A stretch of DNA of 64,000 nucleotides. It comes from Spirochaetota bacterium (GTDB lineage Bacteria > Spirochaetota > UBA4802 > UBA5550). How positions within the stretch are numbered: position 1 is the first letter of the stretch; each line of letters starts with the position of its first letter. The notes beneath the pieces are model-generated. The model was not told where the DNA came from, did no database searches, and was given only the letters and a program-made list of their open reading frames with translations. The stretch is taken from the NCBI GenBank assembly GCA_025457915.1, contig JALOTL010000004.1:1-64000 (forward strand), given 5' to 3'. Shown here one piece after another: positions 1-64,000 of the stretch. The translations under genes and the position numbers were made by a program.

Positions 1-16
1 TATTGGAGGAAAAATC

Positions 17-1027
17 ATGAAATTCACATATATAATCGCGTTCGCGCTGATGATAACCGCCGTCCTGGCGGTAGTGGTCACGAGCAGGGACGGGCTGCAG
101 ACAGCCACATTCGCAGGAGGCTGTTTCTGGTGCATGGTGCCCCCCTTTGAGAAGATTGGAGGGGTCGTGGAGATAAAGTCCGGGTATACGGGAGGCACTA
201 AAAAAAACCCTTCCTACGATGATGTTTCAACCGGCCTCACGGGACACTACGAGGCAGTGCGGATAAGGTTCGACCCTTCGAAGATTAAATACGAAGACCT
301 TCTCGACGTGTTCTGGCGGCAGATCGACCCGGCTGACGCGGGCGGGCAGTTCGCGGACAGGGGGCCGCAGTACCTCACCGCGATCTTTTATCATACTGAA
401 GAACAGAAAAAGGCCGCTGAAAAGTCGAAGGAAAGCCTTGAAAAATCCGGCAGGTTCGGGAAGGGGATCGCGACCCGGGTCCTGAAGGCGTCTGATTTCT
501 ACGAAGCGGAAGCCTATCACCAGGAATACCACGTGAAAAACCCGGGAAGGTACCTGTCGTACAAGAAGCTTTCCGGCAGGGAGGGATACATCATGGACAC
601 GTGGGGAAAGGACGCGCAGAAGAAAAAGCTCACCCCTCTCCAGCGCCGCGTAACGCAGGAATGCGGCACCGAGCCCCCCTTCAAAAACGAATACTGGGAC
701 AACAAGAGGGAGGGGATATACGTGGACGTGGTTTCCGGGGAGCCGCTCTTCAGCTCGAGGGACAAGTTCGACTCGGGGACCGGATGGCCGAGCTTCACGA
801 AAGCCATCGACCCGGAAAGCATGAAATATAAAATCGATACGGGCCTCCTCATGACCAGGACGGAGGTAAGCAGCAGCAAGGGCGGCTCGCACCTCGGCCA
901 CGTTTTCGACGACGGCCCCGCGCCGGGAGGAAAAAGGTACTGCGTCAACTCGGCGTCGCTGAGGTTCATACCGAAGGAGGAAATGGAAAAAGAGGGATAC
1001 GGCGGATACCTGGAGCTGTTCAGGTAG
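17..1027 (+). CDS. msrAB: Peptide methionine sulfoxide reductase MsrA/MsrB fusion
   Basis: A single polypeptide of 336 residues should repair both S- and R-methionine sulfoxide. The MsrA half carries GCFWC at residues 35-39, with Cys36 as the expected nucleophile. The MsrB half carries [10 protein letters not shown] and [11 protein letters not shown], with Cys309 catalytic. Cys216 in TQECGTE may be the resolving cysteine. The usual MsrB zinc CxxC pairs are absent, as in many bacterial fusions. A hydrophobic segment (residues 4-23) without a lipobox suggests export or a membrane anchor, so the substrate is probably envelope protein. A clean GGAGG sits 7 bases before the ATG. The glycosyltransferase follows after 3 bases, so the two are probably co-transcribed. 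Confidence 0.95.
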
Positions 1028-1030
1028 TCC

Positions 1031-1915
1031 ATGCCGTTCTTCTCGGTGATAATACCGGCTTACAACCGGCGCTCGATGCTCACAAGGGCGGTTGAATCCG
1101 TCCTGTCGCAGACCTTCACGGATTACGAGCTGATAGTGGTGGACGACGGCTCCACGGACGGCACCGGGGAGGAGATGGAAAAATACGGCGGCCGCGTCAG
1201 GTACATAAGGCAGGACAACCGCGGGGTAAGCGCGGCGAGAAACGCGGGGATAGCCGCGTCCGTGTCGCCGTATCTGGCCTTCCTGGACTCGGACGACGAG
1301 TGGTTCCCGGGCAAGCTGGCGGCCCACGGGGAATTCATCGCGTCGCATCCCGGAATCAGGATCCACCAGGCTGAAGAGGCATGGATAAGAAACGGAAGGA
1401 GGGTGAATCCGGGGCTACGCCACGTGAAAAGGGACGGCGATATCTTCATTGATTCGCTGGAGCTCTGCCTCATCAGCCCGTCCGCCGTTGTGATGAACAG
1501 GGAACTGTTCGACGAATACGGGACATTCGACGAGAACATGCCGGCATGCGAGGACTATGACCTCTGGCTCAGGATAACCCCCCGGGAAAGCGTCGGAATC
1601 ATCAGGCGCCACCTTCTTTCAAGGCACGCCGGGCACTCGGGACAGCTGTCGTCGGCATTCTGGGGCATGGACAGGTTCAGGCTCTATTCCATCATAAAAC
1701 TTCTCAAGGAAAAACCGGGATCATTGACAGGCGAATACCGTGCAGCGGCCGCAGCAACGGCGATGAAAAAGGCGCGCATCCTTCTTGCCGGAGCGGAAAA
1801 AAGGGGAAGGCTGGAATTTTCCGGCTACATGTCGGACGTCATTGGGAAGCTGGCTGATGGATCCTGTAGCAGTATAGACTGTCGGAGCCTCTTAGAAAAA
1901 CAAGACCGTCCCTGA
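1031..1915 (+). CDS. Family 2 glycosyltransferase
   Basis: This is a GT-A fold glycosyltransferase that would transfer a sugar from a nucleotide donor. The N-terminus is typical (FFSVIIPAYNRRSMLTRAVE). VVDDGSTDGT binds the nucleotide, and the metal-binding motif is in FLDSDDEW. CEDYDLW near residue 175 is the usual region of the catalytic base. No membrane segment is visible, so it is probably cytosolic. The acceptor cannot be told from sequence. It follows msrAB by 3 bases. Its last 77 bases overlap the end of the convergent gene on the other strand, so the final ~25 residues may be read-through tail with little function. Confidence 0.88.
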   Translation: MPFFSVIIPAYNRRSMLTRAVESVLSQTFTDYELIVVDDGSTDGTGEEMEKYGGRVRYIRQDNRGVSAARNAGIAASVSPYLAFLDSDDEWFPGKLAAHGEFIASHPGIRIHQAEEAWIRNGRRVNPGLRHVKRDGDIFIDSLELCLISPSAVVMNRELFDEYGTFDENMPACEDYDLWLRITPRESVGIIRRHLLSRHAGHSGQLSSAFWGMDRFRLYSIIKLLKEKPGSLTGEYRAAAAATAMKKARILLAGAEKRGRLEFSGYMSDVIGKLADGSCSSIDCRSLLEKQDRP

Positions 1916-2927
1916 AGCTGGACTCCATGAAGGATTCCGTCGGGTAGTCCCTCTCGATGATCACCGTCCCGTCTTTCCTGAAAAGACAGAACCTGGCCTC
2001 GCCGTTCGTCTTCGTGTAGGTCGCCGAGTAAACGTTCCCGTATCTTCTTATCGTCGAGAACCCGTATCTCTTCGGGGGGATCCTGATTTCGAAAACCGCG
2101 CCGCCCGAGGGGGAGAACCCTGTTATCGTGTCGAGGTCCATGAAGGCGGTCATGCCGTCGTCAGTAACGCACATCGAGGTCTTCACCGGGTGGACGGATT
2201 TCAGCCTGGCCTCGGAATATTTTCCGGAAACCGCATCAATTATCCTTACTGAATCGGAAGCTTCGTCGCCGTAATGGACAGCGGCGTAAAGGCCCCTGTC
2301 GCTTACCGCGACCCCCTTGACTGCGTTGCCGGATGGGGCCCTTCCGGTATTGATTACCGCCCCCTTATGGTCCACGAAATAATATGTGCCGTCGAGAAAA
2401 CCCGCGGCCCCGATGTCGGAACCGTCGGAAAAGGAAATCACCGTGCAGAGCCTGCCGTATATGATCCTGGCGCCGATCTCGTTGCCGTTGTAATCGACAA
2501 GCCTTATCCTGCTATGGTCTCCGTTAAGAAGCATGACGAGCCTGCCGTTGTATGAGAGATACGGGTATTCCATGGACTTGAGCTTCCAGAAACCGTCGCC
2601 CTTGAAGCTGTAAAAATCCACGCTGGTGCCGACCTTCTGGTATTCTATGTAATACCTGCCGTTTCCGCTGGCCGCGAAAAAACCGTTTATCCTGGTAGAA
2701 TGCAGGACCTCGCCGTTTCCTCCCATCATCGTGTATCCGCCGTCTTCCTTCACCGCAAGGACCGTTTTCTTCCCGATTCCCGGGTCGCGGCTCGGTTCAA
2801 TTTTTTCCATTGCCTTCAGGCTGCCGGTCCATTCGGGATAAACCTCGATGCCTCCGGCCGGCCCGAATAAAAAAACGTTCATCAATGCACCGATGATTAG
2901 TCCGGGGATAAAATATTTCATTGTCAT
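1839..2927 (-). CDS. Exported protein of unknown function, propeller-like
   Basis: I do not recognise this 362-residue protein. It has an N-terminal signal segment (KYFIPGLIIGALMNVFLF). The rest is a series of short beta-rich repeats of the type 'G-x-Y-x-V-x-D-x-x-G', for example around FVDHKGAVIN, which suggests a beta-propeller in the periplasm. It starts inside the sigma-factor stop (ATGA, bases 2924-2927), so translation is probably coupled to that gene. A second ATG at 2921 sits better behind an AGGA. The 3' end overlaps the convergent glycosyltransferase by 77 bases. No function is assigned. Confidence 0.7.
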   Translation of the reverse strand: MTMKYFIPGLIIGALMNVFLFGPAGGIEVYPEWTGSLKAMEKIEPSRDPGIGKKTVLAVKEDGGYTMMGGNGEVLHSTRINGFFAASGNGRYYIEYQKVGTSVDFYSFKGDGFWKLKSMEYPYLSYNGRLVMLLNGDHSRIRLVDYNGNEIGARIIYGRLCTVISFSDGSDIGAAGFLDGTYYFVDHKGAVINTGRAPSGNAVKGVAVSDRGLYAAVHYGDEASDSVRIIDAVSGKYSEARLKSVHPVKTSMCVTDDGMTAFMDLDTITGFSPSGGAVFEIRIPPKRYGFSTIRRYGNVYSATYTKTNGEARFCLFRKDGTVIIERDYPTESFMESSFRDGLVFLRGSDSLYCYRIHQPASQ

Positions 2928-3931
2928 TCCTGGAGAAAACTTTTAAGTTTCTGGCTGCGCGATGGGTGTCGGAGCCTTCTGATCGCTTTTTTTTCAATCT
3001 GCCTGATCCTCTCTTTCGAGAGCTTGAACCTGTCGCCGATCTGCTGCAGGGACATCGGGTTGAACCCGTTGAGTCCGAACCTCATCCTGATGATCTGGCG
3101 CTCGGATTCCGAAAGCGTGTCGAGGACGTCGTTGAGGGCGTCCTTCAGGGACTCCTCGAGTACGTTTTTGTCCGGGGATTCGATCCTGGAGTCCACTATC
3201 ATGCTGAGGATCGTAGTATCGTCGGAATCGCCGAAGGTGGAATCAAGCGAGATGTAATCCTGCGTGATGTTCCTGAGATGGTGTATCTCGTCGTCCTCCA
3301 TGTCGAGGTCCTCGGCGATCTCGCTCGCGGTGGGCTCCCTGCCGAGCTTGTTTTCCAGCTTCTTGTGGACCTTTTCGATCTTCTGGATGTCGGCCGTCCT
3401 GTTGAGGGGGAGCCTGATGAGGGACGCCTTCTGCGATATCGCCAGTATGATCGCCTGCCGTATCCACCAGACGGCGTAGGATATGAAATGAAAGCCCCTG
3501 TCCGGATCAAACTTTTCAGCCGCCTTGATGAGGCCCATGTTCCCTTCGTTGATCAGATCAAGGAGCGATATGCCGCTGGTCTGGTATTTCTTCGCGATCG
3601 ACACCACGAACCTGAGGTTGGCCTTGATGAGCCTGTTCTTTGCCGACTCGTCTCCGCTCCTTGACTGCCTGGCCAGGAAGTCTTCCTCCTCCCTGCTCAG
3701 GAGGGGGATTTTATTTATCTGCTCGAGGTACCATGAGATTGACGAATCCACATGGCTTCCCGCCGCCTTCCTTCTGACACCGGCCGAAGGCCGTTTTTCC
3801 CGAGGTAAGGAAATGGTTTCCTCCTCCTCCTCTTCTTCTTCCTGGAAATCATTATCGTCAGGCTGGCTGGAGTCGTCGTCCTCCTGCGCGAAATTGTCCA
3901 GGTTGTCGGTCTTGTCTTTTTCCTGCTTCAT
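2924..3931 (-). CDS. RNA polymerase sigma-70 factor, RpoD/RpoS-like
   Basis: This is a sigma-70 family protein of 335 residues. Residues ~1-60 are a very acidic, low-complexity leader. Region 1.2 begins at SISWYLEQINKIPLLSREEE. Region 2 is complete (NLRFVVSIAKKYQ, DLINEGNMGLIKAAEKFD, FISYAVWWIRQAI), region 3 follows, and region 4.2 has the helix-turn-helix LQQIGDRFKLSKERIRQIE. It is much shorter than the ~580-residue spirochaetal primary sigma factor and lacks the long 1.1/non-conserved insert. I therefore favour a group 2 (RpoS-like) factor, although a compact primary factor is not excluded. The downstream propeller gene overlaps its stop codon. Confidence 0.93.
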   Translation of the reverse strand: MKQEKDKTDNLDNFAQEDDDSSQPDDNDFQEEEEEEEETISLPREKRPSAGVRRKAAGSHVDSSISWYLEQINKIPLLSREEEDFLARQSRSGDESAKNRLIKANLRFVVSIAKKYQTSGISLLDLINEGNMGLIKAAEKFDPDRGFHFISYAVWWIRQAIILAISQKASLIRLPLNRTADIQKIEKVHKKLENKLGREPTASEIAEDLDMEDDEIHHLRNITQDYISLDSTFGDSDDTTILSMIVDSRIESPDKNVLEESLKDALNDVLDTLSESERQIIRMRFGLNGFNPMSLQQIGDRFKLSKERIRQIEKKAIRRLRHPSRSQKLKSFLQE

Positions 3932-3947
3932 GGCTCTTCTGCTGCTG

Positions 3948-3977
3948 GATATAAAATTATTTTAGCGTTAAAGTCAA
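3948..3977 (-). promoter_or_regulatory. Candidate sigma-70 promoter of the sigma-factor gene
   Basis: On the minus strand TTGACT (3972-3977) and TATATC (3948-3953) are separated by 18 bases. The start codon at 3931 is only ~17 bases below the -10, giving a very short leader that still contains a GAAGAG ribosome site. It lies just past the terminator of the preceding LysM gene, as expected for an independent unit. Confidence 0.5.
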
Positions 3978-4030
3978 GACATTTCCTGAAGGCCCTTCTC
4001 CCCGGAGCCGGCCCCGGTTTCGGGGGAGCA

Positions 4031-4065
4031 TGATAAAACAACGGCCCGCCGGAGGCGGGCCGTTG
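4031..4065 (-). terminator. Intrinsic terminator of the LysM lipoprotein gene
   Basis: A perfect 12-bp GC-rich stem (4039-4050 with 4054-4065) closes a 3-base loop and is followed on the minus strand by TTTTATC. It lies 20 bases after the stop of the LysM gene. Confidence 0.9.
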
Positions 4066-4085
4066 CGTTGATGGCCTTCCTGAAA

Positions 4086-5309
4086 CTATTTCAATTTCGG
4101 TATTTTCAGCACCCATCCCGGATAGATGAAGTTCGGGTTCTTTATCTTGTCCCTGTTCGCGTCGTAGATTTTTCTCCAGAGATACGGGTTCTTGTAATAT
4201 TTTTTGGTTATCTTCCAGAGACAATCCTTGTCGTTTTCCCTCCACTTGACCTTGTAGAGGATATAATCCTTATCGGCATCCGGGGCGGTCTTTTCCCCGT
4301 CATCTTTTATCGGTTTCTTTTCGCCTTCGCCCTCGGTCGAAACCTGTCCCTCGAAGTTCGCGAGACTGAGTTTGTTCCCGGTCGCCACGTTGGCGAGCCT
4401 CATGGCCTCGTCGGAAGCGGCGATGGACTCCCTGTACTTTTTATCCGCCAGCGCGCTTTTCGCGTTCCCCAGCGATTCCTCGGCCGCCCGGATCTCGTCC
4501 TTTCCGGCAACGCCTGAAAGCTTCTTGGCCTTCCCGATCACGTTCTCGGCCTGCGGCACCTTTTTCTTTGCGGTGGCCTCAAGGGCGGCGACAAGGGCCT
4601 CGTCGGCGTTCATCTTGGCGACCTGCACGGCGGAAAATCCCTTCTTGAGCTCCGTGGACTCGTATGCCTTCCGCGCGGCCTGCAGGTTTTCATCCGCAAT
4701 TTTGTATTTTTCCGGGGAATATTTTTCCGCACCGTATTTTTTCGCGTCTTCGAGGGTGTTCTTGACCTCGGTTATGGAATCCCTCAGCACGTCCTTTTTG
4801 CCGAGCGCCGAATTCCTTGCGCTCTTCGCTTTCTTGTCCGCGTCCAGCGCCGCGAGATAGGATTCGTAATAATTCTTATTTTCATAGCTGTCGTTGGCCT
4901 TTTTCAGCCCGTCTTCCGCCGACTTGAATTCGTCCTTGGCGAGTTCTTCGGCATATACCGATCTCGCATCTTCAAGGCTTTTTTCCGCTACTGAAATCGT
5001 ATCCTTGGCGAGAATGGGAACTGATTTAAGGAAGGCCTCGTTGGCGAGCGCGGATGACGCCTCGGCCGTCGCCTTTACCTTGTCGTAATCGTCTTCATTT
5101 TTTATCTGGTCATGGCACTCGAGAAGCTTGCCCTTGGCCGCCTGCAGCTCATTCGGCGCGTATTTCTCGGCCATGACCGAGGTCGCCTTTGCAATGGCCG
5201 TCCTGGCCTGCGTCATTTCCCTGACCGGCACCTTTTCTCCGCATGAAACGAAAACAAGGATGGAGGCTGAAAGCAATGACATGATCAGATGATTTCTTTT
5301 GTTCCTCAT
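4086..5309 (-). CDS. LysM-domain lipoprotein with long helical repeat region
   Basis: The start is set at 5309, behind a GAGGT ribosome site and directly before a lipoprotein signal (LSASILVFVSC, Cys23). The upstream in-frame ATG at 5390 would run through the STAS gene. Residues ~25-330 are repeated alanine/lysine-rich helices of ~35 residues each (pattern A..A...L..A...Y/K), like those of treponemal TmpB-type proteins. The last ~60 residues are a LysM domain (LWKITKKYYKNPYLWRKIYD, IYPGWVLKIP) that binds peptidoglycan. Likely role: an outer or inner membrane lipoprotein that tethers the envelope to the murein. A strong terminator follows. Confidence 0.85.
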   Translation of the reverse strand: MRNKRNHLIMSLLSASILVFVSCGEKVPVREMTQARTAIAKATSVMAEKYAPNELQAAKGKLLECHDQIKNEDDYDKVKATAEASSALANEAFLKSVPILAKDTISVAEKSLEDARSVYAEELAKDEFKSAEDGLKKANDSYENKNYYESYLAALDADKKAKSARNSALGKKDVLRDSITEVKNTLEDAKKYGAEKYSPEKYKIADENLQAARKAYESTELKKGFSAVQVAKMNADEALVAALEATAKKKVPQAENVIGKAKKLSGVAGKDEIRAAEESLGNAKSALADKKYRESIAASDEAMRLANVATGNKLSLANFEGQVSTEGEGEKKPIKDDGEKTAPDADKDYILYKVKWRENDKDCLWKITKKYYKNPYLWRKIYDANRDKIKNPNFIYPGWVLKIPKLK

Positions 5310-5349
5310 AAAGACCTCGCAGGTGTATGATTGTGGAATTAATATATAA

Positions 5350-5688
5350 TCAAGAACTGAAAGAACTGACGGCCTCATCCTCGGCTTCAAAAATTTCGAA
5401 GAAGGAGGTCAGCTTGGTGAGCTCGAATACCTTTCTAACCGAGGCGAAAACGTTTATTATTTTAAGGCCGCCCTGGTATTTTTTTAGATTGGACAGGCTG
5501 GATATAAGTGCGCCGATCCCGGACGAGTCGATATAAGAGACCTTTTCCAGATTAATGATAACGTTGAATTTTTTTTCTTCGATAAGCCTGTTGATGATAT
5601 CCTTGATTTCCGGGGCATTATATAGATCAATTTCACCGGATATGTCCAGAATCACCACCTCGCCCCGGGTCCTAGTGTTAATATCCAT
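5350..5688 (-). CDS. STAS-domain anti-sigma factor antagonist
   Basis: This 112-residue single STAS domain is of the SpoIIAA/RsbV type. The phosphorylation loop YIDSSGIGALI places the expected target at Ser55. The N-terminal strand VVILDISGEIDLYNAPEIKD and the C-terminal FELTKLTSFFEIFE are typical. In this family the unphosphorylated protein sequesters an anti-sigma kinase. No RsbW/SpoIIAB kinase is visible nearby. It is 40 bases ahead of the LysM gene and may share its transcript. An AGGAGG lies ~11 bases before the ATG. Confidence 0.92.
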   Translation of the reverse strand: MDINTRTRGEVVILDISGEIDLYNAPEIKDIINRLIEEKKFNVIINLEKVSYIDSSGIGALISSLSNLKKYQGGLKIINVFASVRKVFELTKLTSFFEIFEAEDEAVSSFSS

Positions 5689-5869
5689 CTGTAAGCCGTC
5701 CTCCTAATCCCGACAAAGCAATATAAAAGAAAAAAGTATCCATGTCAAGATAAATTATTTCCGCTTAAGCAATAAGTCCTCTCGCGCAGGAAGTCGATTA
5801 CGACGGTCCGGCCCGATCCCGGAAAATTAATCACCAAGAGCCCATTCATACATATTATGCAAGCTTTTT

Positions 5870-6994
5870 TTAGTTGCCTGTACCTCCGTAATGATTATTC
5901 CATTTTTTATATATATCCGGAAATTTGTCGTTATATATTGATCTCCTTATTTCATCCATGAGCCCTTTCATGAAATAGAGGTTGTGATATGTATTATATA
6001 TGAGGGAAGAGATTTCCCCGGCCCTGAAAATGTGCCTGAGGTAAGACTTCGTATAGCTCCTGCATACATGGCACCCGCAGTCCGGGTCAAGGGGGCCGTC
6101 GTCCCGGGCGTACGCGGAGGATTTTATGTTCACGCGTCCACGCGAAGTGAACAGGGTCCCGTTCCTTGCTATCCTGGTCGGCATTACGCAGTCGAACATG
6201 TCTATGCCGCAACCGACCGCGTGAAGGATCTCCATGGGGCTCCCTACCCCCATCATGTACCTCGGCTTTCCGTGCGGAAGCAGCCCCGCTGTATATTCCG
6301 TCACGTCCCTGTATTCCGCCCTTGTCTCGCCGACTGAAAGTCCGCCTATTGCGAAGCCGGAAAAATCCATTCCGGTCAGCGCGTCCGCGCACTCCATCCT
6401 TAGCTCCGGATGGACGCCCCCCTGTATTATCGCAAAAAGGCCCTGCGTGCCGGCATCGAACCCCCTGCGCCAGTAATTGTAGCTCGCCGTGGCCCAGTCA
6501 ACCGTCCTGCGGACGGCCTTTTCCACCCTGTCCCTGCCGGCAGGGTATTCCGTGCATTCGTCAAGCACCATCATGATATCGGAGCCTATCACCTTCTGTA
6601 TATCCAGCACCTTTTCAGGCGAAAAAAAGTGCGATGAGCCGTCAAGGTGGGACCTGAACTCCACGCCCTCGTCGCGCACCCTGCAGAGGTCCGAAAGGGA
6701 AAATACCTGGTACCCCCCGGAATCGGTCAGGATGGGCCTCCTGTAATTCATGAACGCATGCAGGCCTCCCGCCGACGCCAGGATTTCCGTGCCGGGCCTT
6801 ATATAAAGGTGGTAGGTGTTCGACAGGATCATCTCGAATCCCAGCTCCTCAATGTCCCTCATGGCCAGCGCCCTGACGGCGGCCCTGGTCGCCACGGGCA
6901 TGAATACCGGGGTTTTGACCGGGCCCCTGGACGTAGTTATCACGCCGGCCCTGGCCTTCCCCGATGCGTCAATTTTTTCTATGGTGAAATCCAT
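5870..6994 (-). CDS. tgt: tRNA-guanine transglycosylase
   Basis: The enzyme exchanges guanine-34 for preQ1 in GUN-anticodon tRNAs, in the queuosine pathway. The active-site region TDSGGYQVFSL, the nucleophile loop FDCVMPTRIARNGT and the zinc site DCGCHVC followed by the downstream His (NTYHNLYF) are all present. At 374 residues it matches the family length. It is divergent from the DUF362 gene, and no other queuosine gene is in the window. Confidence 0.97.
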   Translation of the reverse strand: MDFTIEKIDASGKARAGVITTSRGPVKTPVFMPVATRAAVRALAMRDIEELGFEMILSNTYHLYIRPGTEILASAGGLHAFMNYRRPILTDSGGYQVFSLSDLCRVRDEGVEFRSHLDGSSHFFSPEKVLDIQKVIGSDIMMVLDECTEYPAGRDRVEKAVRRTVDWATASYNYWRRGFDAGTQGLFAIIQGGVHPELRMECADALTGMDFSGFAIGGLSVGETRAEYRDVTEYTAGLLPHGKPRYMMGVGSPMEILHAVGCGIDMFDCVMPTRIARNGTLFTSRGRVNIKSSAYARDDGPLDPDCGCHVCRSYTKSYLRHIFRAGEISSLIYNTYHNLYFMKGLMDEIRRSIYNDKFPDIYKKWNNHYGGTGN

Positions 6995-7185
6995 CGTCCG
7001 TCATTCCCGGTCAGCTTCATTTTAACAAATTGAGACGACCATCCGCGGGTCCCCGTGTCAATTCCAATTTCTCCGCGCAGTTTACCCAAAAAAACCGTAG
7101 GAAATTTTTTTTGGTTTTCTTTGTTGTAAAACAATGTATCTTGGTAGCTATATATGATTTGAAAATATTAACGGAAGGACCGACC

Positions 7186-8151
7186 ATGGGAAAACATATT
7201 GCCCGGAAATACACGATTAACAGGAAAGGCTTCATCAGTAAATCGCTCGGATTGATAGCGGCGTTTCTTTTTCTCGACCATGACAGGATGAAACTCAATG
7301 CCGCGGAAGAAAAGCTCCAGCCGAGAAAAAAAAGAAACATTAAAACCGATGCCGATCTAGCCGCAGCGACCGGAGAAAATCCGTCGATTTCAACAAGACG
7401 CGCGGTTGCCGCGCTGGGCGGGATGCCCAGGTTCGTGAAGAGGGGCGACGTGGTGGTGATAAAGCCCAACATCGGATGGGACAGGGCCCCGCAGTACGCG
7501 GCCACGACCAATCCAGATGTGGTCGAGGCGCTTGTAAGGATGTGCGTTGAATCGGGCGCCAGAACCGTAAAGGTCTTCGACAACACCTGCAACAGCGCGG
7601 CCATGTGCTACCGGAACAGCGGGATCGAGGCGGCGGTGAAAAGGGCCGGCGGATCGGTCATAAAGATGGCGAAATGGAAATACATCCCGGGTAATTTCCC
7701 GGCGGGAAGCCCGATGGAGGACTGGCCGGTTTACAGGGACGCGGTAGAATGCGACTGCTTCATCAACGTGCCGGTGGCCAAGCACCACAGCCTGACCGGG
7801 CTCACCCTTTCAATCAAAAACCTCATGGGCGTGTGCGGCGGGACCAGGGGGATGATGCACATAGGCATAGACAAAAAGCTCGTGGCGCTGGCCGGGTTCA
7901 TCAACCCGGACCTCACGGTCATCGACGCATACAGGGTCCTGCTCAGGCACGGCCCGAGCGGCGGAAGCATGGACGACGTCGAATTAAAAAAAACCGTGAT
8001 AGCCTCACGAGACCCCGTCCTCGCTGACGCATACGCCGCGAGGCTCATGAACAGGAAACCGGGCGAAATCGGCCATATCAGGCTGGGCTCCGAAAACGGC
8101 CTTGGCAGCATGGACCTGTCCTCCGCCAGGATAAAAAAAATCAATGCGTGA
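7186..8151 (+). CDS. DUF362 family exported iron-sulfur-associated protein
   Basis: The start is chosen at 7186, where GGAAGGA precedes ATG. This gives 321 residues with an N-terminal signal (INRKGFISKSLGLIAAFLF). That signal resembles a twin-arginine leader but has Arg-Lys instead of Arg-Arg. The body matches DUF362: VVIKPNIGWDRAP, NPDVVEALVRMC, GARTVKVFDNTCN, FINVPVAKHHSLTGLTLSIKNLMG. The family's activity is not established, and members often sit with ferredoxins. Here the next gene overlaps by 8 bases and is a polyferredoxin, so the two probably form one redox unit in the envelope. Confidence 0.88.
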   Translation: MGKHIARKYTINRKGFISKSLGLIAAFLFLDHDRMKLNAAEEKLQPRKKRNIKTDADLAAATGENPSISTRRAVAALGGMPRFVKRGDVVVIKPNIGWDRAPQYAATTNPDVVEALVRMCVESGARTVKVFDNTCNSAAMCYRNSGIEAAVKRAGGSVIKMAKWKYIPGNFPAGSPMEDWPVYRDAVECDCFINVPVAKHHSLTGLTLSIKNLMGVCGGTRGMMHIGIDKKLVALAGFINPDLTVIDAYRVLLRHGPSGGSMDDVELKKTVIASRDPVLADAYAARLMNRKPGEIGHIRLGSENGLGSMDLSSARIKKINA

Positions 8152-9715
8152 GCCGGCAGTCCCTGATTCGAACGGGAAACAACCACGCGCCGGAACCGGG
8201 CGGCCGGGCCTTGCCGCGTTCAGGAGGGCGGCCCAGATTTCATCCTTTTCACTCCTGGCCTTTATAATATGGAATACGAAGTATCCCCCCGGCAGTTTCA
8301 TCAACCCGGACTTTTTATTCAAACTGGACCCGTTCGTGATGCTGAGCGCGTCGATAGCGGAAAGGGTCCTTCTCCCCGGGCTTGCGCTGTCCGCGGCGAC
8401 CCTGGCCGTCACGGCCATGTTCGGCAGGATATTCTGCGGGTTCATATGCCCGCTCGGCGCGATCATGGACTTCACCTCCTGGATAAAAAAACTCGTGTTT
8501 AAAAGACCGGCCTCTGAACCGGAACCCTCGCCGTTCAGGCACCTTAAATACATCCCCCTCGCCGCGGTAATGGCAGCCGCGCTGTTCGGGCACCAGTTTT
8601 CATGGATGATAGATCCCGTTACGATTTTCGTCAGGTCGTTTTCAATGAACGTCCACCCGCTGGCGAATGGCGCGATAGACCGGTCGATGGAGGGGCTGAT
8701 AAAGCTGAGCGGCTACAACGAATCCATCGACGCGCTGTACAACGCCATGAGGGAAAGCATCCTCAGCCAGTCGAGCCCGTCTTTCCCGCATTCAGGAACT
8801 ATCCTGGCGGTTTTCCTGGCCGTGCTCGTTCTCGTTTTCGTAAAAAGAAGGTTATGGTGCAGGTACCTGTGCCCGCTTGGCGCCCTGCTCGCTATTTTTG
8901 CAAGGAAGACGCCCTACGCGAGGACCGCGGAAGGGTGCAGGGAGAACTGCAGGGCCTGCAGGAACGACTGCAGGATGAACGCCATCAGGGGCGACGGATC
9001 GTACCTCCCCGAGGAATGCGTGCTCTGCTTCGACTGCATCGGGACGTGCCCGTGGCAGAAGACATCCTTCGGATTCAGGCTTCCCGGACCACGCGCGGAA
9101 AAAATGACAGGCGGCGGTACAACCATGACCAGGAACAGGTTCCTCGCGTCGGCTTCGACCCTGGCCATTTGCCTGATGGACTGCCGGGCCTTCGCAGGCG
9201 CGCCGGAAGGACTGCTCCGCCCGCCGTCCTCATTGCCTGAAGAAAAATTCCTGAATCGATGCATAAGGTGCGGAAACTGCATGAAGGTATGTCCCACCAA
9301 CTTCATACATCCGGCGGACCTGTCATCCGGACTTTCAGGGATCTGGTCCCCCCGCCTTAATACGGCCATCGGGTACTGCGAATACAACTGCGACCTCTGC
9401 GGCAGGGTTTGTCCAACGGGCGCGATCGAAGCGTTTTTACCCGCTACTAAATGGAAAAAAAAGATAGGCATGGCCGAAATAGACAAATCATTATGCCTTC
9501 CATGGGCCAAAGGCGAAAACTGCATAGTGTGCGAGGAGCATTGTCCCGTGCCTGAAAAGGCGGTTAAACTGAATAAGAAAACAGCCGGGGGCGTGAGACT
9601 CTACCTCCCCCGGATTGACGCGGACCTCTGCATCGGTTGCGCGATATGCGAATTCAAGTGCCCGGTCAAACCAAAAAAAGCCGTCATAATCAAACCGGTC
9701 GGGAGCAGGAAATGA
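8144..9715 (+). CDS. NapH-NapG-like membrane polyferredoxin fusion
   Basis: This 523-residue protein has two parts. Residues 1-~315 resemble NapH: membrane helices with the paired motifs CGFICPLGAI and CRYLCPLGAL, then Cys clusters CRENCRACRNDC and CVLCFDCIGTC. Residues ~325-523 resemble the NapG/MauM ferredoxin. They begin with a second signal-like helix (TRNRFLASASTLAICLMDC) and then carry four Cys clusters (CIRCGNCMKVC, CDLCGRVC, CIVCEEHC, CIGCAICEFKC). It should move electrons from the quinol pool to periplasmic iron-sulfur clusters. The partner is unknown, but DUF362 is translationally overlapped upstream. The NapH and NapG parts are usually separate genes. Confidence 0.88.
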   Translation: MREPAVPDSNGKQPRAGTGRPGLAAFRRAAQISSFSLLAFIIWNTKYPPGSFINPDFLFKLDPFVMLSASIAERVLLPGLALSAATLAVTAMFGRIFCGFICPLGAIMDFTSWIKKLVFKRPASEPEPSPFRHLKYIPLAAVMAAALFGHQFSWMIDPVTIFVRSFSMNVHPLANGAIDRSMEGLIKLSGYNESIDALYNAMRESILSQSSPSFPHSGTILAVFLAVLVLVFVKRRLWCRYLCPLGALLAIFARKTPYARTAEGCRENCRACRNDCRMNAIRGDGSYLPEECVLCFDCIGTCPWQKTSFGFRLPGPRAEKMTGGGTTMTRNRFLASASTLAICLMDCRAFAGAPEGLLRPPSSLPEEKFLNRCIRCGNCMKVCPTNFIHPADLSSGLSGIWSPRLNTAIGYCEYNCDLCGRVCPTGAIEAFLPATKWKKKIGMAEIDKSLCLPWAKGENCIVCEEHCPVPEKAVKLNKKTAGGVRLYLPRIDADLCIGCAICEFKCPVKPKKAVIIKPVGSRK

Positions 9716-10395
9716 AAATGGGAAAAGGCAGCCTGTACGTCATAGCGTCTCCTATAGGCAACATCGAGGACATCACGCTTCGGGCCATCAGGATACTCAG
9801 GGAGGAGGCGGATTTAATCTACTGCGAGGACACGCGGCATACGAAAAAAATCCTGGCGGCCTACGGGATCAGCGCCCCGGCCATGTCCCTGCACGCGCAT
9901 TCCTCTGAAACAAAAATCAGGAAGGCAGTGGAATACATGAACGCGGGAAACAGCGCCGTTTACATGACCGATTCCGGAACGCCGTCGATATCTGATCCCG
10001 GCGCGAAGCTGGTCAGGGCCGCAATCGAAGCCGGGATCGGCGTCATACCCGTGCCCGGCCCGTCCGCTCTCGCATCGGCAGTGTCCGTTTCCGGGTTCAC
10101 GGGAAAAAATATCATTTTCTCCGGATTTTTAAGCAAAAAAGAAGGCCGCAGAAAAAACGAACTGAAAAAACTGGCCGATTTTGAAGGGATGATAGTCGTT
10201 TACGAGTCTCCATACAGGATCAGGGGACTTCTGGCGGATATAGCGCAGGTTTTCCCCGAATCGAACGTGTTCGTGGCCAGGGAAATGACCAAGCTTTACG
10301 AGGAATATCTTTCCTTTAAAGGCACTGACGCATTAAATGCAACCGCTGAGATGAAGGAACTCGGTGAATTTACAGTCCTTATTGACAACGGGTAA
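9712..10395 (+). CDS. rsmI: 16S rRNA (cytidine-1402-2'-O)-methyltransferase
   Basis: RsmI methylates the ribose of C1402 in the decoding centre using SAM. The family signature is clear: LYVIASPIGNIEDITLRAIRIL at the N-terminus, then ADLIYCEDTRHTKKIL, MTDSGTPSISDPGAKLV and VPGPSALASAVSVSGF. The start overlaps the preceding stop (ATGA at 9712-9715). A second ATG at 9718 is equally well placed behind AGGA. The position after the ferredoxin gene suggests one transcript, although the functions look unrelated. Confidence 0.96.
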   Translation: MKMGKGSLYVIASPIGNIEDITLRAIRILREEADLIYCEDTRHTKKILAAYGISAPAMSLHAHSSETKIRKAVEYMNAGNSAVYMTDSGTPSISDPGAKLVRAAIEAGIGVIPVPGPSALASAVSVSGFTGKNIIFSGFLSKKEGRRKNELKKLADFEGMIVVYESPYRIRGLLADIAQVFPESNVFVAREMTKLYEEYLSFKGTDALNATAEMKELGEFTVLIDNG

Positions 10396-10612
10396 GGTTC
10401 ATTCGAAGGTATTTTCTCCAGATTCATTAAACAGGGGCTCTCAATTCTTATCACATTCAATTTCAAACCTTCTATTGAATTCAGGCATGTATATTTATCT
10501 TAAACCGATTTTATCTGAAAATTTTATGTTTTAAGACGGCTTTAGGAAAAATTTTCCCAAAATTCAAAAAAAAATTAAAAAAACCCCATTTTTTGTATAA
10601 AATATTAAAGAA

Positions 10613-10641
10613 TTGACAAATTATACCGATACTATTATTAG
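10613..10641 (+). promoter_or_regulatory. Candidate sigma-70 promoter of flgM
   Basis: A perfect TTGACA (10613-10618), a 17-base spacer and TATTAG (10636-10641) lie 21 bases before the flgM start. The ~200 bases before it are AT-rich with A-tracts and no convincing gene. Vegetative rather than sigma28 control is implied. Confidence 0.6.
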
Positions 10642-10661
10642 AATTAAACAGGGTTATCAAG

Positions 10662-10955
10662 ATGGTAATCGATAAAATAGGAAACATAAACAACATCATC
10701 GAGCCTAAGAAGAGCAGGCCCGTAGCCGGAGAAAAAGAGGTAAAGAAAGGCGATTCCGTCCAGATTTCCTCCGAAGGCAAAAAGGCGGCAGAATCTGCCC
10801 GCCTCGCCCAGATGATCAAGGAATCACCGGATATCAGGGTGGACAGGGTCAACGAGATCAAGGAAAAGATAGCAAGCGGCGAATACAACTTCAACGATGC
10901 CAAGGTGCTGGAGATGGTCGCCGACAGGATAGCCAATTTTCTTCTTAAAAAATAG
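10662..10955 (+). CDS. flgM: Anti-sigma-28 factor FlgM
   Basis: This 97-residue protein binds sigma28 and holds it inactive until the hook-basal body is complete and FlgM is exported. The C-terminal sigma-binding part is diagnostic: SPDIRVDRVNEIKEKIASG, then EYNFNDAKVLEMVADRIANF. The N-terminal half is flexible and lysine-rich, as in other FlgM proteins. It stands alone, with its own promoter and terminator, away from the sigma28 gene at 22.5-23.4 kb. The ribosome site (AGGG) is weak. Confidence 0.94.
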   Translation: MVIDKIGNINNIIEPKKSRPVAGEKEVKKGDSVQISSEGKKAAESARLAQMIKESPDIRVDRVNEIKEKIASGEYNFNDAKVLEMVADRIANFLLKK

Positions 10956-10980
10956 CTCAAGAGACTCATATGTAAACTGG

Positions 10981-11013
10981 AAAAGCGGAGATGTAAATAT
11001 GTCCGCTTTTTTT
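10981..11013 (+). terminator. Intrinsic terminator of flgM
   Basis: AAAAGCGGA (10981-10989) pairs with TCCGCTTTT (11002-11010) around a 12-base loop, and the T-run continues to 11013. It lies 26 bases after the flgM stop codon. Confidence 0.88.
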
Positions 11014-11074
11014 ATGACCGGAACTGGCGGAAGCGAATAAAAAACGGATTTACGCGGATTTCAACAAGAAAAAT

Positions 11075-12253
11075 ATGGCGTCAACTGTCACAATGAACGA
11101 TTTAAAGCCGGACTTCCATCTTCCAACAGAGGTATATATACAGCAGGACATGGCCGGCGCGGTACCCGATATCATAAAAAAAATCGGGAAAAGGGCGTTC
11201 TTCCTGATGACGACAAACGACTTCGAACAATTCAGCGAGAAGATCGAAAAAATATCCGATTCCCTTAAAAACGCCGACGTGGGCTGCATAGTATACGATG
11301 AACTCCCGTCCAATCCAAACACCGAGGACATCGATGAGGCGGTTTCCTTCGCGAAAAAAACCAACTGCGATCTGGTGATAGGTTTCGGGGGCCTTGAATC
11401 CATAAACTCGGCCAAGGCCGTATCCCTCCTCGTGAACAATTACATCTTCTGCCATGACCTTTTCGAAAACACGGAGCCCCTTTCCCCGGCGCTTCCCTAC
11501 GTCAGCATGCCGGCGTATCCCATATACGGCTTTGAAATCGCGCCCATCTTCTTCATCGAGGAGATACAGGACCTGAGCAAAAAGGTGTACAGGAACCACC
11601 AGCTTTACCCGAGGGCGACTCTAGTGGACCCGGAAACGTCCACCATGATCGATGACAACAGGGCCATGAAGACCTCGATTTGCACGCTGGCATTATCGAG
11701 CGAATCGATAATCTCCAGGAACAACAACGACATCATCAATACATTCGCGCTGAAATCCATAGACCTGATATTCAGGAATCTCCCGCTTTCCTACAGGGAC
11801 CCGAAAAACCTGACCCCCAGAAGATATCTCTCCGCCGCATCCGTAATGTCCGGGATAGCCTTTTCTACGGCATACCTGTCGGCCTCGCTTGCGATAGCGC
11901 TGGCGCTCTCTTCAAAGACGGACCTGGACATTGAAAGCGCCATCAGCGTCATTCTTCCGCACATAATGGAGTTCAACCTGACTTCATCTCCGGGCAAATA
12001 CGTCCAGATGTCCAAGGTGATGGGTGAGGACGTAAGGGAGATAACGGTCATCGAGGCGGCGATAAAATCCGTGGAGGCGATCAGAAAGCTTGAAACCGAC
12101 ATGGAAATCCCGCAGAGGCTGTCCGGGTACAACATATCCAAAGCCATTTACAAGGACGTTGCCGATATCGCCGCGGGCTATCCGTTCATCGGAAACGCCC
12201 CGAGGGAGCTAACCCCGAGCGAAATAGAAACCATACTGATTGCCGCTTACTGA
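11075..12253 (+). CDS. Iron-containing alcohol dehydrogenase fold, catalytically degenerate
   Basis: The 392 residues align end to end with group III (iron) alcohol dehydrogenases such as FucO, including AFSTAYLS, SVILPHIMEFN and the C-terminal TPSEIETILIAAY. Every active-site feature is altered. The cofactor loop GGGSxxD is GGLESIN. By my hand alignment the four metal ligands of FucO (Asp196, His200, His263, His277) are Cys, Leu, Leu and Ile. It therefore looks like a folded but non-catalytic homologue, perhaps a binding or regulatory protein. The frame is intact with a normal start (ATG 11075), although the ribosome site is weak. It sits between flgM and cheW. Confidence 0.8.
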   Translation: MASTVTMNDLKPDFHLPTEVYIQQDMAGAVPDIIKKIGKRAFFLMTTNDFEQFSEKIEKISDSLKNADVGCIVYDELPSNPNTEDIDEAVSFAKKTNCDLVIGFGGLESINSAKAVSLLVNNYIFCHDLFENTEPLSPALPYVSMPAYPIYGFEIAPIFFIEEIQDLSKKVYRNHQLYPRATLVDPETSTMIDDNRAMKTSICTLALSSESIISRNNNDIINTFALKSIDLIFRNLPLSYRDPKNLTPRRYLSAASVMSGIAFSTAYLSASLAIALALSSKTDLDIESAISVILPHIMEFNLTSSPGKYVQMSKVMGEDVREITVIEAAIKSVEAIRKLETDMEIPQRLSGYNISKAIYKDVADIAAGYPFIGNAPRELTPSEIETILIAAY

Positions 12254-12268
12254 CAGGAATGAACCGGC

Positions 12269-12739
12269 CTACATGCCGGCTACTTCATCGCTTGAAAAAA
12301 TCTTGTGGATGTCGAGGATGACCACGAAACCGCCCTCGAGCTTCGCTATACCGACAATATATTTGCCCGATATGCCCTTCACCACCGGGGGCGGCGGCTC
12401 GATTTCGCCTGAATTGACCTTGATGACGTGGCTTACGGAATCTATCGCGAGGCCCACCTGTTTGCCGCCTATGTCAACGACGATGGCCCTTGTTTTTTTC
12501 TGATCCTTGCCGGACCTTATGCCGAACCTGATGCTCAAATCAACTATGGGAATGACCTTGCCCCTGAGGTCCATTACACCCATGATGTATGGATTGGACT
12601 TGGGAAGCTTTGTCACAGACGGAAGTTTGAGTATTTCCTGCACCTGAAGAATGTCTATGCCGTATTCCTCTACGCCTATCTTGAAGCATACTATCTGTAT
12701 TGATGCGAAAAGATTCTGCTTTTCTTCCTTTACTGCCAT
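12269..12739 (-). CDS. cheW: Chemotaxis coupling protein CheW
   Basis: This 156-residue CheW domain links chemoreceptors to the CheA kinase at the cell pole. The family pattern is plain: IQIVCFKIGVEEYGIDILQVQEIL, TKLPKSNPYIMGVMDLRGKVIPIVDL, then VGLAIDSVSHVIKV. It is convergent with the pseudo-dehydrogenase gene, 15 bases apart. No CheA or receptor gene is in the window. Upstream there is only a weak promoter candidate. Confidence 0.95.
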   Translation of the reverse strand: MAVKEEKQNLFASIQIVCFKIGVEEYGIDILQVQEILKLPSVTKLPKSNPYIMGVMDLRGKVIPIVDLSIRFGIRSGKDQKKTRAIVVDIGGKQVGLAIDSVSHVIKVNSGEIEPPPPVVKGISGKYIVGIAKLEGGFVVILDIHKIFSSDEVAGM

Positions 12740-12978
12740 CGTGCAACACCCGCTTTTCTAGAGCTTTGATCGATTCAGTTACCCGAAACTCAATCTGAAT
12801 AAATGCGATGATATGAATAATATTAATTAACCGGAATTACTTTTCAAGAAGAAAATGGTGGGGCTTGATGTTTTGTTCGGATATTTTCGTAAAATCGGCT
12901 TCCGGCTCAATATATCGCGGCTTTTCATGTCCCGTATATCCGTTTTTTCCGTGAAAATAATGTTTTCAGGGAATGTTT

Positions 12979-13698
12979 CTATAAAAAATAACCATACATG
13001 TAAAATGCAATACCTGATAAGACAAAAAACAGGACCTTGAAAAAAACCGGCCCCCTTCCCCTTATGAACATATCGAACAGACCGACAATGATGCCGAAAA
13101 ATGCTGAAACTGCGCCCATTGCGACATAACTGTACTGGAAATAATAAAAAACCGCGCCTGATGCGATAACCCCTATTGAAAAATCTATGACATCTATAAT
13201 ATTAATGCCGAATCGCGAGGAACCGGTGCCTCCTTCTTCATCAACCTGGGCCAGGTCTTCCTTTTTGAAATACCTCTTTTTTGTCTGCTCCCGCAGCTCC
13301 TCCTTTTTTGTTTTGGGCCTTTTGCTTTTTTTTGAATAACTTATCCCGTAATTATTTCCGATCAGCCTGAAGGCGTCCCTCTGGGGCAAAGTCCTGAAAA
13401 CATCCGCCCTTGATGAAAATTTATCCTCAAAACCGAAGGACCTGCCGGTGGAAACGCTTTTTTCGGCAGTTACCTTACCGTTCGTTATGACCGAATAATA
13501 CGGATTCCCGCCCTCTTCGGCCACTTCGACGTATAGCCTTATCTTCTTGTCCCTGATGTTGTAATCAACCCTGACGTAATCACCGTTTTCCGTATTCATA
13601 TACAGGGTTCTCTGGAAGCCCCTGATCTCAGAAGGCCTCTTTTTCCAGCCGGTCTGCTGGATTTCGGGCTGTCTATTTGGCTTTTTTATCATCCGCAT
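12979..13698 (-). CDS. Unknown protein with C-terminal membrane segments
   Basis: I do not recognise this protein. The start is placed at 13698 (GGAT 8 bases ahead) because the upstream ATG at 13752 lies on the far side of the terminator hairpin 13712-13749. The 239 residues have a basic, soluble N-terminal half with beta-rich stretches (YVRVDYNIRDKKIRLYVEV). A lysine/arginine-rich segment follows (KKSKRPKTKKEELREQTKKR). The C-terminus has three hydrophobic helices (GVIASGAVFYYFQYSYVAMG, AVSAFFGIIVGLFDMF, FFKVLFFVLSGIAFYMY). It is probably an inner-membrane protein with a large cytoplasmic domain. Confidence 0.65.
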   Translation of the reverse strand: MRMIKKPNRQPEIQQTGWKKRPSEIRGFQRTLYMNTENGDYVRVDYNIRDKKIRLYVEVAEEGGNPYYSVITNGKVTAEKSVSTGRSFGFEDKFSSRADVFRTLPQRDAFRLIGNNYGISYSKKSKRPKTKKEELREQTKKRYFKKEDLAQVDEEGGTGSSRFGINIIDVIDFSIGVIASGAVFYYFQYSYVAMGAVSAFFGIIVGLFDMFIRGRGPVFFKVLFFVLSGIAFYMYGYFL

Positions 13699-13711
13699 AA
13701 AGTGAAATCCA

Positions 13712-13749
13712 AATAAAAGAGATTGGCCCGCAAGCCAATCTCTTTTATT
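13712..13749 (-). terminator. Strong hairpin terminator, symmetrical on both strands
   Basis: A perfect 16-bp stem (13712-13727 with 13734-13749) encloses a 6-base loop CCGCAA. The lower stem is A/T-rich, so TCTTTTATT follows the GC core on either strand. It lies 14 bases after the COX24-type gene and marks the end of the long leftward flagellar/RNA block. Confidence 0.85.
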
Positions 13750-13763
13750 CATGAATAAATGTA

Positions 13764-13853
13764 TTATTTCTTTTTATGACGATTAAGTCTTCGTCTTTTT
13801 TTCCTTTTATGGTTCGCAATTTTTTTTCTCTTTTTCTTCCTCCCGCAGGGCAT
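13764..13853 (-). CDS. AURKAIP1/COX24-type small basic ribosome-associated protein
   Basis: This 29-residue gene is too short for usual gene callers. It begins MPCGRKKKRKKIANHKRK and ends LNRHKKK, 17 of 29 residues being Lys or Arg. The pattern MP-x-G-(K/R)-rich-KI-A-x-HKRKKR-x-R-x-NRHKKK matches the short bacterial AURKAIP1/COX24-domain proteins associated with the small ribosomal subunit. AAAGGAG lies 8 bases before the ATG, an excellent ribosome site. It follows the SPFH gene by 84 bases and is followed at once by a strong terminator. Function is inferred from family resemblance only. Confidence 0.8.
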   Translation of the reverse strand: MPCGRKKKRKKIANHKRKKRRRLNRHKKK

Positions 13854-13937
13854 AAAAATAACTCCTTTAATAATTAGTATTATGGAAAACCCTGGGGCGG
13901 TTTCCCGGATTTTTCATTTTATTGTCCGACCCGGACG

Positions 13938-14828
13938 TCATTTCAGATTGTCAACATCCGTTTTTTTCCGGGCAGGCTGGTATTTTTCGTCATCGAACAT
14001 GCCGGGGGCGACCCTGCCGTCCGAAGAAAGTATCACCTTCACATTGGGCGATATTTTGTCAATATAAATATATTTTAAAATATCGGGATTATTTTTAATG
14101 ATTTTCGACAGGACATTTAATTTTGAAAACATCTCCTCGTTTTCAAGCTTGTCCATCTTAAGCCTGCTCCGGAGCATTTTAAGATCCTTTTCGTTCTTCT
14201 CTTCCAGCTTTCTTAACTCGTTTTTATGATTTATCCCTTCGAAATACTCGTTCATTTTCGGATATCTGACGCTCCCGGTCAGGATAAGCCTGTCGCAAGA
14301 CACTCCAATGGCTTTTAAATCAGCCCGTATTTTTTCGATTGAATCCGCCGTTATCCTGTCGAAATTGTTGAAGGCATCCGGCCTGTAAACCGGGCCGAGA
14401 TACTGGTTGAGCGTTAAAGAAAAGCCTCCCCTGGCGATTTTCCCAACGGCGTCGTCAAGCTCCCCGCCCCTTTCCGCGAGATATGACTGGTAAAAAAATT
14501 TGTCCGCATCTATTGAATAAATCACGCTTACCGGGATCCTTACGGTATATTGATCGTTTTTCAGGGAGTCAAGCTCCGGAATCGGCAGTTTTAATTCAAC
14601 TGTCAGCCGTCTTTTCTTTTCAACCTTGTAGACGTCATACCAGCAGGGTATGGAGGCCTCCCATATAAAGTTGTACCTTTTTGTGAAAATTTTTACAACA
14701 GATTGCCTTCGCAGATCTTCTACAACGCCGATCCTGTCCGGTTCGAGACTGATAATTGAAAAAAAGCACACGTATGCGGCTGCGGCAATGAAAATGAACA
14801 GTATTATTTTCTTAATAAAACTTTTCAT
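13938..14828 (-). CDS. SPFH/band-7 (HflC-like) membrane protein
   Basis: This 296-residue protein has one N-terminal membrane segment (IKKIILFIFIAAAAYVCFFSI). An SPFH domain follows, with the typical start (EPDRIGVVEDLRRQSVVKIF) and a conserved middle (RIPVSVIYSIDADKFF). A charged coiled coil (residues ~195-245, EEKNEKDLKMLRSRLKMD) follows. Family members form membrane-bound rings; HflC with HflK regulates the FtsH protease. It directly follows hfq with 5 bases between, and the hfq-hflKC neighbourhood is ancient in bacteria. Only one SPFH gene is here, so a distant HflC is a reasonable reading. Confidence 0.75.
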   Translation of the reverse strand: MKSFIKKIILFIFIAAAAYVCFFSIISLEPDRIGVVEDLRRQSVVKIFTKRYNFIWEASIPCWYDVYKVEKKRRLTVELKLPIPELDSLKNDQYTVRIPVSVIYSIDADKFFYQSYLAERGGELDDAVGKIARGGFSLTLNQYLGPVYRPDAFNNFDRITADSIEKIRADLKAIGVSCDRLILTGSVRYPKMNEYFEGINHKNELRKLEEKNEKDLKMLRSRLKMDKLENEEMFSKLNVLSKIIKNNPDILKYIYIDKISPNVKVILSSDGRVAPGMFDDEKYQPARKKTDVDNLK

Positions 14829-14833
14829 ATGGT

Positions 14834-15079
14834 TCAGGCTTCAGGGGTCCCTTCTGTTTTATAGGAAATAGGTTTCGCCGGAACTATGGTGGATATTGCG
14901 TGCTTGTAAATCAGATTCTGCTTCTTGTCAACTTCAAGAAGGATCGTGAAATTATCGAAGCTCAAAACCCTCCCCCTTATGGGTACTCCGTTCATAAGAA
15001 AGATGTTGATCTCTATCTTCTCTTTTCTTGAAGTGTTTAAAAAAAGATCCTGAAGGTTGTGAGATTGACCTGACATCAT
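14834..15079 (-). CDS. hfq: RNA chaperone Hfq
   Basis: This 81-residue Sm-like protein forms hexamers that pair small RNAs with messenger RNAs. Sm1 is [28 protein letters not shown], with [13 protein letters not shown] following, and Sm2 contains the diagnostic YKHAIST (KH motif). The start overlaps the miaA stop (ATGA), the classic miaA-hfq arrangement. The short tail ends after KPISYKTEG, with little disordered C-terminus. Confidence 0.97.
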
Positions 15080-16005
15080 TTACCTCTGCTTATTTTTTTA
15101 TTTTTTAGAGGCTTGGATCCTGTGAACCAATCCCCGATCAAATCCCTGATTCTTCCGGTCTCTTCCGGTCTGCACCAGATGACCCCTTCGTTTTTTTTAA
15201 ACCGGGTCATCTGTCTCTTGGCGTACTTTTTCGTTTCCGCCTTTATTCTTGCAACAGCTTCATCAAGGCCGTAAGCGCCGTCAAGCAACCCGTTTATTTC
15301 CAGATAGCCTATGGACTGCATCGATTTCAATTCTGGCCCGTATCCCATTTTTCTGATCGATACAACCTCGTCGACGAAACCCCTTTTCAACATTTCATCG
15401 ACCCTTAAATCGATCCTTTTCCGGACGGACTCCATGTCGTCGAACAGTCCCATGTAGAGAGTAAGATCGGATCCGTGACTTTCAAGCGAACCGTAATAAC
15501 TGCTTATCGGACGCCCCGTACCCCTGAACACCTCAAGGCCCCTGAGGACCCTCTGCCTGTCGTTGCGGTGGACCCTGCTTCCGAAAACCGGATCGACGTC
15601 CATTAATTCCTCGTGCAGGCCGCCCAATCCCCTGATTCCGAGCTCCTCGAGCAGTATGTTCCTGATCGAGGAATCCACCGGCGGTATTTCGGAAAGACCC
15701 TTGAAAAAGGAATCGATATACAGGCCGGTCCCGCCTACGAACATCGGGAGCTTACCGCCGGCGGTTATTTTATTACATGCGTCAAGCGCTTCCCTGCAAA
15801 AATCCCCGGCTGTAAACTGCCGGTCCGGATTAACCACGCTTATCAGGTGGTGCCTCACCGAATCGAGCTCTTCCCTTGAAGGCTTACCGCTTCCTATGTC
15901 GAAATACCTGTAAACCTGAACGGAATCGGCCGAAACGATCTCGAAATCCTCGTGCCCGACGCTTAAAGAAACGGCGGTTTTACCGACGGCCGTAGGGCCA
16001 AGCAA
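15076..16005 (-). CDS. miaA: tRNA dimethylallyltransferase
   Basis: MiaA adds the isopentenyl group to A37 of UNN-reading tRNAs. The P-loop [43 protein letters not shown] and the C-terminal [10 protein letters not shown] are all family signatures. The start is odd. The first standard start codon in frame is TTG at 16005, only two residues before the P-loop, which would remove most of the first beta strand. Upstream codons read H-K-I-K-A-V-V back to a stop at 16027-16029. The isoleucine is ATA at 16018-16020, 10 bases after a GGGG, so a rare AUA start is possible. Confidence 0.93.
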
Positions 16006-16047
16006 TACAACAGCTTTTATTTTATGTCAACCCCTGGAAAGGAACGA

Positions 16048-16248
16048 TTAGTTTTCCAATATATTATAATGATATTTGACTTTGCCGTTGAGTATCAGGT
16101 TGAGAATATTGGGCACCACCTTCCAGCTCTTGTCGTCCTCGGGATAGGCCTTTATGTTCCCGATCTTCTCTACGGTCAGCATCGCGGCCCTGGTGAAAAT
16201 GTATTTGTTGTCATTCAGCAGGAAAAGTTTATCAAGAGGAATTATCAT
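16048..16248 (-). CDS. rpoZ: RNA polymerase omega subunit
   Basis: This 66-residue protein begins [30 protein letters not shown], the standard omega N-terminus that clamps the beta-prime subunit. It is shorter than E. coli omega, as is usual in spirochaetes. The start overlaps the gmk stop by 4 bases (ATGA). The gmk-rpoZ order is widely conserved. Confidence 0.93.
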   Translation of the reverse strand: MIIPLDKLFLLNDNKYIFTRAAMLTVEKIGNIKAYPEDDKSWKVVPNILNLILNGKVKYHYNILEN

Positions 16249-16853
16249 CTCCCCCCCTCCAGCATTATTTTTATTTTTCCCGAAGTCCTGGCGGTTTTAC
16301 TGAGTTCCGCTGTTATTATGGATTTTATCTGCGCCACGGCTTCGTCAATTATTTCATTAATTACTATATAATCATACTTCAGGTACTCGGCAAGCTCAAT
16401 TCTGGCGTTTTTCAGCCTCAGGGATATTTCCGCCTCGGTCTCAGTGCCCCTGCTTCTCAGTCTTTTCTCAAGAATCCCGAGCGAGGGCGGAATAACGAAA
16501 ACCAGGACGGACGAACCGGTTTTTCCTTTTATTGTGCCTGCACCCTGTACATCAACGTCGAGAATCGGAATTTTCCCATCTTTTTTTATTCTGTCAATCT
16601 CTTTTTTTGAAGTGCCGTAGTAGTTGCCGTGCACGCTGGCCCATTCATAAAATTCATCCTTCTCGATCATTTCAACGAACTTTTCAGGTTTTTCATAATA
16701 GTAACTGTCGCCCTCCTGTTCCCCCTCCCTTTTTGGCCTGGATGTTGTGGAAACGGAAAACCCGATCCTGTCGTCAGTTTCAAGGAGCCGCCTGATTATC
16801 GAAGTTTTCCCGGCCCCTGAAGGGGCCGAGACTATCAGCATGAAATCATTCAT
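16245..16853 (-). CDS. gmk: Guanylate kinase
   Basis: It phosphorylates GMP to GDP. The P-loop [15 protein letters not shown], the GMP-binding segment [23 protein letters not shown] and [16 protein letters not shown] match the family. [12 protein letters not shown] and the lid ([18 protein letters not shown]) complete it. The 202 residues are the expected length. It overlaps remA upstream by 8 bases and rpoZ downstream by 4. Confidence 0.97.
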
Positions 16854-17097
16854 CCGATTTACTCATCAGCCTGTTGGCGAGCGTTTCCGGCTGCATCGCG
16901 GAAAGTATGACATGGTTTGAATCCATGATGATTATCGCCCTGGTCTTCCTGCCGTGGGTGGCGTCTATCAGCAGATTGTTTTCCTTCGCGTCCTCTCTCA
17001 GCCTCTTGCCCGATGCGGATGAGGGGGTGATTACCACGACCACCCTTTCAGCCACAACGGCGTTTCCGAATCCGATATTGATCAGAGTTGTCTTCAT
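16846..17097 (-). CDS. remA: RemA-like regulator (DUF370)
   Basis: This 83-residue DUF370 protein matches RemA/YlzA, a ring-forming DNA-binding regulator that controls biofilm matrix genes in Bacillus. Typical segments are [51 protein letters not shown] and the terminal [13 protein letters not shown]. In many bacteria it sits between yicC and gmk, exactly as here. Its role in spirochaetes is not established. Confidence 0.92.
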
Positions 17098-17134
17098 TGG
17101 CCATCTCCGGAACTTTTTTCGTTTTAAATGCCGG

Positions 17135-18001
17135 TCAAACGACGTTTCTGAAATGTTCTCTTATCTTGTCCACGTGGTTTTTCATTTCAACCACCAGATG
17201 GGAGATTTCCGAATTCGAGGACTTGGAAGCGATGGTGTTGATTTCCCTGAACATCTCCTGTGCAAGAAAATCAAGCTTTCTTCCAAGCTGATCCCTGTCG
17301 TTTATAACGTTCCTGAACTTCGAAATATGATCGTCGAGCCTCATAATCTCTTCATTGATATCGAGCTTGTCGGCGAGTATTGCCAGTTCGGCATAGACCC
17401 TGTGGTCGTCTATGCTTCCCGCGGAAAGATCTTCAAGCTTCTTTTTCAGCGACTCCCTCTTTTCAATCGACGAGTTCTTCGACAGCCTCGCTATGACGGA
17501 CGCCTTTCCGGAGATCGCGGTGACCGATTTCATTATGTCCTTCCTGATCGCCTCCCCCTCCTTTTTCCTCATCGAGATCGTCTTCTTTATTACGAGCTCG
17601 ATTGCCGAATATATGGCTTTCCTGGATTTCGGGCTGATGGATGACCTTTCCCTGTGGGTCACTCCTTCAATCGCGAGGACCGACTCGAACCTGAGGGGCT
17701 CCTTGATCTTCATCTCGCCGTGGACCTTTCTGAGCTCGGCGTAATATTTTCTTATCAGGTCGAGGTTGAGGGATATGGGCTTTGATGATACCCAGTCGTA
17801 AAGGTCTATGTTGAATTCTATCTTTCCCCTTGAAAACCTTTCCTTTAAAAGGCCCTGGAGCTGAATTTCATCGTTTTTAAGGATCCTTGGAAGGTTAACG
17901 TAGACCTCGAGGTGCTTGGAGTTCAGCGATTTCAGCTCGACGGAAAAAGAAAACTGTTCCGTGCTTTTCTCGATAAATGCGTATCCCGTCATGCTTTCCA
18001 T
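17135..18001 (-). CDS. yicC: YicC/YloC family endoribonuclease
   Basis: This 288-residue protein begins [12 protein letters not shown] (the family's 'S-M-T-G-Y/F'). It contains [21 protein letters not shown] and ends with [23 protein letters not shown] and [15 protein letters not shown]. YicC proteins are ribonucleases implicated in small-RNA turnover. The location in one block with hfq, remA and gmk fits an RNA-related role. Confidence 0.94.
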
Positions 18002-18009
18002 ATCGCTTC

Positions 18010-18489
18010 CTATATTACCTTTTCGTTTTTTCCCATGGACCTTATTTTTACGGACCCGTTTTCAACAAAAAAATCGATCGTCCTGCCGTAATCCCCTCCG
18101 ACATCCTCGGCTATTATCCTGATTCGCATGCGGTTAAGAACGGACCTGACCATCAATATGTTGTTTTTCCCTATTTCTCCCATGATGCTGTTCTGGCCGA
18201 CGTTGAACATGGTCGATCCGCCGATGATCTTCGCGGTGATCCTCTTCATGTCGGCACCGAGCCTCACCATTTCGTCCGCCATCATCGGTATGGCCGTATC
18301 CGCATACTTGGTCATGGAGGAGGTCTTTTCCTTGTGAATCGGGAGCATGATATGCGACATCCCTCCCAGCCTGGACACATGGTCGTACAGGCAGATGCCC
18401 ACGCATGAGCCCAGTATCGTCCTCAGGATGTCCGGCGCGGATGTTATCCTCATGTCGGCAATGCCGACCGTGATCAGCTTGAAATCCAC
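18010..18489 (-). CDS. cheD: Chemoreceptor glutamine deamidase CheD
   Basis: CheD deamidates receptor glutamines and, in many bacteria, partners CheC-type phosphatases. The catalytic Cys29 lies in LGSCVGICLYD, and His46 is in GGMSHIMLP. PMMADEMVRLGADMKRITAKIIGGSTMF follows, as in the family. It lies 3 bases after cheR, so both adaptation enzymes are made together. Confidence 0.95.
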   Translation of the reverse strand: MDFKLITVGIADMRITSAPDILRTILGSCVGICLYDHVSRLGGMSHIMLPIHKEKTSSMTKYADTAIPMMADEMVRLGADMKRITAKIIGGSTMFNVGQNSIMGEIGKNNILMVRSVLNRMRIRIIAEDVGGDYGRTIDFFVENGSVKIRSMGKNEKVI

Positions 18490-18492
18490 AGC

Positions 18493-19344
18493 CTATCTCC
18501 TTGGAGTCGGGATATAGACCGGCGATTCCATGATCTTTGAGTATGTAAAGTCTTCTGATATCATATGCAACGTTTCTGAATGTCCTATAAACAGATAGCC
18601 TTCGTCAAGTATGGATTTGTAAAAATTGGCTATCAGGGTTTTCTGGTGCTCCTTGTCAAAATAAATCATTACGTTTCTGCAGAAAATTATGTCAATGTCT
18701 TTAGGGTAAGGATTCTTGAAAAAATTCAAGTAATAAAAGCTTACAATCCGCTTTAAATCATCCTTAACCTGGAAGGCGCCCTGCTCATTCTCGATCTGTA
18801 TGAAGTATTTCTTAAGATACTCAAGCGGCACCTTTTCAATCCTCCTGCCCATGTACTTGCCGATTTTCGCGAATTCAAGCACCGAGGGGGCGATGTCCGT
18901 GGCAAGGATCTCTATCTTCCAACCGCTGAACAGGGCCATCCTTTCAAGCACGCAGACGGCTATTGTATAGGGCTCCTCGCCGGTTGAACAGGCCGCGCTC
19001 CATATCCTGAGGGTCTTTTCCTTTTTTTTCCGGGCTATCTCGGGCAGACAGAAATCCTTCAGGGATTCGAACTGGCGCTCGTTTCTGAAAAAATATGTTT
19101 CATTCGTGGTCACTACATCGATCATCTGCTCGTATTCCTTGAGCCTTCCCTGATACGGCAGATTCTGCAGATAATCGTAGTATTCCGAAAACTCGCCGAA
19201 CTGCAGCGCCTGGAGCCTCTTCCTGAGCCTGTTGGATAGAAGGGTCAGCTTGGTGTCCTTTAAAAAAATGCCGCTCTCATCATATACGAGGGATGCGAAT
19301 TTCCTGAATTCATCTTCGGTGAGTCTTTTAATGACAAAATCCAA
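18493..19344 (-). CDS. cheR: Chemotaxis protein methyltransferase CheR
   Basis: CheR methylates receptor glutamates using SAM. The 283 residues carry the N-terminal helical domain (NRLRKRLQALQFGEFSEYYDYL), VVTTNETYFFRNERQFESL, the SAM-binding IWSAACSTGEEPYTIAV and the conserved IDIIFCRNVMIYFD followed by GYLFIGHSETL. The beta-subdomain for receptor-tail binding is short. No CheB is present in the window. Confidence 0.97.
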   Translation of the reverse strand: MDFVIKRLTEDEFRKFASLVYDESGIFLKDTKLTLLSNRLRKRLQALQFGEFSEYYDYLQNLPYQGRLKEYEQMIDVVTTNETYFFRNERQFESLKDFCLPEIARKKKEKTLRIWSAACSTGEEPYTIAVCVLERMALFSGWKIEILATDIAPSVLEFAKIGKYMGRRIEKVPLEYLKKYFIQIENEQGAFQVKDDLKRIVSFYYLNFFKNPYPKDIDIIFCRNVMIYFDKEHQKTLIANFYKSILDEGYLFIGHSETLHMISEDFTYSKIMESPVYIPTPRR

Positions 19345-19374
19345 TGGTTTCAGACCCTGTTTTAGTCGAATTTT

Positions 19375-20130
19375 TCAAAGTGGCCTGTTCAGATTGAGAA
19401 CCAGCATGACCTCGCCCTGCGGCATGCCGGAGCAGCTGGATATTTTTTCAATCGAACACCCCTTCTGGTAGAGTTTCGATATCATGGAATATTTATCCTT
19501 CGCTTCGGCGCAAATCATCCCTATCTCTTCATCGGTAAGAATCAATGACGCGTGCTTTTCTGTTCCGGGAGCTTCCGCTTTTTCCATTTTGACGGAGCTG
19601 AGGTCCTTTTCAATCAGGCTGTCGAATCTTCTGCCGCCTTCAGTCCGCGCATCTTCCGGTCCAAGGTGTTCCCTGTTTAATTTGCCGGCCGGCCTGAATA
19701 CGGTTGAAATTCTTTCAAAAATTTTTCCGGCCAGCGTGATCAGCCCGGATTTCAGCGTAAGGGGCGGAAGATCATTTACAATCTCCTCGTTTCTGCTTTC
19801 CGATACGTTGACGTTGTTCAGATCATGCGCAATTTCTGGTTTTTTCACTGAACGCGGTTTCGGTTCCTCAATATCATCGTCAAGAGTTACATCAAGGGTT
19901 TTCAGGTCCCCGGTTTTTTCCAGCAGCCTCTTGAGGGTTTTTATCCTGCTTTCAAGAATGGATATGTTCCTGTCGGCTGTTTCATTGAACTCCCTGATGA
20001 TCTCGTCCATCTCCTTTCTCAGCCTTCTTTCCCTGAAATTGGATGCCGATTTTTCAAGCTTCAGGCTGATCACGAGGTATAAAACCGCACCCATGAAAAC
20101 ATTTACCAGTAAAAGTATAAAAAATTCCAT
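19375..20130 (-). CDS. Membrane-anchored coiled-coil protein, unknown
   Basis: This 251-residue protein has an N-terminal membrane helix (FFILLLVNVFMGAVLYLVISL). A charged coiled coil follows (residues ~28-75), then a poorly conserved, disordered middle. The C-terminal ~50 residues resemble a small helix-turn-helix (KYSMISKLYQKGCSIEKISSCSGMPQGEVMLVLNL). The architecture recalls DUF6115/DUF2802 proteins next to flagellar and chemotaxis genes. GGAG lies 5 bases before the ATG. A role in motility is inferred from position only. Confidence 0.75.
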   Translation of the reverse strand: MEFFILLLVNVFMGAVLYLVISLKLEKSASNFRERRLRKEMDEIIREFNETADRNISILESRIKTLKRLLEKTGDLKTLDVTLDDDIEEPKPRSVKKPEIAHDLNNVNVSESRNEEIVNDLPPLTLKSGLITLAGKIFERISTVFRPAGKLNREHLGPEDARTEGGRRFDSLIEKDLSSVKMEKAEAPGTEKHASLILTDEEIGMICAEAKDKYSMISKLYQKGCSIEKISSCSGMPQGEVMLVLNLNRPL

Positions 20131-20197
20131 CTCTTCTCCACTTAGAATAGACTTAGATAAATGGGCCGGTCCCCGGCAATCCGGGAAAAGGCGGCTG

Positions 20198-20518
20198 TCA
20201 CTTCAGCACATCGATGAATCTCCCCATGGAATCATCCCCGGGCGCTTTATCCGGCTTTTTCTTTTTTTCCTTTTTATTCTTTTCCCCGGTCCCGGCTCCG
20301 GCCTTTTTGCCGCTCTCGTGTTCCTCGTTTTTTATGGCGGTTTTTTCTCCCTTCTTGGCCTCATCCAGCCTGGAATTGACGAGACTCGATTTGTCCATCG
20401 CTTCCTTGTCCAGCAGGTGCTGCTGCTTGGCTATATCATCCGCCCGCGCGTGCTCGGTTTTTCCGACTTCGAACATCTGGCTGATGCTCGTCTGAAGATC
20501 AATCGGTTTGATGCTCAT
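20198..20518 (-). CDS. Small lysine/glutamate-rich protein of the flagellar block
   Basis: This 106-residue protein starts MSIKPIDLQTSISQMFEVGK. It is followed by a helical, highly charged middle (EEHESGKKAGAGTGEKNKKE) and a short hydrophobic end (MGRFIDVLK). I do not know its function. A similarly short protein lies after fapA in other spirochaetes as far as I recall. It begins 10 bases after the fapA stop, so it belongs to the operon. Confidence 0.72.
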   Translation of the reverse strand: MSIKPIDLQTSISQMFEVGKTEHARADDIAKQQHLLDKEAMDKSSLVNSRLDEAKKGEKTAIKNEEHESGKKAGAGTGEKNKKEKKKKPDKAPGDDSMGRFIDVLK

Positions 20519-20527
20519 CTCCCCGCC

Positions 20528-22501
20528 CTATCTCCTTCTCCTTCTTGAGTAAAATTTTGACTCCGATCCCTCGGGAGGCTCGTATTCGGAAAGCCTTATA
20601 TCATTGCCTTCCAGCGAGAATTTGACCCAGTTGTAGGGATCTTTGAGAACAAACCTCTTGTCCTTTATATAGACCTCCACGCCGGGGAACGCGGTTTTTT
20701 CAGCGCAGACCCTCCCCTTGTGTTCAAGCATGCCAACGTATGAATTGAGCTCATCCATCTCCGACTTGATTTCATCCAGCCTCTGGGCAAGCTTTGCGTT
20801 TTGCGCTATGAGGTCGTTCAGCATCTTCTCCCTCTCCGGGCTGAGCTTCCCGGACGTCTTCTTCTGGGTCTCGAGCGTCCTCAGGTTCAGCTTGACCTGG
20901 GTCAGCTCCTCCTCGCTTTTCGTCCTCAGCTCCTCGAGATCGCTCATCTGCTGCAGGACCTTGGGGTTCACCCCGACCCAGATCTCGGTCTTGGTCGAGA
21001 CATCCGCGCCGAGGAACCTCGCGTTGACCTCCGATCCGGCCCTTATGATTCCGCCGACGATCCTGGCCCTTCTGCCGGTGCAGAATATCCTGTCGCCGGC
21101 GTCCACCCTGGAATGAAGCACGCCCTCCGGGACTATTACTTCCTTCTCCGCGATCACGGTGGCGTTCTGGATGAACTTGGCGTAAACGGACCCGCCGGTT
21201 GATTCGATTTTCGCCTCCTCGCGCCCGACTATCCCCTGGTACACGATGACGTCACCCTCGGCCTCAAGGAAGGCTTTCTGCACGGTTCCCTTGACCTCGA
21301 TGTTGCCGGCTGCCTTCACGGTAAAGTTGTCCTGCACGGAACCTGCGATGAGGACTGATCCCAGAAAAATGATGTTGCCGGTTTCCAGCGACACGTCTCC
21401 CTTCACGACGAATATCGGCTCAACGCTCAGCTTGTTGTTCTTGTATACGACCTGGCCGTTGATCTCCGCGGACAGTTCGATGCCGTCCTCGGACAGGATG
21501 GTGCCCTTGCCGTGAAGTATCTTTATGTCCTTGCCGCTTTTAGCCGGAAGGATCCTGTTTGTCAGCGTCCTTCCGGGGATCCCCGCTTCGGCCGAAACCT
21601 TGACCGCCAGAAGCTGGCCCACCACGACGTTTTCGAGGAGCTCGAGGTTTTTGAAATCGACCTTCCCGCTTTCATCCTCTTCGAAATTGACGCCGGATTT
21701 GTCGACACTGACCTTGTAATCGATATAGGCGTCGCTGCCGTTTTTCGGCCTGGTTCCCTCGGCAGCGAGCAATGGAGAGGTATAATCCATGTTTTCCAGG
21801 TAATCCTTCACCTTTTCCTCAAGAACCCCGGAAACCACCCCGGAGCTCCTCAGTGCGTCCATCACCTCGCTGTATTCCATGTGTCTCCCTGAAAAACGGG
21901 GCGGCGTGAAATGAACGTATGCCCTCATTTCGTCGTCCGACACCTCGACGCTCATCGAACCGTCGTTCTGCGGGTTCGACCTCCATTCGCCGATCCTGAC
22001 GGGTTTCCCGGAGGCCTTCTTTAATTCCTTTTGGATCATGCCCGGGTCGGATGGGGTTATCTTCATGGACATGAGCTTAGAGTTGATGTTCATCAGGTCC
22101 GCCGGCCTGCCCTTCCCAAGGGGAGGGTTCACGGTGAGCCAGATGCCGGTCTTCGTGACCCTTATCTTGAAGCTGCCGTCTGCATTTTTCCTGTCCGGTT
22201 TTATAAACTCGGCGTGGTGTTCCGTGATGAGCTTCTTTTCTATTTCGTCGACGTCATGTTGAGCGGCAAGACCGCCGATGGGCCTTACCAGCACCCTGTA
22301 CGGCTGCCTCCCTATGCCGAATAGGCCCCTCGCGCCCTTTTCGAGGATTTCATAATCGAGCATGGTCACGTCGACGCCGAGGTCCCTCGACGCGAGATCA
22401 AGCGCCTGCTTAACCGAATCGGCGTAGACCTCTACCGCATCCTCGTCACCGCGGATGTCTTCGTCGCCTATTTCCATGAAGAGATCTTTTAACGAGCCCA
22501 T
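20528..22501 (-). CDS. FapA family polymer-like protein (DUF342) with Jag-N domain
   Basis: The start at 22501 is chosen because AGGAAAGG precedes that ATG. The ATG at 22546 overlaps the sigma28 gene and has no site. The 657 residues begin with a Jag-N-like domain (VYADSVKQALDLASRDLGVDVTMLDYEILEKGARGLFG). A large DUF342/FapA region follows, whose core is a right-handed beta-helix (VEPIFVVKGDVSLETGNIIFLGSVLIAGSVQDNFTVKAAGNIEVKG and repeats). A coiled coil (residues ~525-600) and a small C-terminal beta domain follow. FapA proteins are conserved beside flagellar genes; a cell-surface or septal role is suspected. Confidence 0.88.
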   Translation of the reverse strand: MGSLKDLFMEIGDEDIRGDEDAVEVYADSVKQALDLASRDLGVDVTMLDYEILEKGARGLFGIGRQPYRVLVRPIGGLAAQHDVDEIEKKLITEHHAEFIKPDRKNADGSFKIRVTKTGIWLTVNPPLGKGRPADLMNINSKLMSMKITPSDPGMIQKELKKASGKPVRIGEWRSNPQNDGSMSVEVSDDEMRAYVHFTPPRFSGRHMEYSEVMDALRSSGVVSGVLEEKVKDYLENMDYTSPLLAAEGTRPKNGSDAYIDYKVSVDKSGVNFEEDESGKVDFKNLELLENVVVGQLLAVKVSAEAGIPGRTLTNRILPAKSGKDIKILHGKGTILSEDGIELSAEINGQVVYKNNKLSVEPIFVVKGDVSLETGNIIFLGSVLIAGSVQDNFTVKAAGNIEVKGTVQKAFLEAEGDVIVYQGIVGREEAKIESTGGSVYAKFIQNATVIAEKEVIVPEGVLHSRVDAGDRIFCTGRRARIVGGIIRAGSEVNARFLGADVSTKTEIWVGVNPKVLQQMSDLEELRTKSEEELTQVKLNLRTLETQKKTSGKLSPEREKMLNDLIAQNAKLAQRLDEIKSEMDELNSYVGMLEHKGRVCAEKTAFPGVEVYIKDKRFVLKDPYNWVKFSLEGNDIRLSEYEPPEGSESKFYSRRRRR

Positions 22502-22535
22502 ACCTTTCCTGTCGTAAAAATCGGAGAAAGAGGGT

Positions 22536-23363
22536 CTAACCGACAATGTTGGATTTGATTCTTCCCAGCCTTCCGCGCAATCTCATAATGGCCTTGGTGT
22601 GCAGCTGTGAAACCCTGCTCTCGGTGACCTCAAGCACTTCGCCGATCTCCTTAAGCGTAAGATCTTCGTAATAATAAAGAACGATGACCTTTTTCTCCTT
22701 GTCAGGGAGCTTTTTAATCGCATCAATAATATAGTCGCGGATTTCCTGCTTTTCAATTAAAATATCCGGGTTCATGTTTTCAGGGGCTTCAAGGGTTTCC
22801 AGTATCGACAGCTCGTCGCTGTCGTCGCCCAGGTACCAGATATCGTTAAGGGACAGCATCGAGGTTCCGGACAGCTTGCTCAGTATCGCCTGGAATTCCT
22901 CAATGGCGATCCCGAGCTCCTTCGCGATCTCCTCGTCCTCGACGGTCCTTCCCAGCTTGTTCTCAAGATCGGAAATAACCTGTTCAATCTGCTTGGCCTT
23001 CTGCCTGATTGACCTGGGGATCCAGTCGATCGACCGGAGCTCGTCGAATATGGCGCCCCTGATCCTGGTCATGGCGTATGTTTTGAACTTGATCCCCCTG
23101 TCCGGATCAAATTTGTTTATGGCGTCTATCAGGCCGAAAATCCCGTATGATACGAGATCGTCGAACTCGATGCTTTGAGGCATGCCCATGGAAATCTTGC
23201 CTGCGACGTATTTAACCAGGGGAGAATACTTGATGACGAAGTAATCCCGGAGATCCTGCTCTGTCTTCTTGATGAATTGCTCCCAGAGCTTTTCTTCAGG
23301 TATGCCGTCTAGTTCCTTGAACTTTTTATTGTCCATATCCTTTACCCGGGAATCAACCCTCAT
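22536..23363 (-). CDS. fliA: Flagellar sigma factor 28 (FliA/WhiG type)
   Basis: This 275-residue sigma factor directs late flagellar gene transcription. Region 2 reads [41 protein letters not shown] and [28 protein letters not shown], a WhiG/FliA signature. Region 4 ends in [29 protein letters not shown]. It lacks region 1.1. An alternative start at 23336 (MDNKKFKEL) is possible, and both have weak ribosome sites. FlgM at 10.7 kb is its expected inhibitor. Confidence 0.96.
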
Positions 23364-23880
23364 CCCTCTTTATCATGGTCCTTATCGCCTGGGCTATGAT
23401 TTTCGGCTCGTATTGTCCGAATTTATCCTTGGAAAGAATGTGCTTGCCGAGCTTGCCCTCCGACGTGCTGATCCTGTCCCCGGCGCCGATGAGGGTGTCG
23501 AAACGGGCCATGTCCTCGCTTTTTGTTTCCTTGAATTCTCCGGTCTGGGACATTTCCGGCGCCGGAACGTCTCCGCCGGCGGGAAGGCCGCTGACAACTT
23601 CCTGTTCCGAGACCCGTACGGCTTCCTCGGATTCAGAACCGGCCGCACCGATCTTCATATCCGATATGGCTTCATAAAGCTCCGGTATGTACTTCTTGAT
23701 GACGAATATTATGCCGAAACCAATCCCGCAGAAAGCGAGGGTAAAAAAAAACGATCTGGAAATAAGAACCCCGGGTTTTATACCGAAAGCAAGACCTGCC
23801 AGAACAGAGCATATGAACCCGGTCAGACCGAAAAGTATGATGAATTTATAATCGATTGATAAATTCCTGATCAGGGTCAT
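23353..23880 (-). CDS. Two-helix membrane protein of the flagellar block, unknown
   Basis: Start 23880 (ATG, GGA 8 bases ahead) is preferred over an upstream TTG at 23898. The protein has two membrane helices ([22 protein letters not shown] and [20 protein letters not shown]). An acidic, disordered stretch follows, and then a C-terminal helix region ([20 protein letters not shown]). It lies between flhG and fliA and overlaps the fliA start by 11 bases. I do not recognise the family; its operon position suggests a motility role. Confidence 0.72.
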
Positions 23881-23918
23881 TCTCACATCCGCAACCAATT
23901 ATTAATACCGCCGCTCCG

Positions 23919-24005
23919 TCAATTCAGAAATCCGGATTTGTTAATCCGGCCCAGGATTATCCTGTTCTTGCCGTGGTAGCGTTCCACGCATTCATACATC
24001 AGCAT
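23919..24005 (-). CDS. Possible 28-residue ORF between flhG and the membrane protein
   Basis: The 170-base gap holds one short open frame beginning MLMYECVERYHGKNRIILGR. It has no clear ribosome site, and part of it overlaps a repeated AATCCGG stretch. The coding nature is doubtful. It is listed because the gap interrupts an otherwise tight operon. Confidence 0.2.
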   Translation of the reverse strand: MLMYECVERYHGKNRIILGRINKSGFLN

Positions 24006-24050
24006 TCTTGCAATTATTAATCACATATCAATAACAAAGCAAGCCTTTTT

Positions 24051-24941
24051 CTATTCCTCCTCGTCCCTTCCCTCGTTCTCCTCATGCTCGGCGGATTTGA
24101 AAAGCCCCTTGAAAAACGAGGAGAGCCCGCTGCCCTTCGCGGTATTTGTTTCCTTGTTGCATATCCTGTCGGAAATGATGCTGATGCATGCCGACGCCTT
24201 GGATTTCGGATAGCTTACAAAGAAGGGCTTCTGGTTCCTGACCGATTTGGGGACGTATATATCGTCGAATATGAATCCCAGGTTTTCCACCTTAATGTTC
24301 AGGAACTGCCCAGCAATGTTGATTATTCTCTGCGCGACCCTCTTGCCCTCCGCGACCGACTGAACCCTGTTGACTATTATCTTGATTATCTTGTCCGGGG
24401 CCTGGGCCGCGATCGATTTGATTATTCCATACGCGTCGGTTATGGCCGTGGGTTCCGGGGTCGTTATGACGATCACCTCGTCGGCGGAAATGACAAAACT
24501 CAGGACGTTCTGGGACACCCCCGCTCCAGTGTCAATGATCATGAAATCGTCCGAATCGAGCTCGGCGACAGATTCTATGAACGTGGACCTCTGCTTGGGG
24601 TCAAGGTTGGCCAGCTGATGAAATCCGGAAGCGCCGGCTATTATTTTTATCCCCTCCGGAACGGTTATTACAATGTCCTTGAGCTTCTTCTTGCCCTTTA
24701 TGACGTGGTAAAGGTTGTATTTGGGTATGATTCCGAGGATTACATTGATATTGGCAAGACCGAGGTCGGCGTCCAAAAGCGTAACGGTGCTGCCGTTGCT
24801 GGCTATCGCTATCGACAGGCTAACGGCCACGCTTGTTTTTCCCACGCCCCCCTTGCCGCTGGTAATGGCTATGGTCTTGGTTTTCTTCGTCTTCTTGTCG
24901 GTTTCAAGCACCAGTCTCCTTAAGTTTGCAGCCTGATCCAC
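24051..24941 (-). CDS. flhG: Flagellar number/placement ATPase FlhG (MinD-like)
   Basis: This 296-residue MinD/ParA-family ATPase limits flagellar number together with FlhF. The deviant Walker [53 protein letters not shown] and the switch region are present. [10 protein letters not shown] at the N-terminus matches the FlhG motif that activates the FlhF GTPase. The C-terminus ends in a charged tail ([20 protein letters not shown]) instead of a clear amphipathic membrane helix. It begins 17 bases after flhF. Confidence 0.95.
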
Positions 24942-24958
24942 GCTTTTATCCTCCCGAA

Positions 24959-26323
24959 TTAAAAAGTAATATTTCCTATCATCATGTCCACTATTTTGTC
25001 AGGATCTGCGATAATAATATCGTTGGGGACCTCCTGCCCGTTCGTGAAATATGATATGGGCTTATGATACTTATCGGCAATATCAACCACGTTCCCTATA
25101 AAGGAAGTCTCGTCGACCTTGGTTATGACGACGCTGTTGAAGTGCATCGTGTCGAACGCCTTGAAAACATCGTTCAGGTCGCTTTTCTTTGTCGTGGCCG
25201 CAACGCAGAGGATTTTCTCGAAATCATACTCCACCTGCTCGGCAAAGCTTTTAATCTCTGAAATCTTGAGGTCGTTCCTGTGGCTTCTTCCGGACGTGTC
25301 GACCATTATGATTTCCGCCTTGTCGTCCGAAATAACGTCCTTGAACTCCTTCTGGTTGTTGACGGAATATATCGGGATGGTCATTATCTCGGCGTATTTT
25401 TTCAGCTGCTCGGTTGCGGCTATCCTGTAATTGTCTATCGTGATGAAAGCCACCCTGCACCCCTCGCGGAGGGAATATATGGCGCCGAGCTTGGCCATGG
25501 TCGTCGTCTTGCCGACGCCCGTAGGCCCGATGAACATGATGATTTTTTTCTTGTTCCCGGTCTTGATGGGCCCGGTGGTCACAACCCTGCTTTTCAGCAG
25601 GTCCTTCAGGGTCTTTTCGATCTTGTAGCGGTCCTTCAGGTCCTCCTTGCTGATCGAGTTTTTCATCTCGCTCAGCAAGCTGCTGCATTCTTCCGGTTCA
25701 AAATCGTTGTTTTTCAAGACGTCCATCACCGGCTTCATCTGGGCCTCTTCCTCGCAGGTCGTCCTACCGGTCTGGTGTTCCTTGACCTGCTCGGAGGCAA
25801 GCCTGTTTATGGCCCTTTTGATCTCCTCGAATTCCTGCTCTATTTTCTTGATCGCGCTGCCGCCCAGCTGTTCCTGTCCAGTATCGGCCGGCACATGCTG
25901 CTTTACGGGTTCGGCGGCGGGGGCCGGCTGTCTCTCGGTTTTAACGGAAGTCGATTTAAAGCTGTTCAGGTTCTCGTTGAATGTGTCTATCGTCCTGCTT
26001 ATTGACGCGACGCTCACCTCGTCCGATGCGGCGCCGAGGTCGAGCGGCCTCGCCACGATCTGGGCGTCCTGCCTGGACGGCCTTTCGGCGTCACCGACCG
26101 TCACGTCGAACCTTTTCCTTTCGGCCGACGGCCTGCCGGCCGTTTTTCTTTCCTGTACGGCGGCGGTAAGTTCCACCACCTCCTTCGCGAGAAGGGCGGT
26201 GTTGAAAAGGCCGCCCTCCTTGATATATTTATGGCTGATCGGTATCGCGTCCTCCCCGTGCTCCATCTTCAGCTTCATCATCGCCTCGTTGTAGGTCTTT
26301 GCCTTGATCTTGATGTACCTCAT
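24959..26323 (-). CDS. flhF: Flagellar SRP-like GTPase FlhF
   Basis: FlhF recruits early flagellar parts to the assembly site. The 454 residues have a B domain at the start ([19 protein letters not shown]), a variable proline-rich linker, an N domain (residues ~150-245), and the G domain. G1 is [15 protein letters not shown] at residues 266-280, then [11 protein letters not shown] and [17 protein letters not shown]. It follows flhA by 23 bases. The flhA-flhF-flhG order is the standard one. Confidence 0.96.
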
Positions 26324-26346
26324 TACTACACTCCTTTAATTCTTTG

Positions 26347-28443
26347 TCATGCCGCCGTCGAGAGCAGCGCGGAAGCTATCACCTTCACCTTTATGGTGTT
26401 CGAAATCTCGTTGTAGGAGAATACCACCGGGGACGGTATCTCCCTTTCGAGAAGTGCGAAGGTCACGCTTCTGATCTGGGGCGAAACGAGATACACCGGC
26501 GCAAAGCCCATGTTCTTCGCCCTCTTATATGCATCGAGGAGGGAACCGAGCACCTTCTCGTGCGTTTCGGGGTCCATGCCAAGCACCCGGCCCTCAACCG
26601 GGTCCTCGTGGATGGAGCTCCTCATAATGCTTTCAATTTCAGGGTCCACCGTTATGACGGATATGGTATCATTGTCGAGGTAGTCCTTCGTTATCTGCCT
26701 GGCAAGCACGGTCCTGACGTATTCTGTCAGGAGGCCCGGGTCCTTAGTGAATTCCACGAAATTCGCCATGGTCTCCAGGATGGTGACCATGTTCCTGATT
26801 GACACCCTTTCCCTGAGAAGGTTCTGCAGAACCTTCTGTATGTCGCCCACGTTGAGCTTCTCCCTGACCTCGTCGACGACCGCGGGATAATCATCCTTGA
26901 TGTTGTCAAGCAGCTTCTGCACCTCCTGGCGCCCGAGGATCTCGTCCGCGTGCCTCTCTATAAGGCTGGTAAGATGCGTGGCTACAATAGTGGGGCAGTC
27001 CACGACGGTGTATCCGCGGCTCTGGGCGTCGTCCCTCTGGTCGGGCTTTATCCAGACAGCGCTCAGTCCGTATACCGGCTCTATGAACTCCTCGCCCTCG
27101 ATCTTTTCCTCCACGTCGCCCGGGTTCATGGCCATGAGCTTGTCGACCTGCAGCAGCCCGCGCCCCACCTCGACGCCCTTGATGAGTATCGAATAGGACT
27201 CCGGCTCGAGCTCCATGTTGTCCCTTATCCTTATGGGCGGGACGATGAGGCCCATGTGGAGTGCGCTCCTGCGCCTGATATTGGTGACCCTCTCGAGCAG
27301 CGTACCGCCCTGCTCGGGATCGACCAGCGGGATCAGGTTGTACCCGATCTCTATCTCCATCGGATCGACCTTCATGAGCGGCATGACCTCTTCGGGCCTG
27401 TGCTCCTTCATCGCCGCTTCCTTCTCCATCCTCTGACCTTCGATCTTACTGTCCTCCTGTTTCTGCAGGAGCATGTAGCCCAGGGCCCCGAGGCCCCCCG
27501 CGATTATAAGCAGCGGTATCTTCGGAAATCCCGGGATGAAAATCGCTATTCCAAGCGCCCCGGCGGTTATGAGCAGCGCCCTGGGCTGGGAGGCTATCTG
27601 GTTTCCGAGATCGCTTCCCAGGTTGCCGTCGGAAACGGCCCTGGTAACTATTATGCCCGTCGCCGTGGTCACGAGCAGGGACGGCACCTGCGCTACAAGT
27701 CCGTCTCCGATCGTCAGCAGCGTATAGGTTTTGAGCGCCAGGTCGAAGGACTCGTTCCTGAGGATCATCCCCACGATGAATCCGCCGATGATGTTGATGA
27801 TGATGATTACGATTCCGACCTTGACGTCCCCCTGGACGAACTTGGATGCGCCGTCCATGGCCCCGTAGAAGTCCGCCTCCTTCCTTATCTCCTCCCTCCT
27901 CTTCCTTGCCTCATCCTCGGTTATCAGGCCGTTGGAGAGGTCCGAGTCGATGCTCATCTGCTTGCCGGGCATCGCGTCGAGGGTGAACCTCGCGGCCACC
28001 TCGGCCGTCCTGGTCGCGCCCTTCGTGATGACTATGAACTGGACCGCGATCAGGATTATGAATATGATGAATCCTACCACGTAGTTCCCCCCGACGACGA
28101 ACTCGCCGAAGGTCCTGATTATCTTCCCGTCGAAGGCCGCCCCCTTCAGGAGGATGAGCCTGGTCGATGAAACGTTGAGAGCGAGCCTGAAGACAGTTGA
28201 TATGAGGAGAAGGGTCGGGAACACGGAAAAATCGAACGACCTCGGGACGAACATTACGATCATGAGGGTCAGTATCCCTATCATGAGGCTTATTGCCAGC
28301 AGGAAGTCCAGGAGGAACGTGGGTATGGGTATGACCAGCATGGCCACGATTGAAACGACGCCGATTCCTATCAGGATGTCGGTCTTCTGCATCCAGACCC
28401 TGTTATCAAGCAGAAATGTAAAAGTTCCGCTTCCCGCAGCCAT
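26347..28443 (-). CDS. flhA: Flagellar export gate protein FlhA
   Basis: FlhA forms the nonameric export gate and converts proton flow into substrate export. The 698 residues have eight membrane helices in the first ~330 positions, with the FHIPEP signature FRLALNVSSTRLIL and the conserved cytoplasmic loop (RFTLDAMPGKQMSIDSDLSNGLI). The large cytosolic domain ends with VVFSYNEISNTIKVKVIA. GGGG lies 7 bases before the ATG. Confidence 0.98.
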   Translation of the reverse strand: MAAGSGTFTFLLDNRVWMQKTDILIGIGVVSIVAMLVIPIPTFLLDFLLAISLMIGILTLMIVMFVPRSFDFSVFPTLLLISTVFRLALNVSSTRLILLKGAAFDGKIIRTFGEFVVGGNYVVGFIIFIILIAVQFIVITKGATRTAEVAARFTLDAMPGKQMSIDSDLSNGLITEDEARKRREEIRKEADFYGAMDGASKFVQGDVKVGIVIIIINIIGGFIVGMILRNESFDLALKTYTLLTIGDGLVAQVPSLLVTTATGIIVTRAVSDGNLGSDLGNQIASQPRALLITAGALGIAIFIPGFPKIPLLIIAGGLGALGYMLLQKQEDSKIEGQRMEKEAAMKEHRPEEVMPLMKVDPMEIEIGYNLIPLVDPEQGGTLLERVTNIRRRSALHMGLIVPPIRIRDNMELEPESYSILIKGVEVGRGLLQVDKLMAMNPGDVEEKIEGEEFIEPVYGLSAVWIKPDQRDDAQSRGYTVVDCPTIVATHLTSLIERHADEILGRQEVQKLLDNIKDDYPAVVDEVREKLNVGDIQKVLQNLLRERVSIRNMVTILETMANFVEFTKDPGLLTEYVRTVLARQITKDYLDNDTISVITVDPEIESIMRSSIHEDPVEGRVLGMDPETHEKVLGSLLDAYKRAKNMGFAPVYLVSPQIRSVTFALLEREIPSPVVFSYNEISNTIKVKVIASALLSTAA

Positions 28444-28486
28444 TACAATCCCCTTCTATAGCATTTGATATCGGGCAGAGCGGCCA

Positions 28487-29644
28487 TCAGATCGCCTCCC
28501 TGTATATGTTTTTCCTGTAGAGCTCGGCATAGATAAGGGAGACCGCGGCGAACAGGTCCTCCGGTATTATCTCCCCGACGTCGAGCCTGTTGTACAGGTC
28601 CTGGGCCAGCGGCCTGTTTTCCACGATTTCAATCCCGTTTTCGCGGGCTATTCCCCGTATCTTGATCGCCATGCTGTCGATGCCCTTGGCAATGACAGTG
28701 GGCGCAACCATTTTCTCCCTCTCGTATTTCAGAGCCACGGCGTAATGCGTCGGGTTCGTGACAACCACGTCGGCCTTGGGCACCTCGCGTATCATGTTGC
28801 GCATCACTATCTCCCTCTGCATCTCCCTCAGCCTGGCCCTTATGTAAGGGTCGCCTATCGTTTCCTTGAGTTCTTCCTTCAACTCCTGCTTGCTCATCTT
28901 CAGGGATTCGATGAATTCCCTTTTCTGGAATATGTAATCAGGTATCGAAAGCACGAGGATAAGGACCGCCGACCATATTATCACCTTCAGGGCGGAAATC
29001 ATCACAATCTTCGTGGCCATCGCGACGGATACGTCCGGCGTCTTCAGGAATGTCTCGAAATCGTCCATTATTATCAGGTACGCTATCAGGCTTATCGCGC
29101 CGACCTTGAAAATCGTCTTGAAAAGATTCATGGCGATCTGCTTTGAGAAAAAAACCTTCTTCATGACCGTCGCAGGATCGAACTTGATCTTGTTCCAGTC
29201 GAACTTGAGGGGATGGGTGGAGAACTGGAAACCGACCTGTATGACGTTGCCGAGGATGCCGGCCACGAATACGGCGATGAAAATCGGCATGCATACCTTC
29301 GCAGTGTTCCACAGGATGGAAAAAAACTCGATCCTCGCTTTTGCCTCGGTGAGCGAAAACCTGGAAAATGTCGTAAGGTAATGCTTCGTCATGGAGGCTA
29401 TGCTGTCATATATCCAGGTACTGAGCATGAACACCGACATTATGCCGAAAATGATCACCACGGCCTGCGGCAGTTCCATGGTCTTGGCGACCTGCCCCTT
29501 TTCCCTGGCCTCCCTGAGCTTTTTCTCGGACGGCTCCTCCGTCCTGCCCTCGTCCTCAGCTGAAAAAAGCTGGAGATCGAACCGGAACGCCCATAAGCCG
29601 GTCATCCGCCAGAGATGGATGCTTTCTTTTAAAAATTCTATCAT
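28487..29644 (-). CDS. flhB: Flagellar export switch protein FlhB
   Basis: FlhB switches export from rod/hook to filament substrates after self-cleavage at NPTH, present here as VVTNPTHYAVALKYE. Four membrane helices precede it, and the N-terminus carries the typical RTEEPSEKKLREAREKGQVAKT. The start at 29644 (MIEFLKES) is preferred to 29674. It gives 385 residues. It follows fliR after 43 bases. Confidence 0.97.
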   Translation of the reverse strand: MIEFLKESIHLWRMTGLWAFRFDLQLFSAEDEGRTEEPSEKKLREAREKGQVAKTMELPQAVVIIFGIMSVFMLSTWIYDSIASMTKHYLTTFSRFSLTEAKARIEFFSILWNTAKVCMPIFIAVFVAGILGNVIQVGFQFSTHPLKFDWNKIKFDPATVMKKVFFSKQIAMNLFKTIFKVGAISLIAYLIIMDDFETFLKTPDVSVAMATKIVMISALKVIIWSAVLILVLSIPDYIFQKREFIESLKMSKQELKEELKETIGDPYIRARLREMQREIVMRNMIREVPKADVVVTNPTHYAVALKYEREKMVAPTVIAKGIDSMAIKIRGIARENGIEIVENRPLAQDLYNRLDVGEIIPEDLFAAVSLIYAELYRKNIYREAI

Positions 29645-29687
29645 ATCACCCTTAATGGAAAACACCGCGCGCATCCGAACCGCCGGC

Positions 29688-30467
29688 TCAGATAGGCCAG
29701 TGCAGTAAAACCCTGGTTATGAAAACGAAAACCCTCTCCAGCGAGACCTGCATGATCTTCACTATGAGAGGCGTTATTATCAGCAATACCCCGAAAGCGA
29801 CCATGATCTTGAAAGGAAACCCGAGCATCATTATGTTCATCTGCGGGGCGACCTTTGCCAGCACCCCCATGCTCACGGATATCAGGAAAATTGTCGCCAC
29901 TACCGGCAGCGCGATTTTAAGAGCCACGACGAACATGCCGCTGAAAGAATACATCACGTACTTCACTATTCCGCCGAGCATGCTTCTCTTCAGGCTCATC
30001 ACGGGAGCCAGCTCGTACGAACGGTAAATGGCCTCTATGAGAAAATGGTGCCCGTTTATCGCGATGAACACGAGAAGTCCTATCAGGTTCTTGAGCTGTC
30101 CCACGAGAGGAATGCTGACCTGTCCGAGCGGATCCAGGACCTCGTTTATGCCGAAGCCTATCTGCACGGCGAAATACTGCCCGGAAAGCTGGAATGCCGC
30201 GAATATCACCGAAACTATGAACCCGATGATGAGGCCTATGGAAACCTCGTTTATGACAAGCAGCGTGTAGCCCCCCATGTCCGGCGGGATCTTAAATCCC
30301 CTGGCTGCCACCATCGGAAAAATTACAAGGGTCACAAGAAATGAAATAAGCGCCTTGATCCTGAACGGTATCATGGCGCTTGAATAAAAAGGCGCCACCA
30401 CCATCATGGCGTTGAGGCGCATCATGATGAGCATGAACACCTGGAAATGATATACGAAATATTCCAT
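29688..30467 (-). CDS. fliR: Flagellar export protein FliR
   Basis: FliR is one subunit of the FliP5Q4R1 export channel. The 259 residues are mostly hydrophobic, with several membrane helices. RLNAMMVVAPFYSSAMIPFRIKALISFL and QIGFGINEVLDPLGQVSIPLVGQLKNLIGLLVFIAINGHH are family signatures. The start codon shares one base with the fliQ stop (TAATG). Confidence 0.96.
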   Translation of the reverse strand: MEYFVYHFQVFMLIMMRLNAMMVVAPFYSSAMIPFRIKALISFLVTLVIFPMVAARGFKIPPDMGGYTLLVINEVSIGLIIGFIVSVIFAAFQLSGQYFAVQIGFGINEVLDPLGQVSIPLVGQLKNLIGLLVFIAINGHHFLIEAIYRSYELAPVMSLKRSMLGGIVKYVMYSFSGMFVVALKIALPVVATIFLISVSMGVLAKVAPQMNIMMLGFPFKIMVAFGVLLIITPLIVKIMQVSLERVFVFITRVLLHWPI

Positions 30468-30739
30468 TATCCTATACCGACCTTTTCGATCAGCATGAAA
30501 ATATTGTTAGTGTAATTCACCAGGGTCCTGATCATCCACGACCCGAATATGATCATGGCGGCGAATATGGCTATTATCTTTGGCACGAAGGTAAGGGTCT
30601 GTTCCTGTATCGATGTCGTGGTCTGGAAAATGGAAACCACCAGGCCCACGAACATCCCGACGCCCAGCATGGGGGCGGAGACTATCATTATGGTCATCAG
30701 CGATTCGCGCATTATCTTTATGATCAGTGCATCGGTCAT
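30467..30739 (-). CDS. fliQ: Flagellar export protein FliQ
   Basis: This 90-residue protein has two membrane helices and is four copies in the export channel. The signature GMFVGLVVSIFQTTTSIQEQTLTFVPKIIAIFAAMIIFG is unmistakable. It lies between fliP (16 bases upstream) and fliR (1-base overlap). Confidence 0.97.
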   Translation of the reverse strand: MTDALIIKIMRESLMTIMIVSAPMLGVGMFVGLVVSIFQTTTSIQEQTLTFVPKIIAIFAAMIIFGSWMIRTLVNYTNNIFMLIEKVGIG

Positions 30740-30755
30740 TTTAAAACACCCCTTT

Positions 30756-31523
30756 TCACCTGAATGATCTCACCAGCTCGTAGACGAGTAGGTTCCATCC
30801 GTCCACGAGAATGAACAGTATAATCTTGAACGGCAGCGAGATCATGACTGGAGGCAGCATTATCATCCCCATCGCCATGAGCGCGCTCGCAACGATCATG
30901 TCTATTACAATGAATGGTATGAATATATAGACCCCGATCTCGAACGCCCTCTTCAGCTCGCTTATCATGAAGGCCGGGATCAGGCAGTAAGACGGCACAT
31001 CCGACCTGTTCTTCGGCTTCGGGAGCTTCGAGAGCTTCATGAAAAGGGCGATGTCCTTTTCCCTTGTCTGCCTGAACATGAAGTCGCGCAGCGGTCCCAT
31101 GCTGTTGTCGAAAAATTTTTCATTATTGATTTTGCCCTTGAGATACGGCTGAAGGGCCTTTTCATTTATCTCGGTGAAGGTGGGGGCCATGATGAAAACC
31201 GTGAGAAAAATCGAAAGCCCCACAATGATCTGGTTCGGCGGCATCTGCTGCAGAGAAAGCGCCCTCTTTATGAAATCCAGGACTATCACGACCCTGGTGA
31301 AAGCCGTCATCATCATTATTATGGCAGGGGCCAGCGTCAGTATGGTAAGCAGAAAAAGTATCTGCAGGCTGAGGGCGACTTCCTTCGGGTTCGCGGCCTC
31401 TTTTATATCGAACGTGACCTTCGGTATCGGCATCCTGACATCCTGCGCAAAGGCGGCGCCGGCAAAGGCCACCAGGATCAATGCCGCGAAAAAAATAACT
31501 TTCTTATTCATCTTCAGACCCAT
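30756..31523 (-). CDS. fliP: Flagellar export protein FliP
   Basis: FliP forms the pentameric core of the export channel. The N-terminal signal (KKVIFFAALILVAFAGAAFA) is cleaved in this family. ILTLAPAIIMMMTAFTRVVIVLDFIKRAL, PPNQIIVGLSIFLTVFIM and MGMIMLPPVMISLPFKIILFILVDGWNLLV match. AAGGA lies 5 bases before ATG 31523, which supports that start over the ATG at 31511, although both fall in frame. It overlaps the fliO end by 20 bases. Confidence 0.97.
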   Translation of the reverse strand: MGLKMNKKVIFFAALILVAFAGAAFAQDVRMPIPKVTFDIKEAANPKEVALSLQILFLLTILTLAPAIIMMMTAFTRVVIVLDFIKRALSLQQMPPNQIIVGLSIFLTVFIMAPTFTEINEKALQPYLKGKINNEKFFDNSMGPLRDFMFRQTREKDIALFMKLSKLPKPKNRSDVPSYCLIPAFMISELKRAFEIGVYIFIPFIVIDMIVASALMAMGMIMLPPVMISLPFKIILFILVDGWNLLVYELVRSFR

Positions 31524-32280
31524 TTAGATCCTTCAGTCTCCTTTTTTGCTGTTTGAGATATGAAAAATCAACGGAGGATTCTACATGATGATCCCCCCTT
31601 CCCTTCCTTTCCGACAGCCTGCTGATGAATTTCCCTATCTGCATGGTCAGGTATTCATGGAAACCGCCTCCGCTCGGCGGGGGGGTTCTGGAACTCAGCA
31701 TCCTTATCCTGTCGACTGCATCCTTTTCGGTCACCTCTGTCACAAGGTTTATCCCGCCGTCGGAAACGCCAAGGACAAGGAGCTTGCCAGGGATGTCGAC
31801 TATCTGGAGATACTTGTTCTGCCCCAGCGGGACCACAGCTATCACGTGGACCGCCTCGGTACCAAGAAGGTTTATACCGGCCTTTTTCGTAACGAACCTG
31901 AAAAAGTAATAGAAACCCCCGACAAGAAAACCGAGCACCAGTATGGTCTTGATGATCATCCACGCGTAAGACTCCTCCTCAACCTGCGGCTTGAAGTCGT
32001 CTTCCTTGTAGTCCTTCATCTGGAGATTTTTCGATTCTTCCCCGGCTGCCGTCTTTGCCGCGTCGCCCTGCTTTCCGGCCACCTGCGCCTCCTTTTCAGG
32101 AGTGGCGGGTTCCTCCGCTTTCTGCTCGGCTTTTTTATTGTTCCTGGCACCGGCCTCAATGGGACATAATACAAAAACCTGCGAAAAAAATATAATCGAA
32201 CAAGCGAGGACCGGTAAAAAAAACCGGCCCGCAGCGTCATGTTTCTTATTCACGTTATGTCTCATTATATCATGGATCAA
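31504..32280 (-). CDS. fliO: Flagellar biosynthesis protein FliO/FliZ
   Basis: This 258-residue protein has a signal-like N-terminus and a long Lys/Glu/Ala-rich linker. A membrane helix (MIIKTILVLGFLVGGFYYFFRFV) and the FliO core (VHVIAVVPLGQNKYLQIVDIPGKLLVLGVSDGGINLVTEV) follow. FliO stabilises FliP during channel assembly. The long C-terminal basic tail (KQQKRRLKDLNGSEDE) is typical of spirochaetal FliZ-type proteins. The start is uncertain: 32280 and 32265 both have weak ribosome sites. Confidence 0.88.
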   Translation of the reverse strand: MIHDIMRHNVNKKHDAAGRFFLPVLACSIIFFSQVFVLCPIEAGARNNKKAEQKAEEPATPEKEAQVAGKQGDAAKTAAGEESKNLQMKDYKEDDFKPQVEEESYAWMIIKTILVLGFLVGGFYYFFRFVTKKAGINLLGTEAVHVIAVVPLGQNKYLQIVDIPGKLLVLGVSDGGINLVTEVTEKDAVDRIRMLSSRTPPPSGGGFHEYLTMQIGKFISRLSERKGRGDHHVESSVDFSYLKQQKRRLKDLNGSEDE

Positions 32281-32304
32281 AATATTTTCCCGAGGCCCCG
32301 CCGC

Positions 32305-33363
32305 TTATTGCAATCCCACAAGTCTTTCCGCAGGGCTGACAATGTCGGTCACGCGGACCCCGAAGTTTTCATCTATGACAACGACCTCACCCTTGGCGAT
32401 CAGCTTGCCGTTTACAAGAAGGTCGACCGGTTCGCCCGCGAGTTTGTCGAGCTCGATAATGGACCCCTCGCCGAGGCCCAGAATGTCCTGAACGAGCTGG
32501 GTTGTCCTCCCGAGCTCGACAGTAAGGGTCATGGGCACGTCGAGTATCAGGGATATGTTCCCTCCGACGCTCTGGATCACTCCGGCGTCGAGCGGGGGAA
32601 ACTTTACCGGGCTGATGCCAACCGGCCCGCCGTGCTGCTGGTACTGCTGGGCCTGCACCGGCTGCTGCATGGCCGGGGCCGAACGGCTCGACAATCCGGA
32701 AGCAAGCGCAGGATCGATGATTTGATACAGCTTGGAATTGACCACGCCCTGTATGGCGAAATCATACGTTACCTTTATCAGGCTCCTGTCCGAAGGCAGC
32801 TGCAATTCGGACGGATTGTTTATAATCGAGAGAGCCGGCGGCGTCACGTTGATTGATCCGCCTAGCGAGTTCCCGATCTGAACGGCCATGGAGGAAAGCA
32901 GCTGATTGGTGAATTCCTGTATGGTGCTCTGGTGAGCCTCCGACAACTGCGCCGGCGCAACTCCCCTTTCATCGCCCATCATGAGCGAGGATATGGAGCC
33001 GGCGTCGGCGAAATTGAATATAATCAGGTTTTTTCCGTTTATTGATCCCGTGAAGTCAAGGGACACCTGTACGTATCTTCCGGGAAAATCGTTTTTTATC
33101 GCGTCCTGGGACTTTACCTCGACCACCGGATTGGATATGATGAGGTTTTTACCGCCCAGGTACCCGCTAAGGGAAGGGGCAACCGAGCTGATCGTTGAAC
33201 CAAGGATTTCCCTTATTGCCCCCTGCTCGCCAAAGGAAACGGAGGAAGAAGGAGCCTGGTATCCCGTAGCCTGAGGCTGGGCCGGTCCCGAAGGGGATAA
33301 TATGTCGTCCGCACCCTGCAACAGGGCATCGATTTCGTCTTGGGATAAAGAGCCGTCACCCAT
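32305..33363 (-). CDS. fliN: Flagellar motor switch protein FliN/FliY
   Basis: This 352-residue C-ring protein begins with the CheY-binding helix (GDGSLSQDEIDALLQGADD). A CheC-like central domain carries the Asn/Glu pattern (SEAHQSTIQEFTNQLLSSMAVQIG). It ends with a SpoA domain (LILDVPMTLTVELGRTTQLVQDILGLGEGSIIELDKLAGEPVDLLVNG). The middle contains a Gln/Ala-rich linker (MQQPVQAQQYQQHGG). FliY-type proteins combine FliN function with CheY-P dephosphorylation. No FliM gene is next to it, unlike the usual order. Confidence 0.93.
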   Translation of the reverse strand: MGDGSLSQDEIDALLQGADDILSPSGPAQPQATGYQAPSSSVSFGEQGAIREILGSTISSVAPSLSGYLGGKNLIISNPVVEVKSQDAIKNDFPGRYVQVSLDFTGSINGKNLIIFNFADAGSISSLMMGDERGVAPAQLSEAHQSTIQEFTNQLLSSMAVQIGNSLGGSINVTPPALSIINNPSELQLPSDRSLIKVTYDFAIQGVVNSKLYQIIDPALASGLSSRSAPAMQQPVQAQQYQQHGGPVGISPVKFPPLDAGVIQSVGGNISLILDVPMTLTVELGRTTQLVQDILGLGEGSIIELDKLAGEPVDLLVNGKLIAKGEVVVIDENFGVRVTDIVSPAERLVGLQ

Positions 33364-33381
33364 AAGCTCCTCCGTTAAAAA

Positions 33382-33915
33382 TTAATTGACCACGAATTCC
33401 TTGAAATAAACTTCCTTGATCTTGCCGCTGATCAATACGACGTTTATATGGGCCTTTATCTCTTCAGCAAGCGCCACGGCGTCGCTGACAGAGTTAAGAT
33501 CGTCGAATTTTTTGCCTTTAAGAATTATATTTATAATATGCCTCATCTGGTCCTTTCTCTTTACGAGCTCGTTGTTCAGCTCCACATCCTGCTCGTATCC
33601 GAGCGAAATGTCCACCTTCACGAAATGCGGTTCCGGATCGGATGTCGTATTGGTGAAAGCCGGGGTGAGATCGAAACTGGTCAGAGGAGGAGGCGGCGGA
33701 GCAGCAACTATATCCTGGCTTTTCTCATAACCCCTTTCCTGGACGTGCTTGGCTACAAGATAAGAAATACCTGTAACAATCACTATCAGCATGATGCCGC
33801 CAGCAACATAAAGGAGAATCTTGATGATCCTGGAAAGCCCCGAGGTACTGGGGGGTTCCGCGACCGCCTGCTCCTTCTCTTCCTCTACTATATCTTCCCT
33901 TTCCTCGTCACCCAT
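33382..33915 (-). CDS. fliL: Flagellar basal body-associated protein FliL
   Basis: This 177-residue protein has a short acidic cytoplasmic tail, one membrane helix (IIKILLYVAGGIMLIVIVTGISYLVAKHV) and a periplasmic domain. The signature FVKVDISLGYEQDVELNNELVKRKDQMRHIINIILKGKKFDDLNS and the terminal VYFKEFVVN match. FliL associates with the stator units. It is the first gene of the leftward block; a promoter lies ~110 bases before it. Confidence 0.93.
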   Translation of the reverse strand: MGDEEREDIVEEEKEQAVAEPPSTSGLSRIIKILLYVAGGIMLIVIVTGISYLVAKHVQERGYEKSQDIVAAPPPPPLTSFDLTPAFTNTTSDPEPHFVKVDISLGYEQDVELNNELVKRKDQMRHIINIILKGKKFDDLNSVSDAVALAEEIKAHINVVLISGKIKEVYFKEFVVN

Positions 33916-33985
33916 ACAGCCTGCCGCCTTATTCAGTTATTAATCTAATGCCTGACGATAAAAATATCAATAAGACGAAAAAGAT

Positions 33986-34014
33986 ATCCGTCAAGAGGTT
34001 ATATTTTGACGGAT
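33986..34014. repeat. Inverted repeat in the fliL leader
   Basis: ATCCGTCAA (33986-33994) and TTGACGGAT (34006-34014) form 9-bp arms with an 11-base spacer. They lie just downstream of the predicted -10 box and so within or at the start of the transcript of the flagellar block. It could be an operator for a dimeric regulator or a stem-loop in the leader. Confidence 0.6.
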
Positions 34015-34033
34015 CAACCCGCAATTATGTGAC

Positions 34034-34063
34034 ATAATAACACAACATTATTATTTATGTCAA
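34034..34063 (-). promoter_or_regulatory. Candidate sigma-70 promoter of the fliL flagellar block
   Basis: On the minus strand TTGACA (34058-34063) and TATTAT (34034-34039) are 18 bases apart, ~120 bases before the fliL start. The 340-base gap 33916-34256 contains this promoter and the inverted repeat at 33986-34014. The rest (34064-34256) is AT-rich with no gene seen. Confidence 0.6.
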
Positions 34064-34256
34064 TTAATTTATTCATTTTCATGAAAATGTAACAGCTTTT
34101 TTACCGTCCGGCATAATATTTGCCGATATGCTTTTTCAGAATTTCATCATAAAAATGACAGAAAACTGAAAACATAACCCTGCTATATTTTCGGCATTTC
34201 AGGAGATTAAAAGCCTTAAAAAAAAGATGATTGGGGATAAAATCTCGGCAGAACCC

Positions 34257-34601
34257 TTACGCACCCGGAAGGAACTCGGATTCAAACTGGGACCTGTTCA
34301 TGATCCTGAAAAAATTACCCAGTTTCGCAGTTTTAAAGACAGCCGATACGGTTTCGCTCAAATCGTAGAATATCAGCTCTATCTTGAGTTTCATGGCATT
34401 GTTTAAAAATTTTACAAGGACGCCTATTGCCGAGGAATCGATGAATTTTATCGCGCTGCAGTTTATTCCGATTACCCCGGGCCGTTTCGATACAAGGTCA
34501 TTCCAGATTTTTTCGGCTATTTCAACGCTTTCAATATAGAACTCGCCTTTTATGGATAGAACTATTACGTTATTGTATTCTTTGAAGTTTATATCGATCA
34601 T
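34257..34601 (-). CDS. STAS-domain anti-sigma factor antagonist
   Basis: The start is set at ATG 34601 (MIDINFKEYNNVIVLSIKGE); the longer frame begins at a GTG without a site. The 114 residues are one STAS domain with the phospho-loop IKFIDSSAIGVLVKF, expected target Ser56. The Gly that normally follows the two serines is Ala58 here. It sits between flbD and fliL, where motA/motB/fliM are found in classic spirochaete operons, and may act in motility or in stress signalling. The upstream flbD ends ~100 bases away. Confidence 0.85.
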   Translation of the reverse strand: MIDINFKEYNNVIVLSIKGEFYIESVEIAEKIWNDLVSKRPGVIGINCSAIKFIDSSAIGVLVKFLNNAMKLKIELIFYDLSETVSAVFKTAKLGNFFRIMNRSQFESEFLPGA

Positions 34602-34700
34602 TAAAAAATCCCGGACAATTAATTCGGCAAGAAACATCCCGGCCAGGGGAGCCCTTTTTCCTAACACCCGGACAGGGACGTGTCAAGATATTTTTAATCT

Positions 34701-34895
34701 TCAGCCCTCATACAGATCATGCAGTCTTTTACGGTATTCCATGATTTTCTGTATGATTTCGTCCCTCTTTTCCTTTACGAGATATTTCTTGTCGTTCGTA
34801 AGTGTTATCATGGTGTCAGGCTTCTCCTCCACGGTTTCTATGTGAATCGGGTTCAAAATGAACTCGTCACCGTTCATCTTGTGCAAAATGATCAT
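34701..34895 (-). CDS. flbD: Flagellar protein FlbD
   Basis: This 64-residue protein matches the small FlbD family found after flgE in spirochaetes and Gram-positives (IILHKMNGDEFILNPIHIETVEEKPDTMITLTNDKKYLVKE). Its function is not clearly known. The start overlaps the DUF115 stop by 4 bases (ATGA). Here it is separated from flgE and from the motAB genes. Confidence 0.92.
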   Translation of the reverse strand: MIILHKMNGDEFILNPIHIETVEEKPDTMITLTNDKKYLVKEKRDEIIQKIMEYRKRLHDLYEG

Positions 34896-35794
34896 CTCTT
34901 TCTCCTTTTTGGCCTGTCAAACTGCTTAAGATAATCACGGAGCTGCATTTTAATCAAATACTTTTCGGAACAGCCCGGTTCGCTGCAGTCATAAACCGGC
35001 AAACCGGCGGACTTAAAAATATCCTCGAGCCACATTTTGGCGGCCAGAAACTGCCTGTCGGTGAAATAAACCGCCCCGCCCCGCCTTATTTCGTAGCATC
35101 TCCTTTTCCTTATTATCCCCGCCTCCTTCCGCTCCGGGGTCTCCAGCCTGTCGTTCCCGGAAAAAAAACCCGTGAATCCCGCGGCACCCCTGGCATAATA
35201 GCTCCTTGAAAACCCGAGGTCATTGCCCACGAGGGCGAGGGATTCTATCCTGCATCCGAGAAAAAAAGAAACGGCCTGCGTGGTGACGATGTTACCCGTC
35301 GCGACGAACCCGAGATCCTTTCCGGCCCTTTCCCATAATTCATCATAGCCGCTGCCGAAAACCATCCAGTTATAAAAGCTGATCCGCCCCTTCCAGTTGC
35401 GGAGGTTCGCATTTGACATGCAGCTGAACGCCAGCAGGTGCATCCCAGCGGTGTCTATCCCGCTGAAAAAATCCGTCGGGACAGTTTCGCAGGAAAAAAC
35501 ATAGGCCGGAGCTATCCCGCCCGCGGCAAGCGGCATCAGGGCCATATCAACGGACGCTATTATTATATTCTCCCTCTGCGCGTACCTGGAGAGATGGGAC
35601 AGGTTTTTATCAAGGGAAGGACCGGCTGCAGCCAGTATGACGTGCTTGCCCTCGAAACGCGCGACAAGGTCGCGAAGGCCGCCGAACTGTCTGATGAGGG
35701 GGATGTTCTTTTCCAGGTTTCTACCGAAGGCAGGCAGTCTTTCGCCGAGAACCGCGTCATTCAGGCCCTGATAGAGGGTTTCCCTGTCAATCAT
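34892..35794 (-). CDS. DUF115 motility-associated glycosyltransferase-like protein
   Basis: The 300 residues carry the DUF115/Maf core: KHVILAAAGPSLDKNLSHLSR, IIIASVDMALMPLAAGGIAPAYVFSCE, VATGNIVTTQAVSFFLGC and LALVGNDLGFSRSYYARGAA. Members are 6-hydroxymethylpterin pyrophosphokinase-like folds used in flagellin glycosylation (motility accessory factors). This one is short and lacks the large flanking domains. It overlaps flbD, which supports a flagellar role. Confidence 0.85.
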   Translation of the reverse strand: MIDRETLYQGLNDAVLGERLPAFGRNLEKNIPLIRQFGGLRDLVARFEGKHVILAAAGPSLDKNLSHLSRYAQRENIIIASVDMALMPLAAGGIAPAYVFSCETVPTDFFSGIDTAGMHLLAFSCMSNANLRNWKGRISFYNWMVFGSGYDELWERAGKDLGFVATGNIVTTQAVSFFLGCRIESLALVGNDLGFSRSYYARGAAGFTGFFSGNDRLETPERKEAGIIRKRRCYEIRRGGAVYFTDRQFLAAKMWLEDIFKSAGLPVYDCSEPGCSEKYLIKMQLRDYLKQFDRPKRRKR

Positions 35795-35827
35795 TCATAA
35801 CCAGCCAGGAATACGGTCCCGGGATCA

Positions 35828-36424
35828 TCAGCCCTTGAGCAGGGTCGTGACGAATTTCACGATGTCGATGTAATCGGCATCCGTAGGATCGATGGATTCC
35901 AGAAGGCCCAGGAACAGGACTATGGACTGGGCGATCCTCGACATCAGCTTCGGGGAAAGGTCCGATCTCCTTCTCGATTGCCCATCCTTGCCGAGATCCG
36001 ACATTATTCCGTCGTAAAACGTCCTGTGCATCTTTATATAGTCCCTGATTATATTCATGATTTTTTCTTCTTCGAACGCATACAAAAGAAGATTTATTAT
36101 AATTTTTATGTTCGCCCTGTCGAGGATGAAGCTCTCCGCTCCCACGAGAGCCGACAGAGGGGCCACCTCGCTGAGATTGAGGTTCCATTTCAGGATGGAG
36201 CTGTGGGCGTCGACGAATTTCGTGAATATGTCCTTGATCAAATCCAGATAAATGTCCTCTTTCGTGGCAAAATAATGAAGGACACCGCCCTTTGAAAAAC
36301 CGGATTCGTCGGCGATGTCCTGGACCGTTATCCTTGAATATACGTCACGCTGAAGGCATCTCTTCAGTGCGTCAACAATGACTGCTTTTTTCTTTTTTAT
36401 TTTATCTTCCTGGGGTGTCGCCAT
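35828..36424 (-). CDS. TetR family transcriptional regulator
   Basis: The start is at 36424, behind GGAG with 7-base spacing; the ATG at 36460 is rejected. The helix-turn-helix is ITVQDIADESGFSKGGVLHYFATKEDIYLDLI, typical of TetR. The ligand domain (residues ~70-198) is helical and not assignable. It lies 33 bases before the DUF115 gene on the same strand and divergent from tsaE, across a gap with a 17-bp palindrome. Confidence 0.93.
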   Translation of the reverse strand: MATPQEDKIKKKKAVIVDALKRCLQRDVYSRITVQDIADESGFSKGGVLHYFATKEDIYLDLIKDIFTKFVDAHSSILKWNLNLSEVAPLSALVGAESFILDRANIKIIINLLLYAFEEEKIMNIIRDYIKMHRTFYDGIMSDLGKDGQSRRRSDLSPKLMSRIAQSIVLFLGLLESIDPTDADYIDIVKFVTTLLKG

Positions 36425-36609
36425 TTTATTATCTCCAATAATTGCATGCCGGATCGTCATTTAAGCAAAAAGAGAAGTGCTCGAATATGCCGATATTTTT
36501 ACCTTGTTTTATTTCCAAATTAGAGGCATTTTTTTAAAAATGAGCGAAAATAATCAAGAATATTTTACAGATATTTCTATTTATAATAGCATCCTGGAAT
36601 ATAAACGAT

Positions 36610-36626
36610 AGAATTTAAAAAATTCT
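36610..36626. promoter_or_regulatory. Palindrome in the tetR-tsaE gap, candidate operator
   Basis: AGAATTT (36610-36616) and AAATTCT (36620-36626) are perfect 7-bp arms with a 3-base centre. It lies in the 269-base divergent gap 36425-36693, ~190 bases before the TetR start. TetR regulators usually bind such palindromes near their own gene. The gap is AT-rich, so chance is possible. Confidence 0.35.
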
Positions 36627-36693
36627 CGGGTCTCACGGCAAATGATGAATAAAAAATATTCTTTAAATTTATGACAGCGGATGGCCCAATGGC

Positions 36694-37122
36694 GTGATGA
36701 AACGGATTTTTTCCAGTCATACCCATGAAAAAACCTTTGAAATCGCTAAAAACCTGGGAAAAACCGCCGGGAAAGGGGACATTTTCGCCCTTTACGGGGA
36801 CCTCGGCTCGGGTAAAACCGTGATGGCAAAGGGAATTGCAAGCGGCATGGGAATAAAAGAAGAAGTGACCAGCCCCACATTCAACCTTCTCGAGGTTTAT
36901 GATGGAAGATTGACGCTATATCATTTCGACCTGTACAGGATCGAGTCGGAGAAGGAGCTGGATATGCTTTTCTTCGAGGAATACTGGGAAGGGGACGGGG
37001 TTTCCGTGATTGAATGGGCAGAAAGGGCCGGGACAAGGCTTCCTGAAAGAATAATCAGGGTCGGCCTGGAGTATGTAGATGAAACGACCAGGAGGATATC
37101 GATTGAATATCCTGATGATTGA
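36694..37122 (+). CDS. tsaE: tRNA threonylcarbamoyladenosine ATPase subunit TsaE
   Basis: TsaE is the ATPase of the bacterial t6A37 machinery. The 142 residues carry the P-loop YGDLGSGKTVMAKGIA, TSPTFNLLEVYDGRLTLYHFDLYRI and VSVIEWAERAGTRLPE. Translation may start at GTG 36694 or the adjacent ATG 36697; neither has a strong site. It overlaps tsaB by 20 bases. Confidence 0.96.
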   Translation: MMKRIFSSHTHEKTFEIAKNLGKTAGKGDIFALYGDLGSGKTVMAKGIASGMGIKEEVTSPTFNLLEVYDGRLTLYHFDLYRIESEKELDMLFFEEYWEGDGVSVIEWAERAGTRLPERIIRVGLEYVDETTRRISIEYPDD

Positions 37123-37807
37123 CGCATCAACGGACATCGAAATCATCTGCGCCTGCTCCGGCCGGAAATGTTCAGACCGGACAAGGAGGACCGAGCGCTC
37201 CCATTCAGTCACTCTTTTCGAAAATCTTGACGGGTGCCTGTCTGACATCGGCCTGGAAATCGGCGATATCGATCTGATCGGGGTCGGGACCGGACCGGGC
37301 TCATTTACCGGCATAAGGATAGCGGTTTCGACCGCCAGGATGTTTTCCCAGTTAACGGGGGCCCCTCTTATTGATTTAAAAAGCCACCTGATTTTCGCAT
37401 CCTCAGCGGCAGCCGACGATGATTCGAACGTGCTTGTCGCATTCGATGCCAAAAAAAACAGGGTTTTCGCTGCCCTGTACAATGTCCGGGGTCCCGGGGA
37501 AATTACCGAACTGGTCCGGCCCGGGGACTATCCCCTGGACCTGCTGCTCGATCATGCCGGTACCGGGAATAAGACGGTCTGCATTGGGGACGGAATAGAA
37601 AAATTTTACGGAATGGTCGCGGAACGTCTCGTAAACCATGAGTACCTGAAGGATTTTGTTCCATCCGGCATCCGGGCCTGTGAAATCGCGGAAAAGGCCT
37701 ACCTTGAAAATCCCGGATTATACAAAAATTACGACAGGGTGGTACCGAATTATACCAGAAGATCTGATGCCGAAGTGATGAAGGATCTGAAAAAAAAGGG
37801 GAATTAA
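37103..37807 (+). CDS. tsaB: tRNA threonylcarbamoyladenosine biosynthesis protein TsaB
   Basis: The start is taken as TTG 37103, because a perfect AGGAGG (37090-37095) stands 7 bases ahead and the protein then begins MNILMIDASTD as in the family. It gives 234 residues with IGVGTGPGSFTGIRIAVSTARMF, a diagnostic segment. TsaB scaffolds TsaD and TsaE. TsaD is not in the window. The gene ends 7 bases before the convergent DUF1577 gene. Confidence 0.94.
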   Translation: MNILMIDASTDIEIICACSGRKCSDRTRRTERSHSVTLFENLDGCLSDIGLEIGDIDLIGVGTGPGSFTGIRIAVSTARMFSQLTGAPLIDLKSHLIFASSAAADDDSNVLVAFDAKKNRVFAALYNVRGPGEITELVRPGDYPLDLLLDHAGTGNKTVCIGDGIEKFYGMVAERLVNHEYLKDFVPSGIRACEIAEKAYLENPGLYKNYDRVVPNYTRRSDAEVMKDLKKKGN

Positions 37808-37814
37808 TTCAGGA

Positions 37815-39002
37815 TCAGGACTTGTTTTTCCTGTCCTTCATGGATTTCATGAGCCTGGACTTGTATTCAACTTCCATGGGCTTCAATATAGAATAAAACC
37901 TCTTCATCTCGTCTTTCCTGGATGAATTTCCCTCGAAATCAACGCCCACGTAAAGATTTTTTTCCTCATCTAAAAAAGTAGACTTTACATCGCCGTATAT
38001 GGTTATCGGCGCCTGGAGTTTAAACACCACGTCGAATATGAATCCCCTGGTCCTGGAAAGGTATTTTTTGAGGTTTTCGTCCGATATTTTAAGCTTGGCC
38101 CCGCCCCTGCTGATATCAACGATCTGCTGATGCACCGGTATGAAGTGCGTGTTCGCGTCCCTTATCCTGTCGACAAGCTTGAAGGACTGGTCCTTGAGTT
38201 CCAGGACCTTGTCCATGTCGAAATTCATGCTTTTGGATATAGCCTTGATGTATCCGAAGGGAACGGGATTCGCCGTTTCGGTAATGTATATTATGGGGAC
38301 CGCTACGATCGACCTGTATCCCCTTTCGATGTTTTTCTTGATATAGTTGTCCAATTCTTCGCCGAGCACATCGAACATATTGATGAAATCATCTGATTTG
38401 GATTTATAGGATTCTCTGCTGGATATGTCGGATATGAACAGGGATTTACCGGTTTTCCTCATCATGTTCAGGACGTAATCCTTGCTTTCCGTGCTGAAAA
38501 CATCCACCTTGAAGAGATCGCTCCACTTCGAGCTGTTGCTCTGGAACTGGTCCAGGACCACCTTGATGCTGGTGGGTATATTGTATGATGATATGTCTAT
38601 CGTGTGTTTCGAGACCCTGAAATTGGTGGCCGAGACCTCATCGGGCTCCAGCTTGAACCTCAGGTCACGTCTTCCGCTGATGGCCTTTCTGGCGCTTTTA
38701 ATGCGGCAGTGAAAATAACCCGGGGCCTTTTCATCTATGACCTCCAGGTCTACCTCGAGATATTTATCCGAAAGCCCGAAAATAATGATATTGCCTTCGT
38801 GTTCTATGTCCTGGTCCGTCACGACCATGATTGTTCCGTCTTCAAGGTATTCCTGGATGCTGATTTCGGTCCTGGTGACCATGTATTTCACGTATAACTT
38901 ACGGTTTGCGAACTGCGATTTAAGTATGTTCACAACATCAGTGACTTCACCGAAATCATTGAATTCCCTGTTTTTACGCTGAACTATGTTTGACAGACTC
39001 AA
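37815..39002 (-). CDS. DUF1577 family protein, PilZ-related
   Basis: This 395-residue protein resembles the leptospiral DUF1577 family. An N-terminal PilZ-like beta domain with YFHCRIKSARKAISGRRDLRFKLEPDEVSATNFRVSKHTID precedes a GAF-like middle (VDVFSTESKDYVLNMMRKTGKSLFISD, YIKAISKSMNFDMDKVLEL). The C-terminal PilZ-like part has VDISRGGAKLKISDEN and the terminal GVDFEGNSSRKDEMKRFYSIL. PilZ domains bind cyclic di-GMP, but the canonical RxxxR is not clear here. A regulatory role is an inference. Confidence 0.75.
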   Translation of the reverse strand: MSLSNIVQRKNREFNDFGEVTDVVNILKSQFANRKLYVKYMVTRTEISIQEYLEDGTIMVVTDQDIEHEGNIIIFGLSDKYLEVDLEVIDEKAPGYFHCRIKSARKAISGRRDLRFKLEPDEVSATNFRVSKHTIDISSYNIPTSIKVVLDQFQSNSSKWSDLFKVDVFSTESKDYVLNMMRKTGKSLFISDISSRESYKSKSDDFINMFDVLGEELDNYIKKNIERGYRSIVAVPIIYITETANPVPFGYIKAISKSMNFDMDKVLELKDQSFKLVDRIRDANTHFIPVHQQIVDISRGGAKLKISDENLKKYLSRTRGFIFDVVFKLQAPITIYGDVKSTFLDEEKNLYVGVDFEGNSSRKDEMKRFYSILKPMEVEYKSRLMKSMKDRKNKS

Positions 39003-39343
39003 AATATGCCACCATCAACGCTTAAAGCGGTTTTCTTTACATAATTATCGTTATAAAAACCAAATTAATAAACAAAAAAAGCTATATTATAACTTTTTCT
39101 CATATTTAAACTTATTCGTATAAATTGTCAAGCAAAGAGATCAAGAAATTTTAGTCTTGAATACCGTTGTTTCATGACAATCCATCAGTGGTTGCCTTGA
39201 TTTAAACCAGACACAGTGCATGTTTAAAAGCTTAAAAAAAAATAAAAAAAAAGCGGATATTCAGTTAAAAATGATCCGTGATGTTTAATGCTCACCCTTT
39301 TCGAGGTGAGATTTAATGCAGTTTTAACAGGTTCGGAATAAAA
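39003..39343. other. Gene-free AT-rich stretch
   Basis: I see no coding frame in these 341 bases. They hold a weak minus-strand promoter for the DUF1577 gene (TTGACA 39126-39131, then TAAATA 39103-39108, spacer 17). There is also a 6-bp hairpin (CTCACC/GGTGAG) near 39292-39311, flanked by the direct repeat TTTAATGC. The right edge is the terminator of the lysine-rich gene. Confidence 0.6.
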
Positions 39344-39365
39344 AAGGAGGGATTACTCCCCCCTT
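39339..39365 (-). terminator. Intrinsic terminator of the lysine-rich protein gene
   Basis: On the minus strand AAGGGGGG (39358-39365) pairs with CCCTCCTT (39344-39351), including one G-T pair, around loop AGTAAT. A run of T follows (39339-39343). It lies 30 bases after the gene. Confidence 0.82.
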
Positions 39366-39395
39366 ATCAGAGGTAAAGGAATAAAATTTTCTGAA

Positions 39396-39650
39396 TCACA
39401 TAAAGGGGACTGCAGGTCTCGGTCTGGATTTGGGTTTGGATTTTTTCTTAGGCTTCGCCTTTCCTTTCCCTTTTCCTTTCCCTTTTCCTTTGGCCTTCTT
39501 CTTTGCAGCCTCTTTCTTTAAAGCCTCGGTAAGAGCCTTCTTAAGCTTGACAACGGTCGCCTTCTCGGCTTTGATCTCTTTGTCGAGCTTCTTGATCTTG
39601 GCATCTTTTCTCTTGAGATCGTTTTGAATTTGTTTTGCGGTTTTAGCCAT
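39396..39650 (-). CDS. Histone-like lysine-rich protein
   Basis: This 84-residue protein has 30 lysines and 3 arginines. Residues 1-48 form a predicted coiled coil (LKRKDAKIKKLDKEIKAEKA). Residues ~50-66 are a GK repeat (KGKGKGKGKGKAK), and the tail is KPKKKSKPKSRPRPAVPF. The design is that of a histone H1-like nucleoid protein or DNA condenser (compare chlamydial Hc1 and bacterial H1-like tails). It is monocistronic, with its own terminator and an upstream region containing two 19-bp palindromes. It could also be a ribosome- or RNA-binding protein. Confidence 0.75.
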   Translation of the reverse strand: MAKTAKQIQNDLKRKDAKIKKLDKEIKAEKATVVKLKKALTEALKKEAAKKKAKGKGKGKGKGKAKPKKKSKPKSRPRPAVPFM

Positions 39651-39671
39651 CGCTAATTACACCTCAATTTT

Positions 39672-39690
39672 TTTAGTTTTAAAAACTAAA
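39672..39690. promoter_or_regulatory. 19-bp palindrome near the lysine-rich gene start site
   Basis: TTTAGTTTT and AAAACTAAA (centre A at 39681) form perfect 9-bp arms. It lies 8 bases downstream of the predicted -10 box (39698-39703), at the expected transcription start. This is a typical operator position. Confidence 0.55.
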
Positions 39691-39697
39691 GTTTTGC

Positions 39698-39724
39698 ATA
39701 ATAGTAATTATTTGTCAAATAATT
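39698..39724 (-). promoter_or_regulatory. Promoter of the lysine-rich gene with embedded palindrome
   Basis: The minus-strand -10 candidate is TATTAT (39698-39703). Immediately upstream, AATTATTTG and CAAATAATT with central T (39706-39724) form a 19-bp palindrome that occupies the spacer between -10 and -35. The -35 is poor (TTGCAA on the minus strand at 39723-39728, 19 bases away), so activation or a different sigma factor is possible. The two palindromes are centred 34 bases apart. Confidence 0.45.
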
Positions 39725-39752
39725 GCAAGTAAAATTCATCATGTGACATAAT
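39723..39752 (+). promoter_or_regulatory. Candidate promoter of der
   Basis: On the plus strand TTGCAA (39723-39728) and CATAAT (39747-39752) are 18 bases apart, ~110 bases before der. The region is shared with the divergent lysine-rich gene. Confidence 0.4.
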
Positions 39753-39863
39753 TTTTTTCATTTTTACTCAGACGCGTCCGTCATCGTAATGCAGCTTAAT
39801 TTGCTTGAAATAGTATCATATCATCTATTATTGACAGCAGAAATCACGCACCGAGGTTATCCG

Positions 39864-41180
39864 ATGAATCTCCCGATAGTAACGATAGTGGGCAGGCAGA
39901 ACGTAGGCAAATCGACCCTCTTCAACGCGATTGCAAAAGAGCGGAGGGCGATCGTCGACCCCCTTCCCGGCCTTACGAGGGACATTATAACATTCAATGT
40001 ATCGTACGGCGGCGCATCGTTCATAATATCGGACACGCCGGGACTGGACATATCGAAAACATCCGAGCTTTCATCGGCCATAGTAGAAAACGCCATGAGG
40101 CACCTCAGGCGCTCATCGGTCATAATCATGCTGATGGAGAATCCGTCGCCGCAGCCCTTCGATCTGGACCTGGCCGATATAATCAGGAAGCTTTCCCTGA
40201 CCACCATTATCGCCGTAAACAAGATGGACGGGGATTCCTGCCTTGAAAACATGAACAACTTCTACGAAACCGGTTTCACGGATGTATTGCCAATCTCGGC
40301 CCTGCGGCGGTTCAACCTGAACCTCCTGCTTGATAAAATTGTTGAAAACCTTCCCAGAAAGCCTTCCGGCCTCAGGGAGCCCGACCTGAAAATCTCAATC
40401 GTGGGAAGGCCCAATTCCGGCAAATCCACCCTCCTCAATTCGCTGATAGGGTTCGACCGGGCCGTGGTTTCGGACATACCCGGCACCACGCGGGACTCCA
40501 TCGACGAAATCTTCACCTATCACGGGAAAAATATCATGGTGATCGACACCGCGGGACTCCGGCGCAAGAGGCGGATCAGCGAGGACATTGAGTTTTATTC
40601 CATGAAGCGGACGATGGAATCGATAAAAAAATGCGACGTGGCCGTGCACCTCGTGGACGCGGAACAGGGTCTTACGGAGACCGATAAAAAAATCTCTGAC
40701 GAGATAATCCGTGAAAAAAAGCCGATTATAATAGCCGTAAACAAATGGGACTCGATAGAAAAGGACGGAAAAACATTCGAGAAGTTCAAAGACAGGCTGC
40801 AGTTCAGGTTTTACAGGGCCGGGGACTTCCCGATAATATCCATTTCCGCGAAAAACAAGCAGAGGATAAGCAGGCTGATAGACACGGCGCTGGAGCTCAA
40901 GGAAAAAGCGTCGACTAAAATTGAAACATCAAAATTGAACAAAATAATAACCAGAGCGCAGGATACGCACCGGGTTCCCCAGCTGGGCGGGAAGATAAAG
41001 GTATTTTACGCCACGCAGACCCACACGATACCGCCGCAGTTCATATTTTTCGTGAACAACCCGGAACTCTTCAAGAAGGACGTGATCAGGTTCTTCGAAA
41101 AACTCCTGCAGAAGGAGCTCGGCGTAAAAGGGGTCCCGATTATAATCCACATAGAGGGCAGGAAAAAGCGGGAGCATTAG
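39864..41180 (+). CDS. der: Ribosome assembly GTPase Der (EngA)
   Basis: Der has two tandem GTPase domains and acts in late 50S assembly. G1 motifs are GRQNVGKST and GRPNSGKST; DTPGLDI and DTAGLRR are the switch II regions. The KH-like C-terminal domain is present (FYATQTHTIPPQFIFFVNNPELF). The start is ATG 39864, 8 bases after GAGG; the frame extends upstream without a site. It is convergent with recR, 6 bases apart. Confidence 0.97.
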   Translation: MNLPIVTIVGRQNVGKSTLFNAIAKERRAIVDPLPGLTRDIITFNVSYGGASFIISDTPGLDISKTSELSSAIVENAMRHLRRSSVIIMLMENPSPQPFDLDLADIIRKLSLTTIIAVNKMDGDSCLENMNNFYETGFTDVLPISALRRFNLNLLLDKIVENLPRKPSGLREPDLKISIVGRPNSGKSTLLNSLIGFDRAVVSDIPGTTRDSIDEIFTYHGKNIMVIDTAGLRRKRRISEDIEFYSMKRTMESIKKCDVAVHLVDAEQGLTETDKKISDEIIREKKPIIIAVNKWDSIEKDGKTFEKFKDRLQFRFYRAGDFPIISISAKNKQRISRLIDTALELKEKASTKIETSKLNKIITRAQDTHRVPQLGGKIKVFYATQTHTIPPQFIFFVNNPELFKKDVIRFFEKLLQKELGVKGVPIIIHIEGRKKREH

Positions 41181-41186
41181 GCCGGT

Positions 41187-41789
41187 CTACATCGAGACCC
41201 TGCCCTCGATTGACTTTGCGATAGTGGCGCCGTCGGCGAATTCAAGATCCGCGCCCACCGGAAGGCCGTGCGCTATCCTCGTGACCCTTACGCCCGTTCC
41301 GGCTATGACCCTGGCCAGGTACAGCGACGTTGCGTCGCCTTCCATGGTCGGGTTCAGCGCCAGGATTATCTCTGAAACGCCGCCGGACCTGCATCTTTCA
41401 ACGAGTCCCGTGATGCTGAGGTCCTCCGGGCCTATGCCGTCAAGAGGGGAAAGCAGGCCGTTCAGTGAATGATAAAGGCCCTTGAAGCCGCCGGTCGACT
41501 CGATTATAAGGATGTCCCTGGCGTCCTCGACAACGCAGACCATGCTCCTGTCCCTTGACGGGTCGACGCAGATGCCGCAGACCTCGCCCTCGGAGATCCC
41601 GCCGCACACCCCGCATGTCCTGATGTTCTCCTTCAGATCGGTTATCGCCCTGGACAGCCCGGTCACTTCATCCGGGTGCATTTTCAAAATATGGAACGCG
41701 AGCCTGGATGCGCTCTTCGGGCCTATCCCGGGAAGGGAGGAAAGCTTCTTTATAAGGTTGTCGAGATAACTTGAATATTTTCCGTTCAT
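41187..41789 (-). CDS. recR: Recombination mediator RecR
   Basis: RecR works with RecFO to load RecA at gapped DNA. The 200 residues have the helix-hairpin-helix LSSLPGIGPKSASRLAFHIL, a zinc finger CGVCGGISEGEVCGIC and a Toprim domain (MVCVVEDARDILIIESTGGFKGLYHSLNG). It follows ebfC immediately, in the usual dnaX-ebfC-recR order. Confidence 0.97.
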   Translation of the reverse strand: MNGKYSSYLDNLIKKLSSLPGIGPKSASRLAFHILKMHPDEVTGLSRAITDLKENIRTCGVCGGISEGEVCGICVDPSRDRSMVCVVEDARDILIIESTGGFKGLYHSLNGLLSPLDGIGPEDLSITGLVERCRSGGVSEIILALNPTMEGDATSLYLARVIAGTGVRVTRIAHGLPVGADLEFADGATIAKSIEGRVSM

Positions 41790-41790
41790 G

Positions 41791-42117
41791 CTAACCTGAA
41801 AAATTTCCGAGTCCGGGCAGTTTCATGTCGCCGGCCAGTTTCTGCATCTCGGAAACGGAAAATTCCCTGATTTTATCCGCCGCCTCGTTTACCGCCGACA
41901 TCACCGCTTTTTCCAGCGTCTTCGCATCAGCACCGGCGAGGTATTCCTGTCCGATTTTAAGGTCCACAAGCCTGTTCTCTCCGTCAACGACGGCCGTGAC
42001 CCCGCCGTCAGGGCTCCCGCCCTCCATCCTGGTTTTCGATATCCTCTTTTTTATATCCTTCAGATCGCTCTGCATTTTCATTATATTCGCCAGATCGCCA
42101 AGGCCCTTCAGCATCAC
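41791..42117 (-). CDS. ebfC: YbaB/EbfC nucleoid-associated protein
   Basis: This 108-residue DNA-binding protein forms dimers with a tweezer shape. The N-terminal helix (KGLGDLANIMKMQSDLKDIKKRI) and the core (GVTAVVDGENRLVDLKIGQEYL) match. In Borrelia, EbfC binds palindromic DNA. It overlaps dnaX by 4 bases. Confidence 0.95.
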   Translation of the reverse strand: MMLKGLGDLANIMKMQSDLKDIKKRISKTRMEGGSPDGGVTAVVDGENRLVDLKIGQEYLAGADAKTLEKAVMSAVNEAADKIREFSVSEMQKLAGDMKLPGLGNFSG

Positions 42118-43835
42118 TTTTCCCCCTTTTCGATTATCTGTCCGTGAAAAACGTTCTTTATCTTCTCTACTGTCGGATCGACCTTGTCATACTCGTCCAG
42201 TTCCGGCTGCTTCAGCATTTCCGCCTCGGGCGGGGGGACCGGTTCATCCGTCCCACGCGCAGGTTCCGAAGGCTTTTTTTCATCCGGTTTTGATTTTTCT
42301 GGTCCGTCGGTGCCGACGATTATCCTTATTTCCCTGCCGAGTCTTTTTCTCATCTCTTCCGTGATATAGGAAATGTTCTTCGCATCCAGGATTTTCCTGT
42401 AATAGGAGTGGTCGCTTCCGCCCGGATATTTTATGTGCATGGCGCCGTCCGAATAACTGATCCTGGAAGGCTTGAGTATGAAATGCAGGTACTGCCTGTC
42501 GTTCTGCATGCCGTTTACCAGGGAATTCCACTGGGCCAGAACGGCCTTTTCATCGAGTTTATCGTCCCGGGACTGCACCGTCCGCGGGACCGCCTCTTTA
42601 TCGGGACTGGGCCCGGGTGACGCCGGCGCGGCGCCCTTCCCTGCCGGGCGCCTGTTCGGTCCCGCGGACTGAGGAACCTCTCCCGGCTTCATTTCTTCCA
42701 GTTTCCCGATTATGGAAGCGACTGAAGGCATTTTGCGGACGGATATCATATCGAGAACCGCCATCTCAAGGTTTATCCTTTCATTGGTCGAGAACTTCAT
42801 CTCCGACTGCAGATCGGACGCGATCCTGAAAAACATGCCAAGCTCCTCGTCGAAGAACTTCGAGGAATAGTCCGCCAGCCAGTCCATCTCCCCGGCGGAC
42901 AACCCCAGCATGTCCTGGACCTGCACCCTGTTCCTTATCAACCTCATTATTCTTATCACGTCGATCAGACCGGCCGCGTATCTCGGCACGTCCACGCCGA
43001 GGGAGGTTATCCTCTCTATCTCGCCCATGGCCGCGGGCGCATCGCCGTCGCAGATCGATCCTGTTATCCTCGAATAGCTGTCCAGCGATACCACGCCGAG
43101 AATGGCAAGGGCATCCTCCTCGCCTATTTCAGAATCAGCCGCCCCCCTTCCGGAAAAGGACATCGTCTGGTCCAGCAGCGACTGGGCGTCCCTCATGGAC
43201 CCGTCGGCGGCCCTTGCCACGGAATAGAGCGCCTGCTCGGAGACGCGGTATCCCTCCCTCGTGATGATGTTCATGAGGTGCGCGACGATCACGTCGACCG
43301 GCATTTTTTTAAAGAAAAATTTCTGGCACCGCGACAGTATGGTTTCTGGTATCTGGTGCATTTCAGTGGTCGCAAAGATGAAAACGATATGGGCCGGCGG
43401 CTCCTCCAGTGTCTTGAGAAGGGCGTTGAATGCCTCCCTGGTGAGCATGTGGACTTCATCTATGATATAGATCTTGTACTTGGACTTCAGCGGGGCGAAA
43501 TTGACGTTTTCCCTCAGCTCCCTTATGTCCTCGATCCCCCTGTTCGAGGCCCCGTCTATTTCGATTACGTCGAACGATCCGCCGTTTTTTATTTCGACGC
43601 AGTTGTCGCATACGCCGCAGGGTTTAGAGGTCGGACCGTGGACGCAGTTCAGGGCCTTCGCGAGTATCCTCGCCATCGTCGTCTTTCCAACACCCCTCGG
43701 ACCGGCAAAAAGATAGGCATGCGAAATTCTCGCGTTTTCGATGCTGTTCTTAAGGGTTTTGGAAATGTGATCCTGGTACACTACCTCGTCAAAGGTCTGG
43801 GGACGCCATTTTCTGGCTATTACCTGATATGACAT
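42114..43835 (-). CDS. dnaX: DNA polymerase III gamma/tau subunit
   Basis: DnaX is the clamp-loader ATPase. The true start is ATG 43835 (MSYQVIARKWRPQTFDEV); the open frame extends through the tRNA genes but is not coding there. The P-loop is GPRGVGKTTMARIL, the zinc site is CVHGP..CGVCDNC, and the sensor region is RCQKFFFKKM. The full product has 573 residues, with a short tau-like end. The -1 slippery heptamer A-AAA-AAG at 42273-42279 could yield a shorter form of ~530 residues. tRNA-Ser lies just upstream. Confidence 0.96.
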   Translation of the reverse strand: MSYQVIARKWRPQTFDEVVYQDHISKTLKNSIENARISHAYLFAGPRGVGKTTMARILAKALNCVHGPTSKPCGVCDNCVEIKNGGSFDVIEIDGASNRGIEDIRELRENVNFAPLKSKYKIYIIDEVHMLTREAFNALLKTLEEPPAHIVFIFATTEMHQIPETILSRCQKFFFKKMPVDVIVAHLMNIITREGYRVSEQALYSVARAADGSMRDAQSLLDQTMSFSGRGAADSEIGEEDALAILGVVSLDSYSRITGSICDGDAPAAMGEIERITSLGVDVPRYAAGLIDVIRIMRLIRNRVQVQDMLGLSAGEMDWLADYSSKFFDEELGMFFRIASDLQSEMKFSTNERINLEMAVLDMISVRKMPSVASIIGKLEEMKPGEVPQSAGPNRRPAGKGAAPASPGPSPDKEAVPRTVQSRDDKLDEKAVLAQWNSLVNGMQNDRQYLHFILKPSRISYSDGAMHIKYPGGSDHSYYRKILDAKNISYITEEMRKRLGREIRIIVGTDGPEKSKPDEKKPSEPARGTDEPVPPPEAEMLKQPELDEYDKVDPTVEKIKNVFHGQIIEKGEK

Positions 43836-43860
43836 TGGGTGGATGATCCTTTTAATTCTT

Positions 43861-43945
43861 CGGAGAGGGGGGGATTCGAACCCCCGGTGACTTTCGCCAC
43901 ACACGGCTTCCAACCGTGCTCCTTTAGCCACTCGGACACCTCTCC
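43861..43945 (-). tRNA. tRNA-Ser (anticodon GGA)
   Basis: The acceptor stem GGAGAGG/CCTCTCC, a long variable arm (class II) and the T-loop GGTTCGAATCC are visible. The anticodon stem-loop CACGG-TTGGAAG-CCGTG gives GGA, which reads UCC and UCU. CCA is not encoded. No terminator separates it from dnaX, so it may be co-transcribed. Confidence 0.95.
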
Positions 43946-43974
43946 ATCGAGCTGTATGCCTTGTATTACTAAAT

Positions 43975-44018
43975 GCCGCCTGTACTGGCTGCTCGCGCCA
44001 GTTCCAGGCAATGACGGC
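43975..44018 (-). other. Stem-loop between the two tRNA-Ser genes
   Basis: The 83-base spacer folds on paper into two stacked 5-bp stems (43978-43982 with 44005-44009; 43985-43989 with 43997-44001) with small internal bulges, and an outer GCC/GGC pair. It is more structured than a plain spacer and might be a processing signal. Confidence 0.4.
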
Positions 44019-44028
44019 TTGATTTAAT

Positions 44029-44116
44029 CGGAGAGAGAGGGATTCGAACCCTCGGAGGGCGAAAACCCTCAACGGTTTTCGAGACCGTCCCCTTCAGCCA
44101 ACTCGGGCATCTCTCC
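44029..44116 (-). tRNA. tRNA-Ser (anticodon CGA)
   Basis: The acceptor stem GGAGAGA/TCTCTCC, the long variable arm and GGTTCGAATCC T-loop are visible. The anticodon loop CTCGAAA inside ACGGT/ACCGT gives CGA, reading UCG. CCA is not encoded. It lies between adk and the GGA isoacceptor. Confidence 0.95.
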
Positions 44117-44143
44117 AGCGTTTAAGTTAAACTATTATCTGCC

Positions 44144-44785
44144 TTAAAATCTTTCAACAATTTTATCCATCGTCTCGCCGGCTTCAAGGCAGGGAACCGA
44201 GAAAAAAACATCGTAACCGGAATAATACCTTATAAGCGGGGCCGTCTTTTCATTATATGTAGCCAGCCTCTTCCTGATCACTTCCTCCGTTTCATCCTCC
44301 CTCTGGATGATTTCCGCTCCGCATATGTCGCATACGCCCTCTTTTTTCGGGGGCATGGTATATATATTGTACACGGCCTGGCAGGATGGATTCGAACAGG
44401 TCCTTCTGCTGGTCAGCCTCCTGATGAGAAGATCCTCGGGGACTTCCAGGTTTATAACCGCATCGAGCCCCATGCCGAGCCGCTCCAGCATCATGCCGAG
44501 GTCTTCGGCCTGTTTCAGGGTCCTCGGGAATCCGTCAAGTATGAACCCGCCGGAGCAGTCGTTCTTCTGCAGCCTGTTCTTCATCATGCCGAGAATTATG
44601 TCGTCCGGGACGAGATCGCCCCTGTTCATGAATTCGGATGCCTTAAGTCCCAGATCGGTTTCAGCCTTTACCTCTGCCCTGAGGATGTCGCCTGTCGATA
44701 TCTGGACGATGCCGTATTTCTTCTCCATCAGAGCGGACATCGTACCCTTTCCGGCGCCTGGCGCGCCAAGCATGATAACTCTCAT
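44144..44785 (-). CDS. adk: Adenylate kinase
   Basis: It interconverts ADP with ATP and AMP. The P-loop is GAPGAGKGT, the AMP-binding segment is STGDILRAEV, and DGFPRTLKQAE is present. The long lid holds four cysteines (CSNPSC, CDIC), a zinc-binding lid as in many Gram-positives and spirochaetes. At 213 residues it is the usual length. Confidence 0.97.
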   Translation of the reverse strand: MRVIMLGAPGAGKGTMSALMEKKYGIVQISTGDILRAEVKAETDLGLKASEFMNRGDLVPDDIILGMMKNRLQKNDCSGGFILDGFPRTLKQAEDLGMMLERLGMGLDAVINLEVPEDLLIRRLTSRRTCSNPSCQAVYNIYTMPPKKEGVCDICGAEIIQREDETEEVIRKRLATYNEKTAPLIRYYSGYDVFFSVPCLEAGETMDKIVERF

Positions 44786-44803
44786 TTCTTCTTTCCTCTT
44801 AAC

Positions 44804-45310
44804 TCACGCCCAGACCCTGGTGTGGACCTGAGATAAAACGACTTCCTTCGTCGGATACAGGTCCTCGATCACCTCGTCAGGATTGAACCACAGCTTGATT
44901 TCCTTTTCCGCGTCCTCAAGGCTGGATGACGCGTGCACGACATTTTCAAAAACGCCGTTCGTCGTAATCCTTCCGTAAGCGCCCCTGATGGACACCGGGT
45001 TCGCGAGCTCCGGGTTCGTGTCTCCGACCACGTCCCTTATTTTTTTTATGGCGTCCTCACCCTGGTAAACGAAGGCCACGACCCTCCTGGTGTTGTGTAT
45101 GTCTCCCATGATATAGGTTATGAGCTCATCGAAAAAAGGCTTGCCCTTGAGGTGCTCGTAGTGCTTCTCGGCGAGTTCCCTGGTAACCCTCACCACCTTT
45201 GCTCCGGCGATGATCAGTTTGGCCTCGGAAAGCCTCGAGAGGATATTACCCGTAAGGGATTTTATAAGACCGTCAGGTTTAATAAGAATCAGCGTCTGCT
45301 CGATTGCCAT
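44804..45310 (-). CDS. ndk: Nucleoside diphosphate kinase with C-terminal extension
   Basis: Ndk balances nucleoside triphosphate pools. The phospho-histidine is His126 in VFENVVHASSSLEDAEKEI, preceded by NPVSIRGAYG. The N-terminus IEQTLILIKPDGL is standard. The 168 residues exceed the common ~140; the extra tail (EDLYPTKEVVLSQVHTRVWA) is of unknown use. It lies upstream of adk by 18 bases, a sensible metabolic pairing. Confidence 0.96.
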   Translation of the reverse strand: MAIEQTLILIKPDGLIKSLTGNILSRLSEAKLIIAGAKVVRVTRELAEKHYEHLKGKPFFDELITYIMGDIHNTRRVVAFVYQGEDAIKKIRDVVGDTNPELANPVSIRGAYGRITTNGVFENVVHASSSLEDAEKEIKLWFNPDEVIEDLYPTKEVVLSQVHTRVWA

Positions 45311-45341
45311 TTTACCCCCCGCTTTTATATAAGGTTATTTT

Positions 45342-45371
45342 AAAAAAACAAAGCTCCCGGCTAGAGAGCTT
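45342..45371 (-). terminator. Intrinsic terminator of tRNA-Leu
   Basis: On the minus strand AAGCTCTC (45364-45371) pairs with GGGAGCTT (45351-45358, one G-T pair) around loop TAGCC, followed by TGTTTTTTT (45342-45350). It separates the tRNA from ndk. Confidence 0.85.
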
Positions 45372-45382
45372 AGATTCAGCTT

Positions 45383-45467
45383 TGCCCAGGGCGGGACTTG
45401 AACCCGCACAGGAAAATTCCCACATGGCCCTCAACCATGCGTGTCTACCAAATTCCACCACCTGGGC
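45383..45467 (-). tRNA. tRNA-Leu (anticodon GAG)
   Basis: The acceptor stem GCCCAGG/CCTGGGC with discriminator A, a class II variable arm, and GGTTCAAGTCC T-loop are visible. The anticodon stem-loop CATGG-TTGAGGG-CCATG gives GAG, reading CUC and CUU. CCA is not encoded. A terminator follows. Confidence 0.96.
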
Positions 45468-45547
45468 CTGACCATGTTCCGGCGGCAACTATTTTGGACA
45501 TTTAATTACAACAGGGGTAAATTATGTCAACAATAAAAATCCCGGGA

Positions 45548-45934
45548 CTATGTTATGTACCTGAAGGAGTTTTCGGCCTCCACGTCGCTATTGTATGTTT
45601 TTATGAAATTCTGAAGGTTTATTATTTTGAATATGCTCTTTACATCATTGGACACGTTTGCAAGTGCGATATCCCCCTTGTTGTTTCTTGCCAGTTTCGC
45701 GGCGTTTATCAGGACCCCGATGCCGGCGCTGTCTATATAATCCACATTCCTGAAATCCATCATTATTTTCAGCGCGCCGCCGTCGATAAGCGCCTTGAGG
45801 AACACCCAAAGGTCCTTGGAGGTTTCGAGGTCGATTTTTTTCTTGAGCTCAAGCCTGAATATGAGGGTATTGTAGTCGATCTGCGAATCGCTGGTCCTGG
45901 GCGCGATTTTGATAATTTCAAGATTGATATTCAT
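45548..45934 (-). CDS. STAS-domain protein, paralogue A
   Basis: The start is ATG 45934 (MNINLEIIKIAP); the upstream frame to 45976 has no site. The 128 residues are one STAS domain with VDYIDSAGIGVLINAAK, expected phospho-site Ser69. It shares DLWVFLK.L..GGA.K, GIGVLIN.AK, GDI.L.NV, and NFIKT with the next STAS gene, so the two are diverged copies. Other STAS proteins in the window are more distant. Between the copies lies a 188-bp hairpin element. Confidence 0.85.
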   Translation of the reverse strand: MNINLEIIKIAPRTSDSQIDYNTLIFRLELKKKIDLETSKDLWVFLKALIDGGALKIMMDFRNVDYIDSAGIGVLINAAKLARNNKGDIALANVSNDVKSIFKIINLQNFIKTYNSDVEAENSFRYIT

Positions 45935-46031
45935 TATATGATTCTCGTCCGTTGCGAAAATATCTCTACTGCCCAAGAAGAATAAGCTAAATACCGTCTT
46001 TTTTCAAGAAGTTTTTTAAACCTCAACATTA

Positions 46032-46219
46032 TGGGCACCTCTATAAATTAGATTTTTCATAATAAAACCGCTGAAAAAAATCTAATGGGTGATCACAAAA
46101 ACTACAATTTTTGTGCCTGCCATAGGGCGCTAGTATTGAAAAAACCAGTTTTTTTGTTTGTTTTAAAATGAAAAAGCTGGTTTTTGTGACTGCCCAAATT
46201 TAAACATTGAAAGTGCCCA
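46032..46219. repeat. 188-bp hairpin-rich element with TGGGCAC ends
   Basis: The ends are inverted: TGGGCAC (46032-46038) and GTGCCCA (46213-46219). Inside are three hairpins: ATTAGATTTTT/AAAAATCTAAT (46048-46086), CACAAAAA/TTTTTGTG (46094-46115), and AAAAACCAG/CTGGTTTTT (46140-46184). No open frame of size is present. The structure resembles a small non-autonomous insertion (MITE-like) or a structured RNA. It lies in the 375-base gap 45935-46309, the rest of which holds an 8-bp hairpin (46221-46257) and the palindrome AATCCCGGGATT. Confidence 0.55.
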
Positions 46220-46309
46220 CAAGGGAACATCCTGACTTGATTATCCAAGGTTCCCTTATATTAAATCCCGGGATTAAACATCCATGACGAAAGGACCCCG
46301 GATCCACGT

Positions 46310-46684
46310 TCAGACATACCTGAAAAAATTCAAGGCGTCAGCCTCCGATGAAAATGTCTTTATGAACCTGTCCAGCTTTACCGGTTTGAAGATTATTTCT
46401 ATCTTCGATGCCACGTTCAGAAGCACGATGTCCCCCTGCTTCAACCTTAATAGTTTTGCCGAGTTTATCAAAACCCCGATCCCGTAACTGTCTATGAATT
46501 CAAGGGCATCCATGTCTATGATCAGCTTTTTCGCCCCGCCCTCGGCTATCGTTTTAACAAAAAGCCACACGTCATCGGCGCCGTCCGTATCGAACACATC
46601 GGCGGCCCGGAGCTTGATGACGTACGCGTTGTAATCAAGGGATTCCGTCAGTTTTTTTGCGATACATATAATCTGAAATTGCAT
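46310..46684 (-). CDS. STAS-domain protein, paralogue B
   Basis: This 124-residue STAS domain carries LEFIDSYGIGVLINSAK, with Ser66 expected to be phosphorylated and Tyr67 at the usual second Ser. It is the tandem copy of paralogue A. It follows the kinase-phosphatase gene by ~116 bases on the same strand, so that phosphatase may act on it. No terminator with a T-run is seen after the kinase gene. Confidence 0.86.
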   Translation of the reverse strand: MQFQIICIAKKLTESLDYNAYVIKLRAADVFDTDGADDVWLFVKTIAEGGAKKLIIDMDALEFIDSYGIGVLINSAKLLRLKQGDIVLLNVASKIEIIFKPVKLDRFIKTFSSEADALNFFRYV

Positions 46685-46800
46685 TGATCAACCCGCTTGA
46701 AGCGTTTCGGGAACGAAGGATATTTGATTAACGATGAAGAATTCAAGAATTTTTCTTGATATTCCTGCTTTTTTATCATGTATGAATATAAACCGGTATT

Positions 46801-49578
46801 TCATGCCAATCCCCGAGCGCCTTTCCCTATCCCGACGACAATCAGGGTGACATCGTCATTCAGGCCCCTGTCGATTGAACCGCCGCTCCATTTCATCAGT
46901 CCGCTTATCACGGCGTCGGCGAGCTTTTCGCTGCCGGAATGTGAATTGCCGCGGATAATCTCGATGAAATTTTCCTCGCCGAAAAGTTTGTCATCCGAGT
47001 TCTTCGCCTCTATTACACCGTCCGTATAGAATATTATCACGTCCCCTTCCGATATGCCTGCCGTCTGGGAACCGTATTCGTCGTCCTTAAGCCATCCTAT
47101 GGGCATGCCCTTCGGGGGGCGTCCCGGTTCGACGAATGTCCCCCGGCCAGGCCTCCATATGCGGACAGGCCAGTGACCCGCGTTGGAAAGAGTCATGTTT
47201 CCAGATTTAAAATCGATAAGGGCATAGAGGGCCGTTATGAATTGTCCCCCGCAGTAGCTGTACATGGCGCCGGCGATTCCCCTCATGAGCTCCGCGGGCC
47301 GCAGGGCGGAGCCTAGATGGAACTCGTAGACGACCTTCAGCATCGAGCATATGAACGCCGCCGATATCCCGTGACCGGAAACATCCGCGATCAGCAGGGC
47401 CAGCCTGTCCTCCCCTATCATGCGCACATCGTAAAAATCCCCGCCCATTTCCATCATTGGAAGATACCTGACCGCGATATCCACGCCCTCCATATCCGGC
47501 ATTTTCCGGTAGAGGACCTTGTTCTGTATGTCATGGGCGATCTGTATGTCCCTTTTTATGATGCCCAGCTCCTTGTCGATCCTTACGGAATTCTTGAGGG
47601 AAATCAGGTTTCCCACCCTGGCCAGCAGCTCCATCCTGTCGACCGGCTTTACTATGTAGTCGTTGGCCCCCGCCTCAATACCGGTCACCATGTCGCCGGG
47701 TTTGCCCTTGGCGGTGAGCATCAGCACGGGGAGCTCCTGCTTGGAATATTTTTTTCTCAGCTCCTTGCACACCTCGTATCCGGACATGCCGGGCAGCATG
47801 ACGTCAAGCAGGATGAGATCCGGTTCAGAACCGTTCTCCAGGACCGACAGCGCCTCGTTGCCGTTTACCGCGGTCTTCACCCTGTAGCCTGCGAGGGTCA
47901 GCTGGTTAATCAGCACCTGGAGATTTACCGCCTCGTCGTCAACGACCAGCACGTCTGCCCCTTCACCCCCGAAGGCTGCATCCGGGAGTTCCACCGGCCT
48001 TGCCTCGTATGAAGGCATGAAAACAGGCGGCATTTCAACCATGCCGGCACCGTGCACATTCATGGCTTCAGCGGATTTTTTTATGGAAAAATAGAACCTG
48101 GATCCAAGCCCGGGTTCGGATTCCGCCCAGATCCTTCCGCCGTGAAGCTCCACCAGCCGTTTCGTGATGGCCAGACCTATCCCGGTGCCCCCGTATATGC
48201 GCGAAGTGGACCCGTCCGCCTGTTCGAAGGATTCGAATATCCTGCCCAGGTCGCCGGCATCTATCCCGATGCCCGTATCCGAAACGCAGACCGTCAGAAA
48301 TCCGGGGCCTTCCTCCCCCTCCGAGACCGTAATCGTTATATCTCCCGACGCGGTGAACTTTATCGCGTTGTCAAGCAGGTTCGTCATTACCTGCTGGATC
48401 CGGATTTCATCGCCCGTCACAGCGGTCCCTTCGGGGACAAGGTTGCTGACGGAGACGGGCTTCTTGCCGATCAGCGGCGCCGATACGGACACCACGAGCT
48501 GCACCAGGGATCTCAGATCGACCGGCTCGGCCCGAAGGGATATGTCCCTGTGCTTCAGCCTGGAAAAATCAAGGATGTCGTTGACCAGGTGGGTCAGCCT
48601 CTTGCCGCTTTTGAATATCAGGGACAGATCATGCGCGGCGGCCTCGCCCATCGGGCCGGCCGCGCCGTTCATGAGGGATTCGGTCATGCCTATGATTCCG
48701 TAGAGCGGTGAACGCAGCTCGTGCGACATGTTGGCAAGGAACTCGTCCTTCAGCTTGTCGAGCCGCGTCAGCTCCCTGTTTGCCGCCACGAGCTCGTCGA
48801 TCTCCAGCCTCACGATCCTCGCAAGGTGGTTGAAGGTCATGGCCAGCCGTCCGAATTCATCCCGGGACCTGACCGGGATCAAATAATCCATTTCACCCGC
48901 GCCTAGCCGTTCAACGTGCCCGATGAGCTCGGTTACCGGATTGGAAATAATCCTGCTTAAAAAAAGTCCGGCCAGTCCAACGAGAAATATCGCGGAGAGG
49001 GTCGCCACATAGATTATATTCCTGATTCTCTTTATCGGCCTCATGATCTCGTTCTTGGAAAAAACAAGCCTGCCTATGCAGACTGGCCTGCCCCCGGCGA
49101 AACGTGTCGCCGCGGCGAACTCGTAGCAGACGTCATCAATTCCAGCGACGGCCAGCTCCCTGAATCCTCCTCCGCCGATCATCGCGTCCAGTTCGGCGGA
49201 CCCTATGGTCCCGCTTCCGCCCCGGATCCTTTCGCGGTAATCGCCCTTTGAATAATCGGCCAGCACGGAACCGTTATTGGCCTCCATCGGCGAAACCAAA
49301 ACCGCGTCGGCGTAAACAAGCCCGTCGTTTATCAGGGGACGAAGGATGGATATCATCTCCCTCGCGTCAATCCTTACCGCGGCGACGTCTCCGCCGTTCA
49401 TCAGGATGATGTTCATGACGGCCATGGAGAGGATCCTGCTGTTGATGCGCCCCTGGTGGCGGATCAGGCTCATTTTTTCGTCCTCCTGGCTTTCGAGGAT
49501 GAAAAGGGACAGGGGAAGGGACGCGGCCAGTATTATCGAGACGAACATCAATATAAGCTTATACTTTATCTTCATCAT
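46801..49578 (-). CDS. Hybrid sensor kinase-receiver-PP2C phosphatase
   Basis: This 925-residue protein has, in order, a membrane anchor, a sensor domain of ~150 residues, a second helix and HAMP linker (residues ~185-260), a histidine kinase, a receiver and a SpoIIE-type phosphatase. The kinase has His286 in EFLANMSHELRSPLYG, then NLLDNAIKFT and GTGIGLAIT. The receiver is at residues ~545-660, LILLDVMLPGMSG. The phosphatase has GGDFYDVRMI, IADVSGHGISAAFIC and FYTDGVIEAKN. It likely converts a signal into dephosphorylation of STAS proteins. Its start overlaps the downstream reading of the TPR gene (ATGA). Confidence 0.95.
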   Translation of the reverse strand: MMKIKYKLILMFVSIILAASLPLSLFILESQEDEKMSLIRHQGRINSRILSMAVMNIILMNGGDVAAVRIDAREMISILRPLINDGLVYADAVLVSPMEANNGSVLADYSKGDYRERIRGGSGTIGSAELDAMIGGGGFRELAVAGIDDVCYEFAAATRFAGGRPVCIGRLVFSKNEIMRPIKRIRNIIYVATLSAIFLVGLAGLFLSRIISNPVTELIGHVERLGAGEMDYLIPVRSRDEFGRLAMTFNHLARIVRLEIDELVAANRELTRLDKLKDEFLANMSHELRSPLYGIIGMTESLMNGAAGPMGEAAAHDLSLIFKSGKRLTHLVNDILDFSRLKHRDISLRAEPVDLRSLVQLVVSVSAPLIGKKPVSVSNLVPEGTAVTGDEIRIQQVMTNLLDNAIKFTASGDITITVSEGEEGPGFLTVCVSDTGIGIDAGDLGRIFESFEQADGSTSRIYGGTGIGLAITKRLVELHGGRIWAESEPGLGSRFYFSIKKSAEAMNVHGAGMVEMPPVFMPSYEARPVELPDAAFGGEGADVLVVDDEAVNLQVLINQLTLAGYRVKTAVNGNEALSVLENGSEPDLILLDVMLPGMSGYEVCKELRKKYSKQELPVLMLTAKGKPGDMVTGIEAGANDYIVKPVDRMELLARVGNLISLKNSVRIDKELGIIKRDIQIAHDIQNKVLYRKMPDMEGVDIAVRYLPMMEMGGDFYDVRMIGEDRLALLIADVSGHGISAAFICSMLKVVYEFHLGSALRPAELMRGIAGAMYSYCGGQFITALYALIDFKSGNMTLSNAGHWPVRIWRPGRGTFVEPGRPPKGMPIGWLKDDEYGSQTAGISEGDVIIFYTDGVIEAKNSDDKLFGEENFIEIIRGNSHSGSEKLADAVISGLMKWSGGSIDRGLNDDVTLIVVGIGKGARGLA

Positions 49579-50663
49579 TCACCCTGAAGCTTTTTAAGCG
49601 CCTCATGCCTCTTAAAGGCCCTAGGAAGATAAAGCCCCGCCGTTTTGTTGGCAGGATCTATGGTAAGTATTTTTTTCATGATGATGATGCATCGCCTGAA
49701 GTCCTTCGAATCATAAGCCGCGATGCCCTGTTTTTCCAGACCGGATATCTCGCCTGCGAGCTCCATTCTCAGTTTATTCTGGAGCTCGACCGATTTAACC
49801 GGCCGGTCCGGCGACCTCTCCAGGCACTGGAGGGCCTCGAAATATTTTTTTTCACCGTAAAGCCTGGCTGCCTCGGCATGGTTCTTCTCCGCGAATTCTA
49901 TTCTTCCGATATAAGCCGCGGAATCCCTGTACTTCCGCTCAAGCGAGGCAAGGGCCTTGAAGTATTCCCCTGCTGAATCAAAATCGCCCCTTTCAAATGA
50001 ATCAACTCCGCTCCTGTAAATTCTTTCGAGCCTCTCCTGGCGGTCCTCCAGCCTTATGCCATCCTTCCCGGAGTTATCGTAGGAAACGCTGAAATTGTAG
50101 GATACGCCGCAGGTTATTTTCGTATTCATGAAAGGCCTTCCGGAAAGCGGGACAATTGAATACTCGAATCCAACCATGGATTCAAGTCCGGCGAGCAGGT
50201 TGAAAAAAAAACCCGCCCTGACGATGCCCCCGGGCTTGAAGGCGCTGATATTTCTACCGTATAAATCCGCCTTCAGCCGCAGATAATCCCCGAGAATGGC
50301 GATGCCTACAAACGGCTTGAAATACCTGTGAAGCGGAAACCACAGGTCGGGCCCAGCGCTGAAGGAAAGCGAATGAATTTTCGAACCGGGGTCCGACAGT
50401 AGGCGGTGGGTGGAGTAGGAAAGGTCCGCTTCGACGGCAAAGTATCTGAATACGGACGGCATGCTGTATATGAGGAACAATCCGTACTCGCCCCCACCCG
50501 ACATCTCCCTCCCGTAGCTGCCGGAAATCCATGAGTATCCAGCGCGTCCGCCGAGCAGAAGGTCGTTGCCCGCTACGCGCTCGCCAGAATGCAACGGCCG
50601 TGAGGCAAATAACGCGGACAGGGTCATTATCAAAATTAAACAGATTTTTCCAGATGGACTCAT
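49575..50663 (-). CDS. Outer-membrane barrel-like protein with TPR C-terminus
   Basis: The start at 50663 gives a signal peptide (KICLILIMTLSALFASRPLHS). Residues ~30-210 are alternating hydrophobic strands with many aromatic and Gly residues (FRYFAVEADLSYSTH, VRAGFFFNLLAGLESMVGFEYS), like an 8-stranded barrel. The C-terminal ~150 residues are TPR-like helices (YRSGVDSFERGDFDSAGEYFKALASLERKY). It is co-transcribed with the kinase-phosphatase (4-base overlap). It may be an envelope sensor or assembly factor. I do not know a specific family. Confidence 0.7.
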   Translation of the reverse strand: MSPSGKICLILIMTLSALFASRPLHSGERVAGNDLLLGGRAGYSWISGSYGREMSGGGEYGLFLIYSMPSVFRYFAVEADLSYSTHRLLSDPGSKIHSLSFSAGPDLWFPLHRYFKPFVGIAILGDYLRLKADLYGRNISAFKPGGIVRAGFFFNLLAGLESMVGFEYSIVPLSGRPFMNTKITCGVSYNFSVSYDNSGKDGIRLEDRQERLERIYRSGVDSFERGDFDSAGEYFKALASLERKYRDSAAYIGRIEFAEKNHAEAARLYGEKKYFEALQCLERSPDRPVKSVELQNKLRMELAGEISGLEKQGIAAYDSKDFRRCIIIMKKILTIDPANKTAGLYLPRAFKRHEALKKLQGE

Positions 50664-50824
50664 TGATGCACCATACCTGAAGCAGGTTCCTTGAATAACC
50701 GATTTCCGGAGCAAAGTCAAGACAAAAAGACCGGGATGCGGGGCGCGAAGACGTCATGGTTTCCCCGTACGGCAAACACGATAAAAGTGCTTGAATTATC
50801 AGCATCTGCATGCAGATTTAACGG

Positions 50825-51946
50825 ATGGATGCTAATTTTTCATCAATGACAAACAGTATCCCGGCAGGCCGCGGAAACATGCCGTCACCGGTCTTCGGAC
50901 GGGGCGGCCGTCATGCGCCTGTCGAGAAACGGGGTCTATCAATCCATCCCTGGGCCCCGAACGTGATCCGCGCGCTTCGCGCGCTTTGCGGCTTCTGCCT
51001 GGTTCTCATTCTGTCCGCATGCAGGACCGCGGACCTGTCCGGGGAAGATAAAATCAGCCTGATAAAAAAAGGCGAACAGGTCACCGGATCGCTTTTAAAT
51101 ATAATCAGGGAAACCCCCGGTAAAAAAGGGCAGGTCCGGGACGCCGCGCTGCTTGTCTTTAAAAAACTTAAAGAGGGCGAGATCAGCATAAGCATAGATC
51201 CGGGAAGGCCGGGGAACATATACGAGGGTGCGGCTTTCTCCTGCTCCATTATTTCTGCGGAAAGGAGGCCGCTTATAATCATAAGTCCTTACCTGCTGAA
51301 AATCCATGACAGCCGCCCTTCGATTGTTTATTCCATCCTCATCCATGAATTCGCGCACGCTTACAGTTTTTTCAGGAACAGGAATGATTTTATCAGCTCG
51401 CAGGGCAATGAGCTCGAGATATACCTGTATGAAATGGACGCTCACTTTATTGAAGCCATGTTCATCAGGGACTACCTGCCGGGTGAAAAATACATGCTCA
51501 CGGATTTCGAGAAGCTACTGCTGGAAAGCCTCAACAGGGACAATCTCCGTTTTTTCTCCATGTTTCTCAAGGGAACGGACATGGATGTGGTTTACAATCT
51601 TTACAGCATAACAAAAAAAAACATACCGAAGGAAGAAAAAATAAAAACCATAGAAAAGATGGGCGATGAACTACTTGAGGGTTTCAGGTATCCGTCAGGC
51701 GGAAGCGACCTCGAAAAATACGGCTCCGTGATACCCTGCAAAACCTACGCGGCCTTCATGCCGGACATCATCCGGAGAATAGAATACCTTCATGGAAAAC
51801 CGGGTAACCATCCGGCCGCTTTTTATGCGCGGATGCATCCGGCCATTTACGGATTATGCAGGAGGATGCTGGAAATGACAGGCCCGTACGAGGATGATGC
51901 GATAAAATTCCACAGGATGAATCTTGAAAGATTCAAAAAAATCTGA
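50825..51946 (+). CDS. Putative lipoprotein metallopeptidase (HExxH)
   Basis: The protein has a long N-terminal region before a lipobox (LVLILSAC, Cys66), so the true start may lie downstream of 50825 (GTG 50963 or ATG 50879). The core has IVYSILIHEFAHAYSFFRN, an HExxH zinc motif, followed ~35 residues later by EMDAHFIEAMF, a possible third ligand. HPAIYGLCRRMLEM near the end is conserved in shape. It is probably an envelope-anchored zinc protease. The family is not recognised. It is divergent from the TPR gene. Confidence 0.72.
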   Translation: MDANFSSMTNSIPAGRGNMPSPVFGRGGRHAPVEKRGLSIHPWAPNVIRALRALCGFCLVLILSACRTADLSGEDKISLIKKGEQVTGSLLNIIRETPGKKGQVRDAALLVFKKLKEGEISISIDPGRPGNIYEGAAFSCSIISAERRPLIIISPYLLKIHDSRPSIVYSILIHEFAHAYSFFRNRNDFISSQGNELEIYLYEMDAHFIEAMFIRDYLPGEKYMLTDFEKLLLESLNRDNLRFFSMFLKGTDMDVVYNLYSITKKNIPKEEKIKTIEKMGDELLEGFRYPSGGSDLEKYGSVIPCKTYAAFMPDIIRRIEYLHGKPGNHPAAFYARMHPAIYGLCRRMLEMTGPYEDDAIKFHRMNLERFKKI

Positions 51947-51993
51947 TAATTGAAGCAGATAAAAACATCCTTGACGATCCAGTCGTCCCGGAA

Positions 51994-53031
51994 TCACCAG
52001 CAAATGCAAAGCAATTGAAGGGAGTCCTCGCAGTTCCTCGCAATGCCGCTCATCCAGTCCGTACCCGTGCTGTTATGGAAGCCGGACATTCCCCTCAATC
52101 TACTGCTTGACAACGTCCAGCCTCCGCAATTGTCCGTCGCGTTATAATTTCCGAATTCATCAGATCCCGACCACCAGTACCCGCTCGAGATGCCGGCCGC
52201 GGCAAGGTCCTCCCCTATAGTCCCGTCCAGAAGATCGCCCCAACCGGATGCAATCTGCAGGCCATCAGGCCCCCGGACCGGGGCGTCAGGAACGCCGAAA
52301 TTCGCCCGCATGCCGGCTATGCTGTCCGCCGCGTTGAGGCTTATGAAGGCCCTCGCGTTAGTCAGGTTCAGGTTTGGATATGAAACACCCAGGGATTTCC
52401 TGCAGATATCGTCGACATCTTTTCTTGTTGAAACCGGCATGGATGACGACGTTGAAGCATCTGATAAGGCCGCAAGGCCGCCTTTGTATTTCCCGGCCGA
52501 AAACATGTACAGGGCGATGCCCGAGGTCACAGCTGATACGCTCCTGTAGCACGACCTTCGTCCGCTTTCATCCATCACTACAACGTTGAAATAATAGGTT
52601 TTTGCGGTGGAAAGGGATTCGATCCTGGCATAGTAAATGTCCCTCTGCCATATCGTCGCAGGCGAGCCGTTGAAATCAATCTCGGCAATGGTCCTGATAT
52701 TGTTCGTTTCGGATCTGTAAACGCGGTATTGCAGGTTTTCCCTCGGGGTCGCTGAATCCGCTGCCGTCGCCCAGAAAAGATCGACGCTGGTTTCCGTGAT
52801 GTTGGCCGTGGTGATATTGCCGCCGTTTCCTGGAACAGGGTATTCGGCCTTTTCCGCGATGGAAGCGTTTGATTCGGCAATTTCCGCACCCGCGACCAGG
52901 GCCGGCGACATGGCGAGGTATTTTTCCATTGACATCGTTTTTTTAAACGAATCATCGAAACAGCCTGGTGATACAAGCAGAAACGTAATTAAAAAAGGTA
53001 TCAACGCACCCATGTAAGCATATTTCTTCAT
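51994..53031 (-). CDS. Lipoprotein with FN3 domain and DUF1554-like C-terminus
   Basis: The start at 53031 gives a lipoprotein signal (FLITFLLVSPGC). The middle is a fibronectin type III domain (TSVDLFWATAADSATPRENLQYRVYRS, KTYYFNVVVMDES). The C-terminal ~170 residues resemble leptospiral DUF1554 (VDDICRKS, NARAFISLNAADSIAGMRANFG, ISSGYWWSGSDEFGNY, GWTLSSSRLRGMSGFHNS), a lectin/endostatin-like fold. It is probably surface exposed. Four or more C-terminal cysteines may form disulfides. It is convergent with the metallopeptidase. Confidence 0.78.
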   Translation of the reverse strand: MKKYAYMGALIPFLITFLLVSPGCFDDSFKKTMSMEKYLAMSPALVAGAEIAESNASIAEKAEYPVPGNGGNITTANITETSVDLFWATAADSATPRENLQYRVYRSETNNIRTIAEIDFNGSPATIWQRDIYYARIESLSTAKTYYFNVVVMDESGRRSCYRSVSAVTSGIALYMFSAGKYKGGLAALSDASTSSSMPVSTRKDVDDICRKSLGVSYPNLNLTNARAFISLNAADSIAGMRANFGVPDAPVRGPDGLQIASGWGDLLDGTIGEDLAAAGISSGYWWSGSDEFGNYNATDNCGGWTLSSSRLRGMSGFHNSTGTDWMSGIARNCEDSLQLLCICW

Positions 53032-53129
53032 CTGAATACCATCACAACCCAACCATTAAATATAATCAAAAAAAATTCCTTTTCAAAATAATTTCAGCGT
53101 GCCGCCTGGATATTTGCTTGAAAAGGCAT

Positions 53130-53179
53130 ATTTATTTAATCAAATAAATCTTGACTAACGGCAAATCGGGGATTAAAGT
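53130..53179 (+). promoter_or_regulatory. Candidate cyclase promoter with upstream palindrome
   Basis: TTGACT (53151-53156) and TAAAGT (53174-53179) are 17 bases apart, ~110 bases before the cyclase. Just upstream, ATTTATTT and AAATAAAT (53130-53149) form an 8-bp inverted repeat that may be an operator. Confidence 0.4.
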
Positions 53180-53289
53180 TTATAAATACCAAAATATCAG
53201 CTTTACAATCAATAATTTTTGTTTAGAAAAAATTGAACTCTTTTCCATAATTCCATCTAAACAATAAAATCAAACGTCAGGGAGGGAAT

Positions 53290-55389
53290 ATGCATTTGAA
53301 AAAATCAATAAAAAAAATATCAAGGCCCTTGATCGCTATAACCGCGTTCACTTTTCTGTATTTCATCGTATTTCCCGCAGATTCCCATTCCCAGATAGTT
53401 TCCATCAGTCTGCTGGACCTCAGGACCAATATCGCAAATCACAAATGGTATTTTCATCCTGGCGATTCCCCACTTGCGCCTGCCGCTGTTAAAAAGGCAG
53501 CCGGGGATAAAGTTGAATCCGAGAATTTCGAGAACGTGGATGAAACAGAGACGGGCAAGCCGGGATCGGCGGAAGAGATACGTTTTCTCTGGGCGATGCC
53601 GGATTTCAAGCCGGATTCAAAGGGCGGCTGGATAGACGACATAAAAATCCAGAGGGCCTGGACCCGCTACGTTTCAAAGGAAAACAAGAAGCCGTACGGG
53701 GATTTCAATAAATATTTCAGCGAATACAAGGGCTACGGATGGTACAGGACCGTTTTCACGGTGAAGGAGGAGGATTTTTCAAAAAAATTCAAATCGCGCG
53801 ACCTGGTATTGAAACTGGGCAAAATCGGACAGACCGATGCCGTATACCTCAATGGGCGTTTCATCGGCGGAACGGGGCTCAGGCCCGACACCGCGAGGGA
53901 AGCCGTGCTGGACGACAGCAGCCTTTTCTACGACAAGATCAGGCACTACAAGGTACCGAGGGAATTCCTCAACCTCAACAGGGAAAACGTGATCGCCGTC
54001 AGGGTCTTTGCGAAATACAATATCGCCCCGGGACTCTCTCACGATAAATACTACATCGCCTCCGCGAGAAAAATCGACAGGTCGGAGTTCTGGGACGATT
54101 TCAAAAAAATCACGGTCATCGTCCTGAGCCTTCTCCTGGGGATATTCTACGTATACTGGCAGATCATGTTCAGGGAGGAGGACAGGGCAAGCATCTATTT
54201 TTCGCTGACGGCCTTTGCCATGGCGCTCAATACTTTCATGAGGAGCCAGACGGTCTATTCCATGTGGAACAACGCCCTGTGGATCAAAAAACTCGAATTT
54301 ATATCGGTAATCATATTCGCCCATATGCTCCTGGAATTTTTCGTCAATTTCGCTAAGATCGAAACCAGAGCGATCAAAATAATCAACCGGTTCTGGGACA
54401 TCATCGGCGCCGCGGCAGTCATCGCGGTCGTGATGATGCCGACGATGGTGGCGGCAAGGCGCTTCATGTTCGCGTGGGGGATCGCCCCTGCGCTGCTTGC
54501 TGTCTACCTGGCTTATATTATCATAAGGGCCAGGAAGATACCCTCGATGACCCTCGTAACCGTCGGGTTCCTTGGCATGGCGGGCATGCTGGTGAACGAC
54601 GCCCTGGTCGGCCTCCAGTTCAGGTGGGTCTTGTGGGAGACGTCGATGGCGGATTACGCATTCGCGTTTTTCGGGATGATGACCGCGGCCTCCATTGTGT
54701 CCAACATGATAAAATCCAAGGCTCTCATTGAAAAACAGAAGGCGGAAAAGGACAGGCTTTCCAAATTCTTCTCGCCGGACGTAATCGACGAAATCCTTGG
54801 CGGCGATCTTTCGCTCGGCGGAACGGAGAAGCCCATCGCCACCCTGTTCGCCGACATTGTCGGCTTCACCAGCTTCTCGGAACACCAGACCCCGGCGAAG
54901 GTCCTCGAAAGGCTGAACGACATGTTCACGAGGATATCCGAGGTCATAATAACCTACCAGGCCACGCTGGACAAATACATCGGCGACTGCGTCATGGCCT
55001 TCTGGGGCGCCCCGAAGGCTTCGCCGAACGACGCCTACAAGGCGGTAGCCTGCGCGCTTGCGATGCAGAAAACCATCAATGAAATGAACAGCACGCTTCC
55101 CGAGGGCGAGCCGCCGTTCAGGCTGAGGATCGGCATCAATTACGGTCCGGCAATAGCGGGATATATCGGGAGCCACGAGAGGATGGACTACAGCGTAATT
55201 GGCGACGCGGTAAACACTGCTTCCAGGATCGAGAGCAACGGGATCCCCGGGAAGGTCGCGATATCGGATTCTATTTTCCAGGCCGCCGGCGGGGAAAAGA
55301 AAATCAAGTATTCGGAGACGAAGGACATCACGGTAAAGGGGAAGGCGGAACCGATAAGAATCTACATCGTGGATGAAGTGATCGAATGA
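53290..55389 (+). CDS. 7TM-DISM adenylate/guanylate cyclase
   Basis: This 699-residue receptor has a signal, a periplasmic jelly-roll domain (RTVFTVKEEDFSKKF, LKLGKIGQTDAVYLNGRFIGG), seven membrane helices (residues ~265-480), a short coiled coil and a class III cyclase domain. The catalytic part has TLFADIVGFTSFSEHQTP, LDKYIGDCVMAFWGAPKASP and GINYGPAIAGYIGS with VIGDAVNTASRIES. The product is cyclic AMP or GMP. GGGAGGG precedes the ATG. The following DUF4421 gene is 28 bases away. Confidence 0.94.
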   Translation: MHLKKSIKKISRPLIAITAFTFLYFIVFPADSHSQIVSISLLDLRTNIANHKWYFHPGDSPLAPAAVKKAAGDKVESENFENVDETETGKPGSAEEIRFLWAMPDFKPDSKGGWIDDIKIQRAWTRYVSKENKKPYGDFNKYFSEYKGYGWYRTVFTVKEEDFSKKFKSRDLVLKLGKIGQTDAVYLNGRFIGGTGLRPDTAREAVLDDSSLFYDKIRHYKVPREFLNLNRENVIAVRVFAKYNIAPGLSHDKYYIASARKIDRSEFWDDFKKITVIVLSLLLGIFYVYWQIMFREEDRASIYFSLTAFAMALNTFMRSQTVYSMWNNALWIKKLEFISVIIFAHMLLEFFVNFAKIETRAIKIINRFWDIIGAAAVIAVVMMPTMVAARRFMFAWGIAPALLAVYLAYIIIRARKIPSMTLVTVGFLGMAGMLVNDALVGLQFRWVLWETSMADYAFAFFGMMTAASIVSNMIKSKALIEKQKAEKDRLSKFFSPDVIDEILGGDLSLGGTEKPIATLFADIVGFTSFSEHQTPAKVLERLNDMFTRISEVIITYQATLDKYIGDCVMAFWGAPKASPNDAYKAVACALAMQKTINEMNSTLPEGEPPFRLRIGINYGPAIAGYIGSHERMDYSVIGDAVNTASRIESNGIPGKVAISDSIFQAAGGEKKIKYSETKDITVKGKAEPIRIYIVDEVIE

Positions 55390-55417
55390 AAGGGATGATC
55401 CCTGATTCCCGCTGTTT

Positions 55418-56491
55418 ATGTTTTTCTCATTCGTGTCAATAACCGCAAGGTCGCCGTTCGTCCGTCTTATCATTGCCGCGGCCGTAATGCTGGCCGCGGC
55501 GTCAATTTCATACGCGGCCTCAATCGGTGGGGACGTCACGATAGATACGGACAGAAAGGCACCGTCGGGCGGGGAACTAAAAAAGGACATCGACGATTTC
55601 AGCGACAGCGTGATACTCCGTCCCTACCTGATCATACCGGTACAGATGCTCGAGATACACCACTACGACACGGTCGGATTCAAGAACTCAAGGTCCATAT
55701 TCTACATACCGAACCCCATGCTCTGCGGCGGATCCGGGATCTCGTATAAAATGGTCGGTCTGGCGGCGCACTCGGGGCTGACCAACATGATGAATAAAAA
55801 TATTTACGGCTCCACAAGGTTCATGGATTTCCAGTTCAATTTTTATTTCAGAAAATTCGGAGCCGACGCGTTCTACCAGAATTACAAGGGATTTTTCCTC
55901 AACAGCCCTGGAACTTTCCTGTACATGAAGGGGACTCCATTCACGAAAAGGGCCGACCTGAAGATGGTCACCATGGGCTCGAACTTGTTTTACGTATTTT
56001 CAGACAGGTACTCCTTCGACGCCTCGTTCAAGCAGTCCGAAAGGCAGAACGTTTCAGGGGGCTCGTTCCTGCTCATGCTTTCCACGACGAACAACAGGAT
56101 CCACAGCTATTTTTCATTGATTCCCGTCAAGGAGGAGATTCTCTACGCAGGCAACGCCGGATTCAAAAAGGGCAGCTTTACAAGTATCGGTCTGTCGCCC
56201 GGATACGCGCACACATTCGTAAGCGATAATTTTTTCATATCGCCTGCGATTTTCCTGGGCACAGGCGTAATGATCAAGTCCTACATAACCTATTCCGGTA
56301 AAAAAAACAAGAAAGGGGCCTTCATCAAGGGAAATTTCAGGATCGGCATGGGGCTTAACGAAGACAGGTATTTTTACGGCATCTCGATAATACTGAACAC
56401 GAACGCCTCGCAGAATTTCCTGACGAGAAAAGGAATCTCATCCACCACCATGGGCGGCTACGTGGAGAGCTACGGCGGGTACAGGCTGTAG
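55418..56491 (+). CDS. DUF4421 outer-membrane protein
   Basis: This 357-residue protein has a signal (RLIIAAAVMLAAASISYAAS) and beta-rich repeats with YIPNPMLCGGSGISYKMVGLAAH, FMDFQFNFYFRKFGADAFYQNYKG and DRYSFDASFKQSERQNVSGGSFLL. This resembles DUF4421, a predicted barrel of unknown role. It follows the cyclase closely and is convergent with lon by 3 bases. Confidence 0.82.
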   Translation: MFFSFVSITARSPFVRLIIAAAVMLAAASISYAASIGGDVTIDTDRKAPSGGELKKDIDDFSDSVILRPYLIIPVQMLEIHHYDTVGFKNSRSIFYIPNPMLCGGSGISYKMVGLAAHSGLTNMMNKNIYGSTRFMDFQFNFYFRKFGADAFYQNYKGFFLNSPGTFLYMKGTPFTKRADLKMVTMGSNLFYVFSDRYSFDASFKQSERQNVSGGSFLLMLSTTNNRIHSYFSLIPVKEEILYAGNAGFKKGSFTSIGLSPGYAHTFVSDNFFISPAIFLGTGVMIKSYITYSGKKNKKGAFIKGNFRIGMGLNEDRYFYGISIILNTNASQNFLTRKGISSTTMGGYVESYGGYRL

Positions 56492-56494
56492 CCG

Positions 56495-58867
56495 TCAGTA
56501 CACCACCTCGAGCACCTCGTCGAAATAATTGACGAAGTATGCGTCAAGCCCCACCTTTATGTATTCCGGGAGCTCCAGGAAGTCTTTCTTGTTTTCATAG
56601 GGAAAGATGATCGTTTTTACCTTGGACCTCTTGGCGGCTATCGTCTTTTCCTTGACGCCCCCTATCGGAAGGACCTTTCCGGTAATAGTGAGTTCACCGG
56701 TCATGGCCAGGTGTTTTCTGAGGGGCTTGTTCTTCGCCAGCGAGTACAGGGCGGTCGCCATGGTAATGCCGGCCGATGGCCCGTCCTTCGGGGTAGCTCC
56801 CGCAGGCACATGGAGGTGAATCAGGTTGTTCTTGAAAAAATTCTCGTTTATGCCGTAGTCCTTGATCCTGGAGCTGATATACGTGTAAGCTATCTCGGAG
56901 GACTCCTTCATGACGCTGCCGAGCTGGCCGGTCTGCTTGAAGCCCCTCATTTTCGACGGCACGGCCGTGGCCTCGATATAGAGCGTCGCGCCGCCCATGC
57001 TCGTCCAGGCCAGGCCCATGACCACGCCGGGAATTTTTCTGTCGTAGAGGGAATCGTCCGTGAACCTGGGCTTTCCAAGGAATTCCTCGAGGTTCTCGGA
57101 TGTCACGGAAACGGGCTCCGTGTTTCCCTCGGCGTATTTCCTGGCGACCTTTCTCATGATCTTCCTTATATGGTTTTCCAGGCCCCTTACGCCGGCTTCG
57201 CGCGCGTACCCGTCGATAATATTCTTGAGTGCGTTACGGTCTATGCTGACCATGCTCTTCTGGAGCCCGTGCTCCTTTATCTGCTTGGGGAGAAGAAATC
57301 TTTTGGCGATCTGCATCTTTTCCTCGAGTATATAACCGGAAAGCTTCATAATCTCCATCCTGTCGAGAAGGGGGGCCGGGATGGTGTCCAGCTGGTTGGC
57401 CGTCGCGATGAAGAGGATGTTGGAAAGATCGAACCTGACGTCAAGATAATGGTCCAGAAACTGCGAGTTCTGTTCGGGGTCGAGCACCTCCAGAAGCGCT
57501 GATGCCGGGTCCCCCTGGAAACTGGCCCCGATCTTGTCCACCTCGTCCAGCATGATCACAGGGTTCGCGACCTCAACCGACTTAAGGCTCTGTATGAACT
57601 TGCCGGGCATGGCCCCAATATAGGTTCTCCTGTGGCCCTTTATCTCGGCCTCGTCCCTCATCCCTCCGAGTGAAAACCTGTAAAACTTCCTGTTGAGGGC
57701 CTCGGCCACAGATTTTCCGATGGATGTTTTTCCCACCCCCGGAGGGCCGACGAAGCAGATGATGGAGCCTGATATGTTGCCCTTCATCTTGCCGGTGCTG
57801 ATGAACTCCAGTATCCTTTCCTTGACGTCATCGAGCCCGTAGTGGTCCCTGTCCAGTATCTTCTTGGCCTTGTGTATGTCGTAATTGTCCGCTGAATAAA
57901 CCCCCCAGGGAAGGGCCGTCAGCCAGTCGAGGTAGTTCCTGCTCACCCCGTATTCCGCCGAGTGCGGCTCCAGGATCTTCAGCTTGTCGAGCTCCTCGTC
58001 GAATTTCTTCTGCGCCTCTTCAGTCAGGTGGATCTTCTTGAGCCTTTCCTCGAACCTTTCGAGCTCGGTGGTCTTTTCGTCCTTTTCAAGGCCGAGCTCC
58101 TTCTTTATCTCCTTGAGCTGCTCCCTGAGGAAAAATTCCTTCTGCTGCTTGGATATACGCTGCTCTATCTGCTTGGTTATTTTCTCCTGCAGCCTGGACA
58201 GCTCCAGCTCCTTCTTCAGCAGCAGAAGCACCTTCTCCACCCTGCTCCTGACGTCGAATGTCTCCAGTACGTCCTGTATCTCCTTCGCGTCCGCGGAAGT
58301 CATGGACGCGACAAAATCGGCGAGCTTGCCCGGGTCCTCTACCGTGAACCTGTTCAGGAAAAGCTTCATCTCCTCCTGGAAGAGGGAATTGCTTTTTATC
58401 AGGTCCCTTATCGAAGAGACTATGGCCCTTGAATACGCCTTCATCGATTCAGACGGAACATATTCATCCTCGTAATGGTGATCGACCTTCCAGTTTATGA
58501 ACGGGCTTTCCTGCATGACCTCGGCCTTTTTAAACCTGCCGATGGCGTTTATCATGAGCTGGACCGTTTTCTCATCGACGGGAGTGACCTTGAGGATCTT
58601 CGCGGATACGCCCACCTCGTAAAGGTCGGATGAAACCGCGGTCTCGCCCTGCTGGCCCTTTACGAGAACCACCCCGCCTATCTTTTTTTCAGACTCCATG
58701 ATGCTGCTGGCCGTATTTATCATCACGTCGCCCGTCAGCACCAGCGGTATCATCATCCCCGGAAAAATGGGCCTCTGGGAGATGGGTATGATGGGAATAA
58801 CATCCGGCAGTATTTCCCTGGCGAGGATAAGCTGTTTACCGTTCGAATCTTCTCTTTCTTCAGGCAT
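56495..58867 (-). CDS. lon: ATP-dependent protease Lon
   Basis: Lon degrades misfolded and regulatory proteins. The 790 residues have the N-terminal substrate domain (VIPIISQRPIFPGMMIPLV without the opening), the AAA module with Walker A GPPGVGKTSIGKSVAEAL, and the serine-lysine protease (Ser698 in KDGPSAGITMATALYSL; Lys741 in GGVKEKTIAAKRS). Length is standard. The upstream 144 bases hold no gene. Confidence 0.97.
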   Translation of the reverse strand: MPEEREDSNGKQLILAREILPDVIPIIPISQRPIFPGMMIPLVLTGDVMINTASSIMESEKKIGGVVLVKGQQGETAVSSDLYEVGVSAKILKVTPVDEKTVQLMINAIGRFKKAEVMQESPFINWKVDHHYEDEYVPSESMKAYSRAIVSSIRDLIKSNSLFQEEMKLFLNRFTVEDPGKLADFVASMTSADAKEIQDVLETFDVRSRVEKVLLLLKKELELSRLQEKITKQIEQRISKQQKEFFLREQLKEIKKELGLEKDEKTTELERFEERLKKIHLTEEAQKKFDEELDKLKILEPHSAEYGVSRNYLDWLTALPWGVYSADNYDIHKAKKILDRDHYGLDDVKERILEFISTGKMKGNISGSIICFVGPPGVGKTSIGKSVAEALNRKFYRFSLGGMRDEAEIKGHRRTYIGAMPGKFIQSLKSVEVANPVIMLDEVDKIGASFQGDPASALLEVLDPEQNSQFLDHYLDVRFDLSNILFIATANQLDTIPAPLLDRMEIMKLSGYILEEKMQIAKRFLLPKQIKEHGLQKSMVSIDRNALKNIIDGYAREAGVRGLENHIRKIMRKVARKYAEGNTEPVSVTSENLEEFLGKPRFTDDSLYDRKIPGVVMGLAWTSMGGATLYIEATAVPSKMRGFKQTGQLGSVMKESSEIAYTYISSRIKDYGINENFFKNNLIHLHVPAGATPKDGPSAGITMATALYSLAKNKPLRKHLAMTGELTITGKVLPIGGVKEKTIAAKRSKVKTIIFPYENKKDFLELPEYIKVGLDAYFVNYFDEVLEVVY

Positions 58868-59011
58868 ATGAACATCCCGTTTGCATATATTTCAGGCGGG
58901 TCCGGACCCGCCTTTTAAAAATGATGTTTTTTTTATTATTTGTCAAGGATTTTGACGGTATTGCCGCCGGATTCGCATGTAGATCAATCAGGAGTTCCGG
59001 ACAGGACGGCA

Positions 59012-59962
59012 TCAATCCCTTGATGTAAAATCGGAAGGAGATGCCGACATGATTTTCCTGGCCTTGAATTCCTCCACGAAAAACACGTATCCGCTCTCCG
59101 GGGAGACTGCCAGGTACTTGTCCTTTTCCTTCCTGACAATATTCAGCGTGTATTCCTTATCACGGCATTTTATCTTGATGCTGCACGCGGTCCTGCCAAG
59201 AGTCTCCTTGGCAATGGCCGAGTAGGAATTCGCCGTCAGGGGATCGAACATGGAAAGGAAGGATTCGATCCTGCTGCCGTCAATTTTGGCTTCAGGGACC
59301 TCCCTGCAGGTCCACTTGCGTGAAGCGACGGGTTTATCTTTTTTGCCGTTTTTTTTCTTATCCGCACCGGCGGGTTTTTTATCCGCCGCCTCCCTCGTAA
59401 AGGCGGTGATCTTTCCGCCGCAGTTTATCTCGAATCCGGACACATCCCCTCTCGCGGCCCTGAAAATCTCCCTGCTCCTCAGGTCCTCAACCTGCTTGTC
59501 GAAAAGTCCTTCAAAAACGCCCTCCGCGAGAAAAACCTCGGGCCTGTCGTCGACCCTCACGAATGTGTGCCTTCCCGTTGAGCCCCTTTTGCCGAACTTC
59601 ACCTTCCTGATTATCTTGCCTTCCTTCTTCGATATGACCTCCATGTACCGGTCAGGGGTCAGGTCGTACCTGTAATAGAAGCCCTTTTTGGACACGAGAT
59701 CCACGATCTCTATCTCCCTCACGCTTTTGTCCATTTCATCAACTAGAGCAGGATCGGCCGGGAAGGCCTTGTCGTTTATCACCCACCTGCCGTCCTTTTT
59801 ATGGAGCCTTATGGTGCTGGAAGGCCTGTTTATGAGTATCTCGTCGACCTGGGTCTTCAGCTTCTTTATCTTAACGCCGGAGGTGAATTTTACATTGGCT
59901 GCTATGAGGTAAATCACGAGCACCGACAGGACTATCAGGCTCGCCGTTATCTTCCTGTTCAT
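59012..59962 (-). CDS. DUF4340 periplasmic protein of the Gld-like ABC system
   Basis: The start is at 59962, where GGAGGTG lies 6 bases ahead (MNRKITASL). One N-terminal helix (ASLIVLSVLVIYLIAANV) anchors a beta-rich domain with the family segments RPSSTIRLHKKDGRWVINDKAFPADPALVDEMDKS and FLSMFDPLTANSYS. DUF4340 proteins accompany ABC exporters with GldG-like subunits. It overlaps that gene by 4 bases. Confidence 0.86.
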   Translation of the reverse strand: MNRKITASLIVLSVLVIYLIAANVKFTSGVKIKKLKTQVDEILINRPSSTIRLHKKDGRWVINDKAFPADPALVDEMDKSVREIEIVDLVSKKGFYYRYDLTPDRYMEVISKKEGKIIRKVKFGKRGSTGRHTFVRVDDRPEVFLAEGVFEGLFDKQVEDLRSREIFRAARGDVSGFEINCGGKITAFTREAADKKPAGADKKKNGKKDKPVASRKWTCREVPEAKIDGSRIESFLSMFDPLTANSYSAIAKETLGRTACSIKIKCRDKEYTLNIVRKEKDKYLAVSPESGYVFFVEEFKARKIMSASPSDFTSRD

Positions 59963-62145
59963 TCGTGCACCTCCGGGGAAAATTCCTTCATGATGGCGGT
60001 TTTTCTTGACCTGCGCTTTCTCCATACGTAAATGCCGGCGGCGACGGACATCAGTGGGACGCCGATGATGTTGAATATCTTGTAGAAAAAACGCGAGGTT
60101 TCCGAAGTCTTGCCCAGCGGGTTGTAATCAAGGCTCTTGGACTGCATCTCCGGCGCGAAATTATTCCCGGAAAGGTAATCCGCCATGTTGTGGATGAAGA
60201 CCCCGTTCGAGAACGCGTCCTCACCCTCGCCGGATCCCGCACCCCTGGCAAGTATCTTCTGTGAATCCATAAGAAAGCCCGACCTGGCGATCTCCGACGT
60301 GCCGACCACTATTATCTCGGACCTGCCGTTCCTGATCGTTGAATCGAGCCTGCTGACAAGGCTTATCGCCCCGTTCTTCGCGGGAGTCTGTGCTTCCTTC
60401 GGGGCGTCCCTGCCGGTGAAATAACTGGCGAGCTTCCCTGACACGAGGACCGCGAGATTGCGGCTCTTCAGGTCCTTTTTCTCGCCGGAGTCCATCATGA
60501 ACGGGTTGAAGTTTACCTGGCCTTCCATCAGCCAGCTGTCCTGCGACGTGGTGACGAGAAAGACCGTGTCCGCCCCGGATTTCCCGATGGCCTTCCGGTC
60601 CGCATCCACCGCGGAGGCCTTCATGAACGCGATCCCCTTCAGGTATTTTGTAATCACGCTTTTCTGGTCGAGCCCGGACTGCCTTATTATCGGGACAAGG
60701 GGATAATCCTTGATGGCATTCCCCAGGTTGACCTTCGCGCACGAGGCGTCAAGCACCACGTTTTTCCCGATCCTGATCCCGTAGTGCTCGAGCATCCTGT
60801 CAAGCCCGGTATTCACCGGAACGACCACCGGCTGTCCCCCGAAAAACTGCTGTCCCTGCATGTCGATTTCGGCGAATGAATCCAGGAGGAAAAGCGCCGA
60901 CCTTCCCTTCATTAGAAACTGGTCTATCCTGTACAGCTCCAGCTCCTTGAATTCCGTTCTCGGGCCGTTTACGATTATCGTCCTTATATCGCCCGGTATG
61001 TCCTCCCTCGAGAGGTCTATCTGCCTCAGGTCGTACATGTCCGACAGCAGCTTCTTCAACAGGCCCGCTCCGGTCCTGGTCTCGCTGTCGTTTATGTCGG
61101 CCTCCTGGTGCCCGGTTATGTATCCTATAACGGGGTTCGAGCTCACAAGGCTTCCCACTGCGGCGTTGATCCTGTCTTCCAGCCTGTCCGCGCCGGATAC
61201 AGTGTAGCTGCCGAGAATCGTCGGCGCCACGTTGATGTCGACGACCTCATGCCTGCCGTTACCCTCCAGCACGAGTCCAAAAACGGCTTCGCCGGCTTCG
61301 ATCCTGGCCCCCTGCCTCGAAACGCCCGCCCCCCACTTGACCTTGTTGAGCCCGTATGTCTCAAACCCGCCGGCGCCCTTCTTGCCGGAAGGGTCCACCA
61401 TGGCGAACTTCAGCTTGTCGTAATTCCTTGAATTGCACCTGGCCACCGCCTCCCTGACCTTGCCCTCGAGCTCGCCGATGCCGTCGATCGGCAGCCTGGT
61501 CATGCTCCTGTCAAGGTAAAGGGACACGGTTATGGGGTTTTTAAGCCTGAGGAGGCCGTCGACCTTGTTTGATATTTTTTCCATGAGGGTCGTTATGGAA
61601 TACTCGAGTCCGGAGGTGCCGGTTATCCTGTCGATCTTTTCGATTATATCGGACTGCTGGATGATAAGGCCCATGTACACCCTCCTCACCCTGACCTGGT
61701 CGCTGGAAAGCTCCTGGCTCTGGACCGGCCTTATCCCGAAATCCTCCGCCTGCTTTTCAAGGTCCTTGTCGTCCACCATCTCGTAGCTGAAATACTCATT
61801 CCCGTAGTAGTTGTATTCCTCAAGGATGTCCTTGAGGTACCTGTAGACCGCCGCGTGCTGGGCGGGAAGGTCGCGCGAAAAAAGGACCCTTACCTTCAGG
61901 TTTTCCTTGAGGCCGGACACCACATCCCTGCTCTTCCTGGAAAGCGAATAGTTGTTTTTCTGCGTGAGATCGCACCTCAGGTTGAGAGTCATTCCCACGA
62001 AGTTCAGGAGAATTATTATCGCGATGTTGAGGACCAGCTGGAAATCCTTTTCGTGAAGGTTGACGGCACCCACCGCCCTGTTTTTCAGCTTCCTGTAATA
62101 ATCGGGTATTTTTTTCAATGCGGTTATTTCCATCATCGTTTTCAC
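59959..62145 (-). CDS. GldG-like ABC transport subunit
   Basis: This 728-residue protein has an N-terminal membrane helix (LVLNIAIIILLNFVGMTLNL), a long periplasmic region of the GldG type (NNYSLSRKSRDVVSGLKENLKVRVLFSRDLP, GYITGHQEAD, IVNGPRTEFKELELYRIDQFLMKGRSALFLLDSF) and a C-terminal helix (FFYKIFNIIGVPLMSVAAGIYVW). In gliding Bacteroidetes the Gld ABC system is needed for motility, but relatives occur widely. It overlaps the permease by 4 bases. Confidence 0.88.
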   Translation of the reverse strand: MKTMMEITALKKIPDYYRKLKNRAVGAVNLHEKDFQLVLNIAIIILLNFVGMTLNLRCDLTQKNNYSLSRKSRDVVSGLKENLKVRVLFSRDLPAQHAAVYRYLKDILEEYNYYGNEYFSYEMVDDKDLEKQAEDFGIRPVQSQELSSDQVRVRRVYMGLIIQQSDIIEKIDRITGTSGLEYSITTLMEKISNKVDGLLRLKNPITVSLYLDRSMTRLPIDGIGELEGKVREAVARCNSRNYDKLKFAMVDPSGKKGAGGFETYGLNKVKWGAGVSRQGARIEAGEAVFGLVLEGNGRHEVVDINVAPTILGSYTVSGADRLEDRINAAVGSLVSSNPVIGYITGHQEADINDSETRTGAGLLKKLLSDMYDLRQIDLSREDIPGDIRTIIVNGPRTEFKELELYRIDQFLMKGRSALFLLDSFAEIDMQGQQFFGGQPVVVPVNTGLDRMLEHYGIRIGKNVVLDASCAKVNLGNAIKDYPLVPIIRQSGLDQKSVITKYLKGIAFMKASAVDADRKAIGKSGADTVFLVTTSQDSWLMEGQVNFNPFMMDSGEKKDLKSRNLAVLVSGKLASYFTGRDAPKEAQTPAKNGAISLVSRLDSTIRNGRSEIIVVGTSEIARSGFLMDSQKILARGAGSGEGEDAFSNGVFIHNMADYLSGNNFAPEMQSKSLDYNPLGKTSETSRFFYKIFNIIGVPLMSVAAGIYVWRKRRSRKTAIMKEFSPEVHE

Positions 62146-62909
62146 CTCCTCTCCTCTATCACCCTGGAGGTCGCAAGCATGGACACGGCGATTATGGTAA
62201 GAAAATAGATGATGTCCCTGGAATCAAGTATCCCCCTGGCGATATTCTGGAAGTGGTAGTCCGTGCCGAAATACTGCACGAATCCCAGCCCGGCCGGGAG
62301 GAATACCACGACCTTGTCTATAAGCCACAGGAAAAAACACGCGGCCCATCCGGTTATGAATGATATGATCTGGTTCCTGCTGAACGACGACGCCAGTATC
62401 CCGACCGAGGCATAGGCCCCGCCGAGAAACAGCGCGCCGATGTATCCGCCGATGACCGGGCCCGGGTCCGGCGAACCGGCTATAATCATGGTTGCCAGAT
62501 AAAAGAGCGACGGCGAAATCATCACTCCCACGAAGGCCGTGGCCGCCAGCAGCTTGCCTACGGCAACGTCGAGGACGGTGACCGGCAGGGTCATGAGTAT
62601 CTCGATCGACCCGCTGTGCATCTCCTCGGAGAACAGCTTCATTGTAACGGCCGGTATCACGAATGTAAACATGAGCGGGAGGAGCTGGAAAAAGTTTCTC
62701 ATCTCTGACTGGTTGTAATAGAAAAAGTCCTTGAAAAAGAAAAAACCCGTGAACACCAGGAAAATCGTGGTTACTATGTAGGCTATGGGCGTATAAAAAT
62801 ACGACCTGAATTCCTTCTTCATTATAATTACGGCCTCCCTGAGCCTGGCGCGGTATATTTCACCGGCCCGGTCCGCCGCTTTTTCAGCCAGTATTTTAAT
62901 CCTGTCCAT
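62142..62909 (-). CDS. ABC-2 type permease (GldF-like)
   Basis: This 255-residue protein has six membrane helices and a conserved shape: VIIMKKEFRSYFYTPIAYIV, ITMKLFSEEMHSGSIEILMTLPV, GYIGALFLGGAYASVGILASSFSRNQIISFITGWAACFFLWL. It pairs with the ATPase downstream in coordinates, with which it overlaps by 14 bases. Confidence 0.93.
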   Translation of the reverse strand: MDRIKILAEKAADRAGEIYRARLREAVIIMKKEFRSYFYTPIAYIVTTIFLVFTGFFFFKDFFYYNQSEMRNFFQLLPLMFTFVIPAVTMKLFSEEMHSGSIEILMTLPVTVLDVAVGKLLAATAFVGVMISPSLFYLATMIIAGSPDPGPVIGGYIGALFLGGAYASVGILASSFSRNQIISFITGWAACFFLWLIDKVVVFLPAGLGFVQYFGTDYHFQNIARGILDSRDIIYFLTIIAVSMLATSRVIEERR

Positions 62910-63831
62910 TTTCCCCTCCGATGGTGAGCTGCCTGAAAACCTCCTCGAGGGAGACCTGTTCCTGCTTCAATTCATAAAGAACCCAGCCCTTCCTGACCGC
63001 CATGTTGAAGATGTCAGGCCTGAGGTCCCTGTCGCCCCTGTAGGTCACCAGCGCGGAAACCAGCTCCCCTTCCCCGGACTCCCTGATGTCCATGTCCTCG
63101 CCGATCTTTTTCAGGGATTCGGAGAGGCCTCCGAAGTCCGTTCCGCCCACGGTTACCGAGATCCTCTTCTCGCCGCCCCTGGCCCTTTGAAGATTCTCCG
63201 TCCTGTCGTCCGCCACTATGCTCCCGCTGCTGATTATTATCACCCTGTCGCACGTGGCCTCTACCTCGGACAGTATGTGCGTGGAAAGTATCACGGTCTT
63301 TTTTTTGCCGATTTCCCTTATCAGGTTCCTTATCTCGATTATCTGGTTCGGGTCGAGGCCGCTGGTCGGCTCGTCGAGGATCAGCACGTCGGGGTCGTGG
63401 ATCATGGCGTGCGCCAGCCCGACCCTCTGTTTGTATCCCTTGGAGAGCTCGGAAATGTTCCTGTGCATGACCTCGTTCAGGCCGCAGAGCGCGGCGGTCT
63501 GCCTGATCCTTTCCGCGCCGCAGCCGCGGATCTCTGCGAGAAAGGCGAGGTAGTCCAGCACTATCATGTCGGCGTATATGGGCGCGGACTCCGGGAGGTA
63601 GCCTATCCTCTTCCTGACGGCTATGGAATCCGATTCAGTGCCGAGCCCGTCGTAGACTATCCCCCCCCTGTCCGGCCTGAGATAGCACGTTAGCATCCTC
63701 AGCGTGGTGGTCTTCCCCGCCCCGTTGGGGCCGAGCAGACCGGTGATCTCGCCGTCCTTCACTATGAAGGAAACGTTGTTGACCGCGACGACATCGCCGA
63801 ATGATTTCGATATGCCGTTTACATTTATCAT
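62896..63831 (-). CDS. ABC transporter ATPase (GldA-like)
   Basis: This 311-residue ATPase has Walker A GLLGPNGAGKTTTLRML, the Q-loop GYLPESAPIYADM, a signature written LSKGYKQRVGLAHAM (variant LSGGQ), Walker B VLILDEPTSGLDPNQ and STHILSEVEATC. It is the first gene of the four-gene leftward ABC operon. It lies ~140 bases before the possible gene at the end of the window. Confidence 0.95.
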   Translation of the reverse strand: MINVNGISKSFGDVVAVNNVSFIVKDGEITGLLGPNGAGKTTTLRMLTCYLRPDRGGIVYDGLGTESDSIAVRKRIGYLPESAPIYADMIVLDYLAFLAEIRGCGAERIRQTAALCGLNEVMHRNISELSKGYKQRVGLAHAMIHDPDVLILDEPTSGLDPNQIIEIRNLIREIGKKKTVILSTHILSEVEATCDRVIIISSGSIVADDRTENLQRARGGEKRISVTVGGTDFGGLSESLKKIGEDMDIRESGEGELVSALVTYRGDRDLRPDIFNMAVRKGWVLYELKQEQVSLEEVFRQLTIGGENGQD

Positions 63832-63970
63832 CCCTCTCTCCGAAAAAGCCCGATTTTAAAATATAAGTTTTGAATCTTCATGGCCGGGGTCCTTCGCGGC
63901 CGTCGATCCGGCCGGAGTAAACCATCTGAATAATTTATAGAGTTCCCCTTATGTATAATGAAAGGTCCCG

Positions 63971-64000
63971 ATGTTACAATCAACACCTTCCGAAATCGTC
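63971..64000 (+). CDS. Possible start of a gene running off the window
   Basis: ATG at 63971 opens MLQSTPSEIV to the edge, with AAAGG 5 bases ahead. TATAAT at 63954-63959 would put the transcript start only ~5 bases before the ATG, which is unusual. Nothing more can be said. Confidence 0.35.
   Translation, partial: MLQSTPSEIV

Follow-up and report, generated by a model that had tools for sequence, protein, structure and literature searches.

The locus and its genes

The stretch of DNA that we analysed, here called the window, comprises 64,000 nucleotides from a bacterium of the phylum Spirochaetota. On its forward strand a gene for RsmI, 16S rRNA methyltransferase I (9637..10395, named from its sequence; a neighbour cluster of 41 loci), is followed by flgM (10662..10955), which encodes an anti-sigma-28 factor of 97 aa (PF04316, 2.2e-13; TIGR03824, over the cut-off), and by a reading frame at 11075..12253 that starts with ATG, codes for 392 aa and contains no internal stop. 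We call its product PSE, a pseudoenzyme with the fold of the iron-containing alcohol dehydrogenases (Fe-ADHs) but without their metal ligands, and use the same short name for its family. On the reverse strand, and convergent with PSE, lies cheW (12269..12739; PF01584, 6.1e-41, and synteny), and the first-pass annotation was right in describing an intact frame between flgM and cheW. A protein of 257 aa encoded next to cheW (12979..13752, reverse strand) is conserved within the order, at some 30 loci, and gave no match in Pfam or NCBIfam. Further on, 10-20 kb past PSE, the window holds a flagellar cluster with fliA, flhA, flhB, fliR, fliP, fliO and others, several of them named from sequence. 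The fliA gene (22536..23363, reverse strand; TIGR02479, 9.5e-87, over the cut-off) encodes sigma-28, the expected target of FlgM.

Upstream of flgM there is a sigma-28-like promoter, TAAAGAAT-N12-CCGATA (10606..10631, forward strand), which can also be written TAAAG-N15-CCGATA and is the sole exact match in the window. Most genomes of the order have the same motif ahead of flgM, at about position -56, against a background of 0.016 per 320 bp. The gap between flgM and PSE contains a hairpin resembling an intrinsic terminator, AAAAGCGGA...TCCGCTTTTTTT, with a U-run (10981..11014, forward strand); such hairpins occur in this gap in 40 of 65 genomes, compared with 3% of random 120-bp windows. No sigma-70 promoter was seen when the forward strand of the gap was searched. 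Since the promoter precedes flgM but the hairpin precedes PSE, transcription of PSE would depend either on reduced read-through from upstream or on a promoter of its own, and as the hairpin recurs in many genomes co-transcription is not assured. The case for simple co-transcription of flgM and PSE is thus weakened.

A dehydrogenase fold without its metal and NAD sites

Two Pfam profiles, PF00465.25 (1.3e-27, profile 1-168 of 168) and PF25137 (7e-29, profile 8-194 of 194), are both covered end to end by the protein, which is therefore a full-length Fe-ADH homologue, in line with the alignment to FucO-type dehydrogenases that had been made by eye. Using E. coli FucO from NC_000913 as the reference, alignments with MAFFT and with HMMER to PDB chains agree that D196 is replaced by Cys203 (11681..11683), H200 by Leu207 (11693..11695), H263 by Leu272 (11888..11890) and H277 by Ile286 (11930..11932), all on the forward strand, and that the NAD loop GGGSxxD, GGGSPQD in FucO, has become GGLESIN (residues 105-111, 11387..11407, forward strand). 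The substitutions first read by eye were exact, for the four ligands as well as for the loop. The ligands have not been displaced to nearby positions, because the contexts of the ligand motifs align without gaps in both alignments (KTSICTLALSSES vs ATGVDALTHAIEG between PSE and FucO; second context LAIALALSSKTDLDIESAISVILP). A further NAD motif, TTxxG, is lost as well. Across the family the residues G98, S99, D102, T141, G143 and N366, conserved in the dehydrogenases, are mostly lost, and the structural positions G96, G97, P139, D178, P286, E290, P367 and R368 are kept.

The fold itself is retained, as had been proposed. AlphaFold2, with 35 family sequences as input, gave a model with a pLDDT of 92.8 and a pTM of 0.90, whose best matches among solved structures in Foldseek are Fe-ADHs only (TM 0.90-0.92), and its overlay on FucO (1rrm) has a TM of 0.90 and an rmsd of 1.8-1.9 Å. 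A PSE from a T. denticola-like (Treponema-like) genome, about 20% identical to that of the window, was modelled with a pLDDT of 92.1. The genome of the window also encodes a true Fe-ADH with all ligands, separate from PSE (L031, contig C8). Given the known essential residues, the fact that all PSEs have lost the metal and NAD motifs argues strongly against ordinary Fe-ADH chemistry, and judged from the sequences we infer that PSE does not carry out metal-dependent NAD(P) redox reactions.

Contig C8 of the genome carries a second degenerate Fe-ADH, with T/H/D/R at the ligand positions (L062, 3758-5029 and 5617-6801, reverse strand). Some 600 bp, with a gene for 180 aa, separate it from an active Fe-ADH (D/H/H/H), and a gene resembling aldehyde-ferredoxin oxidoreductase adjoins the pair, which may consist of an inactive and an active subunit. 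In seven other genomes the ligand positions of the degenerate protein read A/H/M/A, V/Q/M/P, R/E/E/R, V/Q/D/E, I/Q/E/T, V/H/E/P and L/Q/F/A. This protein (L062; L313-L319) is like PSE an Fe-ADH fold without the full ligand set from the same order, but unlike PSE it groups with the true dehydrogenases and is paired with an active one and not with flgM.

Conservation of the PSE family

A match was found in each of the 59 related genomes searched, and intact orthologues are present throughout the order of the window, with 46-63% identity, and in most of Spirochaetota, with 21-35% identity in the other families. Relatives in named contig records come from Leptospiraceae, Turneriella, Brevinema/Brevinematales and many Spirochaetota metagenome-assembled genomes, and "Brachyspira-like", "Treponema-like" and "Borrelia-like" are used here as inferred labels for genome groups. 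In a tree that combined 53 PSE sequences with 29 true dehydrogenases the PSE family forms one side of a single branch (SH-aLRT 100), with a topology that broadly matches the family groupings, and close pairs have dN/dS values of 0.01-0.09. Only one broken frame, a single TAG in genome G126, is found among the listed orthologues. The family is best read as ancient and vertically inherited in spirochaetes.

Of 154 family rows surveyed, in which some species are counted twice because two collections were used, 119 keep none of the four metal ligands, 33 keep one and two keep two; the Asp of the GGGSxxD loop is kept in none. The loss is common to every member of the clade, whereas the replacing residues vary. 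They are small or hydrophobic in the order of the window (C/S/A/G-L/I-L-I/V), A-Y-N/T-F in Leptospirales-like, E-Y-M-Q in Brevinematales-like and S-L-I-K in Brachyspira-like genomes, and D-x-Y-K in many Spirochaetia-like members, where a salt bridge between D and K may, judging by the residues, stand in place of the metal. The first-pass annotation had suggested a search for spirochaete homologues that keep the same substitutions; the loss is indeed conserved, but the exact residues differ by subclade.

Non-spirochaete matches in the contig scan were nearly all true dehydrogenases with ligands. One contig titled Candidatus Hydrogenedentota (L103) carries a ligand-less copy resembling PSE, with GGLDTIN in the loop and A/Y/T/F at the ligand positions, and is perhaps a mis-binned spirochaete contig. 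The impression from a single profile that Treponema-like genomes have true dehydrogenases only was overturned when the neighbourhoods of FlgM, and a classifier built on two profiles, revealed divergent PSEs there.

Linkage to flgM

The order RsmI, FlgM, PSE is found throughout the order of the window and also in families with otherwise different neighbours. FlgM is directly upstream of PSE in 65 genomes with many family codes, PSE follows directly at 34 of 47 further FlgM loci (one of these being a very weak match), and in several distant families the gap is just 0-22 bp, as in an operon. The genes downstream of PSE change by lineage, to CheW, LarB/LarC-like or a SpoU methylase, and cheW adjoins it within the order of the window only; flgM is the constant partner.

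The linkage is broken in Brachyspira-like f15, in Brevinematales-like f20, f30 and f36, in f32, f34, f44 and f37, and in Leptospira-like genomes. In the three Brevinematales-like families one neighbour of PSE is a gene for an AEC-type transporter (PF03547); the other neighbour, in f20 and f36, is a gene like a GAF-SpoIIE phosphatase, a typical protein of regulatory signalling (flanking genes at L199, 2061-3812 and 5042-5962, and L201, 2080-3840). Two T. denticola-like genomes have PSE 35 bp from, and divergent with, fliQ-fliR-flhB-flhA and not at flgM. In Treponema-like genomes the gene after PSE encodes a SpoU-type rRNA methylase, which travels with PSE to fliQ and, in a genome without PSE, still follows flgM (L309, 11365-12150; L192, 1430-2314; L211, 3967-4776; L245, 2753-3631).

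Among the genomes with a listed top-scoring PSE, 146 of 150 have FlgM (E<=0.01); of the remaining four, three are fragmented assemblies and one has a weak adjacent FlgM. Borrelia-like f39 has neither FlgM nor PSE, with FlhA present and no FliA over the cut-off; non-flagellate f49 lacks FlgM, FlhA and PSE, all its matches fitting the true-dehydrogenase profile better; and in flagellated f26, whose genomes are 75-83% complete, FlhA and FliA are present, FlgM was undetected and there is no PSE. These counts are uncorrected for shared ancestry, and there are about three independent absences. FlgM without PSE is found in a T. pallidum-sized genome, in f47, f51 and f53 and in parts of f43 and f45. 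The co-occurrence is thus one-directional, PSE being rare without FlgM and FlgM sometimes occurring without PSE, which argues that PSE depends on FlgM more than the reverse. PSE is also dispensable for flagella, since several flagellated lineages with FlgM and FliA lack it.

The T. pallidum-sized genome (G096, 1.14 Mb; L250) has kept flgM and lost PSE, and a search of it for an Fe-ADH-like match of any kind found none. A mirror-tree comparison did not single out FlgM, the partial r of 0.47 for PSE and FlgM standing against 0.52 for the control pair FlgM and RsmI, and co-evolution by this measure was dropped as unspecific.

Discussion

The FucO/DhaT-type enzymes share with PSE the full-length match to PF00465 and PF25137 and the two-domain fold, but PSE has no metal ligands, GGGSxxD or TTxxG and forms a separate clade. 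Its best NCBIfam profile is that of ErcA of Pseudomonas aeruginosa (NF041833, "alcohol dehydrogenase-like regulatory protein"), with 157 bits, far under the cut-off of 550. ErcA is an Fe-ADH-family protein that has been implicated in regulation (PMC12997753, citing Hempel 2013), so that a member of the family had been given such a role before PSE; it has been connected with ethanol oxidation and with a sensor kinase, and the PSE of the window instead with flgM. The flgM beside PSE is of the same kind as that of the anti-sigma-28 system of T. denticola (TDE0201). FlgM in that species antagonises or stabilises FliA (PMC9481697, PMC12655853), and according to a review (PMC12655853) less flagellin is expressed when FlgM is lost. 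No dehydrogenase appears in PMC9481697, and our search of a literature library found no paper that describes PSE, or that joins FlgM with a spirochete alcohol dehydrogenase or with a pseudoenzyme.

That PSE is a conserved spirochaete pseudoenzyme with an Fe-ADH fold we regard as nearly certain. The loss of active-site residues could by itself suggest a functionless, decaying pseudogene, but random decay was looked for in the homologues and is refuted by frames that are intact apart from the one TAG, by strong purifying values of dN/dS (0.01-0.09), by losses shared across one phylum-wide clade and by the confident fold, and this explanation is left with practically no weight. It is less improbable, but still unlikely, that PSE is a neofunctionalised enzyme with a cleft rebuilt for a metal-independent reaction or ligand, and that its linkage to flgM is incidental synteny. 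The GG of the loop, K114, P146, D185, P295 and P376-R377 do stay conserved, and there is a small conserved set specific to PSE (H296, T303, E334 and R348), but the residues at the ligand positions differ by subclade (hydrophobic, E-Y-M-Q or D-x-Y-K), which speaks against a common replacement catalytic set, and the presence of PSE tracks FlgM and not an evident metabolic niche.

Two further roles seem quite improbable to us. Fe-ADHs are oligomeric, and the tandem of active and degenerate dehydrogenases elsewhere in the genome, in the same order, could be taken to mean that PSE is a non-catalytic subunit that stabilises or regulates an active paralogue; that tandem is however of another lineage and linked to the oxidoreductase-like gene, while PSE is linked to flgM and not to an active dehydrogenase, and in two Treponema-like genomes stands next to fliQ. 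A service in translation or rRNA modification would fit the theme of RsmI, which is upstream nearly everywhere that FlgM and PSE occur together, and of the SpoU methylase, which comes after PSE even where PSE has moved to fliQ, but the order of the window has no SpoU gene after PSE, RsmI remains with FlgM where PSE leaves, and it is again the presence of FlgM that PSE tracks.

The metal and cofactor sites are lost, yet the protein is strongly conserved and usually adjacent to flgM, and an old enzyme fold has thus probably been recruited in spirochaetes for a binding or regulatory job related to the flagellum. The earlier proposal of a regulatory or binding pseudoenzyme that has lost catalysis is hence the best reading, in which the complete loss of activity and the regulatory role are both presumed. 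A role in the flagellar regulon is rather likely on the grounds of linkage and co-occurrence, and the strong conservation together with the flagellar linkage suggests PSE as a binder in FlgM/sigma-28 control. Taken as a whole, we put the probability that PSE is an ancient pseudoenzyme in this control, binding a protein or a ligand, at roughly 0.6.

We picture PSE as a cytoplasmic binding protein that would act at the FlgM/sigma-28 checkpoint while periplasmic flagella are assembled. In the most likely mechanism its dehydrogenase-shaped scaffold would bind FlgM, the complex of FlgM with FliA, or the export gate, and would in this way adjust the time during which FliA is held or protected by FlgM; the remodelled cleft might take up a small molecule that gates this action. 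The sigma-28-type promoter would drive flgM, and the terminator after it would keep PSE below FlgM through partial read-through, unless PSE has an unrecognised promoter of its own. Direct contact of PSE with FlgM or FliA is a tentative suggestion, which we hold to be rather less probable than its absence. The FlgM of T. denticola is unusual in stabilising FliA, which makes extra partners plausible.

Because profile libraries score the PSE genes as iron-containing alcohol dehydrogenases, metabolic models would be misled, and a protein conserved in bacteria like Leptospira, Brachyspira, Brevinema and Treponema would stay hidden. As a case of an NAD/metal enzyme fold that was retained after its chemistry was lost, PSE is also unusually deep. 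Spirochaetes build periplasmic flagella, and how sigma-28 controls the late genes of these has only begun to be understood; a conserved pseudoenzyme tied to flgM offers a concrete, deletable gene for this question. It is conceivable, if somewhat against the odds, that PSE is a phylum-wide regulator of flagellar late genes, which would join FlgM and FliA as a third player so far overlooked and possibly couple assembly to a metabolite bound in the old cofactor cleft, and if this is true it could help to explain why the FlgM of spirochaetes is unlike its counterparts.
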